Source: Cyclonatronum proteinivorum
GTDB taxonomy: Bacteria > Bacteroidota > Rhodothermia > Balneolales > Cyclonatronaceae
DNA: 64,000 nt
Reading direction: 5' to 3'
Assembly (NCBI RefSeq): GCF_003353065.1
Contig: NZ_CP027806.1
Coordinates: forward strand, 186,001-250,000
The notes under the pieces are model-generated. The model made no database searches. It had not been told where the DNA came from and worked only from the letters and a program-made list of their open reading frames with translations. The stretch's first letter is position 1. Each line of letters starts with the position of its first letter. Below are positions 1 through 64,000 of the stretch, one piece after another. The translations under genes were made by a program, and so were the position numbers.

Positions 1-1499
1 CCGGCTGTATGGACGGCTTCCTGAGCCACACCCCGCCCGTAGATCGTGTTCAGGATAACTTCTATCAGACCGAGTCTGACGCCGAACAGGCCCTGTTTGC
101 CATTTATGAAACCCTGACCTTCTCCCACGGCCGGGCCAACGATGGCTTTCATCCCTTCGACCTCGTTTCCAACATCCTGTCTGATGACGCCCACGCCGGG
201 GGTTCCGGTACCGGTGATCAGCCCGAATTACTGGAACTGAATGCGCATAATATTTCCGTAAACAACGGCAAGGCCCTCGGCCTCTGGTCTGACCGTTTCA
301 CCGGCATTTACCGCGCAAACCTCCTCATTGAAAACATCAATGGGATTGATTTCAGAAATGAAGAAACACGTGCCTATTTCGAAGCTGAAGCCCGTTTTCT
401 GCGTGCGCTGCACTACTTCGATCTGGTCCGCTTCTTCGGCTACGTTCCGCTCTTCACCGAGCCCCTCGTAGCAACCGACATCCGGGTGCAGCAGGCAGAT
501 CCGGGCGAAGTCTATGAATTCATCGCAAGTGAACTTGCTGAGCTCATCCCCAACCTGCGCTCCACTATTCCCAACAATGAGCTCGGGCGCGCCTCAACCT
601 GGGCCGGCAAAGCCCTGTTAGGCCGCGTATTCCTGTACCATCGCGACTACGCGGTACCCGTACTGGGCGCAGCTCCGCTTTCGGTTACAGAAGCCGAAGT
701 CCTCGCACATCTCGAAGATGTGATCAACAACAGCGGCCATACCTTGCTCAACAACTTTGCCTCACTTTGGGGTAAAGCGGGCAACAACAACAATGAAGCT
801 CTGTTCTCGGTACAGCACACCACCAACACCTTTGGTGACTGGGGCTTCCTGAACGGCTCCATCGGCAACTGGGCCTCAACCATGAGCGGCCTTCGCGGCG
901 TGGGCTTCCACCCCATTTACGCACAGGGATGGTCCTTTCAGCCGGCAACTTCCGATCTGAGCAACGCTTTCGACCGCGATAACGACAGCCGCTACTTCGT
1001 AAGCATTCTCGATCCGGTAGCTGAAAACGTCAATCACGCCGCGGACGAAATGTTTCAGTGGCAGGGTTATGCCTTCAAAAAGTTCTACCCGCGCCGTCCC
1101 GACACCCCGTCCTTCAACGTGGAATTCAACTGGCCCTACAACCGTCCGCTTTTCCGCTTCTCTGATGTACTTCTGATGGCCGCGGAGCTTGGCTCGCCCA
1201 ACGCGCAACAGTACTTCGATCAGGTACGGCAGCGTGCATACGGCGCCAACTTCGTATCCATCCCCGCAACCCGCGAAAACATCATGAACGAGCGCCGCCT
1301 CGAGTTTGCCGGCGAAGGTCACCGCTACTGGGATCTCCTCCGCATGGGCCTCGACGTAGCCGCCGAGCGTATCAACGCACAGGCACAGGCCCCTGAAATT
1401 TCCATCAATTTCAGAACCGAGCGCCTCGGCTTACTCCCGATTCCGCAGTCAGAAATCAACCTTTCTGACAACACCTTGCAGCAAAATCCCGGCTACTAA
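1..1499 (+). CDS. SusD/RagB-family nutrient-uptake outer-membrane lipoprotein (5' truncated by window edge)
   Basis: Surface glycan- or peptide-binding partner of a SusC-type TonB transporter. The reading frame is open to the window edge, and the codons just before the first ATG (position 9) read Gly-Cys, so that Cys (6-8) is probably the lipidated +1 residue and the true start lies upstream. Family features seen: YRANLLIENI and FEAEARFLRALHYFDLVRFFG in the N-terminal TPR-like half, and near the C-terminus the typical NERRLEFAGEGHRYWDLLRMG, then LLPIPQSEI and a terminal NPGY. The susC partner would lie to the left of the window. The substrate cannot be read from the sequence. Confidence 0.95.
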   Translation, partial: GCMDGFLSHTPPVDRVQDNFYQTESDAEQALFAIYETLTFSHGRANDGFHPFDLVSNILSDDAHAGGSGTGDQPELLELNAHNISVNNGKALGLWSDRFTGIYRANLLIENINGIDFRNEETRAYFEAEARFLRALHYFDLVRFFGYVPLFTEPLVATDIRVQQADPGEVYEFIASELAELIPNLRSTIPNNELGRASTWAGKALLGRVFLYHRDYAVPVLGAAPLSVTEAEVLAHLEDVINNSGHTLLNNFASLWGKAGNNNNEALFSVQHTTNTFGDWGFLNGSIGNWASTMSGLRGVGFHPIYAQGWSFQPATSDLSNAFDRDNDSRYFVSILDPVAENVNHAADEMFQWQGYAFKKFYPRRPDTPSFNVEFNWPYNRPLFRFSDVLLMAAELGSPNAQQYFDQVRQRAYGANFVSIPATRENIMNERRLEFAGEGHRYWDLLRMGLDVAAERINAQAQAPEISINFRTERLGLLPIPQSEINLSDNTLQQNPGY

Positions 1500-1528
1500 G
1501 CGCGGCAGCAGAAACATCCCCAAAATAC

Positions 1529-1575
1529 AAAAGGCAGGTATCCGGGCGTCACATCCCCGGTACCTGCCTTTTTTT
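1529..1575 (+). terminator. Rho-independent terminator of the susD operon
   Basis: A long stem (AAAGGCAGGTA plus CCGGG pairing with its complement, one bulged T) is closed by a short loop and followed by seven T. It starts 30 bases after the susD stop codon. Confidence 0.9.
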
Positions 1576-1621
1576 ATGGCCTGAGAGCCCTACAACCGGC
1601 CGACCGTATAGTTCAGACTTT

Positions 1622-1717
1622 CTTTTTTTGGGGGAAAACTCCGTGAACATCACGGTCTTTCGTGATATTTCATAGCCCCCAAACCTAAGATGAACGCCTT
1701 GCTTTTGGGCTTGCGCG
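1622..1717 (+). repeat. Intergenic repeat family, copy 1
   Basis: Copy of a family of about 100 bp present nine times in this window. Order of conserved words: T-run, GGGGGAAA, CTCCGTG, CATCACGGTCTTTCGTG, CCCAAACCTA, CTTGCTTTT. The word CCGTG..CATCACGG can form a small hairpin. The 230 bases between this copy and the next gene (1718-1951) show nothing I can identify. Confidence 0.8.
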
Positions 1718-1951
1718 TCTGTGCAGAAAACAGGCTAACCCGCACGATTCACCATGAAATTTTCTTACCAGCAAGGCGAACAAAAAAGGATAGCACCTAT
1801 TATTAATGTGTGTCTTTGAGCAGCCAACTTAGGTCAGCTTTATGCAATTACCCGAAAGCAACTTCAAAAAATCTTACCAAAGAACCGCCGGACATTCCGG
1901 TTCAGGCCTGTTCTGACGGTTGAATTGCGCACGCTACGGTCAGATTACAGC

Positions 1952-3523
1952 TTAACGGCCTTTAGCAACACCTACACCTGCAACCGCCGCCGCTACGCGC
2001 TCGCCATCCATTGCGGCACTGACGATGCCGCCGGCATAGCCCGCACCCTCTCCGCAGGGAAACAGTCCCTGAAGCTGTGGATGCTCCAATGTTTGCGCAT
2101 CGCGCGGGATGCGCACCGGCGAAGACGTCCGTGTTTCGGGCGCGTGAACGACGGCTTCGTTCGTGAGAAAGCCCCGCATCGAACGGTCGAACTGCCGGAA
2201 ACCCTGCTGCAATGCCCGGTGAATGAAATCCGGAAGTACTTCGCCAAGCTCCACCGGCGTGATGCCTGGCGCATACGAAGTTTTGGGTAAATCCGCGGAT
2301 GTACGCCCCCTCACAAAGTCTTCGAGACGCTGTGCAGGCGCGGTCTGCGTTTGGCCGCCGGCCTCCCAGGCGCGGGTCTCGATGGCATGCTGAAAATACA
2401 TCGCGGCCAGCGGTCCGTGCTTTTCAAAAGGACGAAAATCGGAATCCCGCAGTTCTACGACGATGCCGCTGTTGGCCGTCGAGCGGGCCCGCCGCGAAGA
2501 CGACCATCCGTTGGTAACAATTTCGCCCGGCTCCGTTGCACAGGGCGCAATCACCCCGCCCGGACACATGCAAAAAGAATACACCCCACGGCCTTCAACC
2601 TGCCTCGTGATGCCGTAGGCTGAAGGTGGCAGCCAGGGTCCGCGGTCGGTATCGCAGCTGTACTGAATCTGATCGATGAGCTGTTGCGGATGCTCTACCC
2701 GAACACCGACAGCCAGCGGCTTGCGCTCAATCAGAATGCCGGAGTCATGCAGCAAGCGAAAAATGTCGCGCGCGGAGTGTCCGGTCGCAAGTATCGTTTT
2801 TCGGGCACGGAACACATCATCCTTCAAGGTACGCACCCCGCGCAGCGCCCCACCTTCCGTAATGAAGCCCGTAACCCGCGTATCGAAGTGAACTTCCCCG
2901 CCGTGCGCTTTCACGCATTCACGCATGTTCGCGATAATGCCCGGCAGCTTGTTCGTGCCAATATGCGGATGCGCCTCGACCAGTATATCGCGCACGGCCC
3001 CGAATCCGACGAGCAACTCGAGAATCCGCCGGACATCCCCCCGTTTTTTTGCCCGCGTGTACAGCTTGCCATCAGAGTACGTGCCCGCGCCGCCCTCCCC
3101 GAAACAGTAGTTAGAATCGGGGTTTACGATATGTCTGACATTGATATTCTTGATGTCTTTGATACGCGCTTTCACATCCTTACCGCGCTCGAGTACGATG
3201 GGTTTATAACCCAGCTCAATAAGGCGCAGCGCAGCGAAAAGTCCGGCAGGTCCTGAGCCGATTACGATGATTTCTTCGGCATTGCGCACATTCTGATAGT
3301 CGGGCAGGCTGATGATGCTTTCCCTGAAAGGTTCCTTATGCCAAACCCGCACTGCAAGCTGCACCATCACCTGCCTTTTTCGGGCATCAATTGAGCGGCG
3401 AACAATCTCCACCTGCGTCAGTTCTCCCGCCGGCAGCTTTAGCTTAGCGGCGGCATAGGCTTTAAGAGCTTCCGGACTGTATGCGGTTTCGGGCTTAACC
3501 CTGATTTGTAAATCGTGGACCAT
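1952..3523 (-). CDS. FAD-dependent dehydrogenase-like flavoprotein (COG2509 type)
   Basis: A 523-residue flavoprotein. The first ~80 residues form the extra N-terminal domain typical of COG2509. The Rossmann motif IVIGSGPAGLFAALRL lies at residues ~86-101, followed by LERG and the family stretch FGEGGAGTYSDGKLYTR (~140-157). The C-terminal FAD-binding motif GEGAGYAGGIVSAAMDGERVA is near the end. The electron donor and substrate of the family are unknown to me. It is transcribed alone, divergently from the kinase at 3960. A few internal residues (e.g. the VTNGWSSSRRARSTANSGIVVEL stretch) match the family's NGMS..RNS.ANSGIVV motif in altered form. Confidence 0.88.
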   Translation of the reverse strand: MVHDLQIRVKPETAYSPEALKAYAAAKLKLPAGELTQVEIVRRSIDARKRQVMVQLAVRVWHKEPFRESIISLPDYQNVRNAEEIIVIGSGPAGLFAALRLIELGYKPIVLERGKDVKARIKDIKNINVRHIVNPDSNYCFGEGGAGTYSDGKLYTRAKKRGDVRRILELLVGFGAVRDILVEAHPHIGTNKLPGIIANMRECVKAHGGEVHFDTRVTGFITEGGALRGVRTLKDDVFRARKTILATGHSARDIFRLLHDSGILIERKPLAVGVRVEHPQQLIDQIQYSCDTDRGPWLPPSAYGITRQVEGRGVYSFCMCPGGVIAPCATEPGEIVTNGWSSSRRARSTANSGIVVELRDSDFRPFEKHGPLAAMYFQHAIETRAWEAGGQTQTAPAQRLEDFVRGRTSADLPKTSYAPGITPVELGEVLPDFIHRALQQGFRQFDRSMRGFLTNEAVVHAPETRTSSPVRIPRDAQTLEHPQLQGLFPCGEGAGYAGGIVSAAMDGERVAAAVAGVGVAKGR

Positions 3524-3959
3524 ATCTTAACTGTTTCCGTGTTTCCTGTCAGTTCCAAAGATACGGTATTGAATGGGCAGGAATATCTCTTTATTAGACG
3601 GTCGTATGCATCCAAATAAAAAACTTCCCCACTTGTCCCGAAAGGCTGCGCAGCCCCCGCATTGCTGCGCAAGACTTTCAGACACCATTCCTCCGGGCAT
3701 ACCCTTGTTGTTCCCAAAAGCTGTAACCTATCATTTCAATCACTTAGTCCGCTATGTTTTAAATCATTCGGTATCGATACACCCGGGAATAATGCGGTAA
3801 TACAGCTTCAAATATTTATGCAAATGAAAAAGAGAATGGCTATAATAACAGGTACATTAAGGTTACAAATAACCTCCTCTTATTTTTTGATTCCGGACTA
3901 CATCCTTTTTGTATGTGCTAAAACCGGGCAGCTCCATTTAAGTTAATTATTTCCCATTT
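3524..3959. other. Divergent intergenic region, no gene seen
   Basis: 436 bases between the divergent flavoprotein and hybrid kinase genes. The short frames here have no family signature or plausible codon pattern. It must hold both promoters, but I cannot point to convincing boxes. It is more AT-rich than the flanking genes. Confidence 0.6.
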
Positions 3960-6371
3960 ATGCCATCGGAAGCCCAATTACGCAATTTGTGTTATCAGGT
4001 CATTCAGAAAGACGTTGTCTTTTTTGACCTTATTACCCGACGGGAGACCATGGGTTTTGGGCTATGGCATTTTAACGGTGACCACAGCGACTTTTGGCTT
4101 AGTCCCCCGGTTCAGGATGCACTTGAAGCTGCCGGATCAATCCGGGATGTTATTGAAATGCGGGTAAGCCAAATTGTTTCTGAAACCACATACAGCAACA
4201 GGTCAGGCCCTCACAGTCCGGAAACCCTCCTCCCCTTTGAAATAGACCTGCAGGAACTGATCAACGACCGGATCAGCATTACCGGACTTCTGCGAAAAGC
4301 TGCCATACCCGATACGGAAGGCGAGTTTGTGTTTGTGCTTTTCAATCACCTTGAAGGCTATAAAGGCGCTGTACGCACCATGCAGCAGCTTTACCGCAGC
4401 AAAAAAATGCTGGATCAGATCAGTCAGGTTTCCCGGGTTGGGGGCTGGGAAATCGATCTGGTGCGCAATCGCATGACCTGGTCAAAAGTTACGCGTGAAA
4501 TCCACGAAGTGGACGAGACCTTCCGGCCCACAGCTGAGAGTATCGTACAGTTTTATAAAGAAGGCGAAAACCGGGAGCTGTTGCGGCAGCTCAGTTTTGA
4601 CGCCATGAAATACGGCCGCTCTCTCGATCACGATTTTCAGATCATCACCACAAGGGGCAGGGAAATCTGGATACGCGTCATTGCCTACTCAGAATTCAGA
4701 AACGGAAAATGCGTGCGCCTGTACGGCACCATTCAGGATGTGGATTCGGAAAAGAAAGCTGCCCTTGAGCTGGTTGAATCCAAAAAACAGGCAGAAGCTG
4801 CCAATGTGGCCAAGTCAGAATTTCTGGCCAACATGAGCCACGAAATCCGCACCCCCCTCAACAGCATCATCGGCTTTTCAGAGCTGTTACTGCAAAGCAA
4901 TCTTGATGAAGTACAGCAGCAATACCTGGATTCCGTGCATAATTCCGGGGTCGTGCTTCTCGAACTCATCAACGACATCCTCGATTTTTCCAAGATAGAA
5001 GCAGGCAAGCTCGAGCTGTATATCGAGAAAACAGACTTTGTGGAAATGTGCGAACAGATTGCGGATATTCTGCGCTTCCGCATCGCTAAAAGCAACCTCG
5101 AGTTTCTGTTGAATCTCGACGGTAAGCTCCCGTCCTTTGTTTGGGCAGATGCCGTTCGGCTCAAACAGGTCGTCATCAACCTTCTGGGCAACGCCGCAAA
5201 ATTTACAGAAAAAGGTGAAATTGAATTTTCCGTTAAAGTGCTTGAAATGCAGACGCCCGCTGACGGCCTGCAAACCATAAGCCTGCGTTTCGAAGTCCGC
5301 GATACCGGCATCGGGATCCCAAGCGCGAAGCAAAACCGCATTTTCGACGCCTTCTCACAGGCAGATGGCTCTACGACCCGCAAATACGGCGGCACCGGCC
5401 TCGGACTTGCGATATCCAACAGCCTCCTCCAGCTCATGGATAGCCGGCTCAACCTGGAAAGTGAAGAAGGGCAGGGCAGCCGCTTCTGGTTTGATGTAAC
5501 GCTACCCTACAGCCTGGAGAAGCGCTCCGAATCCTACGACCTCGACGCTGTAAAGCGCGTGCTCATTGTTGACGATAACGAAAACAATGCGCGCATTTTA
5601 CAGAAAGTAATGGAGAGCAGGGAAATCGCCTGCAACATTTTCAGCAATGGTCCGGATACCCTAAACCACCTCAAATCAGGTGAGCAAAATTATGACGCCC
5701 TCATTTCCGATTATCACATGCCGGGAATGGATGGCATCGAAATGATAAAACAAATCCGGGAAGAGCTGTCCCTTCCGTCCGCTGAACTTCCCATTTTATT
5801 GCTGCACAGCGACGCCAACGACGGGTTGATTCACAAGGCCTGCAAACGATACGACATTCAGCTTCAGATGAACAAACCGGTAAGCAGCAAGCAGCTTTAC
5901 GACGCGCTCGCGCGGCTCCGCACCGGATCTCAAAAGAAAAAAGCTTCAGGCGATCCGCAGCAGCACTGGCAAACAGACCGTATTTACCGCATCCTTATTG
6001 CAGACGACAACCGGGCCAACATGGTGCTCGCCCGCGCACTCGTCAAAAAATTTATTCCCAAAGCCCGCATCTCTGAAGCCGTTGACGGCAAAGAAGCTGT
6101 GCTCCTGTATCAGGAAGAGCGCCCAGACCTGATTCTGATGGATGTGCAAATGCCCGAGCTAAGCGGGTATGAAGCAACCGAGCGCATCCGCACCAACTAT
6201 TTGGACGACCAAACCATCATCATCGCCCTCACCGCCGGCGCCATCAAAGGCGAAAAAGAACGCTGCCTCGAAGCCGGCATGAACGACTACCTCAGCAAGC
6301 CCATCAATGTCGCAGAGCTTGAGCGACAGCTAAAATATTACCTCGGAAGCCTTCAGCCCCACAACAGCTGA
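3960..6371 (+). CDS. Cytoplasmic PAS hybrid sensor histidine kinase with two receiver domains
   Basis: 803 residues with no membrane segment or signal peptide, so the sensor is intracellular. Order: N-terminal region of ~130 residues (possibly a degenerate PAS); PAS/PAC at ~140-265 ending [14 protein letters not shown]; a short coiled segment; HisKA with [19 protein letters not shown] (His294); HATPase with N-box [10 protein letters not shown]1 DTGIGI and G2 GTGLGLAIS; receiver 1 (acceptor Asp584 in [11 protein letters not shown]); receiver 2 (Asp728 in [11 protein letters not shown], Lys in LSKPI). There is no HPt domain, so phosphotransfer to a separate HPt protein or regulator is needed, or the receivers act only on the kinase. 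It stands alone between two non-coding regions, so the target is unknown. Confidence 0.93.
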
Positions 6372-6442
6372 TACCCCAGGCTTGCAGAGCAGGCAACTCC
6401 GCCATGGTCACCCTGAACCCGGTAAAGCAGACATTTCGGGCT

Positions 6443-6540
6443 TTCTTTTTTTTTTTGGGGAAAACTCCGTGAACATCAGGAGTTTGGGTGACAGCTTCCG
6501 GGTTCCCAAACCAAAGATAAAGGCGTTGCTTTTTTGCAGG
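6443..6540 (+). repeat. Intergenic repeat family, copy 2
   Basis: T-run, GGGGAAAACTCCGTGAACATCA, then a divergent middle, CCCAAACCAAAGATAAAGGC and GTTGCTTTTTTG. It lies directly downstream of the hybrid kinase. The centre differs from the CATCACGG form of most copies. Confidence 0.7.
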
Positions 6541-6793
6541 TACGCGATGAGTCCACGCGGGTTTTCGCGATCAGGCAGCATTTCCGCAAACGTAACCGGC
6601 AATCACCACCAAGCCCAAGCCACACGCAATACCCTTACGCCCAGCATGCTACATCTCGCACCCTTCCCGGCAAAAAAACCAATGCCGGATTAAGTCGAAT
6701 CAACCCGGCAGTCACGATCCAGCCGGCTCAGCACAACATAGCATCAGGGTTTCAATTACAGCCCCATTTCAAGGTAGTATTTCAAAAAACCGT

Positions 6794-6968
6794 CCTGTAG
6801 GGACACCCTGTGGTTTGAAAATGCCGCCCAGCCCACACACAATCGGGGAATGCCGCAGGCATGATGTGTCTGTCGGAGACACCCGAGCGGGCTTCGTTTT
6901 GAAAACATCCGATTTCTGACATGCACCCAAACGCACATAGCTTGCCACCCACAGGGTGCCCCTACAGG
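6794..6968. repeat. Hairpin-rich element bounded by a 20-bp inverted repeat
   Basis: Outer arms 6794-6813 and 6949-6968 are reverse complements with one mismatch (CCTGTAGGGACACCCTGTGG against CCACAGGGTGCCCCTACAGG). Inside are two perfect small hairpins: ATGCC-gca-GGCAT (6850-6862) and GTGTCT-gtcgg-AGACAC (6866-6882). No gene is visible. It could be a MITE-like element or a structured RNA. Confidence 0.7.
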
Positions 6969-7079
6969 GCACGGCAGCACACGACGGAACAAGACGACGG
7001 CTTTGATCAGACTAATAGCTCATGAAAAAAAATCTGTCCGGATCCACCAAAATTGCCGCTCAAAGCCCACAAAGAAAAA

Positions 7080-7305
7080 GCCCTGAAAGGGCGACATACC
7101 AAAGCACAGGGTGCCAACCCTGTGACAACGGAACACCCCCCAAAAAAGAGCCCTGAAAGGGCGGCATACCTCCGATACCCGAACAACACACAAAATCAGA
7201 TTCAGGCAAGGATGGTATGCCGCTCTTTCAGAGCTCATATTATTTGTGGGCCTTTTCCTACCACAGGGTTGACACCCTGGGCTGTGATATGCCGCCCCGA
7301 TGAGG
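7080..7305. repeat. Cluster of short palindromic repeats
   Basis: GCCCTGAAAGGGCGACATACC (first 20 bases at 7080-7099) and a second copy with GGCGGCATACC at 7150-7170 each fold as GCCCT-gaa-AGGGC. An inverted copy (GGTATGCCGCTCTTTCAGAG) lies at 7214-7233. Between and after them lie CACAGGGT-gcca-ACCCTGTG (7106-7125) and a CAGGGT..ACCCTG hairpin near 7265-7280, followed by ATATGCCGCCCC. It resembles palindromic intergenic clusters of Bacteroidota and holds no credible gene. Confidence 0.7.
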
Positions 7306-7411
7306 CTTTCTACCGGTTCATGGGTCTCGAATCACCTCGATACTTTCCAGTATCCACCCAAATCCCAAACCAAGTATCGCCCTGTGTGCGCCGAAATGCG
7401 GTAATTTTTTC

Positions 7412-7447
7412 GTTCATTTAGTTCACTGTTTATTGAACCATTCGAAC
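7412..7447. promoter_or_regulatory. Candidate operator for the GbsR/MarR-type regulator
   Basis: Imperfect palindrome made of GTTCATTTAGTTCA (7412-7425) and TTGAACCATTCGAAC (7433-7447), i.e. two GTTCA half-sites facing two GAAC half-sites, with an extra GTTC at 7451. It lies 20 bases upstream of the regulator's start, next to a TATATTC box at 7457-7463, which suits autoregulation of the downstream export operon. Confidence 0.55.
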
Positions 7448-7466
7448 AAAGTTCCTATATTCAAAT

Positions 7467-7973
7467 ATGAACATTACGAAAGACAAATTATCCTTCATTG
7501 AGGAGTCCGGGCTGATTATGGAAACCTTCGGACTCACCCGCATGGCCGGGCGTGTTTTTGGCTATCTGATGGTCTGCGATCAGGATGCCGTCTCCTTCGA
7601 CGACATCCGCGATACGCTGAGTGCGAGCAAGGGCAGCATCAGTGCCACCATGAAGTTGCTCGTGAACACGCACTTCATCGAAGCCGTGAGCCTGCCCGGC
7701 GACCGCAAAACGTACTACCGCATCAGCCGGAACCGTCCGGGTGACCTGATTCGCAGCCGCTTCCGGCTGTTCGATGTTTTCGGCGAGCTGCTCGACCGGG
7801 CCGAAAACCTGAAATCACGCGACGACGACACCGGCGCCTGGCTCAGAGAAACTGCCGCCTTCTACCGCTGGATTCAGTCCCCCATCGAAGATGCCATCCG
7901 AAACTGGGAGCAAAATGCCGATACCATCCGGCAGGCCCGCAAAACCGGTTCAGATGCTGAGCCCGACGGCTGA
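7467..7973 (+). CDS. GbsR/MarR-family winged-helix transcriptional regulator
   Basis: 168 residues. The N-terminal half is a MarR-like winged helix: an initial helix (FIEESGLIMETFGLTRMAGRVFGYLMVCD), the recognition region LSASKGSISATMKLLV and the wing VSLPGDRKTYYRIS. The C-terminal helices probably mediate dimerisation. GbsR-type proteins repress transport or osmoprotection operons and often their own gene. The gene heads a same-strand series (LolA-like protein, two permeases, ATPase) with a 30-base gap to the next gene, so it probably controls that exporter. The ligand is unknown. Confidence 0.88.
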   Translation: MNITKDKLSFIEESGLIMETFGLTRMAGRVFGYLMVCDQDAVSFDDIRDTLSASKGSISATMKLLVNTHFIEAVSLPGDRKTYYRISRNRPGDLIRSRFRLFDVFGELLDRAENLKSRDDDTGAWLRETAAFYRWIQSPIEDAIRNWEQNADTIRQARKTGSDAEPDG

Positions 7974-8003
7974 GCCCTTCCCCATCCCCAAGCCTGCAAA
8001 ACC

Positions 8004-8753
8004 ATGAAAACCATAGTGCTTATATCCTTCCTGCTCGTTGGCCTGCTGCAAACCGCGGCCGCGCAGGATGTCAATCCCAAAGAAATCATCCGGCAAATGG
8101 ATGAGACCATGCGTGGTGAATCAAGCTTCGCGGAAATGACCATGACCATCGAGCGTCCGCGCTACACCCGCGAAGTGAGCATCAGGAGCTGGTCGCTCGG
8201 CAACACGCACTCCATGATTCTGATTACCGCACCAGCCCGTGACGAAGGCACCACCTTCCTGAAACGGGACAACGAAATCTGGAACTTTGTGCCAAGCGTG
8301 GACCGCACCATCCGCATGCCGCCCTCCATGATGGCGCAATCCTGGATGGGGTCCGACTTCACCAACGACGATCTCGTGCGCGACACCTCCCCGGTTAATG
8401 ACTTCACACACGAGCTGCTCCGCGAAGAAACCGTTGACGGGCGGCAGGCCTGGGTCATCAAAATGACGCCAGACCCTGATGCGCCCATCGTGTGGGGGCA
8501 CGTACTGATGTGGGTTTGTCAGCAGGATTTCATTCAGCTCCGTACCGAGAACTTTGATCAGCGGGGTGAACTCGCCCAGACGCTGGTGTTCAGCGACATC
8601 CGAAAACTCGGCGGACGTACCCTCCCTGCCCGCATCACCGTGCAGCCCGCCGACCGCAATCAGAAAACGACCCTGCAATATCGAGAGCTCCGATTTGGCA
8701 TCAGTGAAGGCGAAGACTTCTTCACGCAGCGCAACATGCAGCGGATGAGATAA
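8004..8753 (+). CDS. LolA-like outer-membrane lipoprotein-sorting protein
   Basis: 249 residues. Signal peptide MKTIVLISFLLVGLLQTAAAQ ends in a type I site, so the protein is periplasmic. The body matches the LolA-like/COG2834 group: DETMRGESSFAEMTMTIERPRYTREVSIRSWSLG, then MILITAPARDEGTTFLKRDNEIWNFVPSVDRTIRMPPSMM, a half-barrel expected to bind acyl chains or a hydrophobic ligand. It sits before two LolC/E-like permeases, which suggests the cargo comes from that transporter. The family occurs in many operons besides the canonical Lol system, so the cargo need not be lipoprotein. Confidence 0.85.
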   Translation: MKTIVLISFLLVGLLQTAAAQDVNPKEIIRQMDETMRGESSFAEMTMTIERPRYTREVSIRSWSLGNTHSMILITAPARDEGTTFLKRDNEIWNFVPSVDRTIRMPPSMMAQSWMGSDFTNDDLVRDTSPVNDFTHELLREETVDGRQAWVIKMTPDPDAPIVWGHVLMWVCQQDFIQLRTENFDQRGELAQTLVFSDIRKLGGRTLPARITVQPADRNQKTTLQYRELRFGISEGEDFFTQRNMQRMR

Positions 8754-8873
8754 GCTGTAAAATAATCCGGTACAACCACTTAGCCCGGACGGCTCCCCCA
8801 AAATAATTCCCGATGCGGCCGCGCGCTTTGGGCCGCCTGTATCCTTCCCCTTTCCTTCCAAATACGCCCTACC

Positions 8874-10094
8874 ATGCTGTTTTCCCTTGCCTGGCGAAAT
8901 CTTTGGCGTAACCGCAAACGCTCCCTCATCACCATTTCGGCCATCGTGTTCGCCGTATTCGCGGCCATCATGATGCAGTCGCTCAACCGCGGCTCACATG
9001 AAATCATGATTGATAACATGGTGCGCTTCCACACCGGCTACGTGCAGGTGCAGGATGTGCACTTCGATGAGGAAGCCTCCCTCGACAACGCCTTTTTCTG
9101 GGATGAAGCCCTTCAGGATGAAATCCGGCAGGCGCATCCGCGGGTCGGACTGCTCATCCCCCGAATCGAAACCTTCATGCTGGCCGGCAACGACCACAGC
9201 ACCCGCGGCGCGCTCGTGCTCGGTGTTGATGCCGAGGCCGAGCAGCAGTTCAACGGCCTCAAAGACCTGCTTGCCGAAGGCCGATTTTTTGAGCCTGATG
9301 AGCGCAAAGCCGTGATCAGCGAAGGGCTGGCCAACCGGCTGCAGCTCGCCGCTGGTGACACCCTCCTCCTGATTGGTCAGGGCCGCTACGGGATGTCGGC
9401 CAACGCCCTGTACGAAATCAGCGGCATTTTGCGGCATCCGCTGCGCGACCTCAACAACCAAACCGTGTATCTGCCACTGTCCGAAGCGCAATTCCTGCTC
9501 TCCGCGGATGATCACATCACCGCGCTGCTGCTCGACATTGATGCCGACCGGCACAAGCAGTCCGTGGCAAACGCACTGAATGAACGGTTTCGGGATGATG
9601 AGCTCATCGCCTACACCTGGCCCGAGATGATTCCGGAGCTGCTGCAATTGCTGGAGTTTGACCTTGCCGGGGCCTACTTCCTCGGGGCCGTGCTCTACCT
9701 TGTGATTGGCTTCGGTTTCTTCGGCACCATCCTCACCATGACCATGGAGCGCATGCGGGAATTCGGGATGCTGGTTTCGGTCGGTATGCGGCGCGGGCGC
9801 CTCGCGGTGGTCGTGTTTCTCGAGACCCTGCTGCTGAGCATCATCGGCGTACTGGCGGGCATGGGCGTTTCCTGGCTCCTGCTGCTCTACCTGCACTTCA
9901 ACCCGATTCAGCTCACCGGCGACCTCGCCGAAATGGTGGTTGAAATGGGCTGGGAAGCCGTGCTCCCGGTGTCCTTTGCTGCCGATCAGTTCTACATGCA
10001 GGGCGTGATTGTATTTGGGATTGCCATGGTCGTATTCCTCTTCCCCCTGCTCAAAATTTTCCGCCTGAATGTGCTGGAAGCGTCCCGAACCTAA
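8874..10094 (+). CDS. FtsX/LolC-type ABC transporter permease (first of two)
   Basis: 406 residues: N-terminal LAWRNLWRNRKRSLITISAIVFAVFAAIMM (TM1), a periplasmic MacB-PCD-like domain (~40-270), then three TM segments (YFLGAVLYLVIGFGFFGTILTM; VVVFLETLLLSIIGVLAGM; VIVFGIAMVVFLFPLLKIF) and the cytoplasmic end LNVLEASRT. The motif TMERMREFGMLVSVGMRRGRL is the typical coupling-helix region. It pairs with the permease 15 bases downstream and the ATPase at 11920 as a LolCDE-like exporter. Confidence 0.9.
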   Translation: MLFSLAWRNLWRNRKRSLITISAIVFAVFAAIMMQSLNRGSHEIMIDNMVRFHTGYVQVQDVHFDEEASLDNAFFWDEALQDEIRQAHPRVGLLIPRIETFMLAGNDHSTRGALVLGVDAEAEQQFNGLKDLLAEGRFFEPDERKAVISEGLANRLQLAAGDTLLLIGQGRYGMSANALYEISGILRHPLRDLNNQTVYLPLSEAQFLLSADDHITALLLDIDADRHKQSVANALNERFRDDELIAYTWPEMIPELLQLLEFDLAGAYFLGAVLYLVIGFGFFGTILTMTMERMREFGMLVSVGMRRGRLAVVVFLETLLLSIIGVLAGMGVSWLLLLYLHFNPIQLTGDLAEMVVEMGWEAVLPVSFAADQFYMQGVIVFGIAMVVFLFPLLKIFRLNVLEASRT

Positions 10095-10109
10095 CCGGAG
10101 TATCTCATC

Positions 10110-11318
10110 ATGAAAACGATTTTCACCATCGCGTGGCGCAACATCTGGCGGCATCCCGGGCGCAGCGGCGTGCTCATTGCCGCAATCACCGCCGGCTTAT
10201 GGGCGGGCGTTGTGACCGTCGGCACCATGAACGGCCTGCTGCTGCAGCGGGTCAATTACCTGATTGAAAGCGAAATCACGCATCTTCAGATGCATCACCC
10301 GGAATTTCTGACGGAACGGCGTCCCGCGGATTCCCTGAGCAACACGGCTGCGTTGTTCCGTTTCCTCGACAGTGATGCGCGGGTATCCGGCTGGGCCCCG
10401 CGTGTTCTTTCCGACGCCATGCTGCAGAGTCCGGTGAAGACCTCCGGCGTGCGCATCCGCGGACTCGATCCCGAACGGGAAATGCGCACAACGACCTTCC
10501 TCGAGCGGCTCACCGACGGTGATTACCTCAGCATAGAAGGGGTCCGCAACCCGCTGCTCATGGGCGAAGCCCTGATGGAACAGCACCGGATGCGCCTCGG
10601 CGACCGCATCGTGCTTACTTTCGAAACAACCGGAGGCGAACTGACCTCGGCGGCCTTCAACATTGTCGGGCAGTTTCGCTCGGCCTCTACCGAGTACGAC
10701 GAAAGCACCGTGCTGGTCCACGCCGATGACCTGTCACAGCACCTTTCCCCGGTGCCGGTGTACCACGAAGTTGGCATCCTCCTCCATGATATTGACGACG
10801 CGCCCGCGGTAGCCTCAGCCCTGAACGAAGGCTTCCCCGAAATCCGCGCCCAAACCTGGACGCAAGTCTCGCCGGAGCTGAGCACGCTCGTGGCCTTCAG
10901 CGGCTTCATGCTGTATGTGGTGACTATCATCATCATGACAGCGCTGGCCTTCGGGATTCTGAATACCATGCTGATGGCCCTGTTCGAGCGTCTGCGCGAA
11001 ATTGCCATGCTGCTTTCCATCGGCATGAGCCGTGCCCGCATTTTCGTGATGATTTTACTGGAAGCGGTGCTGCTCACCCTCACCGGTGCAGCGGCAGGCT
11101 TTGCCCTTGCGGGACTCAGCCTCTGGCACTTCAGCGGCAGCGGCATCAACTTCGAAATGTTTGCCGAAGGCACCGCAGAACTCGGCTGGGATCACCTCGT
11201 CTTCCCGGTTATTACTACCGGGGAGTTCATCAGCATAGGGCTCATTGTGGTCTTTGTGACGCTCGCTGCGTCTCTCTACCCGGCATTCAAGGCTATCAAA
11301 ATTCAGCCTATACAATAG
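10110..11318 (+). CDS. FtsX/LolE-type ABC transporter permease (second of two)
   Basis: 402 residues with the same topology as the preceding permease: IAWRNIWRHPGRSGVLIAAITAGLWAGVVTVGTM (TM1), a periplasmic domain, and three C-terminal TM segments, with the coupling motif LFERLREIAMLLSIGMSRARI. It presumably forms a heterodimer with the product of 8874-10094. The stop codon at 11316-11318 touches the TCAGTATG-type repeat, so the link to the ATPase gene has been interrupted by about 600 bases carrying a four-helix-bundle gene. Confidence 0.9.
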   Translation: MKTIFTIAWRNIWRHPGRSGVLIAAITAGLWAGVVTVGTMNGLLLQRVNYLIESEITHLQMHHPEFLTERRPADSLSNTAALFRFLDSDARVSGWAPRVLSDAMLQSPVKTSGVRIRGLDPEREMRTTTFLERLTDGDYLSIEGVRNPLLMGEALMEQHRMRLGDRIVLTFETTGGELTSAAFNIVGQFRSASTEYDESTVLVHADDLSQHLSPVPVYHEVGILLHDIDDAPAVASALNEGFPEIRAQTWTQVSPELSTLVAFSGFMLYVVTIIIMTALAFGILNTMLMALFERLREIAMLLSIGMSRARIFVMILLEAVLLTLTGAAAGFALAGLSLWHFSGSGINFEMFAEGTAELGWDHLVFPVITTGEFISIGLIVVFVTLAASLYPAFKAIKIQPIQ

Positions 11319-11348
11319 GTCAGTATGTCAGTATGTCAGTATGTCGCC
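11319..11348 (+). repeat. Tandem TCAGTATG-type repeat, left border of inserted cassette
   Basis: Three consecutive units of (G)TCAGTAT immediately after the permease stop codon. The same sequence in reverse orientation occurs at 11882-11915, just before the ATPase start, so the pair brackets the four-helix-bundle gene. Confidence 0.8.
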
Positions 11349-11444
11349 TTTTTTTTCTCTAAAAGTAATTTTTTTATTGAAAGGATTTATGCAGGCGTTA
11401 CTCTGATATGCAACTTACTATTCTCAAATTAAATTTGATTAATC

Positions 11445-11807
11445 ATGAATCATGGGTTGAACAACAATATTTATAACAAGGCCTATAAATTTGCTGTGCA
11501 GATTGTTTTCCTGTACAAGAAACTTATTGGCATGCACAAAGAGTATGCGAAGGGGCGTCAAATTTTACGTTCGGGAACAAGCATTGGCGCCAATATCGCA
11601 GAAGCCAATGGAGCCATTTCTAAGGCTGTTTTTAACGCAAAAATGTACATCTCTTACAAAGAATCTTTGGAAGTTAAATTCTGGCTGAACCTCCTGCTCG
11701 ACACCGGATATTTACAAAAGGAGCAATTCGAAAAGCTATTTCAGGACGCGGACGAATTAAGCAAAATACTATACACAATCGTCCGAAGAGCCGAACAAAA
11801 ACCTTAG
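11445..11807 (+). CDS. Four-helix-bundle protein (23S rRNA intervening-sequence protein family)
   Basis: 120 residues, all helical, with the family features NKAYKFAVQIVFLYKKL, RQILRSGTSIGANIAEANGA and KMYISYKESLEVKFWLNLLLDTGYL. Members are named for 23S rRNA intervening sequences but are common as solitary chromosomal genes in Bacteroidota; their function is not established. Base use is clearly more AT-rich than the transporter genes on either side. It sits inside what should be a contiguous operon, flanked by inverted TCAGTATG-type repeats, which suggests acquisition as a small cassette. Confidence 0.9.
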   Translation: MNHGLNNNIYNKAYKFAVQIVFLYKKLIGMHKEYAKGRQILRSGTSIGANIAEANGAISKAVFNAKMYISYKESLEVKFWLNLLLDTGYLQKEQFEKLFQDADELSKILYTIVRRAEQKP

Positions 11808-11881
11808 ATCGAATTTGATTTGGCTATTCCATAAAAATGGAACTATAACTTCATATATACACAGATATTAAGTTGAAAATT

Positions 11882-11915
11882 GACACACTGACATACTGAA
11901 ATACTGACATACTGA
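11882..11915 (-). repeat. Inverted TCAGTATG-type repeat, right border of cassette
   Basis: CACTGACATACTGA, ATACTGACATACTGA: the reverse complement of the unit found three times at 11319-11348. The ATPase start codon follows five bases later. Confidence 0.8.
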
Positions 11916-11919
11916 AAAA

Positions 11920-12615
11920 ATGATTATTCTAAAAACCACCAATCTCTCCAAAGTTTACAACCCTGATACGGTACCCGTTCATGCTCTAAAGGATGTTTCC
12001 ATCTCTTTTGAAAAAGGGGAATTCACTTCAATCGTCGGACCTTCAGGTTCAGGGAAAACGACGCTGCTGAACATGCTGGGCGGACTCGACAACCCGACCT
12101 CCGGCACGGTCGAAGTGGACGGGCAGGTCATAACCGGCATGAAGGATGGCGCCCTGATTGATTTCCGGCTGCACAACATTGGGTTTGTTTTTCAGCACTA
12201 TAATCTGATTCCGGTCTTTACGGCGCTTGAAAATGTGAGCTTCATCATGCTGCTGCAAAACCGGAAGAAGGACGAAATGGAAGCCCGTGCCAGGAATCTG
12301 CTCGAAGCGGTCGGACTGGGTGAGCGGCTTGATGCGCGTCCCAAACAGCTCAGCGGGGGTCAACAGCAGCGCGTTGCCGTAGCGCGGGCGCTGGCGTCAG
12401 AACCAAAATTCATTCTCGCCGACGAGCCGACCGCCAACCTCGACTCCGCCTCTGCCATGAACCTGCTCGACATCATGGAAAAGATGAACCGCGAGCAGAA
12501 CATCACCTTCATCTTCTCCACGCACGATCAGCGCGTCATCGACCGTGCCCGCAGGGTTGTGACCATGGTTGATGGTGCCATCTCAAAAGATGAGCGGATG
12601 AAAGAGGCGGTTTGA
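11920..12615 (+). CDS. LolD/MacB-type ABC transporter ATP-binding protein
   Basis: 231 residues with complete nucleotide-binding motifs: Walker A GPSGSGKTT, Q-loop in FVFQHYNLIPVFTALENV, signature [15 protein letters not shown], Walker B FILADEPTANLDS and switch His in FSTHDQRV. It belongs to the LolD/FtsE/MacB group, which works with FtsX-like permeases, so the permeases at 8874 and 10110 are the natural partners despite the intervening four-helix-bundle gene. Confidence 0.93.
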   Translation: MIILKTTNLSKVYNPDTVPVHALKDVSISFEKGEFTSIVGPSGSGKTTLLNMLGGLDNPTSGTVEVDGQVITGMKDGALIDFRLHNIGFVFQHYNLIPVFTALENVSFIMLLQNRKKDEMEARARNLLEAVGLGERLDARPKQLSGGQQQRVAVARALASEPKFILADEPTANLDSASAMNLLDIMEKMNREQNITFIFSTHDQRVIDRARRVVTMVDGAISKDERMKEAV

Positions 12616-12630
12616 TGGTGTGGTTTGGTG

Positions 12631-12687
12631 TTACGAAGAATTTCATATAATTTTATACGACAAGCTTCGTAACGAAGAATTTCGTAA
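12631..12687. repeat. Overlapping palindromes upstream of AAA ATPase gene
   Basis: TTACGAAG (12631-12638) faces CTTCGTAA (12665-12672); CTTCGT-A-ACGAAG (12665-12677) is itself a perfect odd palindrome, and ACGAAGAATTTC occurs twice as a direct repeat. It lies 16-70 bases before the ATPase start. It may be an operator or part of a mobile unit. Confidence 0.6.
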
Positions 12688-12702
12688 GTAATCCTTTCCG
12701 TC

Positions 12703-13833
12703 ATGCGCTTCCCAAAAAATCCCTTCAAATTCGGCACCGTCGTGCAGGGTGATTTCTTCACCAACCGAACCGCTGAGATTCAGGAGTTCAGCAGCATCCT
12801 GAACAGCGAGAACCATCTTATTCTCATAGGTCCCCGACGGTTTGGCAAAACGAGCCTCATCCGAACCATCACCGCGCAAAGCGGTCGTCCGGTTGTCTAT
12901 CTCGACGCGCTCATGCTTACCTCCGCGGAAGACTTCTCAGTGCAGTTTCTTAACAAGCTGTTCCGGCTTTACCCCTTTGAGCGCATCAAAAACATGGTGA
13001 AACAGTTCCGGCTTACACCCACACTCAGCATGAATCCGTTGAGTGGCGAAGTTGAGGTTAGCTTTTCCGGTTCCAAAAGTGAGGCCACTGAAAACTATGT
13101 TTTAGAAGATGCGCTTAACCTTGCGGAGAAACTCAGCCGCCCCGACCGCAAGCTCATTGTTGTAATTGATGAATTTCAGGAAGTGATGAACTTCGGATCC
13201 GGCTTCGATCGTCAGTTGCGCTCGGTGATTCAGCATCACCAAAATATAAACTATGTGCTCACGGGAAGTCAGGAATCGCTGATGCGCAGCCTTTTTGAGC
13301 AGAAGAAAGCGCCGTTCTATCATTTTGGGATGCTGCGCTATCTTGGCAAAATCCCGCATGATGAATTTCTTGAATACCTCAGCTCGCGCTTCAGCACCCT
13401 GCAAACGGAGGCGCAAGTATTAGCTGAGGCCATTTTGCAGATTACGGGCGCGCACCCTTACTACACGCAACAGCTTGCGTGGCAATGTTGGGAAGTGCTT
13501 CGCCTCCGACGGGAAGAAGGTCTTGCGACTCTCCCGGACGAAGTCGCCACCGAAGCGGCTGAGAAACTAACCATCGTCCATGATCTGGACTTCGACCGGC
13601 TCTGGAACGGCATGGGCACAACCGACCGCAAACTGTTAACACGGCTCTCAGAGGGTCCCATCGAAGCCCTCAATAGCATGCTGCTGACGCAAACCGGCCT
13701 TTCGGCCGTGAGCACCGCACACAGCGCGCTCAAACGGCTATCAGAGTCGGGCATCGTCATCAAATCCAACTCGGGCTATTTCATTGATGATCCATTTTTC
13801 TCCCGCTGGATTCAGCGGAAGCGGCGCGCCTGA
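12703..13833 (+). CDS. AAA ATPase with C-terminal winged helix (archaeal-ATPase-like, COG1672)
   Basis: 376 residues: Walker A IGPRRFGKTSLIRTI (~46-60), Walker B LIVVIDEFQEVMNF, sensor-like YVLTGSQESLMRSLF, and a C-terminal winged-helix-like region (LLTQTGLSAVSTAHSALKRLSESGIVIKSNSGYFIDDPFFSRWI). This solitary NTPase family is abundant in Bacteroidota and archaea with unknown role, and is often patchily distributed. It is preceded by strong palindromes. Confidence 0.85.
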   Translation: MRFPKNPFKFGTVVQGDFFTNRTAEIQEFSSILNSENHLILIGPRRFGKTSLIRTITAQSGRPVVYLDALMLTSAEDFSVQFLNKLFRLYPFERIKNMVKQFRLTPTLSMNPLSGEVEVSFSGSKSEATENYVLEDALNLAEKLSRPDRKLIVVIDEFQEVMNFGSGFDRQLRSVIQHHQNINYVLTGSQESLMRSLFEQKKAPFYHFGMLRYLGKIPHDEFLEYLSSRFSTLQTEAQVLAEAILQITGAHPYYTQQLAWQCWEVLRLRREEGLATLPDEVATEAAEKLTIVHDLDFDRLWNGMGTTDRKLLTRLSEGPIEALNSMLLTQTGLSAVSTAHSALKRLSESGIVIKSNSGYFIDDPFFSRWIQRKRRA

Positions 13834-13873
13834 TCTACCGTGCGTGCCGCTAAGACCGATACCTTATGTGCTT

Positions 13874-15061
13874 ATGAACCCTTCGCCAAAATACTACATT
13901 ACGGGACTGATTGGCTTGTCCCTGCTTTTTGGGCTTTTCTTATGGCCGGCTAAATCCCACGCCCAGGAACTCCACTTCGGCGGCTATCTCCAAGCGATGC
14001 CGCTGCGCCTGGCGACGACCCTGCCGGAACCGCTCGGCGACCAAACGTATTACGAATACCGCCTCCAAAGCCGACTCAATTTTCGGGCGGACTTTGGCTC
14101 AAATTTCAGCCTGTTTGCGGAAGGACGGGCCCGCCTGTTTGCCGGTGATCTCGTGCGCGACTTCCCGGTCTATGCTGATTTTATTGATAAGGATGATGGC
14201 CTCGTAAACCTCTCCTGGATGCCGGTGCGCTCGGGCGATGTGCTGCTGCACCTGATTCCGGACCGCCTGTATGCCGACTGGAGCACGGGCGACTGGAACA
14301 TCCGCGCGGGCAGGCAGCGCATCAACTGGGGAATCAATATGATCAGCAATCCGAATGATGTGTTCAACATCTACTCGGTGTATGAGTTCGATTACCCCGA
14401 GCGGCCCGGTACCGATGCCGTGCGGGTGCGGTACTTTATTGACTGGGCCTCGCGGCTGGAGTTTGCGGTCGCACCATCCCACGATGGCTACCGGGAGAGC
14501 GTTGCAGCAGCCCTGTATGGGTTCGACTTCCGGGGCTACGACCTGCAGCTGATCGCGGGCTGGTACCGTAACCGCGTCGCCCTGGGCGGAGGCTGGGCCG
14601 GCAGCGCAGGCGGCACCGGACTCAAAGGTGAGCTGATGTTTTTCCGGGATGCGGAAAGCCCCTTGGAAGGTAGACGCGGTAACAGCTTTGTAGCAGCGGT
14701 TTCCGCAGATCACATGTTCAGCAACGGGCTGTTTGTCATCGGGGAGCTGCTCTACAACAGCAGCGGCGGACTCGAGAACTTTGGCTTGCTGACTCAGCCG
14801 CTTTCCGCGGATAACCCTTCCGTTTCAGCCTGGCAGCTTAGCACCGTACTGCAACAAAGCCTGAATCCGCTTACGGACGCGAGCATCACCCTCATCACCT
14901 ACCCCGATGAGCGGGGTGCTTTCATCTCGCCTTCAGTTACGCGCAGCCTCACCCAAAATACCGACGCCAAACTGCTCGCCCAATTTTTCCTTGGCGCCTC
15001 TGATTCACCCCTTGCAGATGCCGGCAGCGTGGTGCTGGTTTCGGTGAAGTGGAATTTTTAG
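13874..15061 (+). CDS. Putative outer-membrane beta-barrel protein
   Basis: 395 residues from the ATG at 13874. An upstream in-frame ATG at 13784 overlaps the ATPase gene and would bury the signal peptide, so I prefer the later start. The signal peptide (ITGLIGLSLLFGLFLWPAKSHAQE) is followed by alternating aromatic/polar strands (YYEYRLQSRLNFRADF, WNIRAGRQRINWGINM, RVRYFIDWASRLEFAVAP) and a C-terminal VSVKWNF ending in Phe, all typical of barrels. Similar proteins sit next to LolA-like/ABC export operons, so it may be the outer-membrane end of the 7467-12615 system. The exact family is not recognised. Confidence 0.72.
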   Translation: MNPSPKYYITGLIGLSLLFGLFLWPAKSHAQELHFGGYLQAMPLRLATTLPEPLGDQTYYEYRLQSRLNFRADFGSNFSLFAEGRARLFAGDLVRDFPVYADFIDKDDGLVNLSWMPVRSGDVLLHLIPDRLYADWSTGDWNIRAGRQRINWGINMISNPNDVFNIYSVYEFDYPERPGTDAVRVRYFIDWASRLEFAVAPSHDGYRESVAAALYGFDFRGYDLQLIAGWYRNRVALGGGWAGSAGGTGLKGELMFFRDAESPLEGRRGNSFVAAVSADHMFSNGLFVIGELLYNSSGGLENFGLLTQPLSADNPSVSAWQLSTVLQQSLNPLTDASITLITYPDERGAFISPSVTRSLTQNTDAKLLAQFFLGASDSPLADAGSVVLVSVKWNF

Positions 15062-15140
15062 CCTTTTGGGTTTCCGTAAGCCGATCTGCCCAAGTGAGAT
15101 GATGGAACGCGGATTGCTGTCATGGCATTTTTTATTCGCA

Positions 15141-15241
15141 CGGAGCGCCAACACCAAAAAGCAAGGGACATGCCGTAGGTTTGGGAGCGTTCGGCTTGGC
15201 ACGAAAGACCGTGATGCGCACGGGGTTTCCCCAAAAAAAAA
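15141..15241 (-). repeat. Intergenic repeat family, copy 3
   Basis: Full copy in reverse orientation. Read on the minus strand: T-run, GGGGAAACCCCGTG, CGCATCACGGTCTTTCGTGC, CGAACGCTCCCAAACCTACG, CCCTTGCTTTTTGG, GGCGCTCCG. It lies between the beta-barrel gene and the convergent MacB permease gene. Confidence 0.88.
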
Positions 15242-15337
15242 CGGCGACAAAAAAAGGCACAGCGGCAGGGTTCAGGGTGGAATGGTGGTCTTGCTGTCCT
15301 TGAACCGTACGCCATGTACCACGCCCGGTTCTCACCT

Positions 15338-16555
15338 TCACTCCCTGCGCAGGGCCTCAATCGGATCGAGGCGGGAAGCTTTCCAGGCGGGATAAAATCC
15401 GAAGAACACACCTACGGCTGCCGACACGCTTACTGCAATCAGCATGGCATCGGTGGAGAAAATGGCGGGCCAGCCGGCATAAGCAGCAATAACTTCGGTA
15501 GCAGCAAGCCCCAGCAATATGCCGCCAATTCCGCCGAGCAGGCACAATACCACGCTTTCAATCAAAAACTGAAGCAGCACGTCGGGTCCGCGGGCGCCGA
15601 CGGCAAGCCGCAATCCGATTTCGCGGGTGCGCTCGGTTACGCTCACGAGCATCACGTTCATAATACCAATGCCGCCCACAAAGAGGGAAACACCTGCTAT
15701 GGAGGCCAGCAGCCACGTCATAATCCGGGAAGTTTCGGTTGCGGCAGCAGCCACTTCTTCCTGTGTCTGCACGGTAAAATCATCTTCCTGATAGGGCGCC
15801 AAACCGTGCCGTTCGCGAAGCAGATCCGTTATTTTGAGCTGTGCAATTTCCATCGATTGTTCATCAAAAACCTGCACATTGATGACCATAGCGTGGGTGC
15901 GGCCTGAAATCCGCTGAAAGGCTGTGGTGTAGGGAACAAGCACAATATCATCCTGAACGGAACCCATCAGCGACATACCCTTTGGCGCGAGTACCCCGAT
16001 TATTTCAAGCGGGAGCCCGCGTACGCGGATGGTTTCACCAATGGGATCGGCTCCTTCGAAGAGTTCCTGTACAATGGTTTGGCCCACCACTGCAACGAGG
16101 GACGCATTTTCCACGTCGGCTTCATCATACATGCGTCCGCTTTCCACGGGCCACTGCCTGATTTGCAGGTAATCATGACTTTGGCCGTAAATGCGGGTAA
16201 ACCAGTTGCGGTTGCCGTACACCACAACCCGCTGCGAACGCACTTCCGGACTTGCCGCAATGACTTCAGGGATTTCATCACGAAGGGCATGGGCGTCGGC
16301 TACGGTTAGAGTGTTGGCACTTCCCCCGCCAATACTTACCCCGCCAAGCTGCCGCGAGCCCGGAAATACAAGCACCACGTTCTGCCCCAGCCGGTCCACT
16401 TGCTCACGTACTTCTTTGCCGGCTCCCTGCCCCAAACCTACCATTGTAATGACCGCCGCTACCCCAATAATGATACCAAGGGCGGTCAGCAGGGTTCGCA
16501 TACGGTTTCGCCGGAGCGCTTTAAGCGCCACATAAGGAACGGCTGTCCATTTCAT
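15338..16555 (-). CDS. MacB-type ABC transporter permease
   Basis: 405 residues: TM1 in LKALRRNRMRTLLTALGIIIGVAAVITMVGLGQGA, a large periplasmic MacB domain (~50-270; QNVVLVFPG, QRVVVYGN, GQTIVQELF, IRVRGLPLEIIGVL) and three C-terminal TM segments with SVTERTREIGLRLAVGARGPDVLLQFLIESVVL. This is the stand-alone permease form of MacB. Its start overlaps the ATPase stop by four bases, so the two are translationally coupled. The MacA-like adaptor is at 19441-20589 on the same strand. Confidence 0.93.
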   Translation of the reverse strand: MKWTAVPYVALKALRRNRMRTLLTALGIIIGVAAVITMVGLGQGAGKEVREQVDRLGQNVVLVFPGSRQLGGVSIGGGSANTLTVADAHALRDEIPEVIAASPEVRSQRVVVYGNRNWFTRIYGQSHDYLQIRQWPVESGRMYDEADVENASLVAVVGQTIVQELFEGADPIGETIRVRGLPLEIIGVLAPKGMSLMGSVQDDIVLVPYTTAFQRISGRTHAMVINVQVFDEQSMEIAQLKITDLLRERHGLAPYQEDDFTVQTQEEVAAAATETSRIMTWLLASIAGVSLFVGGIGIMNVMLVSVTERTREIGLRLAVGARGPDVLLQFLIESVVLCLLGGIGGILLGLAATEVIAAYAGWPAIFSTDAMLIAVSVSAAVGVFFGFYPAWKASRLDPIEALRRE

Positions 16556-17313
16556 GTCACACCATCCTGTTCAATGAGTTCTGTTTCATCTTTCCAGTTC
16601 GCCAGTACCTGCACGGCATCACGGGGCGCATTGGGTTTGTCAGAGCGAATGAGACCATCCCGAAGAATAATGATACGGCGAGAAAACCGGGCGATATCCG
16701 GTTCATGAGAAACCATCAGAATGGTAAGCCCCTGTTTGTTGAGGCGCTGAAAAATCTCCATAATTTCAAGACTCGTGCGGCTGTCGAGGTTTCCGGTTGG
16801 CTCATCAGCCAGCAACACAGCGGGGCGGGTAACAAGCGCCCGCGCAATCGCAACCCGCTGTTGCTGTCCCCCGGAAAGCTCGTTAGGCGTATGATCAGCC
16901 CGGTCTGCCAGACCCACAATTTCGAGGGCTTCCTTCGCCCGTTTGTGCATTTCCTTCCAGCTCAGCTTTGCGCGGCTGTAGAGCAGCGGAAGCTCCACGT
17001 TTTCCAGAGCCGATGTGCGCGGCAGCAGGTGAAAGTTTTGGAAAACAAATCCTATCGTTTCATTGCGTACCTGCGAGAGCCGCGTTTTATCAAAACCGGA
17101 TACGTCATCCCCTTTCAGGAAATACTGCCCGGAGCCGGGCTTATCCAGGCAGCCCAGAATGTTCATCAGGGTTGATTTACCGGAGCCGCTCGAGCCCATA
17201 ATGGTCGTGAAGGCACCGGCTTCAACCTGCAAACTAATGCCCCGCAGCGCATCTACCGCAAGCGAACCTGTGCGGTAGGTTTTGGTTATTTTCCTGAGAT
17301 CAATCATGGGCAA
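16552..17313 (-). CDS. MacB-type ABC transporter ATP-binding protein
   Basis: 253 residues: Walker [12 protein letters not shown]-loop [22 protein letters not shown], signature [15 protein letters not shown], Walker [14 protein letters not shown], switch His MVSHEPDIA. The NBD of a MacAB-like tripartite exporter. The C-terminal ~30 residues ([22 protein letters not shown]) are an extension of the basic fold. It is 45 bases downstream of the SRPBCC gene and overlaps the permease. Confidence 0.93.
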
Positions 17314-17357
17314 ATGTTCGGATTCCCCGTCCTGAGATTTTTATGGCCGTTTCTGAC

Positions 17358-17825
17358 TTAGCTACTCATGGTTTCTATAAGATTTTTGTGATACGTATCC
17401 ACCAATTTTTCAAATTCAGAAGCCACAATCGGACTCACGACTGCCTTCAGAAAAAACGGCAGGTCAATTTCGAGGCTTCCTTTGGTGTGAAATTTCACTT
17501 TGGTGCCGCCGCTGTCCGATTCTTCCAGCTTCCATGAGCCTGAAACCACGCCGTTGCCGACGCCTTTCACGGGCTCCCATTTCACGGTTTTCATGCCGGG
17601 GTAGGCGAGGTACTTGCAGGCGTAAATGGTTTGGATGTTGTAGGCCTGCACGCCGATTTTTTCCATTTCCCAGCGGTAGGTGTTCTCGCCCAGATCAACC
17701 AGCTTGTCCACTTTCGGGAAGTGCGCGACCGATTTGGGGACGTCCGACAACAGTTCAAAAACCTGCTCAGGCGACCATGCAACTTCAAATGTTTTGTTCA
17801 GCTCTACAAATGTGGTAAACGACAT
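17358..17825 (-). CDS. SRPBCC-superfamily (START/polyketide-cyclase-like) protein
   Basis: 155 residues with the helix-grip pattern: ELNKTFEVAWSPEQVFELLSDVPKSVAHFPKVDKLVDLGENTYRWEM near the N-terminus, a central strand region and a long C-terminal helix (VVSPIVASEFEKLVDTYHKNLIETM). These proteins bind hydrophobic small molecules or lipids. Position between a wax-ester/DGAT-like gene and MacB-type exporter genes suggests lipid handling, by inference only. Confidence 0.82.
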   Translation of the reverse strand: MSFTTFVELNKTFEVAWSPEQVFELLSDVPKSVAHFPKVDKLVDLGENTYRWEMEKIGVQAYNIQTIYACKYLAYPGMKTVKWEPVKGVGNGVVSGSWKLEESDSGGTKVKFHTKGSLEIDLPFFLKAVVSPIVASEFEKLVDTYHKNLIETMSS

Positions 17826-17921
17826 AGGTTTTGTTCCTTCAATTTATGTGAGATTTTTTCGGGGGATGGGTTTCCGGACCTGACCCGGGTTCCGGTCCTT
17901 TTTTAAATTGGTTTTGTTTTT

Positions 17922-19319
17922 TTAGGGGGATGGGGAAGTTTCGGGACCGACAAAAAGTTCATGCATCGCATCGAGCTCTTCCTGAAAGGCATCCACAATG
18001 GCGGCAGGGTCGGGGATGATTTGTGCATCGGTCGCGACCCCGATCCGGACTTTGTTGTTGTAGCTGATCACGCTGATGCCCAGGCCAACGCGTCCGGCCT
18101 GCGGCACCCAAAACAGGATGTTATCAACTTCGCAGCCGGCAAGGTAGAGCGGCACCGAGGGGCCCGGTACATTGGTGAGCACAAGCGAGGTTTTGGTTCC
18201 GATGACATCCACCACCAGGCTTTCGATTTCTTTCGGCGCCGCGCCCATGGTGTTGAGCACCAAAAAAGAGACAAAGGCCTCGGGCGTATTTTTGAGCTCG
18301 TCCATGCGGCGTTTTTGCTCGGTAAGACGTTCGCGCAGGTCTTCCATGCCCACGGGCAGGCTTAGAAACACAAGGCCGAATTTGTTGCCCATTGCAAAGG
18401 GGTCGGTCGATTGACGGATATCCACCGGAATGGCCGCACGGATGTTCATATCGGTCGTTTCTTCTCCCCTCGCTTTGAGGTAGCGCCCCAGCGCACCGGC
18501 AGCAGCCGTGACGACCACATCGTTGACCGTTGCCCCGGCTCCCCGCCGGATTTCCTTCACCCGCTCCAGCGGAATTTCCCACGACCAGGAGGCCAGCTTC
18601 TGATTCTGCAGCTTTTGCTTGAGCATTGTTTTCGGGTCGGGCCAGCGCAGCACCAGCCGCCCCAGACTGAAGCCGCCTTCGATCGTCATTTTCGCCCAGT
18701 CGAACACCTGTGATGGGCGCTTCAGAAGCCGGTAGCTCAGCTTCACCATGGTTTCCGCCGACACCCATGCGTTCAGCAGCACATCCACGACCGGATCCAG
18801 AAAGGTAGGACGCTCGGTGCTTTCGGCTTCTTTTTCGGGCTTGAGGAGCTTCTTATCGGTCGTCATCATCGAAAGCAGCACCCGAACCAGGGCATTGCCG
18901 TCCGCTATACAGTGGTGCAGCCGGATGATGAATCCCGTGCCTTCCCGCACATCATCAATCATAGTGATGTGCCAGAGCGGTTTGTCGTAATCCAGGGGCG
19001 TGCTCATCAGCGTGCCGGCCAGCGCCTGCAGCTCATCCCGCGGATTTTCGTTGGCGATGGAGGTCCGGGTAACATGGTCTGCCGGGTCGAAAAAGGGCAC
19101 ATCTTCCCAGTAGGTATCTTCAAAAATAATTCCACGGAGGATTACACGCTGCCGGAAGCGGTCAAATTTCATGAGACGCTCTTTGAGCAGCTCCAGCAAA
19201 TCATCATACAAAACCTTCTCTTTGGTTGTAAGCAAGGCCGTAACCATCATCAGGTTGCTTGGCTCTTCCATCCGCAGCCATGCGCGGTCCACATTGCTCA
19301 TCAGCTCCCGTCGGGCCAT
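17922..19319 (-). CDS. Wax ester synthase/diacylglycerol acyltransferase-like protein (WS/DGAT family)
   Basis: 465 residues, the usual length. The condensation-type active site HHCIADG is at residues 135-141, the PLW motif at 114-116, and the ND motif appears in GATVNDVVVTAAAGALGRYL. The N-terminal MSNVDRAWLRMEEPSNLM matches the family start. It transfers an acyl group from acyl-CoA to an alcohol or diacylglycerol, making storage or surface lipids. It lies between the MacA-like gene and the SRPBCC/MacB genes on one strand with gaps of about 100 bases. An alternative start is Met7 (19301). Confidence 0.93.
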   Translation of the reverse strand: MARRELMSNVDRAWLRMEEPSNLMMVTALLTTKEKVLYDDLLELLKERLMKFDRFRQRVILRGIIFEDTYWEDVPFFDPADHVTRTSIANENPRDELQALAGTLMSTPLDYDKPLWHITMIDDVREGTGFIIRLHHCIADGNALVRVLLSMMTTDKKLLKPEKEAESTERPTFLDPVVDVLLNAWVSAETMVKLSYRLLKRPSQVFDWAKMTIEGGFSLGRLVLRWPDPKTMLKQKLQNQKLASWSWEIPLERVKEIRRGAGATVNDVVVTAAAGALGRYLKARGEETTDMNIRAAIPVDIRQSTDPFAMGNKFGLVFLSLPVGMEDLRERLTEQKRRMDELKNTPEAFVSFLVLNTMGAAPKEIESLVVDVIGTKTSLVLTNVPGPSVPLYLAGCEVDNILFWVPQAGRVGLGISVISYNNKVRIGVATDAQIIPDPAAIVDAFQEELDAMHELFVGPETSPSP

Positions 19320-19440
19320 ATCAAATTGTAAGTCTAAGGTGTTGGGATGTAAGGAGGGGGTATCTGATCCCCGAGCTGCATAATCCGCAAAATAATGCCA
19401 TTGTGCGAACCTAATTTTATTTTATTTGAAGCGTGTTTCC

Positions 19441-20589
19441 TTAGAAGGTCGCTTGCTGACCGCTAAAGAGGCTGCGCCGCTCGTTGTCAGCGTCTGAACG
19501 CAGGGAAAGCCCAACAGCCAGCACATCCCCCGGCCGTAAGCCGCTTATAATTTCTGTATTCACGCCATCGCTGAGGCCTGTTTCAACCGCAACCACTTCA
19601 AGCTGCCCGTCGCGCAGCACGTAAGCCCGCGGCTGCCCTTCATCGAAATGCGCGGGTGTCGGCGGACGAATACCATCCGGCAGCCGGGCGCGAAGGGCGG
19701 TATTGCGCACCCGAACGACGTCATGCTGTTCAGCAGTAATCACAGAGACTTCCGTTGTCATGCCCGGTTTCAGCAGCAGATCTTCATTGCTGACTTCGAT
19801 CAGGGTTTGGTAATGAACCACATTGTCTTCGATAACAGGCGCGTTGCGCACCTGAATCACTTCACCCGAAAAGGTGCGCTCCCGATAGGCGTCAACGCGG
19901 AAATTAACCCGCTGTCCTTCCCGAACCTGCCCTATATCGGCTTCTGAAACATTGGCGTAGATGTGCATTACCCGCAGATCGGAAGCCAGCTGAAACAGTT
20001 CGGGGGCATTCAGGCTTGCGGCTACGGTCTGCCCGACATCCACATTGCGGGAAATCACGATTCCGTCAGCAGGGGCGGTTATGGTACAGCGGTCAAGTTC
20101 ACGTTGTGCGCGTTCGAGGGCATGGCGTCTTACCCGCACCTGTGCTTCGGCCTGTCTCAGGGTAGCCGAAGCCTGATCCACATCTGACGGGGAAACAAAC
20201 TGCCGCTCCCGCAGCTCCTGAACCCGCTGCCACTGCATACGGGCGAGCTCCAGCCCCGCTTCAGCACTGGCAAGCTCTGCCCTTGCCGAGCTTAATTCCG
20301 CTTCAAAAGTCGAGGGGTCAATTCTGGCGAGTACCTGCCCTTTTTGGACAACCGTGTTGAAATCGACGGTGATTTCTTCAATAATACCCGAAACCTGACT
20401 GCCCACAGTTACGCGCTGTACGGGATGTATGGCCCCAAAGGCCACAACGCGCCTGGAAACATCCCCGGTTTCGACTTCAACGGTTGCCAAGGGCGGCAGC
20501 GTCCCGCTCCCTTCAGCGCCCGGCTGCCAGATGAACCAGGCTACCGCAGCAAGTACAACGGGGATCAAAATGTAAGCTGTTCGTTTCAT
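19441..20589 (-). CDS. MacA/HlyD-type periplasmic adaptor subunit
   Basis: 382 residues: N-terminal membrane anchor (AYILIPVVLAAVAWFIW), barrel/lipoyl half VVAFGAIHPVQRVTVGSQVSGIIEEITVDFNTVVQKGQVLARIDPSTFEAEL, a coiled-coil hairpin (LSSARAELASAEAGLELARMQWQRVQELRERQFVSPSDVDQASATLRQAEAQ), the second lipoyl half CTITAPADGIVISRNVDVGQTVAAS, and beta-barrel and membrane-proximal domains. It is the adaptor of the MacB-like ATPase/permease encoded 2-4 kb downstream. No TolC-like factor is visible nearby. Confidence 0.92.
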   Translation of the reverse strand: MKRTAYILIPVVLAAVAWFIWQPGAEGSGTLPPLATVEVETGDVSRRVVAFGAIHPVQRVTVGSQVSGIIEEITVDFNTVVQKGQVLARIDPSTFEAELSSARAELASAEAGLELARMQWQRVQELRERQFVSPSDVDQASATLRQAEAQVRVRRHALERAQRELDRCTITAPADGIVISRNVDVGQTVAASLNAPELFQLASDLRVMHIYANVSEADIGQVREGQRVNFRVDAYRERTFSGEVIQVRNAPVIEDNVVHYQTLIEVSNEDLLLKPGMTTEVSVITAEQHDVVRVRNTALRARLPDGIRPPTPAHFDEGQPRAYVLRDGQLEVVAVETGLSDGVNTEIISGLRPGDVLAVGLSLRSDADNERRSLFSGQQATF

Positions 20590-20766
20590 GGTAAATGGCT
20601 GATATTTGTACTTTTCCTTTTTGAGTCAAGTAATGGATTTTAGCACTAAAGTTCTGTTAATTAGTCTTAGCTATGCCAGATCAATTGTAAAACCGCCCCA
20701 ATCAACACCCGTGCCGGATACAGCAACAGACGTGCTTTCCCGAATCTAACAAACAATCCATCATCC

Positions 20767-21855
20767 ATGAAGTTCGACACACCCGCCTGCCATATCCTTC
20801 TTATTGAGTCTGATATGGCAATCCGTATGCTTATTGAAGATTTCATTGATGAGTTTTTTCTGAACTACACCTTTCATACCGTTTCCGGCTTTGAAGAGGC
20901 TACGACTTTTCTTGAAAACACAACACAGCCGGATGTCATCATTTGTAACAGCAGTCTTTCCGGTGAAAACTCGACACAACTGATCCGGCAATTACTGGCT
21001 ATATGCCCCGATATTCCGCTGATCATGCTGAGCAGCTATACCAACCGGCAGGAAGTCGTTGAATGGGTCAAAATGGGTGTGTCTGATTACCTTTTGATCG
21101 ACGACCTGAGCCCAAGCCTGCTCCACAAGTCGGTCATGTTTAGCATTGAACGCAGGCATAGCATTCAGGCACTGAAACAATCCGAGCGCCGCTATCGCGA
21201 TCTTTTTGAGTACAGCCCTTTGCCCATGTGGGTTATCGACCTGGAAACAAGCTGCATTTTAGATGTAAATGAGGCCGCAGTTAATACATACGGCTACAGT
21301 CGCGAAGATTTTCAACAACTCGATATCCGTGATATTTATCCCGGCATAACATCCGCTGAGCTTCGATCATGGCTAAAAAATGAAACAAGTCAGGCAGTGA
21401 AGGATCACGGTGTTTTTGAACATTACAGCCGGGAAGGAAATGTATTACAAATGGAAATAAAGAGCCGGGTGATGGAGTATGAGGGAAGACGGGCACGGCT
21501 GATCATTGCACATGATGTAACTAAACTGAAGTCCTATATTGAGGCGATTGAAGACCAAAATGAGCGTTTTCGCGAAATCGGCTGGCTTCAGTCCCACATT
21601 GTCCGTGCGCCCCTTGCCCGTATGCTGGGTTTGATTAACTATTATAATGATAATATGGCTGCGCAGTCATCCCAAAAGAAAGAGGCGACAAAACCGGCTG
21701 CCGGTTTGAATTCGGAACCGGATCAGGGATTTGATTCAGAAATGAGCACGGAAGAAATTTTGCAGTATATTGCCGCAGCCGCCGCTGAACTGGATCAGAA
21801 CGTCCGCGATGTGGTTTCAAAGACAACCCGAACTGAACCTGACTCACCTGAATGA
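20767..21855 (+). CDS. Degenerate receiver-PAS protein with a kinase-like H-box but no ATPase domain
   Basis: 362 residues. Receiver-like domain 1-125 (HILLIESDMAIRMLIEDF; IMLSSYTN; GVSDYLLID), in which the phosphoacceptor position is Asn61 (VIICNSSLSG), one Mg-binding acidic is Ser15 and the conserved Lys is Ile111: a pseudo-receiver. PAS follows at ~140-260 (FEYSPLPMWVIDLETSCILDVNEAAVNTYGYSREDF). Then SHIVRAPLARMLGLINYYN (His277), the Bacteroidota-type H-box helix, but only ~85 residues remain and no HATPase motifs. The stop overlaps the NhaC start (ATGA), so the two are coupled. Probably a signalling adaptor acting on a partner kinase or on the antiporter. Confidence 0.85.
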   Translation: MKFDTPACHILLIESDMAIRMLIEDFIDEFFLNYTFHTVSGFEEATTFLENTTQPDVIICNSSLSGENSTQLIRQLLAICPDIPLIMLSSYTNRQEVVEWVKMGVSDYLLIDDLSPSLLHKSVMFSIERRHSIQALKQSERRYRDLFEYSPLPMWVIDLETSCILDVNEAAVNTYGYSREDFQQLDIRDIYPGITSAELRSWLKNETSQAVKDHGVFEHYSREGNVLQMEIKSRVMEYEGRRARLIIAHDVTKLKSYIEAIEDQNERFREIGWLQSHIVRAPLARMLGLINYYNDNMAAQSSQKKEATKPAAGLNSEPDQGFDSEMSTEEILQYIAAAAAELDQNVRDVVSKTTRTEPDSPE

Positions 21856-23609
21856 AAAAGTTTACCATCACTTTTTTTCTGTCTGCGCTGATTCTCGCAG
21901 TTATCGGCTGGGCCGACCTTTCCGGCCTGGGACTGGCATTTACAGAAGGCACTGATCCCGGAGAGGACGCCGGATTTGGCGGATTCGGTACCTGGGTGAG
22001 TTTGCTGCCCCCGCTTGTAGCCATCGCGCTGGCGCTCATCACCCGCGAGGTCGTGCTGTCGCTTTTTGCCGGGGTCTGGATTGGGGCGTTGTTTATCGCA
22101 GGCTTCAATCCCTTCACAGGTACCGCTGATTCGTTTGGGTTCCTGATCAGCGCAATGTCTGATGAGTATCACGTCGCCATCATTATGTTCAGCCTGATGC
22201 TGGGCGGGATGGTAGGCCTGATGAGCCGGGGCGGCGGAACCAAGGGCGTGGTTACCGTGCTGGCAAAGCTGGCCAAAAACCGCACACAGGGACAGTTCAT
22301 CACCTGGATTTCGGCTTTATTTCTGTTTTTTGACGACTATGCCAACAGTCTCATCCGCGGGAGCGCGATGCGCCCGATGACCGACCGGCTGAATATCTCC
22401 CGGGAAAAGCTGGCCTATATCGTGGATTCTACGGCAGCCCCATTGGCAGTAAGCGCGGTCATTACAACCTGGATTGGCTTCGAAATCACGCAGATTTCAA
22501 ACTCTCTTTCCACGCTGGCCGCACAAACCGAAGATGCGGCACTTGCTGCACAACTGCAGGCCGGCGCAGATAATGCCTTCATGATTTTTCTGCACTCTGT
22601 GCCTTATCTGTTTTATCCGCTGCTCGCACTCGGATTTGTACTGATGATCATACTGATGAAGCGCGATTTCGGACCGATGCTCGATGCTGAGCGCCGGGCG
22701 TATTCAGGCGGCGGGGTTCTTCGGCCCGGTGCCGTTCCGGCTTCTGATGTAAACCTGGAAAGCCTGCAACCGCTCGACGGCAAGCCGCTGCGCTGGTACA
22801 ATGCTGCAATTCCGGTACTTACCGTCGTGATCGTTGCCATTTACGGACTTTACAGCACCGGGGCGAGCGGACTCGAAGCGGGCGAGCGAAGCCTGACCAA
22901 CATCATCGGTGGAGCCGATCCCTTTGCAGCACTGGTCTGGGCTTCCTTTGCAGGATGCTTTGTCGCCATGGTGCTTGTTGTAACACAGCGCATTCTCAGC
23001 GTTGGTGAAGCCCTTGAGTCCTTTGTAGGCGGAATGCAATCCATGATGATGGCCATCATTATCCTTGTATTGGCATGGGGACTCGGCGAAGTAACGCAGG
23101 CAGTTGGTACCGGTTCCTACCTGGCAAGCCTGCTTCAGGATACGCTTCCGCTGGTGCTGCTGCCTGGTTTGGTATTCTTTATTGCGGCGGTCACTGCTTT
23201 TTCAACGGGGACTTCCTGGGGTACGATGGCGATTCTGTTCCCGGTTGTGATCCCGCTCGCAGTCGTAATGGGAGCCGGTGTGGGCTTTGCGGGTGGTGAA
23301 AATTACGGGATTTTGCTGGGCGCGATCAGCTCAGTTATGGCCGGCGCCGTATTTGGCGATCACTGTTCTCCGATTTCGGACACAACGGTAATCAGTTCCA
23401 TGTCATCTGCCTGCGACCTGATTGATCACGTACGCACGCAGCTGCCCTATGCGCTGGTTGTAGCCGTTGTAGCACTCCTTGTTGGCGAAATCCCCGCCGC
23501 TTTTGGCGTCTCCCCGGTTTACGGCCTGATTGTTGGCTTCGTACTGCTTTATATTATTCTGAGAGTTTTTGGGAAGAACCCGGAGGAAGTTAAAGCGTTA
23601 GCGGCTTGA
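21852..23609 (+). CDS. NhaC-family Na+/H+ antiporter
   Basis: 585 residues with about 11-12 hydrophobic segments. Recognised by TWVSLLPPLVAIALALITREVVLSLFAGVWIGALF, the conserved FFDDYANSLIRGSAMRPMTDRLNISREKLAYIVDSTAAPLA, TAFSTGTSWGTMAILFPVVIPLA and GAVFGDHCSPISDTTVISSMSSACDLIDHVRTQLPYA. It exchanges cytoplasmic Na+ for external H+ in the inner membrane, supporting pH and salt homeostasis. Its translation is coupled to the pseudo-receiver/PAS protein upstream, an unusual partner. Confidence 0.94.
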   Translation: MKKFTITFFLSALILAVIGWADLSGLGLAFTEGTDPGEDAGFGGFGTWVSLLPPLVAIALALITREVVLSLFAGVWIGALFIAGFNPFTGTADSFGFLISAMSDEYHVAIIMFSLMLGGMVGLMSRGGGTKGVVTVLAKLAKNRTQGQFITWISALFLFFDDYANSLIRGSAMRPMTDRLNISREKLAYIVDSTAAPLAVSAVITTWIGFEITQISNSLSTLAAQTEDAALAAQLQAGADNAFMIFLHSVPYLFYPLLALGFVLMIILMKRDFGPMLDAERRAYSGGGVLRPGAVPASDVNLESLQPLDGKPLRWYNAAIPVLTVVIVAIYGLYSTGASGLEAGERSLTNIIGGADPFAALVWASFAGCFVAMVLVVTQRILSVGEALESFVGGMQSMMMAIIILVLAWGLGEVTQAVGTGSYLASLLQDTLPLVLLPGLVFFIAAVTAFSTGTSWGTMAILFPVVIPLAVVMGAGVGFAGGENYGILLGAISSVMAGAVFGDHCSPISDTTVISSMSSACDLIDHVRTQLPYALVVAVVALLVGEIPAAFGVSPVYGLIVGFVLLYIILRVFGKNPEEVKALAA

Positions 23610-23652
23610 GTAAAGCAACTTTCCCATTTGATCAGGAAGCACAGCAATAAAT

Positions 23653-23742
23653 ATGATGTTGTTGGATCAGGAACTGATTACCGAACTTCAAGAATCAGAG
23701 CTGCACTTTCGCGTAAATCCCAAAATATTGGCTTTTTTCTGA
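23653..23742 (+). other. Very short open frame, possible remnant
   Basis: ATG-started frame of 29 codons (begins MMLLDQELITELQESELHF) between nhaC and the terminator. The composition is coding-like but I recognise no family. It could be chance or a degraded gene. Confidence 0.15.
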
Positions 23743-23766
23743 TCCGCTCTTCCCCTTAATAAAAAA

Positions 23767-23800
23767 ACGCCCGGCACATTGCTGCACCGGGCGTTTTTTA
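23767..23800. terminator. Bidirectional rho-independent terminator
   Basis: ACGCCCGG pairs with CCGGGCGT around a short loop, with an A-run on the left and a T-run on the right. It lies between the convergent nhaC and lipoprotein genes and can serve both strands. Confidence 0.93.
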
Positions 23801-23822
23801 TGGTTAAATGTTTTCTTCTGAT

Positions 23823-24245
23823 TTAATCAGTAATCTCATCAAGCCATTCGGAAGCGTCTTCCTGCCATTGGGCAAATTGTGAACTTACATCGCTGTAAGT
23901 ATCAGTTGCCGCATCGCTTACTGTACCCCAGGTATCGGATGTTGCATTGCGGGCGTCGGCAAGGGCGCGGTCAACAGCATCGCGCTGACCTGTCAGCTCT
24001 TCGTAGGCTTCTTCAAAATTTTCGCGGGAAGCTTCATCGCCTGCGCGCTCCATCCGTGTTTGAATTTCAGAAAGCTGATCATCAATATCATCACGCAGGT
24101 CTTCAAGCTGTGAAGTCAGCTCTTCGCGTTCCTGCTCGAGGGCATAATCATTGGAGCTTTCTTCTCCGGCACAAGCAGTAAAAATGAGGCTGACTGCTAT
24201 CAGCAACACAGCCGGTGTTATAATCTTTGGAAATAGGCTATTCAT
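23823..24245 (-). CDS. Small coiled-coil lipoprotein
   Basis: 140 residues. Lipoprotein signal MNSLFPKIITPAVLLIAVSLIFTAC with the modified Cys at residue 25, followed by an acidic, strongly helical region (DYALEQEREELTSQLEDLRDDIDDQLSEIQTRMERAG) expected to form a coiled coil. No family recognised with confidence. The gene lies 57 bases downstream of csbD on the same strand, so an envelope or general stress role is plausible but inferred. Confidence 0.8.
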   Translation of the reverse strand: MNSLFPKIITPAVLLIAVSLIFTACAGEESSNDYALEQEREELTSQLEDLRDDIDDQLSEIQTRMERAGDEASRENFEEAYEELTGQRDAVDRALADARNATSDTWGTVSDAATDTYSDVSSQFAQWQEDASEWLDEITD

Positions 24246-24302
24246 ATTTTCTCCTTTATTCTGTTCACTTAATTGATTTAAAAAGGTATTTGCTCGATTA
24301 GT

Positions 24303-24488
24303 TTAATCGAGCCAGCTTTTAATTTTTGCTACAATTTCTTCTTTTGTTTTCCCCGCTTTTTCCTGAATTTTTCCAATCAGTTCATCTTCTCTGCCTTCCA
24401 TATAGGTAAGGTCATCATCGGTAAGTTCACCATACTCTTGTTTCAGTTTACCTTTAATCTGATTCCAGTTTCCTTCTGAAATATTCAT
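24303..24488 (-). CDS. CsbD-family stress-response protein
   Basis: 61 residues beginning [32 protein letters not shown], then [28 protein letters not shown]: the complete CsbD-like fold at its usual length. CsbD proteins are small hydrophilic proteins induced under general stress; the molecular function is unknown. It is probably transcribed with the small lipoprotein that follows it. Confidence 0.92.
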
Positions 24489-24634
24489 ACGTATTCTTTT
24501 TTGGTTTGAATTAACAACAGTATAAATGAGTTGCCGGACCGAATCGTTTGGATATATACATTAAGTCTTATTATCACTTCGGCTTAATTATATTCATACT
24601 TTTTCAATTGCCGCGTTTAGCTAAGTAAGTGTAA

Positions 24635-25945
24635 TCAGGGTACAGGGAAGTTGTTAAATTCATCGGCTGCAACAGCTTGCAGATTCTGAAAACGAGGCAT
24701 AAAGAAAGCGGCCCATTCCGCGGAGAAGCTTTCCATATTGTCGTTCAGGGTTCTGAGGCGCGCATCACCGTTGCCGGAGAGGTTTACCAAAAAACTGTTT
24801 TTCAGCATGGCCGGTGAAAGCAGGCTGAGCCTGCTACCAAGCGCTTCCTGCGCACTTCGCTGTGTATCGAAAGTCTCTTTCAGCACTTCTTCCTTTTTGG
24901 CGATGGTCTTTGTCAGAATGAGACGATTATTCCAGAACTCAAAATATCCCGGCAGATCAGCTTCATCTACTTCTAAAGGATGCTCCGCAAAAAAGGCCTG
25001 AACCAGCTGCTCCCGATCAGCTTCGACCTCTTGCTGAATGGCGCGCTGTCCGTTGATCCATACCACGCGTGACGGCACCGGATGGACGCTTTCGGCTATC
25101 AGGTTGAATACAGCGGGCATCACCACTAAAAACAAAATCCATAAACCTGTAAGGGACATCGCATTGAAGACCGAGCTTTTCTGCGCAAGGTTCACCAGTG
25201 CGGACAGCAAGAACCAGAAGCCGATGTAGAGCAGCATAGCCAGCAGGAGTACGGCCACATCAGCGCTCCATCTAACCCCAAACAAAAACAAAAAGAGCAA
25301 AGTGGCGGCCAGCGTAGCACCGGCAATGAGCACAAACCGGAATACAACTTTGCCGGTCAGTATTTGTTGAAAGCTCACCGGCATGGCGTGCAACAGCTTC
25401 ATGGTGCCGAGTTCCTGTTCGCGGGAAAGCATGTTGTAGCTGAGCGCAATGATGATAAGCGGGATGAGCCAGGTCATCACAAAAGCAAAATCAAATCTTC
25501 CGAGGTACTGATGAAACGGGTTTTCAAGCGCATTGTCCCGCAGCGGGCGGCTCATCACCAGGGTGACCCGACCGTAATACGGCAAAATATCGGAGGCCCC
25601 GGCGGCAATGAGCGCGAGGGGTTCGGGTTCGAGGTACACGTAGCGTCCCGCCCCCCGGAAGGCAGAGAGTACCAGCGGGTTCGACGGATCCTGAAACCAG
25701 GGACCGCTGAATTCTGCGCCGGCTTCGATTTCCCGGAGCTGCTCATATTTGCCTGCGTAAAACTGCCGGTCTTCTTCCTGCAGCCCGGCAATCCGGTCCC
25801 GCTGCGCTTCCACTCTTTCGTGACCCAGATACAGGCTGAACCCGATTACGGCAACAAGCAGAAGCAGCATGGTCCAAACTACTTTGTCAGCGGCATACAT
25901 TTTCGCTTCAAAGCGAATGATGTGGCGAAGCAATCGCATATTCAT
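24635..25945 (-). CDS. ABC-2-type transporter permease (DUF3526-like), distal
   Basis: 436 residues from the start at 25945 (MNMRLLRHIIRFEAKMYAADKVVWTM); an earlier in-frame Met would overlap the upstream gene. TM1 is followed by a long extracytoplasmic domain (~45-160), then a cluster of TM segments (FAFVMTWLIPLIIIALSYNML, FVLIAGATLAATLLFLFLF, VAVLLLAMLLYIGFWFLLSAL, SLTGLWILFLVVMPAVFNLI) and a second external stretch. The motif LSREQELGTMKLLHAMPVS is the ABC-2 coupling region. It forms a three-gene set with the next permease and ATPase. Confidence 0.87.
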   Translation of the reverse strand: MNMRLLRHIIRFEAKMYAADKVVWTMLLLLVAVIGFSLYLGHERVEAQRDRIAGLQEEDRQFYAGKYEQLREIEAGAEFSGPWFQDPSNPLVLSAFRGAGRYVYLEPEPLALIAAGASDILPYYGRVTLVMSRPLRDNALENPFHQYLGRFDFAFVMTWLIPLIIIALSYNMLSREQELGTMKLLHAMPVSFQQILTGKVVFRFVLIAGATLAATLLFLFLFGVRWSADVAVLLLAMLLYIGFWFLLSALVNLAQKSSVFNAMSLTGLWILFLVVMPAVFNLIAESVHPVPSRVVWINGQRAIQQEVEADREQLVQAFFAEHPLEVDEADLPGYFEFWNNRLILTKTIAKKEEVLKETFDTQRSAQEALGSRLSLLSPAMLKNSFLVNLSGNGDARLRTLNDNMESFSAEWAAFFMPRFQNLQAVAADEFNNFPVP

Positions 25946-25952
25946 GGCAGAT

Positions 25953-27368
25953 TCAAACCTCCGTTGTTCTTGAGGCGGTGAGAAGCAGACCAAAACTCAG
26001 GCCGCTCCAAAGCAGCAGCAACAGGCCATGCGTGAGGTACTTCGTGATCCACTCCACAGCCCGGGGCGGCTCATATTCGAAGGTGATGTTTTGACTGAAC
26101 AACTCAACCCCCGCGGTATAGCCTTGTGCCCGGTCGCCTACCGCATAAATCATGAGGTCTTCGTTGAGTTCGCGCATGAGTTCAATCCGGAAAGCTTCTG
26201 CCTGATCGCGAAAATGGTTGAATGCGGCCATATCGGTACCGGCCATGCCCATGGAGAAAAGCCGCACCAGCGCAGCCGGTGATACAATGGCACTGAGTTT
26301 AAACAGATTCAGCTGCTGCTCATGGATGAGCGAAATGCGGGCCATGTGGTAGTCAAACACTTCTTTCTCGAATTCTTCAGATACCTGAAGCATGAGCCCG
26401 CCAAGGTTAAAGGGAAGGTCTGCGGGGTTCGTGACACCATGTGCCGCCAGCACAGAGTCCTCAAAAGCGCGGGTGTGCTCACTGAGCGGATTATGGCCGT
26501 CAATACCTTCGCTGAGCTGACGCTGCACCGCCTGCTGAAAGCTGACCGTGTCCGGCACCGGATGAACCTGATCAGCGGCAGCTGCGATGAGTCGCGGCAC
26601 AAACAGGGTGCTGAGTACCCAAAAACCCAGCAAAAGCACAAGCGCTTGCGCCTGACTCCCGGCTTTTGCCGATACCCAAACCGAGAGATGAATGAAGATG
26701 CCGAAATATAACAGCCAGCCAGCCATCATTAGGGCATAGCGCAGGAAGTAGGTTGCCTCACTTCCGGAGACGAGCAGCACGATCAGGCCTATGAGTGCGA
26801 AAAGCAGGAAAAAGCCCGAAACCAAAATCCACAGCGCCGCTGCTTTCCCGGTGAGGATATGCTTCATCCGCACACCCTGCGAAAGCAGCAGCCGGAGCAT
26901 ACCGTTTTCCCGTTCCGCGATAACACTGCGATACCCCAGGAAGATGATGAACAGCGGAAACAAAAAAGTAAAAATGAAAGTGGGGGTCAGTTGCCCAAAG
27001 CGGCTCAGGGAGCTGCGGTCTTCGACCGGACTATAAACTGCAAAATTTTGCCGGTGTGCCTCGAGAAAGAGGGACACGCCGGTAAATGGCTGCGTGCCCG
27101 GGTCAAAAACAGCCAGCAAAGTGACCGGCAAAAACGCATGCGTGCCGTAATGCGCCGCTGAATGCGGGTTTTTATCGCCCTGCTGTTCCCACAACGCTCT
27201 TGCCATTGTGGTAGCATCTTCGTGCTGCTGCTGTTTCTCCGTAAAATAGACCGCGCCCGACCAGGTGGAAATGAGCAGCAAAAGCAGCATAACGCCCATG
27301 AGCACTTTAGTGCCGGGTTCGCGCCAAAGCAGACGCAGCTCGTGTTTTACCAAAAGTGAAAAAGCCAT
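25953..27368 (-). CDS. ABC-2-type transporter permease (DUF3526-like), proximal
   Basis: 471 residues from MAFSLLVKHELRLLWREPGTKVLMG (start at 27368; an earlier Met falls inside the ATPase gene). TM1, a large external domain, the coupling motif VIAERENGMLRLLLSQGVRMKHILTGK, and several TM helices (LWILVSGFFLLFALIGLIVLLV, YALMMAGWLLYFGIFIHLSVWV), with a C-terminal TM. It is paralogous to the following permease; together they form the membrane part of an exporter whose cargo is unknown. Confidence 0.87.
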   Translation of the reverse strand: MAFSLLVKHELRLLWREPGTKVLMGVMLLLLLISTWSGAVYFTEKQQQHEDATTMARALWEQQGDKNPHSAAHYGTHAFLPVTLLAVFDPGTQPFTGVSLFLEAHRQNFAVYSPVEDRSSLSRFGQLTPTFIFTFLFPLFIIFLGYRSVIAERENGMLRLLLSQGVRMKHILTGKAAALWILVSGFFLLFALIGLIVLLVSGSEATYFLRYALMMAGWLLYFGIFIHLSVWVSAKAGSQAQALVLLLGFWVLSTLFVPRLIAAAADQVHPVPDTVSFQQAVQRQLSEGIDGHNPLSEHTRAFEDSVLAAHGVTNPADLPFNLGGLMLQVSEEFEKEVFDYHMARISLIHEQQLNLFKLSAIVSPAALVRLFSMGMAGTDMAAFNHFRDQAEAFRIELMRELNEDLMIYAVGDRAQGYTAGVELFSQNITFEYEPPRAVEWITKYLTHGLLLLLWSGLSFGLLLTASRTTEV

Positions 27369-27372
27369 CGCC

Positions 27373-28074
27373 TCACCCCCTGATGTGTTTGAGGTACACG
27401 GACTCAAGATCGCTGTGGGAAATTTCCGCGCTGCTCATTTCATCGGCGAGACGCCCCTTTTTCATAATCCCGATGCGCGTTCCGGTTTCCTTGGCCCTGA
27501 ACAAATCATGGGTTGCCATCAGTATGGCAGCGCCCCGTGCGCTCATTGCCGAGAGCAGCTCCGCGAATTCGTTGCTTGCCGAAGGATCAAGGCCGCTCGT
27601 TGGCTCATCAAGCAGCAGCGCCCGCGTATCCCGGGCTATCGCCATGGCAATGCCGACCTTTTGCCGCATGCCTTTGGAGTAGCCCCCAACCGGGCGCAGC
27701 GCCTCATCAGCCGTAAGTCCCGCCTGAACCAACGCCTGCGTCAGCTCATCCGCTGAGGCCTTCACCCCGGCAAGTCCGCTGAAGTACTGAAGGTTTTCAA
27801 ACCCGGTCAGCGTCGGGTACAGCGAGAGGTTTTCAGGGATATAGGTGATGAGCTTCCGGGCTTCGTCCGGCTTTGCGGCGGACTCGATACCGTTTACCAA
27901 AGCCGAACCACTGTCGGGGGTGATGAAACTTAAAAAGAGGTTGATGGTCGTCGTTTTGCCGGCACCGTTGGCACCGAGCAGGCAGTACACCTCTCCCGGG
28001 CCGATGGTGAGGTTGAGTTGGTCAAGGGCGGTATTGGAACCATACGTCTTCGTGAGGCCGCGGGCTTCAAGCAT
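27373..28074 (-). CDS. ABC transporter ATP-binding protein (ABC-2 exporter)
   Basis: 233 residues: Walker A LGANGAGKTT, signature YSKGMRQKVGIAMAIA, Walker B ALLLDEPTSGLDPS, switch His MATHDLFRA. It belongs to the CcmA/NosF-like group. Five bases separate its stop from the start of the permease gene, so it heads the three-gene exporter operon. Confidence 0.93.
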   Translation of the reverse strand: MLEARGLTKTYGSNTALDQLNLTIGPGEVYCLLGANGAGKTTTINLFLSFITPDSGSALVNGIESAAKPDEARKLITYIPENLSLYPTLTGFENLQYFSGLAGVKASADELTQALVQAGLTADEALRPVGGYSKGMRQKVGIAMAIARDTRALLLDEPTSGLDPSASNEFAELLSAMSARGAAILMATHDLFRAKETGTRIGIMKKGRLADEMSSAEISHSDLESVYLKHIRG

Positions 28075-28113
28075 AGGTATATTTAAAAATGTATTGAGGG
28101 TTAGTAGCGTGAT

Positions 28114-29157
28114 TCACCTAAAGCGCTCCTGCAAAAAGGCAAGATTCACCCGTACGGCAGAGACCGTGCCGGAATAGGCAGCATGAATGACCTGCCCGTT
28201 ACTTCGGCTGCAAAGATCGCCAATCGCAAGTACGCCCGGCACCGAAGTTTCATAGGTATCATTCACCTGCACGGCGCCTCTGCCGGAAAGCTCACAGCCG
28301 AGGTCTTCTGCCAGCTTTGTATGATGACGCATGGTCCCGGGAGCATAGCAGGTTTCGAAGGCATGGGGCTGCGCCGATTCCACTGTGTGGATGAGCAGAT
28401 CACCGGGTGTGCCTTTAATCCGGTAAATGGTTTCATTTTTTAACCGGATGCCGTTTCTGTGCAGCATTTCGAGGACTTCATCGGGAAAATCAACCTGCTC
28501 CCCCTGCGTAAACACCGTGATATCGTTTGTCCAGTTTGCCAGGGTCGAAGCCATAGCAACCCGCGAGGCCCCCTGACTAATCAGTGCCGTTTTCCGGTTT
28601 CGGTTTTCCCAGCCGTGGCAGTAGGGGCAGTGATAGATGCCATTGCCCCAAAGTTCTTCAAGACCCTCAATGCCGGTCAGCAGCTCGTCGTGTAAACCGG
28701 TTGCCAGCACAAGAAAGCGTGCTTCATACTGACCGCCATCCGCCGTCTGAACTGCAAAACCGTTTTCGGTTTTTGTTGCTGAAACGATTTCCCCGTTCTT
28801 CATCTGCAAAAACTCCTGATACTGCCGGAGTTGCCCGTGAACCGTCGCAGCGATTTCGCGCGGGTTTTCGCCATCCCTGGAGAACAGGTTGTTGGCTGTG
28901 GGCGACATCCGGTTGCGGGGCAGGCCGCTATCAATCATCAGCGTGCTACGCATGCAGCGCCCGAGACCCATCGCAGCAGAGAGACCCGCAAAACTGCCTC
29001 CTGCAATGATTACATCATACGTTCCTGATTCCGGAGCCTTGGCAAAACTCTCCCACACTGCGGCTGCGGGAACGTGATGCCCGGTGAAAGGCATCTGAAA
29101 CATAAGCCCTGCGCCGGCGCCTAAAAGGCTGGATTTTAGAAAAGTTTTTCGGTTCAT
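28114..29157 (-). CDS. Thioredoxin-reductase-like FAD-dependent oxidoreductase with N-terminal export-like segment
   Basis: 347 residues from MNRKTFLKSSLLGAGAGLMFQMP; an RK rather than RR pair makes this at best a weak Tat-like signal. FAD motif VIIAGGSFAGLSAAMGL (~50-65), redox-active CPYCHGWE (Cys177/Cys180), NAD-binding ALISQGASRVAMASTLANW, and C-terminal GVLAIGDLCSR. It resembles the TrxR-like group acting on small substrates or thioredoxin-like partners. Its stop lies 39 bases from the ABC ATPase start, so they may be cotranscribed. An earlier in-frame Met (29190) would add 11 residues. Confidence 0.87.
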   Translation of the reverse strand: MNRKTFLKSSLLGAGAGLMFQMPFTGHHVPAAAVWESFAKAPESGTYDVIIAGGSFAGLSAAMGLGRCMRSTLMIDSGLPRNRMSPTANNLFSRDGENPREIAATVHGQLRQYQEFLQMKNGEIVSATKTENGFAVQTADGGQYEARFLVLATGLHDELLTGIEGLEELWGNGIYHCPYCHGWENRNRKTALISQGASRVAMASTLANWTNDITVFTQGEQVDFPDEVLEMLHRNGIRLKNETIYRIKGTPGDLLIHTVESAQPHAFETCYAPGTMRHHTKLAEDLGCELSGRGAVQVNDTYETSVPGVLAIGDLCSRSNGQVIHAAYSGTVSAVRVNLAFLQERFR

Positions 29158-29378
29158 AAGGGTTAAAATGGAAAAAGAAGCTTTTTGCACAATCTAAATG
29201 CAACATGGTTTTAGCGGCAGCTAATATACCCTCGAAGCACATCTACTGCAACTAACTTGCATTTGATTTACCCTTCTTTACCAAACAATCCTTATCCTTT
29301 TGTGTTGGTTTGCTTGCGAGCCCAAATAAACTTATGCAGCTGTTTTGAAAAAGCTAAGCGGCTGCTGTACCTTTCCGC

Positions 29379-30305
29379 ATGATCCCTCAACAGTTTACCC
29401 AAATAGCCCAAAATGTCTCGGACTACCTGGGCACTTCCGTCGGCATTTCCGAAAACCTGCTCCACAGCCTGGTTATCATCCTGGTACTGCTCCTACTGCG
29501 CTACCTGATGATCGCGTTTGTGTTCTGGAAGAGCAAAACCCCGTCGGTTCACTACAACTTCAGGCGGTACTCGGCGCAGGTCTTTTTTGTGATCGGGGTG
29601 TTTTTGATTGGAAGAGTCTGGTTTGAAGGCTTTCAGTCCATTGCTACATTTTTGGGACTGCTCTCTGTTGGTTTGGCGCTTGCCCTACGCGAGCTGCTCA
29701 CCGACCTTGCCGGGTGGGTCTATATTATTGTGAGGAAGCCGTTTGAGATGGGCGATCGCATTGAAGTAGCCGGGGTGAAGGGGGATGTGATCGACAAACG
29801 GCTGTTCACTTTTTCCGTGATTGAAATCGGCAACCGCGTTGATGCGGAACAGAGCACGGGGCGCATCATCCATATCCCCAATAACAAGGTTTTTTCGGAT
29901 CCGGTAGCGAATTACACAAGCGGCTTTCCTTTCATCTGGCACGAAATCCCGGTAACCATCACTTACGACTCCAACCACACCAAAGCAAAGGAATTGTTTC
30001 AACAGGTACTTGAAACGCATGCCGAGATGTATGTACACGAAGCACAGCAGGCCCTTGTGCAGGCTCAGGAGAATTTCATGCTCAAATACACCATCCTCAC
30101 GCCAACTATTTTCCTGACGGTGCGTGAAAATGGCATCCTGCTCTCCGCCCGGTACTTATGCCCCGTACGCAAGACCCGCGCAACCGAACAAGCCATCAGC
30201 CTTGATCTGCTTCAGAAGTTCAGCGCCGAACCGGATATCCGCTACGCCTTCAGCAACATCCGTCTGCATCAGGGTGGCAGCGGTCAGAAGCCTTCGGAAG
30301 CCTGA
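29379..30305 (+). CDS. MscS-family mechanosensitive ion channel
   Basis: 308 residues: TM helices at ~27-48 (LVIILVLLLLRYLMIAFVFW) and ~65-90, then the pore-lining region FQSIATFLGLLSVGLALALRELLTDLAGWVYIIVRKPFEMGDRIEVAGVKGDVIDKRLFTFSVIEI, the MscS pore helix and beta domain. The C-terminal cytoplasmic vestibule contains IIHIPNNKVFSDPVANYTSG. It opens under membrane tension to release osmolytes. Stands alone. Confidence 0.94.
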   Translation: MIPQQFTQIAQNVSDYLGTSVGISENLLHSLVIILVLLLLRYLMIAFVFWKSKTPSVHYNFRRYSAQVFFVIGVFLIGRVWFEGFQSIATFLGLLSVGLALALRELLTDLAGWVYIIVRKPFEMGDRIEVAGVKGDVIDKRLFTFSVIEIGNRVDAEQSTGRIIHIPNNKVFSDPVANYTSGFPFIWHEIPVTITYDSNHTKAKELFQQVLETHAEMYVHEAQQALVQAQENFMLKYTILTPTIFLTVRENGILLSARYLCPVRKTRATEQAISLDLLQKFSAEPDIRYAFSNIRLHQGGSGQKPSEA

Positions 30306-30306
30306 T

Positions 30307-30365
30307 CACACTTTTTCGATGGAAAAAATGTGAATTGCTACACTTTTTCGGGGGAAAAAGTGTAG
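30307..30365. repeat. Two AT-rich palindromes between mscS and a DUF4143 ATPase gene
   Basis: CACACTTTTTC..GGAAAAAATGTG (30307-30332) and CTACACTTTTTC..GGAAAAAGTGTAG (30338-30365), two versions of one palindrome. They could terminate mscS, but the stems are AT-rich and lack a T-tail. An operator for the ATPase gene 35 bases downstream is equally possible. Confidence 0.65.
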
Positions 30366-30399
30366 CTTTCATTTATTTCTCCAACATCCTCTCATTTCT

Positions 30400-31695
30400 A
30401 TGGAAAGAACGGCGCTTCAGGAACTCAACAGCTGGAAAATCAAATCACCCCGTAAACCGCTGATTTTACGGGGTGCGCGTCAGGTTGGGAAAACATGGCT
30501 GATGAAGAAATTCGGCGCGGATTCCTTTGAAAACACCGTATATATCAATTTTGAGCGGCAGCCGCATCTGAAGCAACTATTCGATCAAACCATGAATCCG
30601 CAGGAGATACTGACTGCACTTCAAACCGACGCCAATACCCGCATTCATCCTGATAAGACCCTAATTATATTTGATGAAATTCAGGAATGCCCCAAAGCCA
30701 TAACCGCACTCAAATATTTCTATGAAGAGGCGGACAACTACCCGGTTATGGCTGCAGGCTCACTCTTGGGGGTTGCCCTGCATCAGTCAGTTTCTTTCCC
30801 GGTAGGCAAAGTTTCCTTTCTGGATCTGCACCCCATGACCTTCGAAGAGTTTTTGCTTGCCACAGGTAACGATCAAATGTGTCAGGTCCTGAAATCATTG
30901 AATTTCGGTCTGATGAGCGCACTGCATGAAAAGTTGACCCGCCTGCTGAAAACCTACTATGTTACGGGCGGCATGCCGGAAGCTGTGCTGCACTATGCGA
31001 CAACCGAGCGGCTTGATGAGGTCCGTGAAATTCAGATCACCCTGCTGCAAACCTATGAACAGGATTTTTCCAAACATGCACCGGCTGCTATAGTGCCACG
31101 CATAAGGATGGTGTGGAATTCTGTTTTGGGTCAGCTGGCGCAGGAAAAACGTAAGTTTGTTTACGCACATATCAAAGAAGGTGCAAGGGCCAAGGATTTC
31201 GAGATGGCGCTGGCCTGGCTTGTTGATTGTGGGCAGGTTCACAAAATTCACGCCGTAAGCAAACCGCATCTGCCACTAAAAGCTTACGAAGATCTGGCGG
31301 CCTTTAAGTTGTTTCTTCATGATGTAGGGCTGCTTGGTGCAATAGGCAAGCTTCCGCCGCGCACCCTGCTGCAGGGCAACACCATTTTCACCGAGTTCAA
31401 AGGCGCACTGACGGAACAGTTTGTCTGTCAGGAATTAACTGCTTTATCCAATCTTCCGCTCTACTACTGGTCTGCTAAAAAAGGAGCTGCGGAAGTTGAT
31501 TTCGTTGTTCAAAAAGAGGACCGGATTATCCCGATAGAAGTGAAAGCGGAAGAAAATCTTAAGGCAAAAAGCCTGCTTGTGTACCACGACCGTTTTCACC
31601 CGGATCTTGCAGTACGTTCATCGCTATCACCGCACAGGATATCTGATTGGCTTCACAACATTCCGCTCTATGCGTTAGGGTTTTATTTCCGATGA
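30400..31695 (+). CDS. AAA ATPase with C-terminal DUF4143 domain
   Basis: 431 residues: Walker A LRGARQVGKTWLMKKFG (~24-40), Walker B TLIIFDEIQECPKAITALKYFYEE, sensor VMAAGSLLGVALHQ, then the DUF4143 domain with the nuclease-like ending LTEQFVCQELTALSNLPLYYWSAKKGAAEVDFVVQKEDRIIPIEVKAEENLKAKSL (an E..D..ExK-like pattern). Common, patchily distributed NTPase family of unknown function. The last 13 bases overlap the convergent DJ-1-like gene. Confidence 0.93.
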   Translation: MERTALQELNSWKIKSPRKPLILRGARQVGKTWLMKKFGADSFENTVYINFERQPHLKQLFDQTMNPQEILTALQTDANTRIHPDKTLIIFDEIQECPKAITALKYFYEEADNYPVMAAGSLLGVALHQSVSFPVGKVSFLDLHPMTFEEFLLATGNDQMCQVLKSLNFGLMSALHEKLTRLLKTYYVTGGMPEAVLHYATTERLDEVREIQITLLQTYEQDFSKHAPAAIVPRIRMVWNSVLGQLAQEKRKFVYAHIKEGARAKDFEMALAWLVDCGQVHKIHAVSKPHLPLKAYEDLAAFKLFLHDVGLLGAIGKLPPRTLLQGNTIFTEFKGALTEQFVCQELTALSNLPLYYWSAKKGAAEVDFVVQKEDRIIPIEVKAEENLKAKSLLVYHDRFHPDLAVRSSLSPHRISDWLHNIPLYALGFYFR

Positions 31696-32333
31696 TGGTC
31701 TTTGTTTATCTCCTCCCACCTATACGCCATATTCCGCGCTGTCTCCCGTGCGAGCGTCTCATCAGCGAGCCGACTGACCAACTCCAAGCTCAGGTCAATG
31801 CCCGCTGAAATACCCGCCGAGGTAAAAATGCGACCGCATGCTGCGGCTACAATTCGTTTGTCAGGTATGACCCTGATTTTCGGATAGCGCTGCTGCAACC
31901 CGGCAGCATCTTCATGATGAGTGGTACATTCTTTACCATTAAGTAAACCTGATTCAGCAACAATAAATGCGCCGGTACAAACCGAGGCAATAAGACAACC
32001 CTCCGCATAAAGCGACCTCATTTTTTGCAGAAGTTTAGTATTGGTGAGCTGCGGTTCATGGTCGCCGCCCGGCACAATGAGCACATCAGGCTTGGGAAGG
32101 CTGTCGAAATCGCAGGTAGCGGACACGGTAAATCCGGGTCGGGTTTCAATGGGGCCCTTTATTTCACCGAATAGTGAAGGACTGAATACCGGTTTGTACT
32201 GCCCGGCACGAACAGACATCCTGCCAGCGGTGTAGAAGACTTCGAAAGGACCGGCATAGTCGAGCACTTCTGCGCCTTCGTAAATCAAGACGGCGACACG
32301 TATGGGTTTCCAGGGTTTATCATTATCAGACAT
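31683..32333 (-). CDS. DJ-1/PfpI-family protein (GATase1-like, no DNA-binding domain)
   Basis: 216 residues from MSDNDKPWKPIRVAVLIYEGAEVLDYAGPFEVF (start 32333; upstream Mets give a 38-residue non-conserved extension). The nucleophile elbow is SVCTGAFIVAESGLLNGKECTTHH, with DVLIVPGGD earlier. Resembles the N-terminal half of GlxA-type AraC regulators but lacks the helix-turn-helix, so it is probably a stand-alone enzyme or chaperone-like member (isonitrile-hydratase-like proteins are close in motif). Stop-to-stop overlap with the DUF4143 gene. Confidence 0.88.
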   Translation of the reverse strand: MSDNDKPWKPIRVAVLIYEGAEVLDYAGPFEVFYTAGRMSVRAGQYKPVFSPSLFGEIKGPIETRPGFTVSATCDFDSLPKPDVLIVPGGDHEPQLTNTKLLQKMRSLYAEGCLIASVCTGAFIVAESGLLNGKECTTHHEDAAGLQQRYPKIRVIPDKRIVAAACGRIFTSAGISAGIDLSLELVSRLADETLARETARNMAYRWEEINKDHHRK

Positions 32334-32474
32334 GATATGCAGGTAAGTTTTGATGATGAACCTGTGGCTGAAACCATCTTTATAAAGGGCTTCAGCCGGA
32401 TTTGTATGCTTCCGAATATCCGCTAATTTCAGCCCAAGGCAAACCACTCAACTCAGATTCTTTTTTTCATACAG

Positions 32475-33095
32475 ATGAACAAACCTTCTGTCCCCAAAAC
32501 ACTGCTGCGCTATTTTCTGCAGGGACTGCTCTACATCGCCCCGCTCGCGATTACGCTCTACATCCTGATTGCCCTGTTTTTATTTATAGACGGCCTGCTC
32601 CGGGTTGCGCTTCAGTCCTTTGTTGGACCGGTCATTCCGGGGCTTGGCCTGCTGTTCAGCATTCTGATACTGATTCTGCTCGGGTTTTTCGGTCAGACCT
32701 TTATCGGGCGACCGCTCAAAACCTGGCTGGAAAGTCTTGTGGCCAAAATTCCGATTCTGAACATCGTGTATTCGGCTTTTGCGGATTTATTTTCCTCGCT
32801 GATCGGCACCGAAAAGAAGTTCAACAAGCCCGTGCTTGTGCTGGTGAATCCGGTCACCAATCTGGAAAAAATGGGATTTCTGACCGAAGAAGACCTTCAT
32901 TTTCTGGGCGAGCGGGACAAGGTTGCGGTCTATTTTCCGCACTCCTATAATTTTTCAGGGGAAATGTTCGTCGTGCCCGCCACGCAGGTGCGCGCGCTCG
33001 ATCTGCCTTCGGGGGATGTGATGAAGTTCATCGTTTCAGGCGGGGTAGCGGGCTTTCCGAAAGCCGAAACAGAAGATCAGCGTACCAAGGGCTGA
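32475..33095 (+). CDS. DUF502-family membrane protein
   Basis: 206 residues. Two N-terminal TM helices (QGLLYIAPLAITLYILIALFLFI; PGLGLLFSILILILLGFFGQTF), then the characteristic IPILNIVYSAFADLFSSL and VLVLVNPVTNLEKMGFLTEED. It ends with the DUF502 glycine-rich stretch VSGGVAGFP. Function unknown; plant and bacterial members are linked to membrane trafficking only loosely. Stands alone on its strand. Confidence 0.92.
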   Translation: MNKPSVPKTLLRYFLQGLLYIAPLAITLYILIALFLFIDGLLRVALQSFVGPVIPGLGLLFSILILILLGFFGQTFIGRPLKTWLESLVAKIPILNIVYSAFADLFSSLIGTEKKFNKPVLVLVNPVTNLEKMGFLTEEDLHFLGERDKVAVYFPHSYNFSGEMFVVPATQVRALDLPSGDVMKFIVSGGVAGFPKAETEDQRTKG

Positions 33096-33111
33096 TGGCT
33101 GAGGCCGAATT

Positions 33112-33768
33112 TCAGGGCTGTAAACGCTCACCGTGTCGGGATGCCTGTCGCATGGCTGTTGCCGCAAAAAGCACCCAAGCCGGTCGCACCGGCACCCCTG
33201 CATGACCAAGCTGACGCACCGCCCATTTGTTGCTGTTCCGGAAAACCGTGTAGCGCGGATCGGAAGCATAAAAGCGGGAATCACCATACAATCCATACCC
33301 CAGCACTTCTACCTGATTTTCCCGAATGGTGAAATATGCCGCTATTTCTGAAAGCATTTCCTGATAACCTTCGACAGACAGCTCGAGCCGAATGCGCTCA
33401 AGGTGCTGCAGCGGCCGCCGCTCAAATGCAGCGAGATGAATCACGGAAGGTGTAGGCCATATTCCGCCTTTGATCGTAGTCCATATTCCGGGGGAATCAT
33501 CCATATAATAAGCGCGATCACCCCATCCGATTTCAATGTAGCGATGGGATTCCCGGAGATGCAGGTCTTCCGGCATCTTGTCAGCAAAGTTTTCATTGAT
33601 TGGTAAAATCAACCCGACATGCCAGCCATGCCGGACCAACTCGACCTCCACAACCTCTGCATCATCCGCTGCCGGAAATAAATCGGGCCGGGAAATTGAA
33701 CAGGCAGAAAGCACAGGAATCAGTACAAGCAAAATCCACAACCGGCAGTGACAGGTATTCATAATCAT
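33112..33768 (-). CDS. DUF2459-family lipoprotein (TIGR02117-like)
   Basis: 218 residues. Lipoprotein signal with LLVLIPVLSAC, then the family core VEVELVRHGWHVGLILPIN, YIEIGWGDRAYYMD, and IHLAAFERRPLQHLERIRLELSVEGYQEMLSEIAAYF. A possible NlpC/P60-like fold with His and Asp residues, but no activity has been assigned to my knowledge. Convergent with the DUF502 gene (16-base gap). Confidence 0.87.
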   Translation of the reverse strand: MIMNTCHCRLWILLVLIPVLSACSISRPDLFPAADDAEVVEVELVRHGWHVGLILPINENFADKMPEDLHLRESHRYIEIGWGDRAYYMDDSPGIWTTIKGGIWPTPSVIHLAAFERRPLQHLERIRLELSVEGYQEMLSEIAAYFTIRENQVEVLGYGLYGDSRFYASDPRYTVFRNSNKWAVRQLGHAGVPVRPAWVLFAATAMRQASRHGERLQP

Positions 33769-34110
33769 AATCGCTTGATTGGATTGGAACAGATTTTTTT
33801 GGGAAACCCGGGAGAGTAATATAAGACCGCATGTATTGGGCTGTATTCAGGATGGTGAAAGGCAACATTTGAACAAAGCCAGAACTTGATCATACAGGAA
33901 TCAAAGAAGTAATATACGATTACTCTTTCCAATTCAATTTCAATTTCCAATCCACATATTATACTTCGAACTTTGTACGAACTGCTACTCATCAGGCTGT
34001 AATGATAAGGTTGCAAGATTATGGACATAAAAAAATAACTTTGATATTCGATTTCAAAACCGGTATCATTAGAGCAACTGTATAAGCAAATAGTAATATA
34101 ATTTAATCTG
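33769..34110. other. AT-rich divergent intergenic region, no gene seen
   Basis: 342 bases between divergent genes, markedly richer in A+T than the coding DNA on either side. A minus-strand frame across it has no family features and atypical composition. It presumably contains promoters for both genes. Confidence 0.55.
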
Positions 34111-34545
34111 ATGAAAGCTATTATTCTTACCCTTTTCGTCTTGGCTTCACTCACGGCCTTCACACACGCCGCGGATCACCACGAAACGAAAGAACTGTTC
34201 GTAGTACTTACCTCCGCTAATGCGGAAACCCAAATGATGGCGCTCGTGCTTGCGACGCAGTCCTTCAATCAGGATGTGCCCGTACGTATTTTACTTTGTA
34301 GTGAAGCGGGTGACCTTGCCCTGAAAGATTCCGAGTCCCCGGCCTTTAAACCAGCTGACCGTTCTCCTAAACAGCTGCTCATGAATCTGATGAATAACGG
34401 CGTAACGGTTGAAGTCTGCGGTATTTATCTGCCTAACCGCGAACACCTCAGCGCAGACGACCTGCTCGAAGGCGTTGGCACGGCACGTCCGCCGGAAGTT
34501 GCGGCCTATATGAAACAGCCTCACATACGATATTTCTCTTTTTAG
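34111..34545 (+). CDS. Secreted DsrE-family sulfur-relay-like protein
   Basis: 144 residues: signal peptide MKAIILTLFVLASLTAFTHAA, then a DsrE/YchN-like fold (KELFVVLTSANAETQMMALVLATQSFNQDVPVRILLCSEAGDLAL), a Cys in the usual ILLC position and a second Cys in VEVCGIYLPN. DsrE proteins carry sulfur as persulfide; the signal peptide places this one in the periplasm. It is followed 47 bases later by a DUF2892 protein, another family associated with sulfur-transfer domains. Confidence 0.83.
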   Translation: MKAIILTLFVLASLTAFTHAADHHETKELFVVLTSANAETQMMALVLATQSFNQDVPVRILLCSEAGDLALKDSESPAFKPADRSPKQLLMNLMNNGVTVEVCGIYLPNREHLSADDLLEGVGTARPPEVAAYMKQPHIRYFSF

Positions 34546-34592
34546 TAAAACTACATTTAATACTACCCCATCAACCCCAAACCCAGCTTATT

Positions 34593-34793
34593 ATGACCAA
34601 AAACATGGGCACTGCGGATAAAGCCATCCGCATCGTTGTAGCACTGATTGTTGCCGTACTGTTTTTCACCGGCGTAATCGAAGGCACTCTCGGTATTGTA
34701 CTGCTTGTCTTTGCCGGCGTATTTGTATTTACCAGCGCAATTTCTTTTTGTCCGCTATACGCACCGCTCGGTATTAAGACCTGCAAAAACTAA
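34593..34793 (+). CDS. DUF2892 small membrane protein
   Basis: 66 residues: MTKNMGTADKAIRIVVALIVAVLFFTGV, a second hydrophobic helix GIVLLVFAGVFVFTSAISFCPLYAPLGIKTCKN with the typical CPLY..G....K motif. In some bacteria this unit is fused to rhodanese domains (YgaP type), and its Cys pair could take part in sulfur chemistry. Ends just before a terminator, so it closes a two-gene unit with the DsrE gene. Confidence 0.92.
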   Translation: MTKNMGTADKAIRIVVALIVAVLFFTGVIEGTLGIVLLVFAGVFVFTSAISFCPLYAPLGIKTCKN

Positions 34794-34826
34794 GCCGTTC
34801 AAACGCTGAACGGTAATTGATTTCTA

Positions 34827-34858
34827 AAAGCCTCCGGAGTTATCCGGGGGCTTTTTTT
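34827..34858 (+). terminator. Rho-independent terminator
   Basis: AGCCTCCGGA-gtta-TCCGGGGGCT followed by seven T, preceded by AAAA, so it may also serve the convergent higA-like gene. Confidence 0.92.
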
Positions 34859-34883
34859 GTGGACGTATATTATAACCCTGAAC

Positions 34884-35177
34884 TTATTTTGCCGAAACCG
34901 CCCTGAGCGGCCTGACATGTCTCTTTGGCCGGGTCGAAGATAAATCGTACATGGACTGCAAATTGAGCCAAAACTGTGGTGATGTTTCAAAAGCTTCAGA
35001 CAAAAGCCAGGCCGTTTCGGATGACACCCCTCTTTTGCCCCGTACGATCTCTTTAATTCGCTGCACGGGGATACCAAGATGATCAGCCAATTCTGTTTGT
35101 GTAAACCCCATTGGCTCAAGATATTCATTGAGCAAGATGATTCCTGGGTGGGTACTTATTCTGTTTGTAGGAAGCAT
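34884..35177 (-). CDS. higA: HigA-family antitoxin-like HTH protein, no adjacent toxin
   Basis: 97 residues: TNRISTHPGIILLNEYLEPMGFTQTELADHLGIPVQRIKEIVRGKRGVSSETAWLLSEAFETSPQFWLNLQSMYDL, a complete XRE-type HigA. HigA represses its own operon and neutralises the mRNA-cleaving toxin HigB, normally encoded immediately upstream. Upstream here (35178-35300) I see no HigB-like frame, so it is an orphan or the toxin has been lost. Confidence 0.92.
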   Translation of the reverse strand: MLPTNRISTHPGIILLNEYLEPMGFTQTELADHLGIPVQRIKEIVRGKRGVSSETAWLLSEAFETSPQFWLNLQSMYDLSSTRPKRHVRPLRAVSAK

Positions 35178-35303
35178 GGGGTAGTGTTTTGGGGTTTACC
35201 CTTTGGGTAAGGAACTGGTCAGTTACATATTCACGTCTTGCGAATAGCTTGTTCTGCGATAAAATTTGAGTTCAACTAAACTACTGAAAACAGTTGCAAC
35301 GAT

Positions 35304-35337
35304 CCTTAAAAACAAGCACATCTGCTTATTTTTAAGG
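35304..35337. repeat. AT-rich hairpin
   Basis: CCTTAAAAA and AAGCA pair with TGCTT and TTTTTAAGG around a 4-base loop, with one mismatch. It directly abuts repeat copy 4. Confidence 0.6.
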
Positions 35338-35418
35338 AGAAACTCCGTGCGCATCACGTGCCGTTTTAGCAATCCGAATGCCCCAGAACTACAATAAGCA
35401 TTTCCTTTTTGATTTGGT
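35328..35418 (+). repeat. Intergenic repeat family, copy 4 (degenerate)
   Basis: Keeps GGAGAAACTCCGTGCGCATCAC, then diverges; later GAATGCCCCAGAACTAC and TTTCCTTTTTGATTTGG align with the CTCCCAAACCTAC and CTTGCTTTTTG words of intact copies. Confidence 0.6.
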
Positions 35419-35460
35419 ATTTTCCAGACTTCAAAACTAACTCATCGATTCGAGACGACG

Positions 35461-35569
35461 GTAGAGACGCAAAATCTTGCGTCTCTACAATCCAGGAAAC
35501 TATGTAATCCCCGGCAAATATTTGAAATCAAAAAAACACCAGAATTTTCTACTTCCGGCAAATATTTGA
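35461..35569. repeat. Perfect 12-bp-arm palindrome plus a 15-bp direct repeat
   Basis: GTAGAGACGCAA (35461-35472) and TTGCGTCTCTAC (35477-35488) pair perfectly around AATC. Downstream, CCGGCAAATATTTGA occurs twice (35511-35525 and 35555-35569). No gene is present between 35178 and 35721. Confidence 0.75.
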
Positions 35570-35721
35570 TCCCCGACCAAACATAAAAAACCGCCCGGGC
35601 ACTACATCACCCCTTCCATTTAAAAAAGCGCTTTCCAAGTCGTATTTCTTATCTTTCCGGCAATCACAATCCACCTAACGGATTGCTCTCTCTTTTTTTA
35701 CTCCCACACCTTTTTGCTTTC

Positions 35722-37380
35722 ATGGAACAAGTCAAAACCATTCGCGCACCGAGAGGAAACGTACTCAGCTGTAAAGGCTGGCATCAGGAAGCCGCCATGC
35801 GGATGCTCATGAACAACCTCGATCCTGAAGTAGCCGAGCGGCCCGAAGACCTCATCGTCTATGGCGGCGGCGGGAAGGCCGCACGCAACTGGCCGGCCTA
35901 CCATAAAATCGTGGAAACCCTCCGCCGGCTCGAAAACGACGAGACCCTGCTTGTGCAAAGCGGCAAGCCCGTCGGCGTATTCCGCACGCACGAAGAAGCA
36001 CCGCGGGTGCTCATCTCCAATGCGCAGCTCGTGCCCAAATGGGCGACCTGGCCGGAATTCCGCCGCCTCGAAACCCTCGGACTCACCATGTATGGTCAGA
36101 TGACCGCCGGTTCCTGGATTTACATCGGTACGCAGGGCATCCTGCAGGGCACCTACGAGACCTTCGCCGAGTGTGCGCGTCAGCATTTCGGTGGCACGCT
36201 CGCGGGGAGACTCGTCGTCACCGGCGGACTCGGCGGCATGGGTGGCGCGCAGCCCCTCGCAGCAACCCTCTGCGGCGGCGCCTTCCTCGGCGTTGATGTC
36301 GATGAAAGCCGCATCCTCAAGCGGGTCCACGACCGCTACTGCGACGACATCGCCTACTCCCTCGATGAAGCCCTGGATAAGGTGCTCCAGGCCAAAGCCG
36401 AAAAACGTGCCTACTCCATCGGACTTGTCGGCAATATCGCCGAAGTCCTGCCCGAGCTGCACCGGCGCAGCATCGAAATTGACGTCCTCACCGACCAAAC
36501 CTCCGCGCACGACCTCAAACTCGGCTACATCCCTGCGGGCATGAATCTCGAACAGGCCGAAATCCTAAGGGAAAAAGACTACGCCGCCTACGAGAGCGCC
36601 GTACTCGACAGCATGTGCACCCACATCGACGCCATGCTTGCCTGCCAAAAACAGGGCGCCATCACCTTCGATTACGGCAACAACCTGCGGGGTCACGTCG
36701 CGGATCTCCGTGGCAAAACCGAAGCCTTCAACATCCCCGGCTTCGTGCCCGAATTTATTCGTCCGCTCTTCTGCAAAGGCTCCGGACCCTTCCGCTGGGC
36801 GGCCCTCTCGGGCGACCCCAACGACATAGCGGTCACCGATAAAGCGGTGTTAGAAACCTTCCCTGAAAAAGAACACCTCGCCCGCTGGATCAAAAACGCC
36901 GGCGAGAAAGTGCATTTTCAGGGCCTGCCCTCGCGTATCTGCTGGCTCGAGTACGGCGAGCGCGCGGAGATGGGGCTCAAATTCAACTGGCTGGTCAGAA
37001 AGGGGAAAGTCAAAGCCCCGCTCGTTATCGGGCGCGATCACCTCGATACCGGCTCGGTCGCCTCGCCTAACCGCGAAACCGAGGGGATGCTCGATGGCTC
37101 AGACGCCATTGCCGACTGGCCGCTGCTCAACGCCCTGCTCAACACCGCCTGCGGGGCGAGCTGGGTTTCCCTGCACCACGGCGGCGGGGTAGGCATCGGC
37201 TACTCCATCCACTCCGGCATGGTCAGCGTAGCCGACGGCACCGACATGGCCGACCGCCGCCTGCAGCGCGTGCTCACCGCCGATCCCGGCACCGGCGTCA
37301 TGCGCCACGCCGACGCCGGCTACGACATCGCCATCGAAACCGCCAAAACCCGCGGCGTAGATCTGCCCTCGATTGAGTGA
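35722..37380 (+). CDS. hutU: Urocanate hydratase
   Basis: 552 residues from [57 protein letters not shown] (ATG at 35722; an upstream in-frame ATG is not conserved). It converts urocanate to imidazolonepropionate using tightly bound NAD+ as electrophile. Seen: [22 protein letters not shown], the NAD-binding [19 protein letters not shown], and the [20 protein letters not shown] stretch near the C-terminus. Full length for the family. hutH is 13 kb downstream and no hutI or hutG is in the window, so the pathway genes are dispersed. Confidence 0.97.
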
Positions 37381-37404
37381 GAAGCCGAACGAATAAATTG
37401 TAAA

Positions 37405-37452
37405 CAAGCGCAGATAAGCCGGATGGAGAAAGGGCTTGTCTGCGCTTTTTTA
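37405..37452 (+). terminator. Rho-independent terminator of hutU
   Basis: AAGCGCAGA-t-AAGCC pairs with GGGCTT-g-TCTGCGCTT, followed by six T. Confidence 0.92.
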
Positions 37453-37466
37453 TTGCCGTAAAAAAA

Positions 37467-38354
37467 TCACTTCATAAACGGCTCAAAAAATGGAAGCTCA
37501 ACTTCATAAACTATTTTCGGCTTAACCCCGAGCTCAACCCGGTGAAACATCTCAACCAGCTTCTCCCCATCCACAAGCTCCACCTGCGGAGCGCCGTCAC
37601 GGCTGGCCTCCTTCACCGCATCTGACGAAAACGTACCGGTCGTGATGATAATCCCTTTCTCGGCCCGCCCAATCATCGCGTTTCTGAAATCGCCAACCTG
37701 CGCCCGTGAAACCGTACCTTTGTACCGCTTGCACTGAAACAGCACCTTGAAACTCACAAACGGATTAATCTGTAGCGTCCCGTACCCGTCAATGCCCCCA
37801 TCCCGCGACTGCCCGGTTACAACAACCTGTTCAAAGCCCGACTCGCGCAGCAATCGCTGACAAACTTTTTCAAAACCATGCGGAGTAAGAGACTGCAAAA
37901 CCTGCAACAGATCGGTCTTTTCTGCCGCTTCTGCAACTTCAGGCGAATCAACCTCATCATCTGCTTCAGGCGCAACAGTGCGCGTTTTTTCCGTTTCCGA
38001 TTTCTTTCTGGCCTGAGCGTGAATTTTCACCCATTTCCGGAAAACCTCCCGCGATTGCGAAACACTCAGCGTTGCCTCCTCCCCTTTTGAAGTCAGCGCC
38101 CACACGCCGTGCTTTGACGAATCAAGCAACCCCTCCCAAACCAGATACTGCCGCGCCCATGCGACCTGATTGTGAAATCTATTTTGCCCTGACTGCAAAA
38201 TCTCATCACGCTGCTCCTCCGAAAGCTGCAGATTTTCGGCGATTTTAGCCGATACCTCCCTCGGACTCCCGGAACCCCCAAGCTGCCGCAACGCATCAAG
38301 CAGCGGCCCAAACCACTTCACAAACTCAGCCGACCGGCCTTTCCTTTTTGACAT
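37467..38354 (-). CDS. mrr: Mrr-family type IV restriction endonuclease
   Basis: 295 residues. The N-terminal winged-helix domain (~1-110) matches Mrr_N (FVKWFGPLLDALRQLGGSGSPREVSAKIAENL ... VAWARQYLVWEGLLDSSKHGVWALTSKG). An acidic linker is followed by the Mrr catalytic domain (~150-285) with Glu162, Asp189 in SRDGGIDG and Gln207-Cys-Lys209 in FQCKRY, the PD-(D/E)xK variant. It cleaves modified DNA. No methylase is adjacent, consistent with type IV. Confidence 0.93.
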   Translation of the reverse strand: MSKRKGRSAEFVKWFGPLLDALRQLGGSGSPREVSAKIAENLQLSEEQRDEILQSGQNRFHNQVAWARQYLVWEGLLDSSKHGVWALTSKGEEATLSVSQSREVFRKWVKIHAQARKKSETEKTRTVAPEADDEVDSPEVAEAAEKTDLLQVLQSLTPHGFEKVCQRLLRESGFEQVVVTGQSRDGGIDGYGTLQINPFVSFKVLFQCKRYKGTVSRAQVGDFRNAMIGRAEKGIIITTGTFSSDAVKEASRDGAPQVELVDGEKLVEMFHRVELGVKPKIVYEVELPFFEPFMK

Positions 38355-38467
38355 TTTCTCCGGTTTTTAAATTCAATATTGTCGCGTGCATCAAACACGA
38401 AGCCATCTCTTTTAGATACAAAAAATCGCTCATCGAATCCAACCCCATCGCCCTTTTCGCCTGTCGT

Positions 38468-38570
38468 TATTTTTGGGGGGAAACGCCGTGCGCATCACGG
38501 TCTTTCGTGCCAAACCGAACGCTCCCAAACCTACGGCAAACCCCTTGCTTTTTGATTTCGGCGTTCCGGG
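38468..38570 (+). repeat. Intergenic repeat family, copy 5
   Basis: The most complete copy: TTTTTGGGGGGAAACGCCG, CATCACGGTCTTTCGTGCC, CGAACGCTCCCAAACCTACG, CCCCTTGCTTTTTGATTTCG, GGCGTTCC. Its ends form a short inverted repeat (GGAAACGCCG against CGGCGTTCC). The remaining 227 bases to the fic gene show nothing else. Confidence 0.9.
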
Positions 38571-38797
38571 TCATCCTCAACGAAATCAGCATCAATCCGC
38601 CCAACCCGATAAACCCGCGTGCCATCAGCGCAAACAAAGCCGAAACCCGGATCCAATACATCAACGTCCAAAAGTTTAGCGCCCGGCTTCCTATCCAAAA
38701 ATCTCCAATTTCTTTCCACATCACCCACGACGTGTAAAGAAATCGGGAATTTTTTTATATGTTACTGACTACATGACAACTTTTCCTGGATTTATTT

Positions 38798-39886
38798 ATG
38801 AATACCCTTCCTGAAGAGTGGATTTGGACCCCGCTTCCTCCAGACGCTGAACTTGAAACAGCTGCGATTCTGAAGGCTACGATTACCGCGCAGCAATATC
38901 TTGCTGAGCTAAAAGGGATTTCTCAGACCATGCCAAACCGGAACATTTTGCTGAGTACCCTCCCGCTGCAGGAAGCACAGGATTCCTCTGAAGTGGAAAA
39001 CATCGTGACCACGCAGGATGCTCTTTTCAAATCGAAGCTCAGTGGTATTTCCGAAACGGATCACGCAACCAAAGAAGTAAGCAGGTACGTGACGGCGCTC
39101 AATACTGGCTTTGAACGCATCAGGCAGGACGGTCTGCTTACCACCCGCCACATCATCGCCATTCAGCAGCAGCTTGAAGATAACGATGCCGGTATACGCG
39201 CTTTAGCCGGCACACGCCTCTCCAATCCGCGTACCGGTGAAATCATTTTTGTTCCGCCTCAGGACAAATCAATTATTTTGAGAGCCCTCGATAACCTGGA
39301 GCAGTTTATGAATGATGACGAAATGAGCAGCTTGCACCCGCTGATCAAAATGAGCATCATCCATTATCAATTTGAAAGCATCCATCCCTTCTATGATGGC
39401 AACGGACGTACAGGGCGCATCATCAACATGCTTTATCTGGTTAAAGAAGGCCTGCTCGACCTCCCGATTTTATACCTGAGCAGATTTGTCATCAGAAATA
39501 AATCCGACTATTACCGCCTGCTGCAGCGGGTCAGAACCCACCAAGACTGGGAAAGCTGGATCATTTTTATGCTGCAAGGGGTTGCAGAAACATCACGCGA
39601 CACCATCCGGGTCATCACGGGTATCAGGACGCTGATGAAGCAATACAAAAAGGGCATTCGGGAACAGTTCCCCTTTTACAGTCAGGACCTGATCAACCAT
39701 CTCTTCCGCCATCCCTACAGCAAAATCGCGCACCTTCAGCATGACCTTTCAATCAGCCGTCCGACTGCATCCAAATATCTGGAGGAACTCACCGCAGCGG
39801 GCTATCTGGAGAAAATCAAAGAAGGCCGCGAAAACTACTTCCTAAACCCCCGCTTGCTGCGGATACTGTCGGGTGATTCACCCTAA
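38798..39886 (+). CDS. Fic-family AMPylase with N-terminal self-inhibitory helix
   Basis: 362 residues. The N-terminal Fic_N region carries SSEVEN (residues 63-68), which fits the (S/T)xxxE(G/N) inhibitory motif of class II Fic proteins. The catalytic loop is HPFYDGNGRTGR with His196, and a C-terminal winged helix (LINHLFRHPYSKIAHLQHDLSISRPTASKYLEELTAAGYLEKI) follows, a common Fic architecture. It transfers AMP or another nucleotide to protein hydroxyls; the intramolecular Glu67 would keep it inactive until displaced. Targets unknown; no antitoxin is expected. Confidence 0.95.
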   Translation: MNTLPEEWIWTPLPPDAELETAAILKATITAQQYLAELKGISQTMPNRNILLSTLPLQEAQDSSEVENIVTTQDALFKSKLSGISETDHATKEVSRYVTALNTGFERIRQDGLLTTRHIIAIQQQLEDNDAGIRALAGTRLSNPRTGEIIFVPPQDKSIILRALDNLEQFMNDDEMSSLHPLIKMSIIHYQFESIHPFYDGNGRTGRIINMLYLVKEGLLDLPILYLSRFVIRNKSDYYRLLQRVRTHQDWESWIIFMLQGVAETSRDTIRVITGIRTLMKQYKKGIREQFPFYSQDLINHLFRHPYSKIAHLQHDLSISRPTASKYLEELTAAGYLEKIKEGRENYFLNPRLLRILSGDSP

Positions 39887-39981
39887 TAATCAATTCGGTT
39901 TTCCCCCTTTGCAACTCCACCCACTTTTGAGTAATCTCTTCCACTATCAAAGCCTCTTCTACTAACTCAACCATTCTCTCT

Positions 39982-41001
39982 GTGTTTACTCCCTCAACCA
40001 TCCGCACCCTGCTCGTTATTGGTCTGCTGCTCGGCAGCACCCCTGTGCTTGCGCAGCACGGGCACGGCCATCACCATGAACAGCAGGATGCATCCAACCT
40101 GAGCGAGCTCGAAGCCTTGTACTGGCAGCGGCTTGAGGATTCGCGCCAGAACTTTGTGCAGGCCGATGTGGACTTCATGACCGATATGATTGTGCATCAC
40201 GCGCAGGCGCTCATCATGTCGCGGCTGTCGCCGGAAAACGGCGCTTCGCCCGCGGTGCAGCGGCTTTCGGCCCGCATCATCAATGCGCAGCAGGATGAAA
40301 TCGCGCTGATGCAGCAATGGCTCCGCGATCGCTCGCAGCCGGTACCCATCGTCCATTTCGACGGCATCGAAATGCACGTGAGCATGGAACAGCCGCAAAG
40401 CGCACACAGCGATATGCACGCGCAGCATGATGCCAATGCTCATCACCATGAAGCAGACCATGCATCCGAAGGGCACGAAAACCATCACCCTGAAAATGAC
40501 CATCATCATGCGCACGAACATGAACAGCACACGGCCCATGAGCCGGATCATCACGTCTCGCACGGGCATCACGGGCATGGGCACGAACACGGGCACAATC
40601 ACGACGACATGCCGGGCATGCTCACGCAGGCGCAGCTCGAGGAACTTGCCGCTGCGCGGGATGCCGAGTTCGACCGCCTCTTCCTCACCTTTATGATCGA
40701 GCATCACGAAGGGGCCGTATATATGGTCAACGAGCTGTTCATGGCCGATGGCGCCGGTACCGATCTTGAATCCTACCGGCTTGCGGTTGATATCTACGCC
40801 GAGCAGGTCACCGAGATCGCGATGATGCGCAAGATGCTCGAACGCAAGGGCTTCGACGTGCCTGAGCCGCTGCGCGAACTTCAGGAACAGCAGGCCCGGC
40901 TGCGCAATCCGCAGGCCGCCGGTAACGAGCCGCATGGTCACCACGCTCCCGAAACAGAACCTGCGCCAGCCCAACCGCAGCACCGGCATCATCATCACTG
41001 A
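39982..41001 (+). CDS. Secreted DUF305 protein with a histidine-rich insertion
   Basis: 339 residues from a GTG start. Signal peptide FTPSTIRTLLVIGLLLGSTPVLAQ. Two DUF305 halves, each with the FM..MI.HH signature: FMTDMIVHHAQALIMS (~64-80) and FLTFMIEHHEGAVYMVNELF (~234-253). Between them lies a ~75-residue low-complexity stretch with dozens of His, and His-rich tails also occur at both termini (HGHGHHHE; QHRHHHH). DUF305 is often linked to copper or other metal handling, and the His density strongly suggests metal binding. Followed 59 bases later by an LVIVD-repeat lipoprotein. Confidence 0.9.
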   Translation: MFTPSTIRTLLVIGLLLGSTPVLAQHGHGHHHEQQDASNLSELEALYWQRLEDSRQNFVQADVDFMTDMIVHHAQALIMSRLSPENGASPAVQRLSARIINAQQDEIALMQQWLRDRSQPVPIVHFDGIEMHVSMEQPQSAHSDMHAQHDANAHHHEADHASEGHENHHPENDHHHAHEHEQHTAHEPDHHVSHGHHGHGHEHGHNHDDMPGMLTQAQLEELAAARDAEFDRLFLTFMIEHHEGAVYMVNELFMADGAGTDLESYRLAVDIYAEQVTEIAMMRKMLERKGFDVPEPLRELQEQQARLRNPQAAGNEPHGHHAPETEPAPAQPQHRHHHH

Positions 41002-41060
41002 TGCGCCGGTTTTGATTTTTTCCTAACATCTCCTTTCCTACTGACTAACTTAATCTCTCC

Positions 41061-43061
41061 ATGAAACACACCTTTGCTACTGTCTTCCCCCGAAAGCTGC
41101 TCGCGCTGCTGAGCCCGTTCGCTTTCCTCATCCTGCTCAGCAGCTGTGCCGGTTCCGCTTCCGAGCAAATCCCTTCCCCTGTTCCCGAACCGCAGCTCAC
41201 GCCCATCCATCAGCTCAGCGCACCCTCCCCTGATCCGCGCGTCGGTCTCGCGCCCGGCCTGTTCGATGCCGAAGAAACCATCTGGAACATGCGCCTGCTT
41301 TCAACCCGTCCATCGCCCCGTGATTTCATCGGCGCGTTCAACACTGACCTTGCTTTCAAGGACAATTTCGCCATTCAGGGCAACTACAACGGCATCATCA
41401 TCTGGGACATCAGCGATCCCGAAAACCCGGTTTTGGTGAATGAGATTTTGTGTCCGGCTTCGCAGAGTGACGTCTCGGTGTACGGCAACCTGCTCTTTGT
41501 TTCGGGCGAAGGCCTCGAAGGCCGCCTCGACTGCGGCACTGAGGGCGTAGCCGAGCGCATCAGTGAAGCACGCCTGCGCGGCATCCGGATTTTCGACATC
41601 AGCGACATTCACAACCCGCGCTACATCCATGATGTGCAAACCTGCCGCGGCTCGCACACGCACTCGCTACTGATCGACCCGAATGACGACGAGAACATCT
41701 ACGTCTATGTCTCCGGCTCTGCCCCGGTGCGTCCCGAAGAAGAACTGCCGGGCTGTTCCGCTGCCTTCCCCGATGAAGACCCCGATTCCGCCCTCTTCCG
41801 CATCGAAGTCATCAAAGTGCCGCTCGCCAATCCCGAGCTGGCCGAGATTGTTTCCTCTCCCCGCATCTTCGAAGACCTCACCGCGCCCCCGGTGCACGGT
41901 CACGCCCCTACCGAACTCGCTATGATTGAAGAGGCGCGCGCTGCCGGCGCGTATATCGCGAGCATCAACGGCCTCGAGCGCGTGATCAGCGGCGGCTGGC
42001 TCAGCAGCTTCCTTCGCGATGTTGCCCGCGATAACGGCCGTGAAACGCCCACTGCTGCCGATAGCCTTCAGCTCCGCGATGAGCTTCAGGACCGCCTCGA
42101 CGCCATGATGGCCTCCCGCGGTCGCCTCGGCGATGTAGGCCCGAATCAGTGCCACGACATCACACTCTTCCCGGAAGTCGGCCTTGCCGGCGGCGCCTGC
42201 GAAGGCTACGGCATCCTCCTCGATATCACCGATCCCGTAAATCCGGTGCGCCTTGACGCAGTCGCCGATTCCAACTTCGCCTACTGGCACTCCGCTACCT
42301 TCAACAACGACGGCACTGTCGTCGTGTTCACTGACGAATGGGGCGGCGGCACGCAGGCCAAATGCCGCGACACCGACCCGCTGGAGTGGGGCGCCAACGC
42401 CATCTTCACCATTGAAGACGGACAAATGGTCTTCCAAAGCTACTTCAAAATGCCCGCGCCCCAAACCCCGCAGGAAAACTGCGTGGCGCACAACGGCTCC
42501 CTCATCCCCGTGCCGGGCCGCGACATCATGGTGCAGGGCTGGTATCAGGGCGGCGTCAACATCTTTGACTTCACCGATCCGGCCAACCCCATTGAAATCG
42601 CCTTTCACGACCGCGGCCCCATCACCGATCAGCGCCTCATCGTGGGCGGCAGCTGGTCCATCTACTGGTACAACGGCCTCCTCATCAACTCCGAAATCGC
42701 GCGCGGCCTCGACATCTTCGAAATGATCCCCAGCGAGTTCATCACCCAAAACGAAATTGACGCGGCCAACACCGTCGAACTGCGCTACTTCAACCCGCAG
42801 GGTCAGCCCAAATTTGTGTGGCCGGCATCCATGCCGCTTGTCCGCGCTTACCTCGATCAGCTCGAGCGCGACCGCGAACTCGATATGCTGAGCATCACCG
42901 GCCTGCGCAGCGGACTTGCCCGGGCCGAGCAGCTCAACGGCACCGGCAAGCGCGACGCCCTCCTCGCCCTCGCCACCGAAGCCGAAACCCTCACCGCGCG
43001 CGCCACCAACAGCCGCAAAGTCAGCGAAATCGCCCGCGTCCTCCGCGAGCTCGCCGGCTAA
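41061..43061 (+). CDS. LVIVD-repeat (beta-propeller-like) lipoprotein
   Basis: 666 residues. Lipoprotein signal FAFLILLSSC, so it is membrane anchored. Several repeats of the type GIIIWDISDPENPVLVNEI, IRIFDISDIHNPRYIHDV, YGILLDITDPVNPVRLDAV and VNIFDFTDPANPIEIAFH are LVIVD blades. The C-terminal ~75 residues are helical. Function unknown; it lies directly after the DUF305 gene and the two probably form one transcription unit that ends at the terminator downstream. Codon use is strongly GC-rich. Confidence 0.9.
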   Translation: MKHTFATVFPRKLLALLSPFAFLILLSSCAGSASEQIPSPVPEPQLTPIHQLSAPSPDPRVGLAPGLFDAEETIWNMRLLSTRPSPRDFIGAFNTDLAFKDNFAIQGNYNGIIIWDISDPENPVLVNEILCPASQSDVSVYGNLLFVSGEGLEGRLDCGTEGVAERISEARLRGIRIFDISDIHNPRYIHDVQTCRGSHTHSLLIDPNDDENIYVYVSGSAPVRPEEELPGCSAAFPDEDPDSALFRIEVIKVPLANPELAEIVSSPRIFEDLTAPPVHGHAPTELAMIEEARAAGAYIASINGLERVISGGWLSSFLRDVARDNGRETPTAADSLQLRDELQDRLDAMMASRGRLGDVGPNQCHDITLFPEVGLAGGACEGYGILLDITDPVNPVRLDAVADSNFAYWHSATFNNDGTVVVFTDEWGGGTQAKCRDTDPLEWGANAIFTIEDGQMVFQSYFKMPAPQTPQENCVAHNGSLIPVPGRDIMVQGWYQGGVNIFDFTDPANPIEIAFHDRGPITDQRLIVGGSWSIYWYNGLLINSEIARGLDIFEMIPSEFITQNEIDAANTVELRYFNPQGQPKFVWPASMPLVRAYLDQLERDRELDMLSITGLRSGLARAEQLNGTGKRDALLALATEAETLTARATNSRKVSEIARVLRELAG

Positions 43062-43087
43062 GCCGCAAAATCTGTAAGCTGCATCCT

Positions 43088-43129
43088 GGCCTGAGACAGA
43101 GCACCCCTTCTTTCTCAGGCCTTTTTTTG
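43088..43129 (+). terminator. Rho-independent terminator of the DUF305/LVIVD unit
   Basis: GGCCTGAGA (43088-43096) pairs with TCTCAGGCC (43113-43121), followed by seven T. The T-tail is also the first part of repeat copy 6. Confidence 0.92.
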
Positions 43130-43154
43130 GGTGGGGAACTCCGAGAGCATCACT
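43121..43154 (+). repeat. Intergenic repeat family, copy 6, left part (interrupted by IS110 element)
   Basis: TTTTTTTGGGTGGGGAACTC, CGAGAGCATCAC, ending in the CT core at 43153-43154. The match to the family stops exactly here and resumes at 44576. Confidence 0.88.
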
Positions 43155-43161
43155 CATATGT

Positions 43162-43169
43162 TAATTTTG
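43162..43169 (+). promoter_or_regulatory. Half promoter in the left end, completed on the circular form
   Basis: TAATTTTG fits the Bacteroidota -7 box TAnnTTTG. The right end carries TTTTGACA (44562-44569). Joining the ends around one CT puts 18 bases between that TTTG and the -7 box, so a full promoter would appear only in the excised circle and would start transcription near 43176, just before the bridge RNA's first hairpin. Confidence 0.5.
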
Positions 43170-43175
43170 ATTCAA

Positions 43176-43390
43176 ATTGGCGTCTAATCGGGCAAGTGTT
43201 AGATTAGAAACCAAACAACCGAAATAGGAGCAAGTCTGGCACCCTCGGAGCATCACAATCACCGGTTTAACCGGATGAACCACGCCAGGCATAACCAGAC
43301 TTGTATCCTGGCGTTGAAAGACAACAGTACCTAGAGCTTAGACCCGTTTCTAAAGCTACCATTCATGAGTGAAATTCATGCGACAGGATC
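43176..43390 (+). ncRNA. Candidate bridge RNA of the IS110 element
   Basis: 5' hairpin: TCTAATC (43183-43189) with GATTAGA (43202-43208). Target-binding loop: outer stem CAAGTCTGG (43231-43239) with CCAGACTTG (43295-43303), inner hairpin TCACCGGT..ACCGGATGA (43259-43278). The 5' side holds GAGCATCAC (43248-43256), identical to the target left of and into the core; the 3' side holds GCCAG (43284-43288), complementary to target CTGGC. Donor-binding loop: outer stem ATCCTG (43305-43310) with CAGGAT (43384-43389), inner hairpin AGCTTAGA..TCTAAAGCT. ACAGTACCT (43324-43332) is identical to the element's right end plus core, and ATGAG (43365-43369) is complementary to core plus left end, CTCAT. The exact ends of the RNA are not determined. 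Confidence 0.85.
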
Positions 43391-43434
43391 CTGCTTCGGA
43401 TGCAAATAACACACCACTAAACTATTGATTAGTC

Positions 43435-44541
43435 ATGTTTTATTCCATTGGCATAGATATCTCAAAAGACGACTTCAAGGCCTGCATCCTCGAGTATAAC
43501 CCTGTTGAACAGACCGAGCGTGTACGCTCCTCCAGAAAGTTTAACAACACCCAGGCAGAGCTGCCCAAGTTTGTCAGCTGGGTCACCAAATGGGAGTCCA
43601 AACAGCCTGCACCGGTGCGCATCACCATGGAAGCCACCGGTGTGTATTACGAGCGGGTTGCCCTGCACCTGTTTGATAACCACCCCGAATGGGCATTAAG
43701 CGTGGTTTTACCCAGTCAGGCGCGTAGATTCAATGAGTCTGAGGGATTCAAGAACAAAACCGACCGTATTGATGCCCGCGGGCTAGCCCTGATGGGTGCG
43801 CGCAAGAAGCTGCAGCTATGGCGGGGCATTAAACCCTATTGGAGCGAGCTGCGTCAGCTCACGCGTACCCGGGGCGCGTTGGTAGAACAGCGGACCCAGC
43901 TCAAAAACCAGCTTCACGCTCTCAATTACAGCGCTTACGCTATCAAAGATACGCGCAAGATTGTCCAGCAAACCATCGCTGCCTTGGATAAACAGATCAC
44001 CAAGCTTGAAAAGCTGATCACCAGGCATCTGGATTCGGATCCGGAGATCGAAGAAAAGGTGGATAAGCTGAAGTCGATTCCGTCGATAGGTTTGATTACA
44101 ATCTCCACGGTGCTGGCAGAGACGCTGGGCTTTGAATACTTTACGTCAAGAAGCCAGCTGATCAGCTATGCGGGTTACGATATAGTGGTTAAGGAGTCAG
44201 GCAAACACAAAGGCAAGAGAAAAATGTCGAAACAGGGCAATGCGCGCATCAGGGCAGCCATGTACATGCCGGTTGGCAATATTTTGTCGCACAGGAAGCA
44301 ACCATATTACAGCTATTATGATCGGTTAGTCAGCCGGCACGGGATAAAAATGAAGGCCAATGTGGCCTTGCAGAAGAAGTTGTTGTGCCTGATGTACCAT
44401 TTGTGGAAGAAAAACGAGGCCTTTGATGCCGCGCTGGCGCTCAGGCCGGCCGGCCTGAGCGCCAGCGCGGTATCGCCCAAGGGCGATACCGGTGTTGATA
44501 CTACCATACCGGAGCTAGAAATGGCATTTTTTGAAGATTAA
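43435..44541 (+). CDS. IS110-family DEDD recombinase/transposase
   Basis: 368 residues. N-terminal RuvC-like DEDD domain with Asp8 (SIGIDISK), Glu66 (TMEATGVYYE), Asp110 and Asp113 (NKTDRIDARGLALM); a coiled-coil middle (~140-210); the C-terminal Tnp20 domain LKSIPSIGLITISTVLAETLGFEYFTSRSQLISYAGYDIVVKESGKHKGKRKMSKQGNARIRAAMYMPV, with candidate catalytic Ser in ESGK (255) or MSKQG (265). With its bridge RNA it should recombine target and donor DNA at the CT core. The last ~40 residues (DAALALRPAGLSASAVSPKGDTG...) are encoded by large palindromes and look like an addition to the standard ending. Confidence 0.95.
   Translation: MFYSIGIDISKDDFKACILEYNPVEQTERVRSSRKFNNTQAELPKFVSWVTKWESKQPAPVRITMEATGVYYERVALHLFDNHPEWALSVVLPSQARRFNESEGFKNKTDRIDARGLALMGARKKLQLWRGIKPYWSELRQLTRTRGALVEQRTQLKNQLHALNYSAYAIKDTRKIVQQTIAALDKQITKLEKLITRHLDSDPEIEEKVDKLKSIPSIGLITISTVLAETLGFEYFTSRSQLISYAGYDIVVKESGKHKGKRKMSKQGNARIRAAMYMPVGNILSHRKQPYYSYYDRLVSRHGIKMKANVALQKKLLCLMYHLWKKNEAFDAALALRPAGLSASAVSPKGDTGVDTTIPELEMAFFED
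44429..44490. repeat. 42-bp perfect palindrome and adjacent 22-bp hairpin inside the transposase 3' end
   Basis: 44429-44470 is a perfect palindrome (left arm CCGCGCTGGCGCTCAGGCC GG, right arm its exact complement). It is overlapped by GGTATCGCCC-aa-GGGCGATACC (44469-44490). It is much more GC-rich than the rest of the IS gene and stays in frame. Confidence 0.92.
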
Positions 44542-44575
44542 AAGGAAAAAAATTACTTGACTTTTGACACAGTAC

Positions 44576-44648
44576 CTGGCTGCAGTGCCAACCCGATAGT
44601 TCCCAAATCAACGGTACGTCCCTTGCTTTTTGATGCTGGCGCTCCGGG
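44576..44648 (+). repeat. Intergenic repeat family, copy 6, right part
   Basis: CT-GGCTGCAGTGCC, CCGATAGTTCCCAAATCAACGG, CCCTTGCTTTTTGATGCTGG, CGCTCCGGG: the continuation of the repeat broken off at 43154. Confidence 0.87.
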
Positions 44649-44833
44649 CCTGCAATCACATTTCCTTTGAACCCCAAAAGTTGACGTCACCAATAGTTCA
44701 TGTATTGAGCTTCCAACTTTCAGAGATAATGCCATTTATTTTTCCGGCGATGGCTTCCACACTTTGACCTGTCTTTCCCCAAACGTGCCCAAAAGGTTTA
44801 GACTTAAAATTATGGTATATTTGCACCAACCTT

Positions 44834-47002
44834 GTGCAAACTATTCTAAATCAGCTGTATAGCTGTCCTGTTATTTTGAAGCCATCGCTCATCACCGGAT
44901 TTCTCGTTCTTACTATCGGAATATTGGGTACTTTTCCGATTGCACCCATTGGTTTTGCCCAAACCAACGATGAAAACCAGGTTAATCCGCATGAGGATCA
45001 AACTGCGGATACCGTACTCGCAGAAGCTGAAGCTGCTTTTTTGAGCGCGAACCTGCAGCTTGCACTTTCATTAAATACGCAAGCGGAAGCCCTGTTTCGC
45101 TCAGCAAAAAATACAGCGGGTATTGAGCGCACACAGCTACTTCTCGCCCGCATCAACATAAGGCAAGGCAGGATAGCCGAAGCACGGGATATTCTTACTG
45201 AACTTATAGAAACAGCTCCGCAGAGCATTTACCGGGCTAAATTCCACAATGCGCTGGCCGGCAGCTACAACCCGGGAACAGAAAGTGAGATTGCACTCGG
45301 GCAGCTGTACCTTGCGCTTGACTTCGTGTACCGCCTGCCCGCTTCTGATTACTATGCACTAACTGTCGGCATCTATCAGAACATTGCGATTTACCTGAGT
45401 GATATGGGCAGGCCCGCCGAGTCCCTTCAATACTTTGCTCAAGCCGTTAGCAGGGCCGAGAATACAGACAATCCCCGACTTCTTTCATCACTCTACAACA
45501 ACCTGGGCATTGCTTATATCAGAAACGAGCAGTTCGACAGCGCCGCGTTTTATTTGGAGAAAGCCCTAGAACTGGCTGAGGTGCTCGAGGCCCCGCTTGA
45601 ACGGTTTCGTGCGCTTGTTAACCTGGGAAACCTCTACACCAATGAGGGCTCTCTTGAAAAAGCTCTTGCGTTCTATGATGCAGCACAGGAAGCCTACGAT
45701 CTGGTTAGTCCGGGCAATCCGTCTGTAATGATCATTCACAATCAGGGCCGAACACTTACATTGCTCGGTAGATATGAGGAAGCAGAAGCACTTCTTAACG
45801 AATCACTTGCAATCAGTGAAGAACAGCGCATTCCCGAAGGCATTTACCACAATGTGATTGAGCTGGGTAAACTGTATGCAAGGCAGGGCATGAATAACCG
45901 GGCACTGCCCTACTTCCAGCGCGCGCTCGATACCGCTAAACTTCTAAACAATATTGAATTTAAGGTTTCCAGTTTAAGAGAGCTTCACCAGGTATATGCA
46001 GCAAGCGGGCGCTTCAATGCCGCCTACGAAAACCTGCTGCACTTTCATACCCTGTCTGACAGCCTTGCACAGGCAAGATATACGCAAGAGCTGGCGCTGG
46101 CAGAAAATTTTCTGGAGCTGAGCCGTCAGCGGGAAATCAATGAAATCCTTCAGAAACAGCAGTTACAGAAAGAAGCGCAGCTTCGCCTGCAATCCATCCT
46201 GATATTCGTGAGCGTACTTGCCCTTGTTTTCCTGGTCCTGTTGCTGGTGCAAATGAAGCGCAATGCAGCCGCTAAACAACTGATTCTGGAAGAACTTGAA
46301 GTCCAAAAACAAAAACTGGAGCAAACAAGCCGCGACAAGGATAAGCTTTTCGCCATCGTATCCCACGACCTGCGCAATGCCCTGGTTTCCATGGAAGGCA
46401 TTCTCACACTTCTTAAGGAGGATTCCATTTCTGCAGAAGAGTTCAAAGCCCTGATTCCGGATGTTGAAACTGCCGTTCAGGAGAACAGCATCATGATGTC
46501 AGACCTGCTCACCTGGGCCAAAGAGCAGCTCACCGGCGTGCGAATGGAAGCGAAACCCGTAAAAACTACACACCTGATTCAGGAAGTGCTGCACCTCTTT
46601 ATGCTCATAGCGGCTAAGAAAAAGATAGATCTTGCAAGTGAGGTTGGGGAGGTTCCCGATGTACTGGCCGATCCCAACGCGCTCACCTTTGTCATTCGGA
46701 ACATCGTTTCCAATGCGCTCAAATTCACAGCTAAACAAGGGAAAGTATGGATTACAGCAGATGAAGATCCGGAGCACGTTACCATTACGATACATGATAA
46801 TGGCATCGGGATGTCGGCTGAGATGCAGCAGCGTCTTTTTTCGGAAGAAAACTTTAGCCGGATGGGCACAGCAAACGAGAAAGGCACAGGTTTCGGCCTC
46901 AAACTCAGCAACGATTTTGTGAAGCGGATGGGCGGCTCACTCAGCTTCGTGAGCACCGAGGGAGAAGGCTCACACTTTTCGGTTACGTTGCCCAAATCCT
47001 GA
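44834..47002 (+). CDS. TPR-containing membrane sensor histidine kinase
   Basis: 722 residues from a GTG start; there is no in-frame ATG nearby. An export signal/anchor (LITGFLVLTIGILGTFPIAPIGFAQ) precedes a periplasmic array of TPR-like repeats (~55-430; e.g. LLSSLYNNLGIAYIRNEQFDSAAFYLEKALELAE). A TM helix (LQSILIFVSVLALVFLVLLLVQM) and a coiled linker lead to HisKA AIVSHDLRNALVSMEGIL (His511) and HATPase (NIVSNALKF, DNGIGM, GTGFGLKLS). The TATATTTG box at 44816-44823 looks like a Bacteroidota -7 element, giving a very short leader. No receiver domain or adjacent regulator, so the output is unknown. Confidence 0.9.
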   Translation: MQTILNQLYSCPVILKPSLITGFLVLTIGILGTFPIAPIGFAQTNDENQVNPHEDQTADTVLAEAEAAFLSANLQLALSLNTQAEALFRSAKNTAGIERTQLLLARINIRQGRIAEARDILTELIETAPQSIYRAKFHNALAGSYNPGTESEIALGQLYLALDFVYRLPASDYYALTVGIYQNIAIYLSDMGRPAESLQYFAQAVSRAENTDNPRLLSSLYNNLGIAYIRNEQFDSAAFYLEKALELAEVLEAPLERFRALVNLGNLYTNEGSLEKALAFYDAAQEAYDLVSPGNPSVMIIHNQGRTLTLLGRYEEAEALLNESLAISEEQRIPEGIYHNVIELGKLYARQGMNNRALPYFQRALDTAKLLNNIEFKVSSLRELHQVYAASGRFNAAYENLLHFHTLSDSLAQARYTQELALAENFLELSRQREINEILQKQQLQKEAQLRLQSILIFVSVLALVFLVLLLVQMKRNAAAKQLILEELEVQKQKLEQTSRDKDKLFAIVSHDLRNALVSMEGILTLLKEDSISAEEFKALIPDVETAVQENSIMMSDLLTWAKEQLTGVRMEAKPVKTTHLIQEVLHLFMLIAAKKKIDLASEVGEVPDVLADPNALTFVIRNIVSNALKFTAKQGKVWITADEDPEHVTITIHDNGIGMSAEMQQRLFSEENFSRMGTANEKGTGFGLKLSNDFVKRMGGSLSFVSTEGEGSHFSVTLPKS

Positions 47003-47096
47003 CCTTTCCCCAAACCAAAGAGAGCCGGTCTGACATTGAGAACAGACAAGGCTTTATGATGCAGGCTGAATTGCAACATTCAGTCAGCGCCCCCCT

Positions 47097-48485
47097 TTAC
47101 GGACGTCTTTCGTAGGTAAACGTGATTTCCTGCACAGCGCCCGGTTGCATCTCAAGCTCCATTTCAAGCGCATCGGCGGTGAGGCGGTAGCGGGCGCCTG
47201 TGACGTTCAGCACGCGGGTGTTTTCGTTGGTGGGGATGCTGATCTGCAGCGGTTTGGATTGGGTGCCGAGGTTTCGGACGGTGTAGGTGCCTTCGATGCG
47301 GTTGAGCCGTTCATCCTGCCCGGAGGCGAGTACGCGGACGACCTCATCCAACAGCAAGCGCGAGCTGCGTCCGCCCTGAATGCGGATCAGGGTATCAGCC
47401 GATGCGGCCCGCGTGAGCTCACGATCCCCGATGAGGGTGAGGGTTTCACCGGTGCGTAACAACAGGCGCGTTTCGCCGGGCGGAAGGTGCGGGATGCCGC
47501 TGACGTTGTTTGCCGCGAGCATTTGACCGGCGTCAATGCGATACAAAATATCAGGGCGCCGGTTGGTGACATTCAGGCTGCGGTTGTGCGTGGCCTGAAA
47601 GCGGTAGCTTTTTTCGTAGGCGATGTTTTCGGCTTTGAGCAGCAGACGGCGCTGACTTTCCGAGGGGGCAAGATCAATCGCATCCTCAAAAGCGTGCACG
47701 AAGCGATCGGGATTGCGGTCGTTGGCGACCTGCGAAGTTAGCCCTCCCATCCCCCCGCGCCGGTTTACGCCCCCGCTTTCAATTTTGAGCTGCACCCCAT
47801 CCCAGGCGGCACCGGTGTTGTTTTCAAGGTGGATGAAGGTATGCCAGTCGAGCTGATCGGTTTCGGCATCGACGAGCAGCTGATGCTCTGCGGTCCAGCC
47901 GAGGAGTCCGGTATGGTACCAGAGCTGAATGCGGTAGCTGCCGGCGCGGGGCGCGTTGTAGGTGAGTAGCACGCCCGTTTCCGCGCGGATGTCGGCGCTG
48001 TCGCCCGTCGTTTGCAGGCTGTACTGATGGGGGTTGGGCACAATGATTTGATGACCATCGGCATCGCGCAGGCTCAGCATGCTGCCCCTGACCTGCTCAA
48101 CCGTGCCGCTGATGGTGCCGGCAGGCCCGGTGAGTGTCACCTGCTGATCCACGAGGCGATCGAACAGGCCGGTCATGGCGCCGGACTGCATCCGCAGGGC
48201 CGAACCGACGGGCAGGAGCTCGCCCGCAAACTGCAGATCGGTGATGTTGGCCGGATTCGGCAGTCCGTGCAGCAAAACTTCATTCGTGCCTTCCTGCAGG
48301 CTGAGGATGCGGGTTTCCCACACAGTTGCAAACTGTCCGCCCTGAATTCTGATCTGCACCTCATCTGCTTTGGAGCTAAACACAAAGCCGGGCTCGGGTT
48401 CCGCTGCCGGGTTTTGAGCAATTGCGGAGCATGCGGTTAGCAGCAACAGCGCCGTTAAGCTGATTTTGTGAAGGAAGTTGTTCAT
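47097..48485 (-). CDS. DUF4139-type secreted protein (second of a tandem pair)
   Basis: 462 residues. A signal peptide or lipoprotein-like start (TALLLLTACSAIAQ) is followed by a beta-rich architecture: VWETRILSLQEGTNEVLLHGLPNPANITDLQF, GTISGTVEQVRGSMLSLRDADGHQIIV, LLTYNAPRAGSYRIQLWYHTGLLGWTAEHQLLVDAETDQLDWHTFIHLENNTGAAWDGVQLKIESG, and a C-terminal ETLTLIGDRELTRAA...RIEGTYTVRNLGTQSKPLQISIPTNENTRVLNV. This resembles DUF4139 proteins, function unknown. Start overlaps the previous stop by four bases, and the two are paralogues. Confidence 0.8.
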   Translation of the reverse strand: MNNFLHKISLTALLLLTACSAIAQNPAAEPEPGFVFSSKADEVQIRIQGGQFATVWETRILSLQEGTNEVLLHGLPNPANITDLQFAGELLPVGSALRMQSGAMTGLFDRLVDQQVTLTGPAGTISGTVEQVRGSMLSLRDADGHQIIVPNPHQYSLQTTGDSADIRAETGVLLTYNAPRAGSYRIQLWYHTGLLGWTAEHQLLVDAETDQLDWHTFIHLENNTGAAWDGVQLKIESGGVNRRGGMGGLTSQVANDRNPDRFVHAFEDAIDLAPSESQRRLLLKAENIAYEKSYRFQATHNRSLNVTNRRPDILYRIDAGQMLAANNVSGIPHLPPGETRLLLRTGETLTLIGDRELTRAASADTLIRIQGGRSSRLLLDEVVRVLASGQDERLNRIEGTYTVRNLGTQSKPLQISIPTNENTRVLNVTGARYRLTADALEMELEMQPGAVQEITFTYERRP

Positions 48486-49915
48486 GGTGCCGGGGTCGTG
48501 AGTTCGAGTTCGAAGGTTTGGGTCTGTCCCGGTTCAATCCGGATGATGCCTCTGATGACGCTGCCCAGGTGTTCAAAGCCGGAGGGCATCGCAGTCACGA
48601 ACGTTCTGCCAGTGATACCCCGCTGCACCATAACTTCATAGGTGTCGGTGCCCTCGTTGGTCATTTCTATGCGGTGGGTTTCTGTGCGCTGTTCGCGCCA
48701 AGTACCTGTGGCGCTGTAGCTGTGCCGGGTGCGGACCGGCACATGCGCTCCGGTCGCGATGTAGCGCCGGAGGCCCGGCGGGGTCGCGTTTACGCGGCTG
48801 TTGCCTTCGAAAACGGGCATACCCGATGCCGGGAAACTGCTCGTGTACACTTCTCCGGGCGGCGCTTCGGTCGGGATGGCACCCGCCTCGTCTTCGTTAA
48901 TGACCGCAAGGCGCGTGGTGCGAAGCTCCCTTTGTTGCTGCGCGGGAATGCTCAGAAAATGCTTGGTGCGGTACGGCAGCTGCTCAAAATGAAAGAGCTG
49001 CACCGAGGCGATCGCACCCTGCGGTAACAGCACCGGCTCGGGGAAATCATAGGCGAAGAAGTCTTCGAGCTGCACCTGAACCGGAGCTTCCGTAATAGCG
49101 CTCATCCGGACCGGCGCCATGTCCATGCCGCTGTCAAATTCCAGGAAAGCATCTATATCTATGAACGTGTCATCATAGACGCTGAGAACCCGCGGCAGGC
49201 GGGTGTGGGCAAGGCGGGGCATTGGGCGCACATCCACATCCCCCGAAAACAGGCGTAGGTACACGTTTTCGAGGTCCATGCCGGAATTGTTGAACAACTG
49301 CGCTTCGGCAATCCAGTCATAGGCCAGCCGCTCCGGATGCAGCCTGAGGCTGTGCATCACCGCCCAGCCGATGGTGTTGGTGCCATACAGCAGACCGATG
49401 TTTTGTGTCCCGGCGCGGTTCGCATGCACCCGCACAATCAGACCCGAGTCCCCGAAAAGGGACACCTCCCCATCCATCGGACGAATAAAGTGCGAAGCCG
49501 GGTCGGGCGTGATGTACTGCCCGTTGGCGTGCCGCAGGGCGAGGAGTCCGGCGCTGAATTCCAGCAGGCCCTCCTGCATCGAATCCCTGCTGATGAGCTG
49601 CACCCGCGTTCCGGTCAGCCGCTCCAGGAGCGAGCGGAAGGGCGACTCGGGTTGCGCGATGCGGGCTTCGAGCAGGTCGCCGTCTATCACCAGGGTGAGC
49701 CGTTCGACCGCATGCAGCTCGGGAATGCCGCGGATTTCGATCAGATTTTCGCCGGCCTCGAGCGTGATCGTCCGGATTTCAAAAATTCCGGAGAAGCCCT
49801 GATGGTAGGCCGTCACATAGCGCTGCGCCACTTCTTCGGAGATCAGATGCGTCTGCGCACCGGCACGGGCACTGCTCCAAAGCAGGATGAAGGATACCAG
49901 ATAAAGCACTTTCAT
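48482..49915 (-). CDS. DUF4139-like secreted protein (first of a tandem pair)
   Basis: 477 residues from MKVLYLVSFILLWSSARAGAQ (start 49915; earlier Mets lack a signal sequence). The same order of elements as its downstream paralogue: IFEIRTITLEAGENLIEIRGIPELHAVERLTLVIDG, GLLEFSAGLLALRHANGQYITPDP, GLIVRVHANRAGTQNIGLLYGTNTIGWAVMHSLRLHPERLAYDWIAEAQLFNNSGMDLENVYLRLFSGD, and the C-terminal HRIEMTNEGTDTYEVMVQRG. Coupled to the following gene by an ATGA overlap. Envelope-located, function unknown. Confidence 0.77.
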   Translation of the reverse strand: MKVLYLVSFILLWSSARAGAQTHLISEEVAQRYVTAYHQGFSGIFEIRTITLEAGENLIEIRGIPELHAVERLTLVIDGDLLEARIAQPESPFRSLLERLTGTRVQLISRDSMQEGLLEFSAGLLALRHANGQYITPDPASHFIRPMDGEVSLFGDSGLIVRVHANRAGTQNIGLLYGTNTIGWAVMHSLRLHPERLAYDWIAEAQLFNNSGMDLENVYLRLFSGDVDVRPMPRLAHTRLPRVLSVYDDTFIDIDAFLEFDSGMDMAPVRMSAITEAPVQVQLEDFFAYDFPEPVLLPQGAIASVQLFHFEQLPYRTKHFLSIPAQQQRELRTTRLAVINEDEAGAIPTEAPPGEVYTSSFPASGMPVFEGNSRVNATPPGLRRYIATGAHVPVRTRHSYSATGTWREQRTETHRIEMTNEGTDTYEVMVQRGITGRTFVTAMPSGFEHLGSVIRGIIRIEPGQTQTFELELTTPAP

Positions 49916-50018
49916 GGGTACAGGAGTTGGAGATAAGGTAAACGCGACCGTCTTCCGCAGCACTGTGCACAACAGAAGCGCCGGCGGGTGGTAAACTCCC
50001 GAAAGCGGGATTTATTCC

Positions 50019-50507
50019 CTAAGCCGGCACATTGCCGTTGCGCTGTCCAAACCAGCGTATGCACTTATGCACGATATCGACCGGCTCGAGGAACATCAGC
50101 GGACAGCCCCCGATAATGGCATCAATGCCGAAGGCTTCGCAGGCACCAAGGGCTTCGACCGAGATGCTGCCGTCCCCGAACGAGCGGTGAAACCAAACGT
50201 GCCTGATGCCGAGCACCGCGCATTCTTCCACTACCGAGAGCGAGACATCGGGATTGGTGGCGATCATCACCGCATGGACGCCCCCGGGAATGGCCTCAAG
50301 GCTTGGATAGCAGGGCTGCCCCTCAAGCTCCTGCGCATGCGGATTTACGGGGATGGCCTCGTAGCCTGACTTTAGTAATTTTCGGAGGATGTGGCTCGCG
50401 GCAGTGTCCCCTTTTCGGGATACGCCGGCTACGGCTATGCGTTTGCCGGCCAGAAAAGCCTGTACATTTTGTGGCATTTTTGAAGATTCCATAGACACCG
50501 GATTCAT
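50019..50507 (-). CDS. CoA-binding-domain protein (YccU-like)
   Basis: 162 residues consisting of one Rossmann-type CoA-binding domain: KRIAVAGVSRKGDTAASHILRKLLKSGYEAIPVNPHAQELEGQPCYPSLEAIPGGVHAVMIATNPDVSLSVVEECAVLGIRHVWFHRSFG, and the C-terminal CPLMF. This is the stand-alone form related to succinyl-CoA synthetase alpha; role unclear. Starts at Met6 or Met11 are possible alternatives. Confidence 0.92.
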   Translation of the reverse strand: MNPVSMESSKMPQNVQAFLAGKRIAVAGVSRKGDTAASHILRKLLKSGYEAIPVNPHAQELEGQPCYPSLEAIPGGVHAVMIATNPDVSLSVVEECAVLGIRHVWFHRSFGDGSISVEALGACEAFGIDAIIGGCPLMFLEPVDIVHKCIRWFGQRNGNVPA

Positions 50508-50648
50508 CCTGTTCTGGGTAGGTTTTTTAGCGTTTTGCTGTTATTTAAGATAGGAGTTCATCCGGCAAATCTGAACATTTTTGCTTAGGTTTACACATCT
50601 TCCGTATTCTTCAACCCAGCCGTAAACACGGCTTAAACGACTATTTGA

Positions 50649-52166
50649 TTGACTGATATCTTCCTACATCAGGTTCGTCTGCCGCACTTGTACGACGACC
50701 TCCGGCACCGGCTCGTACAGCTTTCATCCGACACGGACGCACTGCAGCGGTCCCGCGCCATCGTCCAAGCGGCCCTTCAGGACGGGCGCGCCTACTACGG
50801 TATCAACACCGGCTTCGGCGGACTCGCGAGCCGGCGCATCTCTGACAGCGACCTCATGCAGCTTCAGCAGAATCTGCTGCTGAGCCATGCAGTTGGTGTG
50901 GGCGAGCCTGTACCCAAAGACATCACCCGGCTGATGCTGCAGCTCAAGCTACATACCCTGGGTCAGGGCTATTCGGGTGTTTCGCGGGAAACCTTCGCCC
51001 TGCTCCTTCGCTTCGCCGAACTCGACCTGATTCCCGTTGTGCCCTCGAAAGGAAGCCTTGGCGCATCCGGTGACCTTGCCCCGCTCGCGCACATGTCGCT
51101 GCCGCTCATCAGCTATGGTCATTTTTGGGATGAGGCGGGTGAAAAACAGCTTCCGGCTGGAGCAGTGCTACAGCAGCACGGCCTCATACCGGTGCAGCTT
51201 CAGGCTAAGGACGGCCTCTCGCTCATCAACGGCACGCAGCTGATGCAGGCCTACGGCGCCTGGGTGCTGGAAAAATCCATCCGGCTGCTCAAAACTGCCG
51301 ACCTGCTCGCGACCACAAGCCTCGAAGCCCTGCAGGGCAGCATCGCCCCTTTCGATGACCGCATTCAGCAGATTCGCCGGCATCCGGGTCAGGCGGTTGT
51401 CGCTGGGAATGTGAGGCTGCTGTTACAGCAAAGCGAAATTCTGGAGTCGCACCGCAACTGCGGCAAAGTGCAGGATCCCTACAGCCTGCGCTGTGTGCCG
51501 CAGGTACACGGGGCAAGCCGCGGCGCCTTAGCGCACTGCATGCAGGTGATGGAAACCGAGCTCAACAGCGTGAACGACAACCCTCTCGTTTTCGAAAACG
51601 GCGATATCATCAGCGGCGGCAATTTCCACGGTCAGCCGGTCGCCCTTGCGATGGATTATGCCGCGATTGCCCTTGCCGAGATCGGCAACATTTCCGAGCG
51701 GCGCACCTACCTCCTGCTCGAAGGTCACGACGGCCTGCCGACCCTGCTCATGCAGCATACCGGCATTAACTCCGGGTTTATGATTCCGCAGTACACCTCG
51801 GCCTCGCTGGTTTCAGAAAACAAGGTGCTGTGCCATCCCGCCTCAGTGGACTCCATCCCGTCGAGTTTGGGTCAGGAGGATCACGTGAGCATGGGCAGCA
51901 TCAGCGCGACCAAGCTGCTGCGCGTGTTCGAAAATGTGGAGCACATTCTGTCAATTGAGCTGCTTACAGGCATTCAGGCGCTGGATTTCCGGAAGCCGCT
52001 GCGTCCGGGCCGCGGGGTCGAAATTTTCCACGACTTCGTGCGTGACCACATCCCGCACGCCGAGCAGGATACCTATTTTAAAGAGTACATGGAAAAGAGT
52101 CTCGGACTCATTCGCGATGGTGCTTATCTGGATTTGATCGGGCAGGAATTGGGGGAATTGGGGTGA
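50649..52166 (+). CDS. hutH: Histidine ammonia-lyase
   Basis: 505 residues, family length, with a TTG start (no suitable ATG). It deaminates L-histidine to urocanate using the MIO cofactor formed from Ala139-Ser140-Gly141 in GSLGASGDLAPLAHMSLPL. Also seen: YGINTGFGGLASRRI near the N-terminus, QDPYSLRCVPQVHGASRG (here KVQDPYSLRC), and NDNPLVFENGDIISGGNFHGQPVALAMD. Its product is the substrate of HutU, encoded 13 kb away on the same strand. Next to a divergent CoA-binding gene; no hut regulator is visible. Confidence 0.96.
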   Translation: MTDIFLHQVRLPHLYDDLRHRLVQLSSDTDALQRSRAIVQAALQDGRAYYGINTGFGGLASRRISDSDLMQLQQNLLLSHAVGVGEPVPKDITRLMLQLKLHTLGQGYSGVSRETFALLLRFAELDLIPVVPSKGSLGASGDLAPLAHMSLPLISYGHFWDEAGEKQLPAGAVLQQHGLIPVQLQAKDGLSLINGTQLMQAYGAWVLEKSIRLLKTADLLATTSLEALQGSIAPFDDRIQQIRRHPGQAVVAGNVRLLLQQSEILESHRNCGKVQDPYSLRCVPQVHGASRGALAHCMQVMETELNSVNDNPLVFENGDIISGGNFHGQPVALAMDYAAIALAEIGNISERRTYLLLEGHDGLPTLLMQHTGINSGFMIPQYTSASLVSENKVLCHPASVDSIPSSLGQEDHVSMGSISATKLLRVFENVEHILSIELLTGIQALDFRKPLRPGRGVEIFHDFVRDHIPHAEQDTYFKEYMEKSLGLIRDGAYLDLIGQELGELG

Positions 52167-52253
52167 AACAAGCATCATCCCCGTCAGGGATTAGTAAAGT
52201 GGGCTGAATACTGTATTTTAAATCAAAATGTGATATTTAACTTTAGCCCAACC

Positions 52254-53657
52254 ATGATGGAAAAAAAAGCTTCCTGCAGCCGGCGTCATTTTATTAAAAC
52301 CGGATTAACTGGGGTTTCCGGCCTCCTTCTTTTGGGAGGCTGCAGTATCGTTTCTTCGAACCGGGAGCCTGCCTCTCTTACCCTGATCTGCATGGCTGAC
52401 CTTCACAGTGCTATGGATAAGATGGCACGCATTATCCCGCTTGTGAGGTCCCTTGCCGCGCAGGAGGAAGCGGTCATTGTGCTGATTAACGGGGATGTGT
52501 TTGAGCGGAATCCGGTCTCGTTTAATACCGGTGGCGCCGCAGAACGGGAGTTTCTCCGGCAACTGAGCGCCGTAGCACCGGTTTTTCTCAACGCAGGCAA
52601 CCATGAAGGCGCAGTTTCCGCGGATATGCGGGATGTCGCTCAGCAAATGGAAGCGGACGGTGTTCAGTTTATCAGCAATATGCGGAAGATCTCAGATGGT
52701 ACACCGCTGGCCCCTACCGTGCTTCACCGTGAAATAAACGGGGTTCGGTTCTCGGTTGCGGGCATCGCGACCGACGATATGTCCACCTACCCCGGCGTTC
52801 ACCGCGAGCGCTGGACCGTGCCGGAAGCTTTTGCCTATGCCGCGGAAGAATTACCCGCACTTTGGAGAAATGACCGGCTCAACATTCTGATGGATCATGA
52901 CGGGGTACTGAGCGACCGGACTGTCTTCCCTACCCTGCCGGAACCTGCCGTGCTGCTGGGCGGCCATGATCACCTTCGGTTCGTCGTCAGAGAAGACCAA
53001 CGAATTGCCCTGCATACCGGGTCTTATGGTGAAATCATCGACCTGGTCCGCTTCAGCTTTAAAGGCAATATCGCCCGCTACGAGCTTGAAAGCATTACCA
53101 TAGACGACAGCCTGCCTGCCGACCCGGCATTTTTAGCCCTGGCGCAGGAGCTTGAAGAGATACATCTTCCGGAAAACCTTCGGGAAGTTGTTGCCTCCAA
53201 CACCGTCATCCAAACACAGACACAGCTGATGCAGCAAATGGCGTCCTGGCTCAGGGAAAGCTCCGGAACCGATGCAGCTGCACTCAACAACACTACTTTC
53301 GGTGCGGCCCTGCCTTTAGGGGATGTGCGGCTTTTTGATATTCAGAGATCCATCCGTTTTGACGACAACATGTGGATTGCCACCCTGAGCGGTACAGATC
53401 TCATCACTTTAAAAAATAAAGCTAATCAGTTCGATTTCGACAACTGGGAGCGCTCTACCGGCGAGTACGTTGCAGGCAGTTTCCCGGATACGATTCAGCT
53501 TGACCAAACCTACACGCTCGCAGTTAACGGCTGGGTTGCCATTGGTACGCCCTTTAATCAGATGCGTTTTTTGGGCAGTGAAGGGCACGCTTTCGAACGG
53601 GCAGATCCTCCGGTCATGACCCGGGAGACGCTGATCAGCCGGCTGAATCAGGGATAA
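52254..53657 (+). CDS. 5'-nucleotidase/metallophosphoesterase-like lipoprotein with Tat signal
   Basis: 467 residues from the ATG at 52254. Tat motif SRRHFIK followed by TGLTGVSGLLLLGGC, a combined Tat/lipoprotein signal. Metal-site motifs of the calcineurin-like fold: MADLHSAMDKM, NGDVFERN, NAGNHEG, and GGHDHLRF. The C-terminal part (~300-467) resembles the UshA nucleotide-specificity domain (GAALPLGDVRLFDIQRSIRFDDNMWIATLSGTDLITL ... YTLAVNGWVA). Probably hydrolyses nucleotides or similar phosphoesters on the periplasmic side. Confidence 0.88.
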   Translation: MMEKKASCSRRHFIKTGLTGVSGLLLLGGCSIVSSNREPASLTLICMADLHSAMDKMARIIPLVRSLAAQEEAVIVLINGDVFERNPVSFNTGGAAEREFLRQLSAVAPVFLNAGNHEGAVSADMRDVAQQMEADGVQFISNMRKISDGTPLAPTVLHREINGVRFSVAGIATDDMSTYPGVHRERWTVPEAFAYAAEELPALWRNDRLNILMDHDGVLSDRTVFPTLPEPAVLLGGHDHLRFVVREDQRIALHTGSYGEIIDLVRFSFKGNIARYELESITIDDSLPADPAFLALAQELEEIHLPENLREVVASNTVIQTQTQLMQQMASWLRESSGTDAAALNNTTFGAALPLGDVRLFDIQRSIRFDDNMWIATLSGTDLITLKNKANQFDFDNWERSTGEYVAGSFPDTIQLDQTYTLAVNGWVAIGTPFNQMRFLGSEGHAFERADPPVMTRETLISRLNQG

Positions 53658-53729
53658 ACCAAACTGCACGGGAACTATTCCCCTACAAAATGGATGCTTC
53701 TTTCACCTGCAAGCATTATTGATTAAACC

Positions 53730-54359
53730 ATGAATACGATTGATCACCATGCTATCCAAACCGTTGCCCGGGTGCTTGCCGGCAGCTTTGCAGGTGACCC
53801 CGGCACCGCAGCTACGCTGGAGGGTCTGCCGCCTGAAAAGAAACAAAGCCTGCTCGACCGGCACGCGGAACTCCATATCCGCTATGCCGCGCAGCACGGC
53901 CTGCTGCACCTGCTTGATGGCGACCCGCGGGCGTTTATGATAGGCGGGGAAAGTTCCGCCGAAAACCGGCTCACGGAAGGCTTATTCAAACTCAAAATTG
54001 TGCTTGTTTCGGTGCCGGTTTTGGGTCTGCGTGATTTTTTCCGGCTGATACAGAATACCCGCAAACTCGCAGCGGCCAACGACCTGAGCTGGTACAGGAA
54101 AAGCGTGCCGAAGCGGCATTACCGCCTCAAAATCATTGCAGTTGATCCCGCTCTGCGCGGCACAGGCGCCTTCCGGCGGCTGATCAGTCCGGCACTGAGC
54201 TACGCTGATGAGCACGGTCTCACAGTCGTGCTCGAAACCCATAACCCCGCAAATGTCGGCCTGTACGAGCACTTCGGCTTCGAGCTGATAAAAACGCTGG
54301 GACGTCCCGGGTTGGCACTGGAGCAGTATTGCATGATTAGGAAGGCGGGAGAAGGGTGA
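53730..54359 (+). CDS. GNAT-family N-acetyltransferase
   Basis: 209 residues. The acetyl-CoA-binding motif is HYRLKIIAVDPALRGTGAFRRLISPALSYADEHGLTVVLETHNPANVGLYEHFGFEL (the RGTG..R variant of RGxGxG). The N-terminal helical part is of the type found in longer members. Substrate unknown. Stands ~70 bases after the nucleotidase gene, possibly cotranscribed. Confidence 0.88.
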   Translation: MNTIDHHAIQTVARVLAGSFAGDPGTAATLEGLPPEKKQSLLDRHAELHIRYAAQHGLLHLLDGDPRAFMIGGESSAENRLTEGLFKLKIVLVSVPVLGLRDFFRLIQNTRKLAAANDLSWYRKSVPKRHYRLKIIAVDPALRGTGAFRRLISPALSYADEHGLTVVLETHNPANVGLYEHFGFELIKTLGRPGLALEQYCMIRKAGEG

Positions 54360-54461
54360 GTTATGCGTTTTATATTGTTCGAATGTCGACAAAAAAAACA
54401 AACTAAGCCCTTGATAGTATTACAGATGCGTTTATTTTTTTTGGGAGTTTGTTTTGATAAT

Positions 54462-54513
54462 ATTTCGATTTGACCCGAAAATTTTAGCTAAATATTTCGG
54501 GTCAAACCGAAAT
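54462..54513. repeat. 52-bp AT-rich inverted repeat
   Basis: ATTTCGATTTGACCCGAAAA..TTT faces AAA..TATTTCGGGTCAAACCGAAAT around AGCT, with few mismatches. Lies between convergent genes without a T-tail, so it is not an obvious terminator. Confidence 0.75.
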
Positions 54514-54571
54514 TTCTACGATTTTCCTGGGCTCTGGACTTTTCAGCTCATACAGCCCTATCAGGGATATT

Positions 54572-56059
54572 TCAGAAGCGGTAGCCAACGGTTAGGGTGT
54601 TGGAGGCCGCGAAGCTGTTGAGGCCATCGGTGGAGACAGTGTTGAAGGCCCGCCGCCAGCTGTAGCCGATATTGAAGCTGTAGATTTGAAGTCCCCCGCC
54701 CAGATTCAGGCCCCACTCCAGGTCGCGGTGTACACCGCCCAAATCGAGATCTTCCCCGGCCACTTTACCGGCGAAGGAGTACCGGCCATACAGACCAGCC
54801 GAGGGGTACAGCCTTAACAGTCCGCCGGCTTCATTCACGAGATTGTACTGCACGTTTACCGGCAGACTTACAGAGTGCCGGCTGAAGCGTCCGGCTTCGG
54901 TTTCGCTGCCGTTGAAATCATAGAACAACTCCGGTTGCAGCACAAACGAATGGCCAAAATGCAGCTGCGCGAAGAGTCCGGCACCCGCTGAAAACTGCGC
55001 GTTGCCCGCTGCAAAGAAGGCGTCCGGATACCGGTGACGGCTTACCCCCAAACTGAGCAATACACCAACATCTGTTCGTACACCACGCGGAGATACCGCA
55101 CGCACAAAACGCGGGGCAGGCTCCAGGGCTGTCTGCACTGAAAGTTCGGTCAATAAATCTTTCATGTAGGTCGTGATACGCGCCATGCCTTCGTAGTCGA
55201 GCAGGTCGGCGGTATCCTGCGGCTGATGATACGGGGATTTGAGTCCGGTGAATACATGAACGGCAGGGATGCCGGCTTCGCCGAACGGCCAGGTATCGGT
55301 GCGGGGCTCGATATCGGCGGAGGTGTTTTTGAGGCGGACGCCGTGCTGTTCCGAAACCGGTACCGCAATGCTGCGGCCTCCCGCAAGCGAGCCGATGCCT
55401 TTGAGGTCCACCCCGTTGTATGCCTCATACATGCCGACCATATCGAGGCTGAACATCAGCCGGAGGTTATTGGTCGAGTCGAATCCGTGGTTGCGCACAA
55501 AATGATAGGCGCCGCGCAGGCCGATTTCTTCGGCATCAAAAGCGATGAACAGGAGCGTTCGCGCGGTCTTTTCGGGATTCTCCGCGAAGTAGCGGGCGAG
55601 TTCCATCATCATGGCTGTGCCGGAGGCATTGTCATCGGCGCCGCTGTACACCCGCTCAACGCCTTCTCTGCCGGGGTTGAACCCGATATGATCGTAGTGC
55701 GCGCCAATTACGATGACCTCGTTGCGAAGCTGCGGATCGTGCCCCTCGACTATCCCAATCACGTTGGTGGCATTGAGGTTCACGCTTGCATGACGCAGCT
55801 GAAAGGGCTGAAAATGGGAGCCGTTTTCAAAAGGCTGCAGCCCGAAGGTTTCGAAGTGCGCTGCGATATAGTTCATGGCAATCTCGCTGCCGCGGGAGCC
55901 CGGCGGGCGCCCTTCGAGGGAATCGGCGGCCAGCAGATGTACGTGATAGGACAGCCGCTCGGCGAGATTACCCTGCGCATCGGGCGCCTGTGCATGAAGA
56001 GGCAGGGCCGATACCAGCAGCAGCGCGACTGTGAGGACGAATCGGAATGGTTTAAACAT
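54572..56059 (-). CDS. M28 zinc peptidase fused to a C-terminal outer-membrane beta-barrel domain
   Basis: 495 residues from MFKPFRFVLTVALLLVSALPLHAQ (start 56059; upstream Mets have no signal). The peptidase domain (~30-310) has the metal ligands His121 (IGAHYDHIG), Asp142 (SGADDNASG), Glu177/178 (FDAEEIG), Asp206 (FSLDMVG) and His278 (PYHQPQDT). From ~340 onward the sequence turns into amphipathic strands (FAQLHFGHSFVLQPELFYDFNGS, SVSLPVNVQYNLVNEAGGLLRLYPSAGLYGRYSF, GLQIYSFNIGYSWRRAF) ending LTVGYRF, as in Bacteroidota barrel domains. It would tether the protease to the outer membrane. Confidence 0.88.
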   Translation of the reverse strand: MFKPFRFVLTVALLLVSALPLHAQAPDAQGNLAERLSYHVHLLAADSLEGRPPGSRGSEIAMNYIAAHFETFGLQPFENGSHFQPFQLRHASVNLNATNVIGIVEGHDPQLRNEVIVIGAHYDHIGFNPGREGVERVYSGADDNASGTAMMMELARYFAENPEKTARTLLFIAFDAEEIGLRGAYHFVRNHGFDSTNNLRLMFSLDMVGMYEAYNGVDLKGIGSLAGGRSIAVPVSEQHGVRLKNTSADIEPRTDTWPFGEAGIPAVHVFTGLKSPYHQPQDTADLLDYEGMARITTYMKDLLTELSVQTALEPAPRFVRAVSPRGVRTDVGVLLSLGVSRHRYPDAFFAAGNAQFSAGAGLFAQLHFGHSFVLQPELFYDFNGSETEAGRFSRHSVSLPVNVQYNLVNEAGGLLRLYPSAGLYGRYSFAGKVAGEDLDLGGVHRDLEWGLNLGGGLQIYSFNIGYSWRRAFNTVSTDGLNSFAASNTLTVGYRF

Positions 56060-56139
56060 GATCTTTTGTGTTGGATGGATGTTGGGGTTTGGAGGCATCA
56101 TGCGTTTTTGATAGTGCCGCAAAAACAAGATACCGTCCT

Positions 56140-56225
56140 CAAAAAGCAAGGGATTTATCTTAGGCTTGGGGGCTTTGAAATGGCACCTCAGCCAGTGATG
56201 TGCACGGCGTTCCCCCCAAAAAACG
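56140..56225 (-). repeat. Intergenic repeat family, copy 7 (empty IS110 target subtype)
   Basis: Read on the minus strand: T-run, GGGGGGAACGCCGTGCACAT, CACTGGCTGAGGTGCC, GCCCCCAAGCCTAAG, CCCTTGCTTTTTG. It carries CATCACTGGC (plus-strand 56191-56200), the same core as the site occupied by the IS110 element in copy 6. Confidence 0.88.
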
Positions 56226-56265
56226 GAGGCTATACTGCCTGGACGGCCGGATTCGGGCTGTGTTT

Positions 56266-59200
56266 TTACCGCCGTGTGACCCGCCGCGTGTTGGTTTCGG
56301 GCTGACGATCAATGAGGACGTTCCACGGATCGATGCCGGCCGTGCGTGGTTCGGCTGAAACACGCCTAACAAAAGTGTTCTCTTCCTGAGTAATGTGCAC
56401 CCGCTCCATGAGCAGCGCCTCACCCAGGCGGAGGCCCTGTTCGGGGCGCGCAAAGATGCCGATGTCGATAAAGTCGTTCAGGGGCACGGGCGCCAGCACG
56501 CCCAGCGAATCCGCGCGGAATTTTTCGGTGCGGGTCGTGAGGGTTACGATGTATTCATCCCCGTCCTGCTCGAACTCTGCGCTAACCGCCGTGTTGCTGA
56601 AGAAGGTGATGGTTTCGAACAGGTCTTCGATGAGGTACTGCAGGGAGTCGGGGGTGACCTCTCGGAAAGCGCGCACTGCCGAGAGGGTCGTGGGATAGGG
56701 CGGCTCCTGATAACCGTAGGTGTCGATGAGCGAGCGCAGTGCCCGGTTCACGTTTTCCTCCCCTATCATCTCTTTAAGGTAGTACATCACGATAGAGCCT
56801 TTGTTGTAGTAGATGTAGCTCTGCTCCTCGGCCTGCATCAGCGGACGCTCCGCGATGCGCTCACGTCCACGACCCCGCAGGTAGGAGTTGGTTTCGTGAC
56901 GCAGGAATTTATCCATCTGCTCGCGTCCGAAGGCCTGCTCCATCACCATGAGTGCGGCATATTGCGAGAAGGTCTCGCTGAGCATTTCCGCGCCCTGCAT
57001 GCGGGCTCCGATCACCTGATGCGCCCAGTACTGATGCGCCATTTCGTGGGCCACGACATAGAAAACCGGGTCGATATCGCCGGGACCCAGATTGCGCAGG
57101 TCGCTGATGAAACCAATACCTTCGCTGTAGGGCATGGTGCCGGGGAAGGCCTGCGCGAAGCTGCTGTACCGCGGAAACTGAATGATCCGCGCCTGCGTGT
57201 GATGGTAAGGTCCGAAATGCGTGGTATAATACTCGAGGGACTTCCGGATCGAGGACAGCATATTCGGCACGTTCATGCTGTGGCGCGGCGCGTAGTACAC
57301 TTCGATATCCACCTCATTCCAGCGCTCGCGGGCAACCTCGTAGCGGGCCGACATAAAGGCGTAGAAGTTCAGCGCTTTGTGGTCGAGCTCGTACTCGAAA
57401 TAGCGGCGCCCGTCCTGCGTCCATTCGCGTTTGAGGCTTCCGGGTGCCACGGCGATCTGATCTTCAGCCGTGCTGAGGACCGCACGCATGGTAATCCAGT
57501 CGGAGTCACCGCTCACATAGTGATTGGCCCGGCTGACGAGATCGTTCTCATCCAGCACCGGCATCCGTGCCCGTTCGGGCAGGCCCAGCCGAGCGCGGCG
57601 GGTCGGGCTCTGCACTTCGTATCCCGACTGATACCCGAAAAAGGGCATGATATCGAAGTTGTTGAAGAAGCTGCCGTTTTGCGTGAGGGAGGTAAACGAA
57701 ACTTCGTTTTCAAAGCCGCGGGTAACGATTTCAGAGCGGAGCTGAATGTGCAGGCTGTCGCCGGGCATCAGCGGTTGGCCCAGGGTGTAGATGCGGTAGC
57801 CGTGACGGGCGTCATCGAGGGCCAGCGTAGCGCCGGGGATGTCGATCAGCATGTTTTCCGGGCGCACCGATCCGGGCAGGGTGAAATGGAGCGAATCGAG
57901 GGCTGCCTCAGATTTATTCACGATCACCGCTGATGCCCGCACAAACAGGGCCCGCTCATAGGGATGAATGTCAATTTCGTAGTCGAAATGCACCCATCGC
58001 GGCTGCGCAATGCCTTCATATTGCTTGTAGGTGAGCTCGTAGTTCAGCTGTATCTGCTCCATTTCTTTGGATGAAATGTAGGTGTTCAGCACAGCCGTGT
58101 TGTAGTAAATCCAGCCGCCGCTTGCCAGGAACGCGGTAAACAGCGCAAGAGCGGGGATGCGGGCTTTCCGGAAACGGCGGCCCGCTTCGGTGAGCCGGTC
58201 CGAAAAACGGCTGTGATGGCCGCGCACGAAAAACGCGTAAGCGGCAATCAGCAGGAGTCCGGCAAAAAAGGCCCAGTACAGGTTGAACCAGACCATCCCC
58301 GGCACAAAAGGCCCGTAGCCGTTCATGTCGGAAAAAATCCGGCTTGGCTGATTCCAAAGCATGAACATGTTAAACTCCGTGCGCAGCGCGCCCTGAAGGG
58401 AGGCCCGTGCTACCAGCACGGCTACGAACACAAAGTAGCCCACGTAGCGGTTGTTGACCAGCGTATGGATGAGGAGGGCGACCGCAACGAGCTGCGCAAA
58501 AGTCAGCATATCCATAATCAGCAGTTCAACTACGTAATGTGTGAAGTCAATTTGCGGATAGCCGGAAAGCAGCTGCGTGATAATGCCGGCTAAAATCAGC
58601 ACGATCTGAACAGCTGCAAGCGCCAGCATCATGGCGATGAATTTGGATACAAAGATCGTCCCCGTGCTTACGGCACTCGCATCGAGCATGTCGCTAATGC
58701 CCGCATCCCGCTCCTTCCAAACCAGCACGCCGGTGTAGAAAACGATGATGGCGATCATAAAGATGTAAAAGCCGCCGGCAATGCGATCAATCACCGAATA
58801 TGAGGTTGGATAGACCGGGGTTCCGTACCAGTCGTAAAAGAAGGTGAGGTTACCCCCCAGATTGATCAGACCGATCAGCAGGATGATCAGGAAAACCTGA
58901 TTGCGAAGAATAGAGACTGTTTGAAAGCGAACCATACTGAACAGGGCCGTCCAGGAGAATCCCGCAGCGACAGGCGCTGTAAAGTTTCGCATGGGCGCGT
59001 AGCCGGGTGCCTGCGGCTGACTTTCAGCAATTTCTGAAGCATCGGAGCGCTTTTTCCTCCGGAAAAAAGTCCATCCTGATTCCGTGAAGGAGAAGCGCCA
59101 GTACAGCAATCCCATAATGGCGAATGAGAGTGCCATCCACCCAAGCCGGTTCCAGAGCAGCCAGCTTTCGAAAGGTGCGGTGATGGTATTCTGCTCATCA

Positions 59201-59874
59201 ATGCTCAGAAAACGGGAGACCTGATCAAGTGCTGTTAAGCCAAAGGGATCGGAAAGCGCGGCTATCCATTGGTTATCGAGGTTGCTGCCAATTCCGCTGC
59301 TTATGCTCACCATTACCAGAATGACCATCGCACCGACAAAGGAAACCATGGTATTCCGGAAAGTCACGGCCAGGCCATAAACCAGCACACCCATAATCAG
59401 GGTATTCGCGATACCGAAAATCAGAAAGCTTTGGAGGTGTGCCCCCCAGAAAACGGAGGTAAACCGGGCGCTGTCAGCCCAGGGCATGAGGGGGCCGAGG
59501 AGGATGCCCAAACTCGTACCAAGCATGGGGATGCAGGCAATCAGGAAAGCGCCGATGAATTTTCCGAAGAAGTAATCACGTTCACGGATAGGGCTGGAGA
59601 ACACCAAAGCCGACATACCGCTGCTGATGTCGCGGTTGGCTGTTGAATTCATGAAGGCCGTCACCATCAGCAGGGTGATGATCCCCATTACAGCGTAAAA
59701 ATCCTGAATGGCGGTCGGCGCATTGCGGTACACGGTGTCGGCGGTCGTACCGCCAATGGTGATGAAATCCGAGGAAACCGCGCCACCGACCATCACGGTT
59801 ACCAGGGCGAAGAACACCCAAAGCATGGGGCGTCTCAGCCAAAAATTGAGCTCATACTGAATAAAGGTCCACAT
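56266..59874 (-). CDS. ABC-2-type permease fused to M1 zinc aminopeptidase domain
   Basis: 1,202 residues. The N-terminal ~590 residues hold two sets of ABC-2-type TM helices (QYELNFWLRRPMLWVFFALVTVMVGG; ISSGMSALVFSSPIRERDYFFGKFIGAFL; and a second set from MVRFQTVSILRNQVFLIILLIGL to LVWKERDAGISDMLDA). The C-terminal half is an M1-like gluzincin: zinc site HEMAH (His943, Glu944, His947) with Glu967 in MLSETFSQYAALM, and the downstream Tyr region YIYYNKGSIVMYYL. Fusions of this type occur in Bacteroidota. The partner ATPase starts 15 bases upstream. Probably an exporter coupled to peptide trimming; substrate unknown. Confidence 0.94.
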   Translation of the reverse strand: MWTFIQYELNFWLRRPMLWVFFALVTVMVGGAVSSDFITIGGTTADTVYRNAPTAIQDFYAVMGIITLLMVTAFMNSTANRDISSGMSALVFSSPIRERDYFFGKFIGAFLIACIPMLGTSLGILLGPLMPWADSARFTSVFWGAHLQSFLIFGIANTLIMGVLVYGLAVTFRNTMVSFVGAMVILVMVSISSGIGSNLDNQWIAALSDPFGLTALDQVSRFLSIDEQNTITAPFESWLLWNRLGWMALSFAIMGLLYWRFSFTESGWTFFRRKKRSDASEIAESQPQAPGYAPMRNFTAPVAAGFSWTALFSMVRFQTVSILRNQVFLIILLIGLINLGGNLTFFYDWYGTPVYPTSYSVIDRIAGGFYIFMIAIIVFYTGVLVWKERDAGISDMLDASAVSTGTIFVSKFIAMMLALAAVQIVLILAGIITQLLSGYPQIDFTHYVVELLIMDMLTFAQLVAVALLIHTLVNNRYVGYFVFVAVLVARASLQGALRTEFNMFMLWNQPSRIFSDMNGYGPFVPGMVWFNLYWAFFAGLLLIAAYAFFVRGHHSRFSDRLTEAGRRFRKARIPALALFTAFLASGGWIYYNTAVLNTYISSKEMEQIQLNYELTYKQYEGIAQPRWVHFDYEIDIHPYERALFVRASAVIVNKSEAALDSLHFTLPGSVRPENMLIDIPGATLALDDARHGYRIYTLGQPLMPGDSLHIQLRSEIVTRGFENEVSFTSLTQNGSFFNNFDIMPFFGYQSGYEVQSPTRRARLGLPERARMPVLDENDLVSRANHYVSGDSDWITMRAVLSTAEDQIAVAPGSLKREWTQDGRRYFEYELDHKALNFYAFMSARYEVARERWNEVDIEVYYAPRHSMNVPNMLSSIRKSLEYYTTHFGPYHHTQARIIQFPRYSSFAQAFPGTMPYSEGIGFISDLRNLGPGDIDPVFYVVAHEMAHQYWAHQVIGARMQGAEMLSETFSQYAALMVMEQAFGREQMDKFLRHETNSYLRGRGRERIAERPLMQAEEQSYIYYNKGSIVMYYLKEMIGEENVNRALRSLIDTYGYQEPPYPTTLSAVRAFREVTPDSLQYLIEDLFETITFFSNTAVSAEFEQDGDEYIVTLTTRTEKFRADSLGVLAPVPLNDFIDIGIFARPEQGLRLGEALLMERVHITQEENTFVRRVSAEPRTAGIDPWNVLIDRQPETNTRRVTRR

Positions 59875-59888
59875 AATTTTGCCCCGGC

Positions 59889-60773
59889 TTAAATGATGTT
59901 GTTGAGCTTGGCGAAATACACATCCTCAAGGGACTCGCCGGCGGGCGCAAACCCGTTGCCCGGATCTTCTTCCGCCAGCACGTGCACCCGCGGTTTTCCG
60001 CCCACCATCTTGGAGCTGAGCACGCGGTACGCGTTGCGAAAAGCCTCGAGGTCCTCTTTTTCGACCTGCTTTTCGAACACCTTGCCGGTGATGAGCGCCA
60101 GCGCATCGTCGGTCGTGCCTTCGTACAGCACCTGCCCCTTGTCCATGATCGCCATGCGGGTGCAGAGCTCGCGTACATCCTGCACGATATGGGTAGATAA
60201 AATCACAATGGTCTGCTCGCCGATTTCGCTCAGAATAGTGTAGAAGCGGTTGCGTTCGCCGGGATCGAGTCCCGCGGTGGGCTCATCCACAATCACCAGT
60301 TTCGGACTTCCGATCAGGCACTGCGCAATACCGAACCGCTGACGCATCCCGCCCGAGAAGCTGCTCACCGCCTTTGTGCGGTGTTCGAACAGGTTCACTT
60401 TTTGCAGGAGGTAGTCCACCATCTCCCGGCGCTCCGCTTTGTTCCGGAACCCCTTGAGCAGGGCGAGGTGATCGAGCAGCAACAGGGCCGATACTTTCGG
60501 ATAGACCCCAAATTCCTGCGGAAGATAGCCCAGCTGTCGCCGCACCTCCTCCTTATCGCGAAGCACGTCGAGTTCGCCAAGGGAAACTTCACCGGCATCG
60601 GCTTCCTGCAGTGTGGCAAGGGTGCGCATCAGGGAGGACTTCCCGGCCCCATTCGGACCGAGCAGGCCAAACATGCCGGGTTCGATGGTGAGCGAAACGC
60701 CGTCGAGTGCTTTCACGCCATTGGCGTATTCTTTGGTGAGTCGGGTGATGGTAAGGCTGGAAGTGGCATTCAT
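59889..60773 (-). CDS. ABC transporter ATP-binding protein for the permease/M1 fusion
   Basis: 294 residues from MNATSSLTITRLTKEYANGVKALDGVSLTIEPG (start 60773; the earlier Met adds a non-conserved 24 residues). Walker A LGPNGAGKSS, signature FSGGMRQRFGIAQCL, Walker B LVIVDEPTAGLDPG, switch His LSTHIVQDV. The C-terminal ~80 residues extend the basic domain and end in ESLEDVYFAKLNNII. Forms an operon with the fusion protein 15 bases downstream. Confidence 0.94.
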   Translation of the reverse strand: MNATSSLTITRLTKEYANGVKALDGVSLTIEPGMFGLLGPNGAGKSSLMRTLATLQEADAGEVSLGELDVLRDKEEVRRQLGYLPQEFGVYPKVSALLLLDHLALLKGFRNKAERREMVDYLLQKVNLFEHRTKAVSSFSGGMRQRFGIAQCLIGSPKLVIVDEPTAGLDPGERNRFYTILSEIGEQTIVILSTHIVQDVRELCTRMAIMDKGQVLYEGTTDDALALITGKVFEKQVEKEDLEAFRNAYRVLSSKMVGGKPRVHVLAEEDPGNGFAPAGESLEDVYFAKLNNII

Positions 60774-60848
60774 AAGATTGGATTTTCGGTCATGTGTTGA
60801 GTAAGGCGGCTGCGAACGGAAGCCCGCCGCTAAGGTTACAGGCAAAGG

Positions 60849-61220
60849 TCAGTTGTCAGCACTTTTACGCGCTTCATTTTCCCCGCTATCTGCGCTGCGA
60901 ACGCTCCACTGCACGGCACCCCACAAAATCGAGCGGCTGTTTGGGGCTTCCGTTTGCGCTACGCCCGATTGCACTTCCGGCACATCGGAAACACTTCCCG
61001 ATTCCACATTAAAAGAAGCTTCTGCCTGAAATCCGCAGCTTCCGATCAGTCCCCAAAACAAGCACACCTTGCGCTTGGGCGCGGGTTTGTCTGCTTCATC
61101 GGTACTTAAAACTTCCACAGAATAACCCGGCGAGGTGATACCAGCGTACGCATCGGCATTTTTGTTGAAGGCAGCGGTCACGCCCGCGTAAACCAAAAGG
61201 AGGATGATTGTCTTTTGCAT
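60849..61220 (-). CDS. Small secreted protein of unknown family
   Basis: 123 residues. Export signal MQKTIILLLVYAGVTAAFNKNADA, then a stretch with KVCLFWGLIGSCGFQAEASFNV (two Cys nine residues apart) and a polar, low-complexity C-terminus. I recognise no family. It lies 75 bases upstream of the ABC ATPase gene on the same strand, and is divergent from the LytS/LytTR pair, so it could be a peptide or target handled by either system; that is only positional inference. Confidence 0.55.
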   Translation of the reverse strand: MQKTIILLLVYAGVTAAFNKNADAYAGITSPGYSVEVLSTDEADKPAPKRKVCLFWGLIGSCGFQAEASFNVESGSVSDVPEVQSGVAQTEAPNSRSILWGAVQWSVRSADSGENEARKSADN

Positions 61221-61535
61221 GATTCAAGTGTTTAAGTAGTGTTAATTAAGAGTGAGGTTGCGTCCGGCGGTCTGTTTTGCCCGCTCAGAATCACGCCCTA
61301 AATTCAGGCTATTTCCGGAGCTGCTCCATTTTTTGTGATAAATCCTTCCGTTTTGTGACGAACCGCGTTCATCCCAAAAATTATCAGTCCTCAGTCACAC
61401 CTGTTATCTTTGCGGACCTCAGCCGAATCAAAGTGATCACTGTGATTCCTTCACAAACAGCCCTCCGCCCTTTCCACAAAAATCAAATTATGCATCATAC
61501 CCTGATCCATGCCTCCTGTGCATTTCAGCCTGCTG

Positions 61536-61632
61536 TATTTTTGGGAGAAACTCCGTGCGCATCACGGTCTGCCGTGCTTGTGATAATTCCCAGCCCTACG
61601 GCCTGTCCCGTGCTTTTTGATGGGGGCGTCCC
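61536..61632 (+). repeat. Intergenic repeat family, copy 8
   Basis: ATTTTTGGGAGAAACTCCGTG, CGCATCACGGTCTGCCGTGC, ATTCCCAGCCCTACGG, CCGTGCTTTTTGATGGGGGC, GTCCC. Sits in the 488-base gap before the lytS-like gene; the rest of the gap (61221-61535) shows no gene. Confidence 0.87.
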
Positions 61633-61708
61633 TGCCAGATCAGAATTATTTCCCTGAAAACAACGAAGCTCCACAACCCGCCTTCTTAACCTTACACCAC
61701 AGCGCTGC

Positions 61709-62707
61709 ATGTCCTCCCTCATCCAAAAAAACAACCTGATCCAAATCCTGATTTGGCTGAGCCTGCTGCTGCTGTTGTTTGTGGGCTTCTTTTCTTCTGA
61801 ACCGGAGGAAGGCAGCACCAACCGCTCGGAAGACCTCCTCATTATCAGTCTGATCTGGCTGAGCATGATCACAGCGAGCTACACCGCCCTGTACCTGCAC
61901 ACAAAATTGTTTCAGAATCAGCGCTATGTGCTGTTTGGCGGCGCGATCGTACTGGCTTTGGTCGGGATTGTATTTTCCGTTCGTACCCTCTCCGTACTGT
62001 TGCTCGAGTCTTCCTTTATCCAGAGTTTTTACTCGGATTTGGTTTCGTATTCCTTTGTGATGGGCATCTCAATCGGCATGCGCTATGCCAAACAGGGACT
62101 GCTCGACCGCTACCTGCTCCAGGAAATGCAGGCGCAGCTGCTGAAAGCCGAACTCGACACCCTGAAATCGCAGATCAATCCGCACTTTCTGTTCAACACC
62201 CTGAACAACATCTACGGCGTGAACCTGACGGATCCGGAGAAAGGCTCCGAGATGATCCTGAACCTGTCGGAGATGTTCCGCTATTTTCTGGAAGCGCAGA
62301 AATGGGACAAGGTTACGCTGGGTGAAGAACTCGAGCTCATCCGCAATTACATCGCCCTCGAACGGATGCGGCTGACCCCTGCCAACCGCATCGAACTGAA
62401 GGTGCAGGCTGAGGTACCCTCACGCCTCCTACCCCCGCTCCTGCTCATGCCCCTCATTGAAAATGCGGTCAAATACGGCGTACAGCCGGGTAAGGCGACC
62501 ACGATTTCAATTGACATACAGCAAGGGAAACAGGAACTTACGCTTACAACCCTAAACGAACTTCACCCCAATCACCGAACCGCCTCGACCCGAACCGGAC
62601 TCAAAAACCTGAGCGAGCGGCTCGAACGTCTGTACCCCGGTCGCTTCACGCTGCACAGCGCAGCGGCAGGCAACCGCTGGCAGGCCAAACTGATCATCCC
62701 GCTATGA
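61709..62707 (+). CDS. LytS/YehU-type sensor histidine kinase
   Basis: 332 residues. Four N-terminal TM helices (IQILIWLSLLLLLFVGFF; LLIISLIWLSMITASYTALYL; YVLFGGAIVLALVGIVFSV; SYSFVMGISIGM), a short linker, and the His_kinase domain KSQINPHFLFNTLNNIYGVNL with His159, followed by an HATPase region (PPLLLMPLIENAVKYGV; RTGLKNLSERLERLYPG). No separate extracellular sensor domain. Its stop overlaps the start of the LytTR regulator by four bases (ATGA), giving a coupled two-component pair. Confidence 0.93.
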   Translation: MSSLIQKNNLIQILIWLSLLLLLFVGFFSSEPEEGSTNRSEDLLIISLIWLSMITASYTALYLHTKLFQNQRYVLFGGAIVLALVGIVFSVRTLSVLLLESSFIQSFYSDLVSYSFVMGISIGMRYAKQGLLDRYLLQEMQAQLLKAELDTLKSQINPHFLFNTLNNIYGVNLTDPEKGSEMILNLSEMFRYFLEAQKWDKVTLGEELELIRNYIALERMRLTPANRIELKVQAEVPSRLLPPLLLMPLIENAVKYGVQPGKATTISIDIQQGKQELTLTTLNELHPNHRTASTRTGLKNLSERLERLYPGRFTLHSAAAGNRWQAKLIIPL

Positions 62708-63456
62708 TTCGCGTACTGATTGTAGATGATGAAGCACCCGCGCATACCGTGCTCAAAGCACACTGCGCCAAAATCGACGATATTGAGGTTGTGGGCAACT
62801 GCTACGACGGCACCTCGGCCCTGACCTTTCTGCGGCAGCATCCGGTTGATCTCATGTTTCTCGACATGCAGATGAGCGATCTCACGGGTTTTGAACTGCT
62901 CCAAACCCTGGACGCCCCGCCCTGCGTAGTGTTTGTTACCGCTTATGCCGACTATGCGCTCGAAAGCTACGAATTTGGAGTAACCGACTACCTGCTCAAG
63001 CCGGTGCGCTATGCCCGCTTTCTTGCGGCTGTTGAAAAAGTCAGGCGCTATCTCGGCAGGGTCAACGGAAGCGTGAAATCGGGTCCGGAAGTTTCCCCGG
63101 ATGCGGCTGCCTCCGCCGATGCATCTTCCGGGGCGGAAACGGCTTTTCTCAGCATCAAAACAGACGGGGTGACCGAGCGCGTAGAAGTGGGCCGCATCCT
63201 GTACATCGAAGCCTGGGGGAACTACATCAAAATTCATCTGCCCGAACAAACCCTGGTCGAGCGCCGCACGCTTAGCGACCTCGAGACCGCCTTGACGGAT
63301 CACGGCTTTGTGCGCATTCACAAAGCATGGCTCGTACGCCTGCGGGCAATAGACGCGATTGACGGGAACCGCGTCAGAATCGGGAAAACCGAGCTGCCTG
63401 TTGGGGCCATCTACAAACAAAAGCTGCGGGATCTTATCGCTTCGGATTCGGTATGA
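62704..63456 (+). CDS. LytTR-family response regulator
   Basis: 250 residues: receiver 1-120 with Asp54 (MFLDMQMSDLTGF), acidic pair Asp8/Asp9, and Lys in YLLKPVRY; a linker rich in Ala/Ser/Pro; the LytTR DNA-binding domain ~148-245 (FLSIKTDGVTERVEVGRILYIEAWGNYIKIHL ... HGFVRIHKAWLVRLRAIDAIDGNRVRIGKTELPVG). Partner of the kinase just upstream. Regulon unknown; the divergent secreted-protein and ABC/M1 genes are the nearest candidates. Confidence 0.95.
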   Translation: MIRVLIVDDEAPAHTVLKAHCAKIDDIEVVGNCYDGTSALTFLRQHPVDLMFLDMQMSDLTGFELLQTLDAPPCVVFVTAYADYALESYEFGVTDYLLKPVRYARFLAAVEKVRRYLGRVNGSVKSGPEVSPDAAASADASSGAETAFLSIKTDGVTERVEVGRILYIEAWGNYIKIHLPEQTLVERRTLSDLETALTDHGFVRIHKAWLVRLRAIDAIDGNRVRIGKTELPVGAIYKQKLRDLIASDSV

Positions 63457-63511
63457 AAATGAATGTCCCGTCAGCAATCGCAATATGAATGGATTGACGG
63501 CATCTTTGACA

Positions 63512-63608
63512 ACCCCGTAACCCCAAAAGCAAGGAGCACTGCGTAGGTTTGGGAGCTTTCGGATTGGTACAACTGCCAGTGATGCGCACGGGGTTTCACC
63601 CAAAAAAC
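63512..63608 (-). repeat. Intergenic repeat family, copy 9 (empty IS110 target subtype)
   Basis: Minus-strand reading: TTTTTTGGGTGAAACCCCGTG, CGCATCACTGGCAGTTGTACC, GAAAGCTCCCAAACCTACG, CTCCTTGCTTTTGG. Contains CATCACTGGC (plus-strand 63575-63584), the target core used by the IS110 element. Confidence 0.87.
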
Positions 63609-63669
63609 AAACAGATGCTAAACTGCCGAAGCGGTCGGATTCCGGCTGATTCGATGGATATTTGGCCTT

Positions 63670-64000
63670 TTATCCCTGATCCGGCGAGGTGTCATGCATC
63701 AACCGGTAAGCGGGAATCAGCCGGATGGTTTTGCCCTCGGTGCTCAGGGTATCGGCCTGATTGCGGGTGATGATGAGGCCTTCCTGCAGCCCAAAGTAGT
63801 TCAGGGCTTCGATGAGGCCGCCGGTTTCCCGCTTCAGGTTGTCGGGCGTTAGTTCTTCGCAAGCCTGAATGACTGAGGTGCAGCTTCCTTTTTCGAATAC
63901 CACAAAGTCGCATTCCTGCTTCTCACGGAAGTAGTAAATTTGAGTTGGTCCGGCCCCAGCCGCTCGTCGCAGGTGCAAATAAACGGCATTTTCAAGCCTT
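63670..64000 (-). CDS. AAA/DUF4143 ATPase, C-terminal part (truncated by window edge)
   Basis: The frame is open to the right edge and reads RLENAVYLHLRRAAGAGPTQIYYFREKQECDFVVFEKGSCTSVIQACEELTPDNLKRETGGLIEALNYFGLQEGLIITRNQADTL, the nuclease-like end of DUF4143 proteins (ENAVYL, IYYFR, ECDFVV, Q.CEEL). The AAA domain and start are outside the window. Second DUF4143 gene in this region. Confidence 0.87.
   Translation of the reverse strand, partial: RLENAVYLHLRRAAGAGPTQIYYFREKQECDFVVFEKGSCTSVIQACEELTPDNLKRETGGLIEALNYFGLQEGLIITRNQADTLSTEGKTIRLIPAYRLMHDTSPDQG

Follow-up and report, generated by a model that had tools for sequence, protein, structure and literature searches.

A receiver-PAS-DHp protein with a degenerate receiver, possibly a repurposed phosphorelay intermediate, encoded beside a Na+/H+ antiporter-family gene in Cyclonatronum proteinivorum

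What does a protein built from two-component signalling parts do when its gene runs directly into that of a membrane transporter? This arrangement was found in the stretch of 64,000 nucleotides of Cyclonatronum proteinivorum analysed here (the window; contig NZ_CP027806.1, positions 186,001 to 250,000). ORF1 (20767..21855, + strand) encodes a pseudo-receiver/PAS/DHp protein of 362 aa without a HATPase domain. ORF2 (21852..23609, + strand) encodes a Na+/H+ antiporter-family membrane transporter of 585 aa. The stop of ORF1 overlaps the start of ORF2 in the four bases ATGA (21852-21855, + strand), as the original prediction had described. That prediction took ORF1 for a protein that can neither be phosphorylated in the normal way nor autophosphorylate, made in fixed ratio with NhaC as a direct sensor or regulator of ion transport.

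The receiver-like domain of ORF1 (residues 10-109; 20794..21093, + strand) matched Pfam Response_reg with an E value of 9.7e-10. Asn61 (20947-20949, + strand) replaced the phospho-acceptor Asp, Ile111 (21097-21099, + strand), just past the end of the domain, replaced the Lys, and Ser15 (20809-20811, + strand) was found in the acid pocket, so that the Asp, acidic pair and Lys of a phosphorylatable receiver (PF00072) were not complete at any of the three sites. These residues and His277 were all exactly where they had been predicted, and the domain fits the definition of a pseudo-receiver (PMC12632262). The bacterial pseudo-receivers of that review resemble ORF1 in matching PF00072 without the phospho-acceptor Asp and Lys; 2.0% of the sampled receivers lacked the Asp, with Glu as the common replacement and not Asn. 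ORF1 differs from this pattern in carrying Asn and in its fusion to PAS and DHp domains.

The PAS domain (residues 137-260; 21175..21546, + strand) matched TIGR00229 sensory_box (E 2.6e-18) and PF13426 (E 9.6e-10), the Pfam PAS_9 match spanning residues 153-253. It was followed by a HisKA-type DHp helical hairpin (residues 262-353; 21550..21825, + strand) with the motif QSHIVRAPLAR, which contains the phospho-acceptor-type His277 (21595-21597, + strand), and a second helix, ELDQNVRDVVSKT. Single-sequence AlphaFold, at low confidence (mean pLDDT 50), predicted helices at residues 251-300 and 328-353. Pfam gave no HATPase match in ORF1 and the C-terminus lay 85 residues past His277, bearing out the claim of an H-box helix with no ATPase behind it. 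No DNA-binding or other output domain was found in ORF1 by Pfam, and no transmembrane-grade hydropathy was seen. Against solved structures, ORF1 matched receivers or receiver-containing proteins only, and a scan of the genome collection gave only two PAS-level matches in other phyla. The low GC content of the ORF1 gene (0.46 versus 0.55) was considered as a sign of recent transfer and rejected; sensor GC was below antiporter GC in the other species too, and the kinase gene of G004, where the sensor homologue and the antiporter are unlinked, had a similar GC content.

The C-terminal segment of ORF1 itself gave no Pfam match, but HisKA was found by Pfam in 6 of 7 aligned homologues of this segment (best E 1.4e-9). 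A profile of the DHp segment recovered nine strong copies at E <= 4e-17 from the same genome, plus seven weak ones with E values of 2e-7 to 4e-4. Each of the seven weak matches was followed shortly downstream by a HATPase match in the same frame, which indicates that the ORF1-type DHp is homologous to HisKA. None of the nine strong copies was followed by an ATPase, and in every one the domain ended 0-19 residues from the C-terminus. Judged by these matches, the C-terminus of ORF1 is a HisKA-type DHp of a subfamily that stands without an ATPase among the relatives compared. The absence of an ATPase from ORF1 is thus the family norm; none of the relatives compared carries one behind its DHp. Compared with a HisKA histidine kinase, ORF1 had the DHp helix pair and the His, and HATPase_c was absent. 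A HisKA kinase needs an acid at His+1, and phosphatase activity needs Thr or Asn at His+4 (PMC3510030); ORF1 has Ile and Ala at these positions, respectively, neither the kinase nor the phosphatase residue. Across the family, Glu occurred at His+1 in 3 of the 25 loci listed, and His+4 was Ala or Ser.

Eight further proteins of this genome end in an ATPase-less DHp (contig positions 779795, 1840076, 1211617, 2691461, 4031999, 2407815, 1718316 and 371621, from the DHp profile search), most of them without a directly adjoining kinase gene. By eye, the N-terminal start of one of the eight, L096, resembles that of a two-component regulator propeller protein.

ORF1 belongs to a family of stand-alone receiver-PAS-DHp proteins, with a full-length alignment (A2) and a profile match of E 3e-141, ORF1 itself being one of the 11 rows of the profile. 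Full-length searches listed, among their matches, 25 such loci in the order and phylum, ORF1 included; the counts that follow are of loci listed by the searches and not of all species, and domains in adjoining genes were called with small purpose-built profiles, not curated ones. Directly upstream lay a single receiver gene at 18 of the 25 loci; a same-strand HATPase gene was found upstream at 18, and at 9 the next gene downstream encoded a receiver. At least one such same-strand receiver or HATPase neighbour was present at 22 of the 25, frequently with overlapping genes. This pattern of neighbours points to a split phosphorelay, and the ancestral ORF1-type protein was probably a phosphorelay intermediate. 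An equivalent of His277 was found at all 25 loci. The receiver Asp and Lys were kept at 23. The two loci that have lost them are those of the window species and of its nearest sister, G005, so on this comparison the degenerate receiver is not ancestral. ORF1 has the REC-PAS-QSH-DHp architecture without an ATPase; the kinase and receiver neighbours of the cassette family are absent from its locus. Since the family lives beside separate kinases and receivers, phosphotransfer in trans would be expected for the ORF1 DHp, and the statement that ORF1 can neither be phosphorylated nor autophosphorylate overlooked His277.

Across the phylum a cassette recurs in which a kinase, a single receiver of ~143 aa and an ATPase-less receiver-PAS-DHp protein are often joined by a further single receiver of ~130 aa (L150, L153-L155, L158-L160, L163, L164 and L166), commonly with overlapping genes. 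No description of the ATPase-less DHp cassette was found in the openly licensed literature. A second subfamily was seen in one family of the order (L143, L145-L148), in which receiver proteins starting near IMTIDDTVENLELLEEML have the same DHp end; in most cases a kinase gene flanks them on one side and a VDDD-type receiver on the other.

The REC-PAS-DHp proteins of these HK-REC-[REC-PAS-DHp]-REC cassettes in the same phylum resemble ORF1 in domain order and length (~330-360 aa), and they also have QSHxVRAPLAR in a C-terminal DHp with no ATPase. Unlike them, ORF1 has no kinase or receiver neighbours, has lost the receiver Asp and Lys, and is followed by an antiporter gene. Spo0B and ChpT have a HisKA-like DHp whose phospho-acceptor-type His is used without autokinase activity, as that of ORF1 may be. 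Behind this DHp, Spo0B and ChpT carry a degenerate ATPase-like domain. ORF1 has no ATPase-like C-terminal domain and has a receiver and a PAS domain fused in front. What points to ORF1 as a Spo0B/ChpT-like phosphotransfer protein is the DHp His and the cassette context of its family.

By sequence, ORF2 is a member of the PF03553 Na_H_antiporter family (E 3e-50). It scored 40 bits against the NhaC equivalog TIGR00931 (cut-off 370) and 156 bits against Tet(35) (cut-off 750); with scores this far under both cut-offs, its substrate can only be called putative. The label nhaC therefore held at the level of the family and not of the equivalog. ORF2 gave no match to solved structures.

The pairing was followed in six genomes of the genus, that of the window species (G000) included. 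A sensor gene lay directly before the antiporter gene in three of the six, namely the window genome, G005 and G001. These three share the order of divergent HlyD-type gene, sensor and antiporter; in the window the first of these (19441..20589, - strand) is an RND/HlyD-type periplasmic adaptor by eye, and it and the antiporter gene are the neighbours of ORF1, whose locus includes neither a cognate kinase nor a cognate receiver. In the other three genomes the antiporter orthologue had no adjoining sensor, and G004 carried its sensor homologue within a full relay cassette on a contig other than the antiporter's. Across the family and order, 9 of 12 close antiporter orthologues had no sensor neighbour, 2 of these lying near contig ends and hence being uncertain. 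The gene pair is thus conserved in half of the genus sample, and antiporter orthologues mostly occur without a sensor gene beside them. Its junction varied from a 4-nt overlap in the window to a 5-nt gap in G005 and a 32-nt overlap in G001, and so lends no support to the proposed fixed ratio. The substitutions were not conserved either: the linked sensor of G001, with only 34% identity to that of G000, keeps its receiver intact (a separate receiver gene lies farther upstream of the pair), and that of G005 has Asn and Thr at the Asp and Lys positions, respectively. The original prediction was to be refuted by orthologues with intact receivers and full kinase domains unlinked to the antiporter gene. 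Half of this was observed: homologues with intact receivers and no antiporter link were the rule, and none had a kinase domain of its own. The sensor tree is compatible both with one recruitment event for the three linked sensors and with repeated ones (AU p 0.36).

G005 is the nearest relative of the window species by antiporter sequence. Between the two, identity was 93% for the antiporter, 87% for HlyD and 85-93% for neighbouring genes, versus 59% for the sensor. Within the sensor it was 49%, 65% and 69% for the REC, PAS and DHp domains, respectively, so the receiver drifts fastest of the ORF1 domains. An attempt at dN/dS found the synonymous sites of the sensor saturated between these two species, and relaxed constraint would be another way to account for its rapid divergence.

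Such divergence, together with the loss of neighbours and of receiver residues, could mean that ORF1 is left over from a phosphorelay cassette and is being lost, with the antiporter as a chance neighbour. We consider this improbable: neither species has an interrupted reading frame, the receiver is less well conserved than PAS and DHp, and G001, though deeply diverged, still has the pair. In another reading, the DHp of ORF1 would still function in phosphotransfer (or as a phosphate sink) for receivers encoded at other loci, and its position beside the antiporter would reflect shared expression only. Between the window and G005 the receiver drifts, but His277 and the whole QSHIVRAPLAR motif are identical, and two receivers of the cassette-output type remain in the genome as possible partners (contig positions 785345-785737 and 766082-766474), the one at 785345 being clustered with a kinase and another DHp-only protein. 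However, the locus holds no cognate kinase or receiver, and with the receiver Asp gone there is no evident phosphate route to His277; we regard this reading as possible but on the unlikely side.

The original prediction's own idea, that the PAS domain and pseudo-receiver bind and gate the transporter without phosphate chemistry as a direct sensor subunit, has precedents. The cytoplasmic PAS domain of DcuS contacts the transporter DctA (PMC3892338), and post-translational inhibition of the KdpFABC pump has been described for KdpD, including short forms that lack the kinase part (PMC11018627). In both, a two-component-type sensor is tied to a transporter through a regulatory contact, as proposed for ORF1; DcuS and KdpD are full kinases or have a kinase domain of their own, and the link of ORF1 to the antiporter is known from genome position alone. 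A direct subunit would fit the overlap or near contact of the two genes in three species whose sensors differ greatly, and the lack of an output domain and of membrane-grade hydropathy in ORF1. Against it, most orthologous antiporters have no partner, and the linked copy of G001, with its intact receiver and upstream receiver gene, still resembles a relay part. Residues specific to the linked antiporters of the three genomes occupied 4 positions versus 0-5 for control triples, so no sensor-matching or docking signature above the controls was found and no residues clearly specific to linked antiporters emerged. Regulation of transport is a plausible reading of the locus, weakened by these same two facts, the unpaired orthologues and the lack of clear specific residues; a direct sensor subunit appears unlikely.

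We lean towards ORF1 being a phosphorelay intermediate repurposed beside the antiporter, which would have kept its PAS and DHp domains and lost its receiver chemistry. An origin in the split-phosphorelay intermediate family is very probable on the sequence comparisons above. The ancestral relay may have run from kinase to receiver, from there to the DHp histidine and finally to an output receiver. The kinase and receiver neighbours would then have been lost, the ancestor of ORF1 would have come to be read with the antiporter gene, and receiver chemistry would have been lost in two species with PAS and DHp retained. In such a protein the PAS domain would most likely respond to a cytosolic signal by altering the shape of an adaptor dimerised through its DHp, while the dead receiver provides a docking module; the output would pass either by contact to the co-translated antiporter or via His277 to receivers encoded elsewhere. 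That ORF1 regulates the antiporter in some form is a tentative proposal that we tend to doubt slightly, and direct physical contact between the two is rather unlikely. A bolder form, which we think has little chance of being right, would make ORF1 a phosphate-independent, dedicated PAS sensor subunit of an antiporter-family transporter that docks through the dead receiver, with G001, G005 and the window as successive stages of the conversion.

If ORF1 does control the antiporter, it would illustrate how a relay component that has lost its chemistry can take on the regulation of a transporter, and one genus may preserve steps of that change. Independent of the antiporter, the cassette of kinase, receiver, receiver-PAS-DHp protein and receiver points to a split phosphorelay that is widespread and in which the DHp protein never carries an ATPase.
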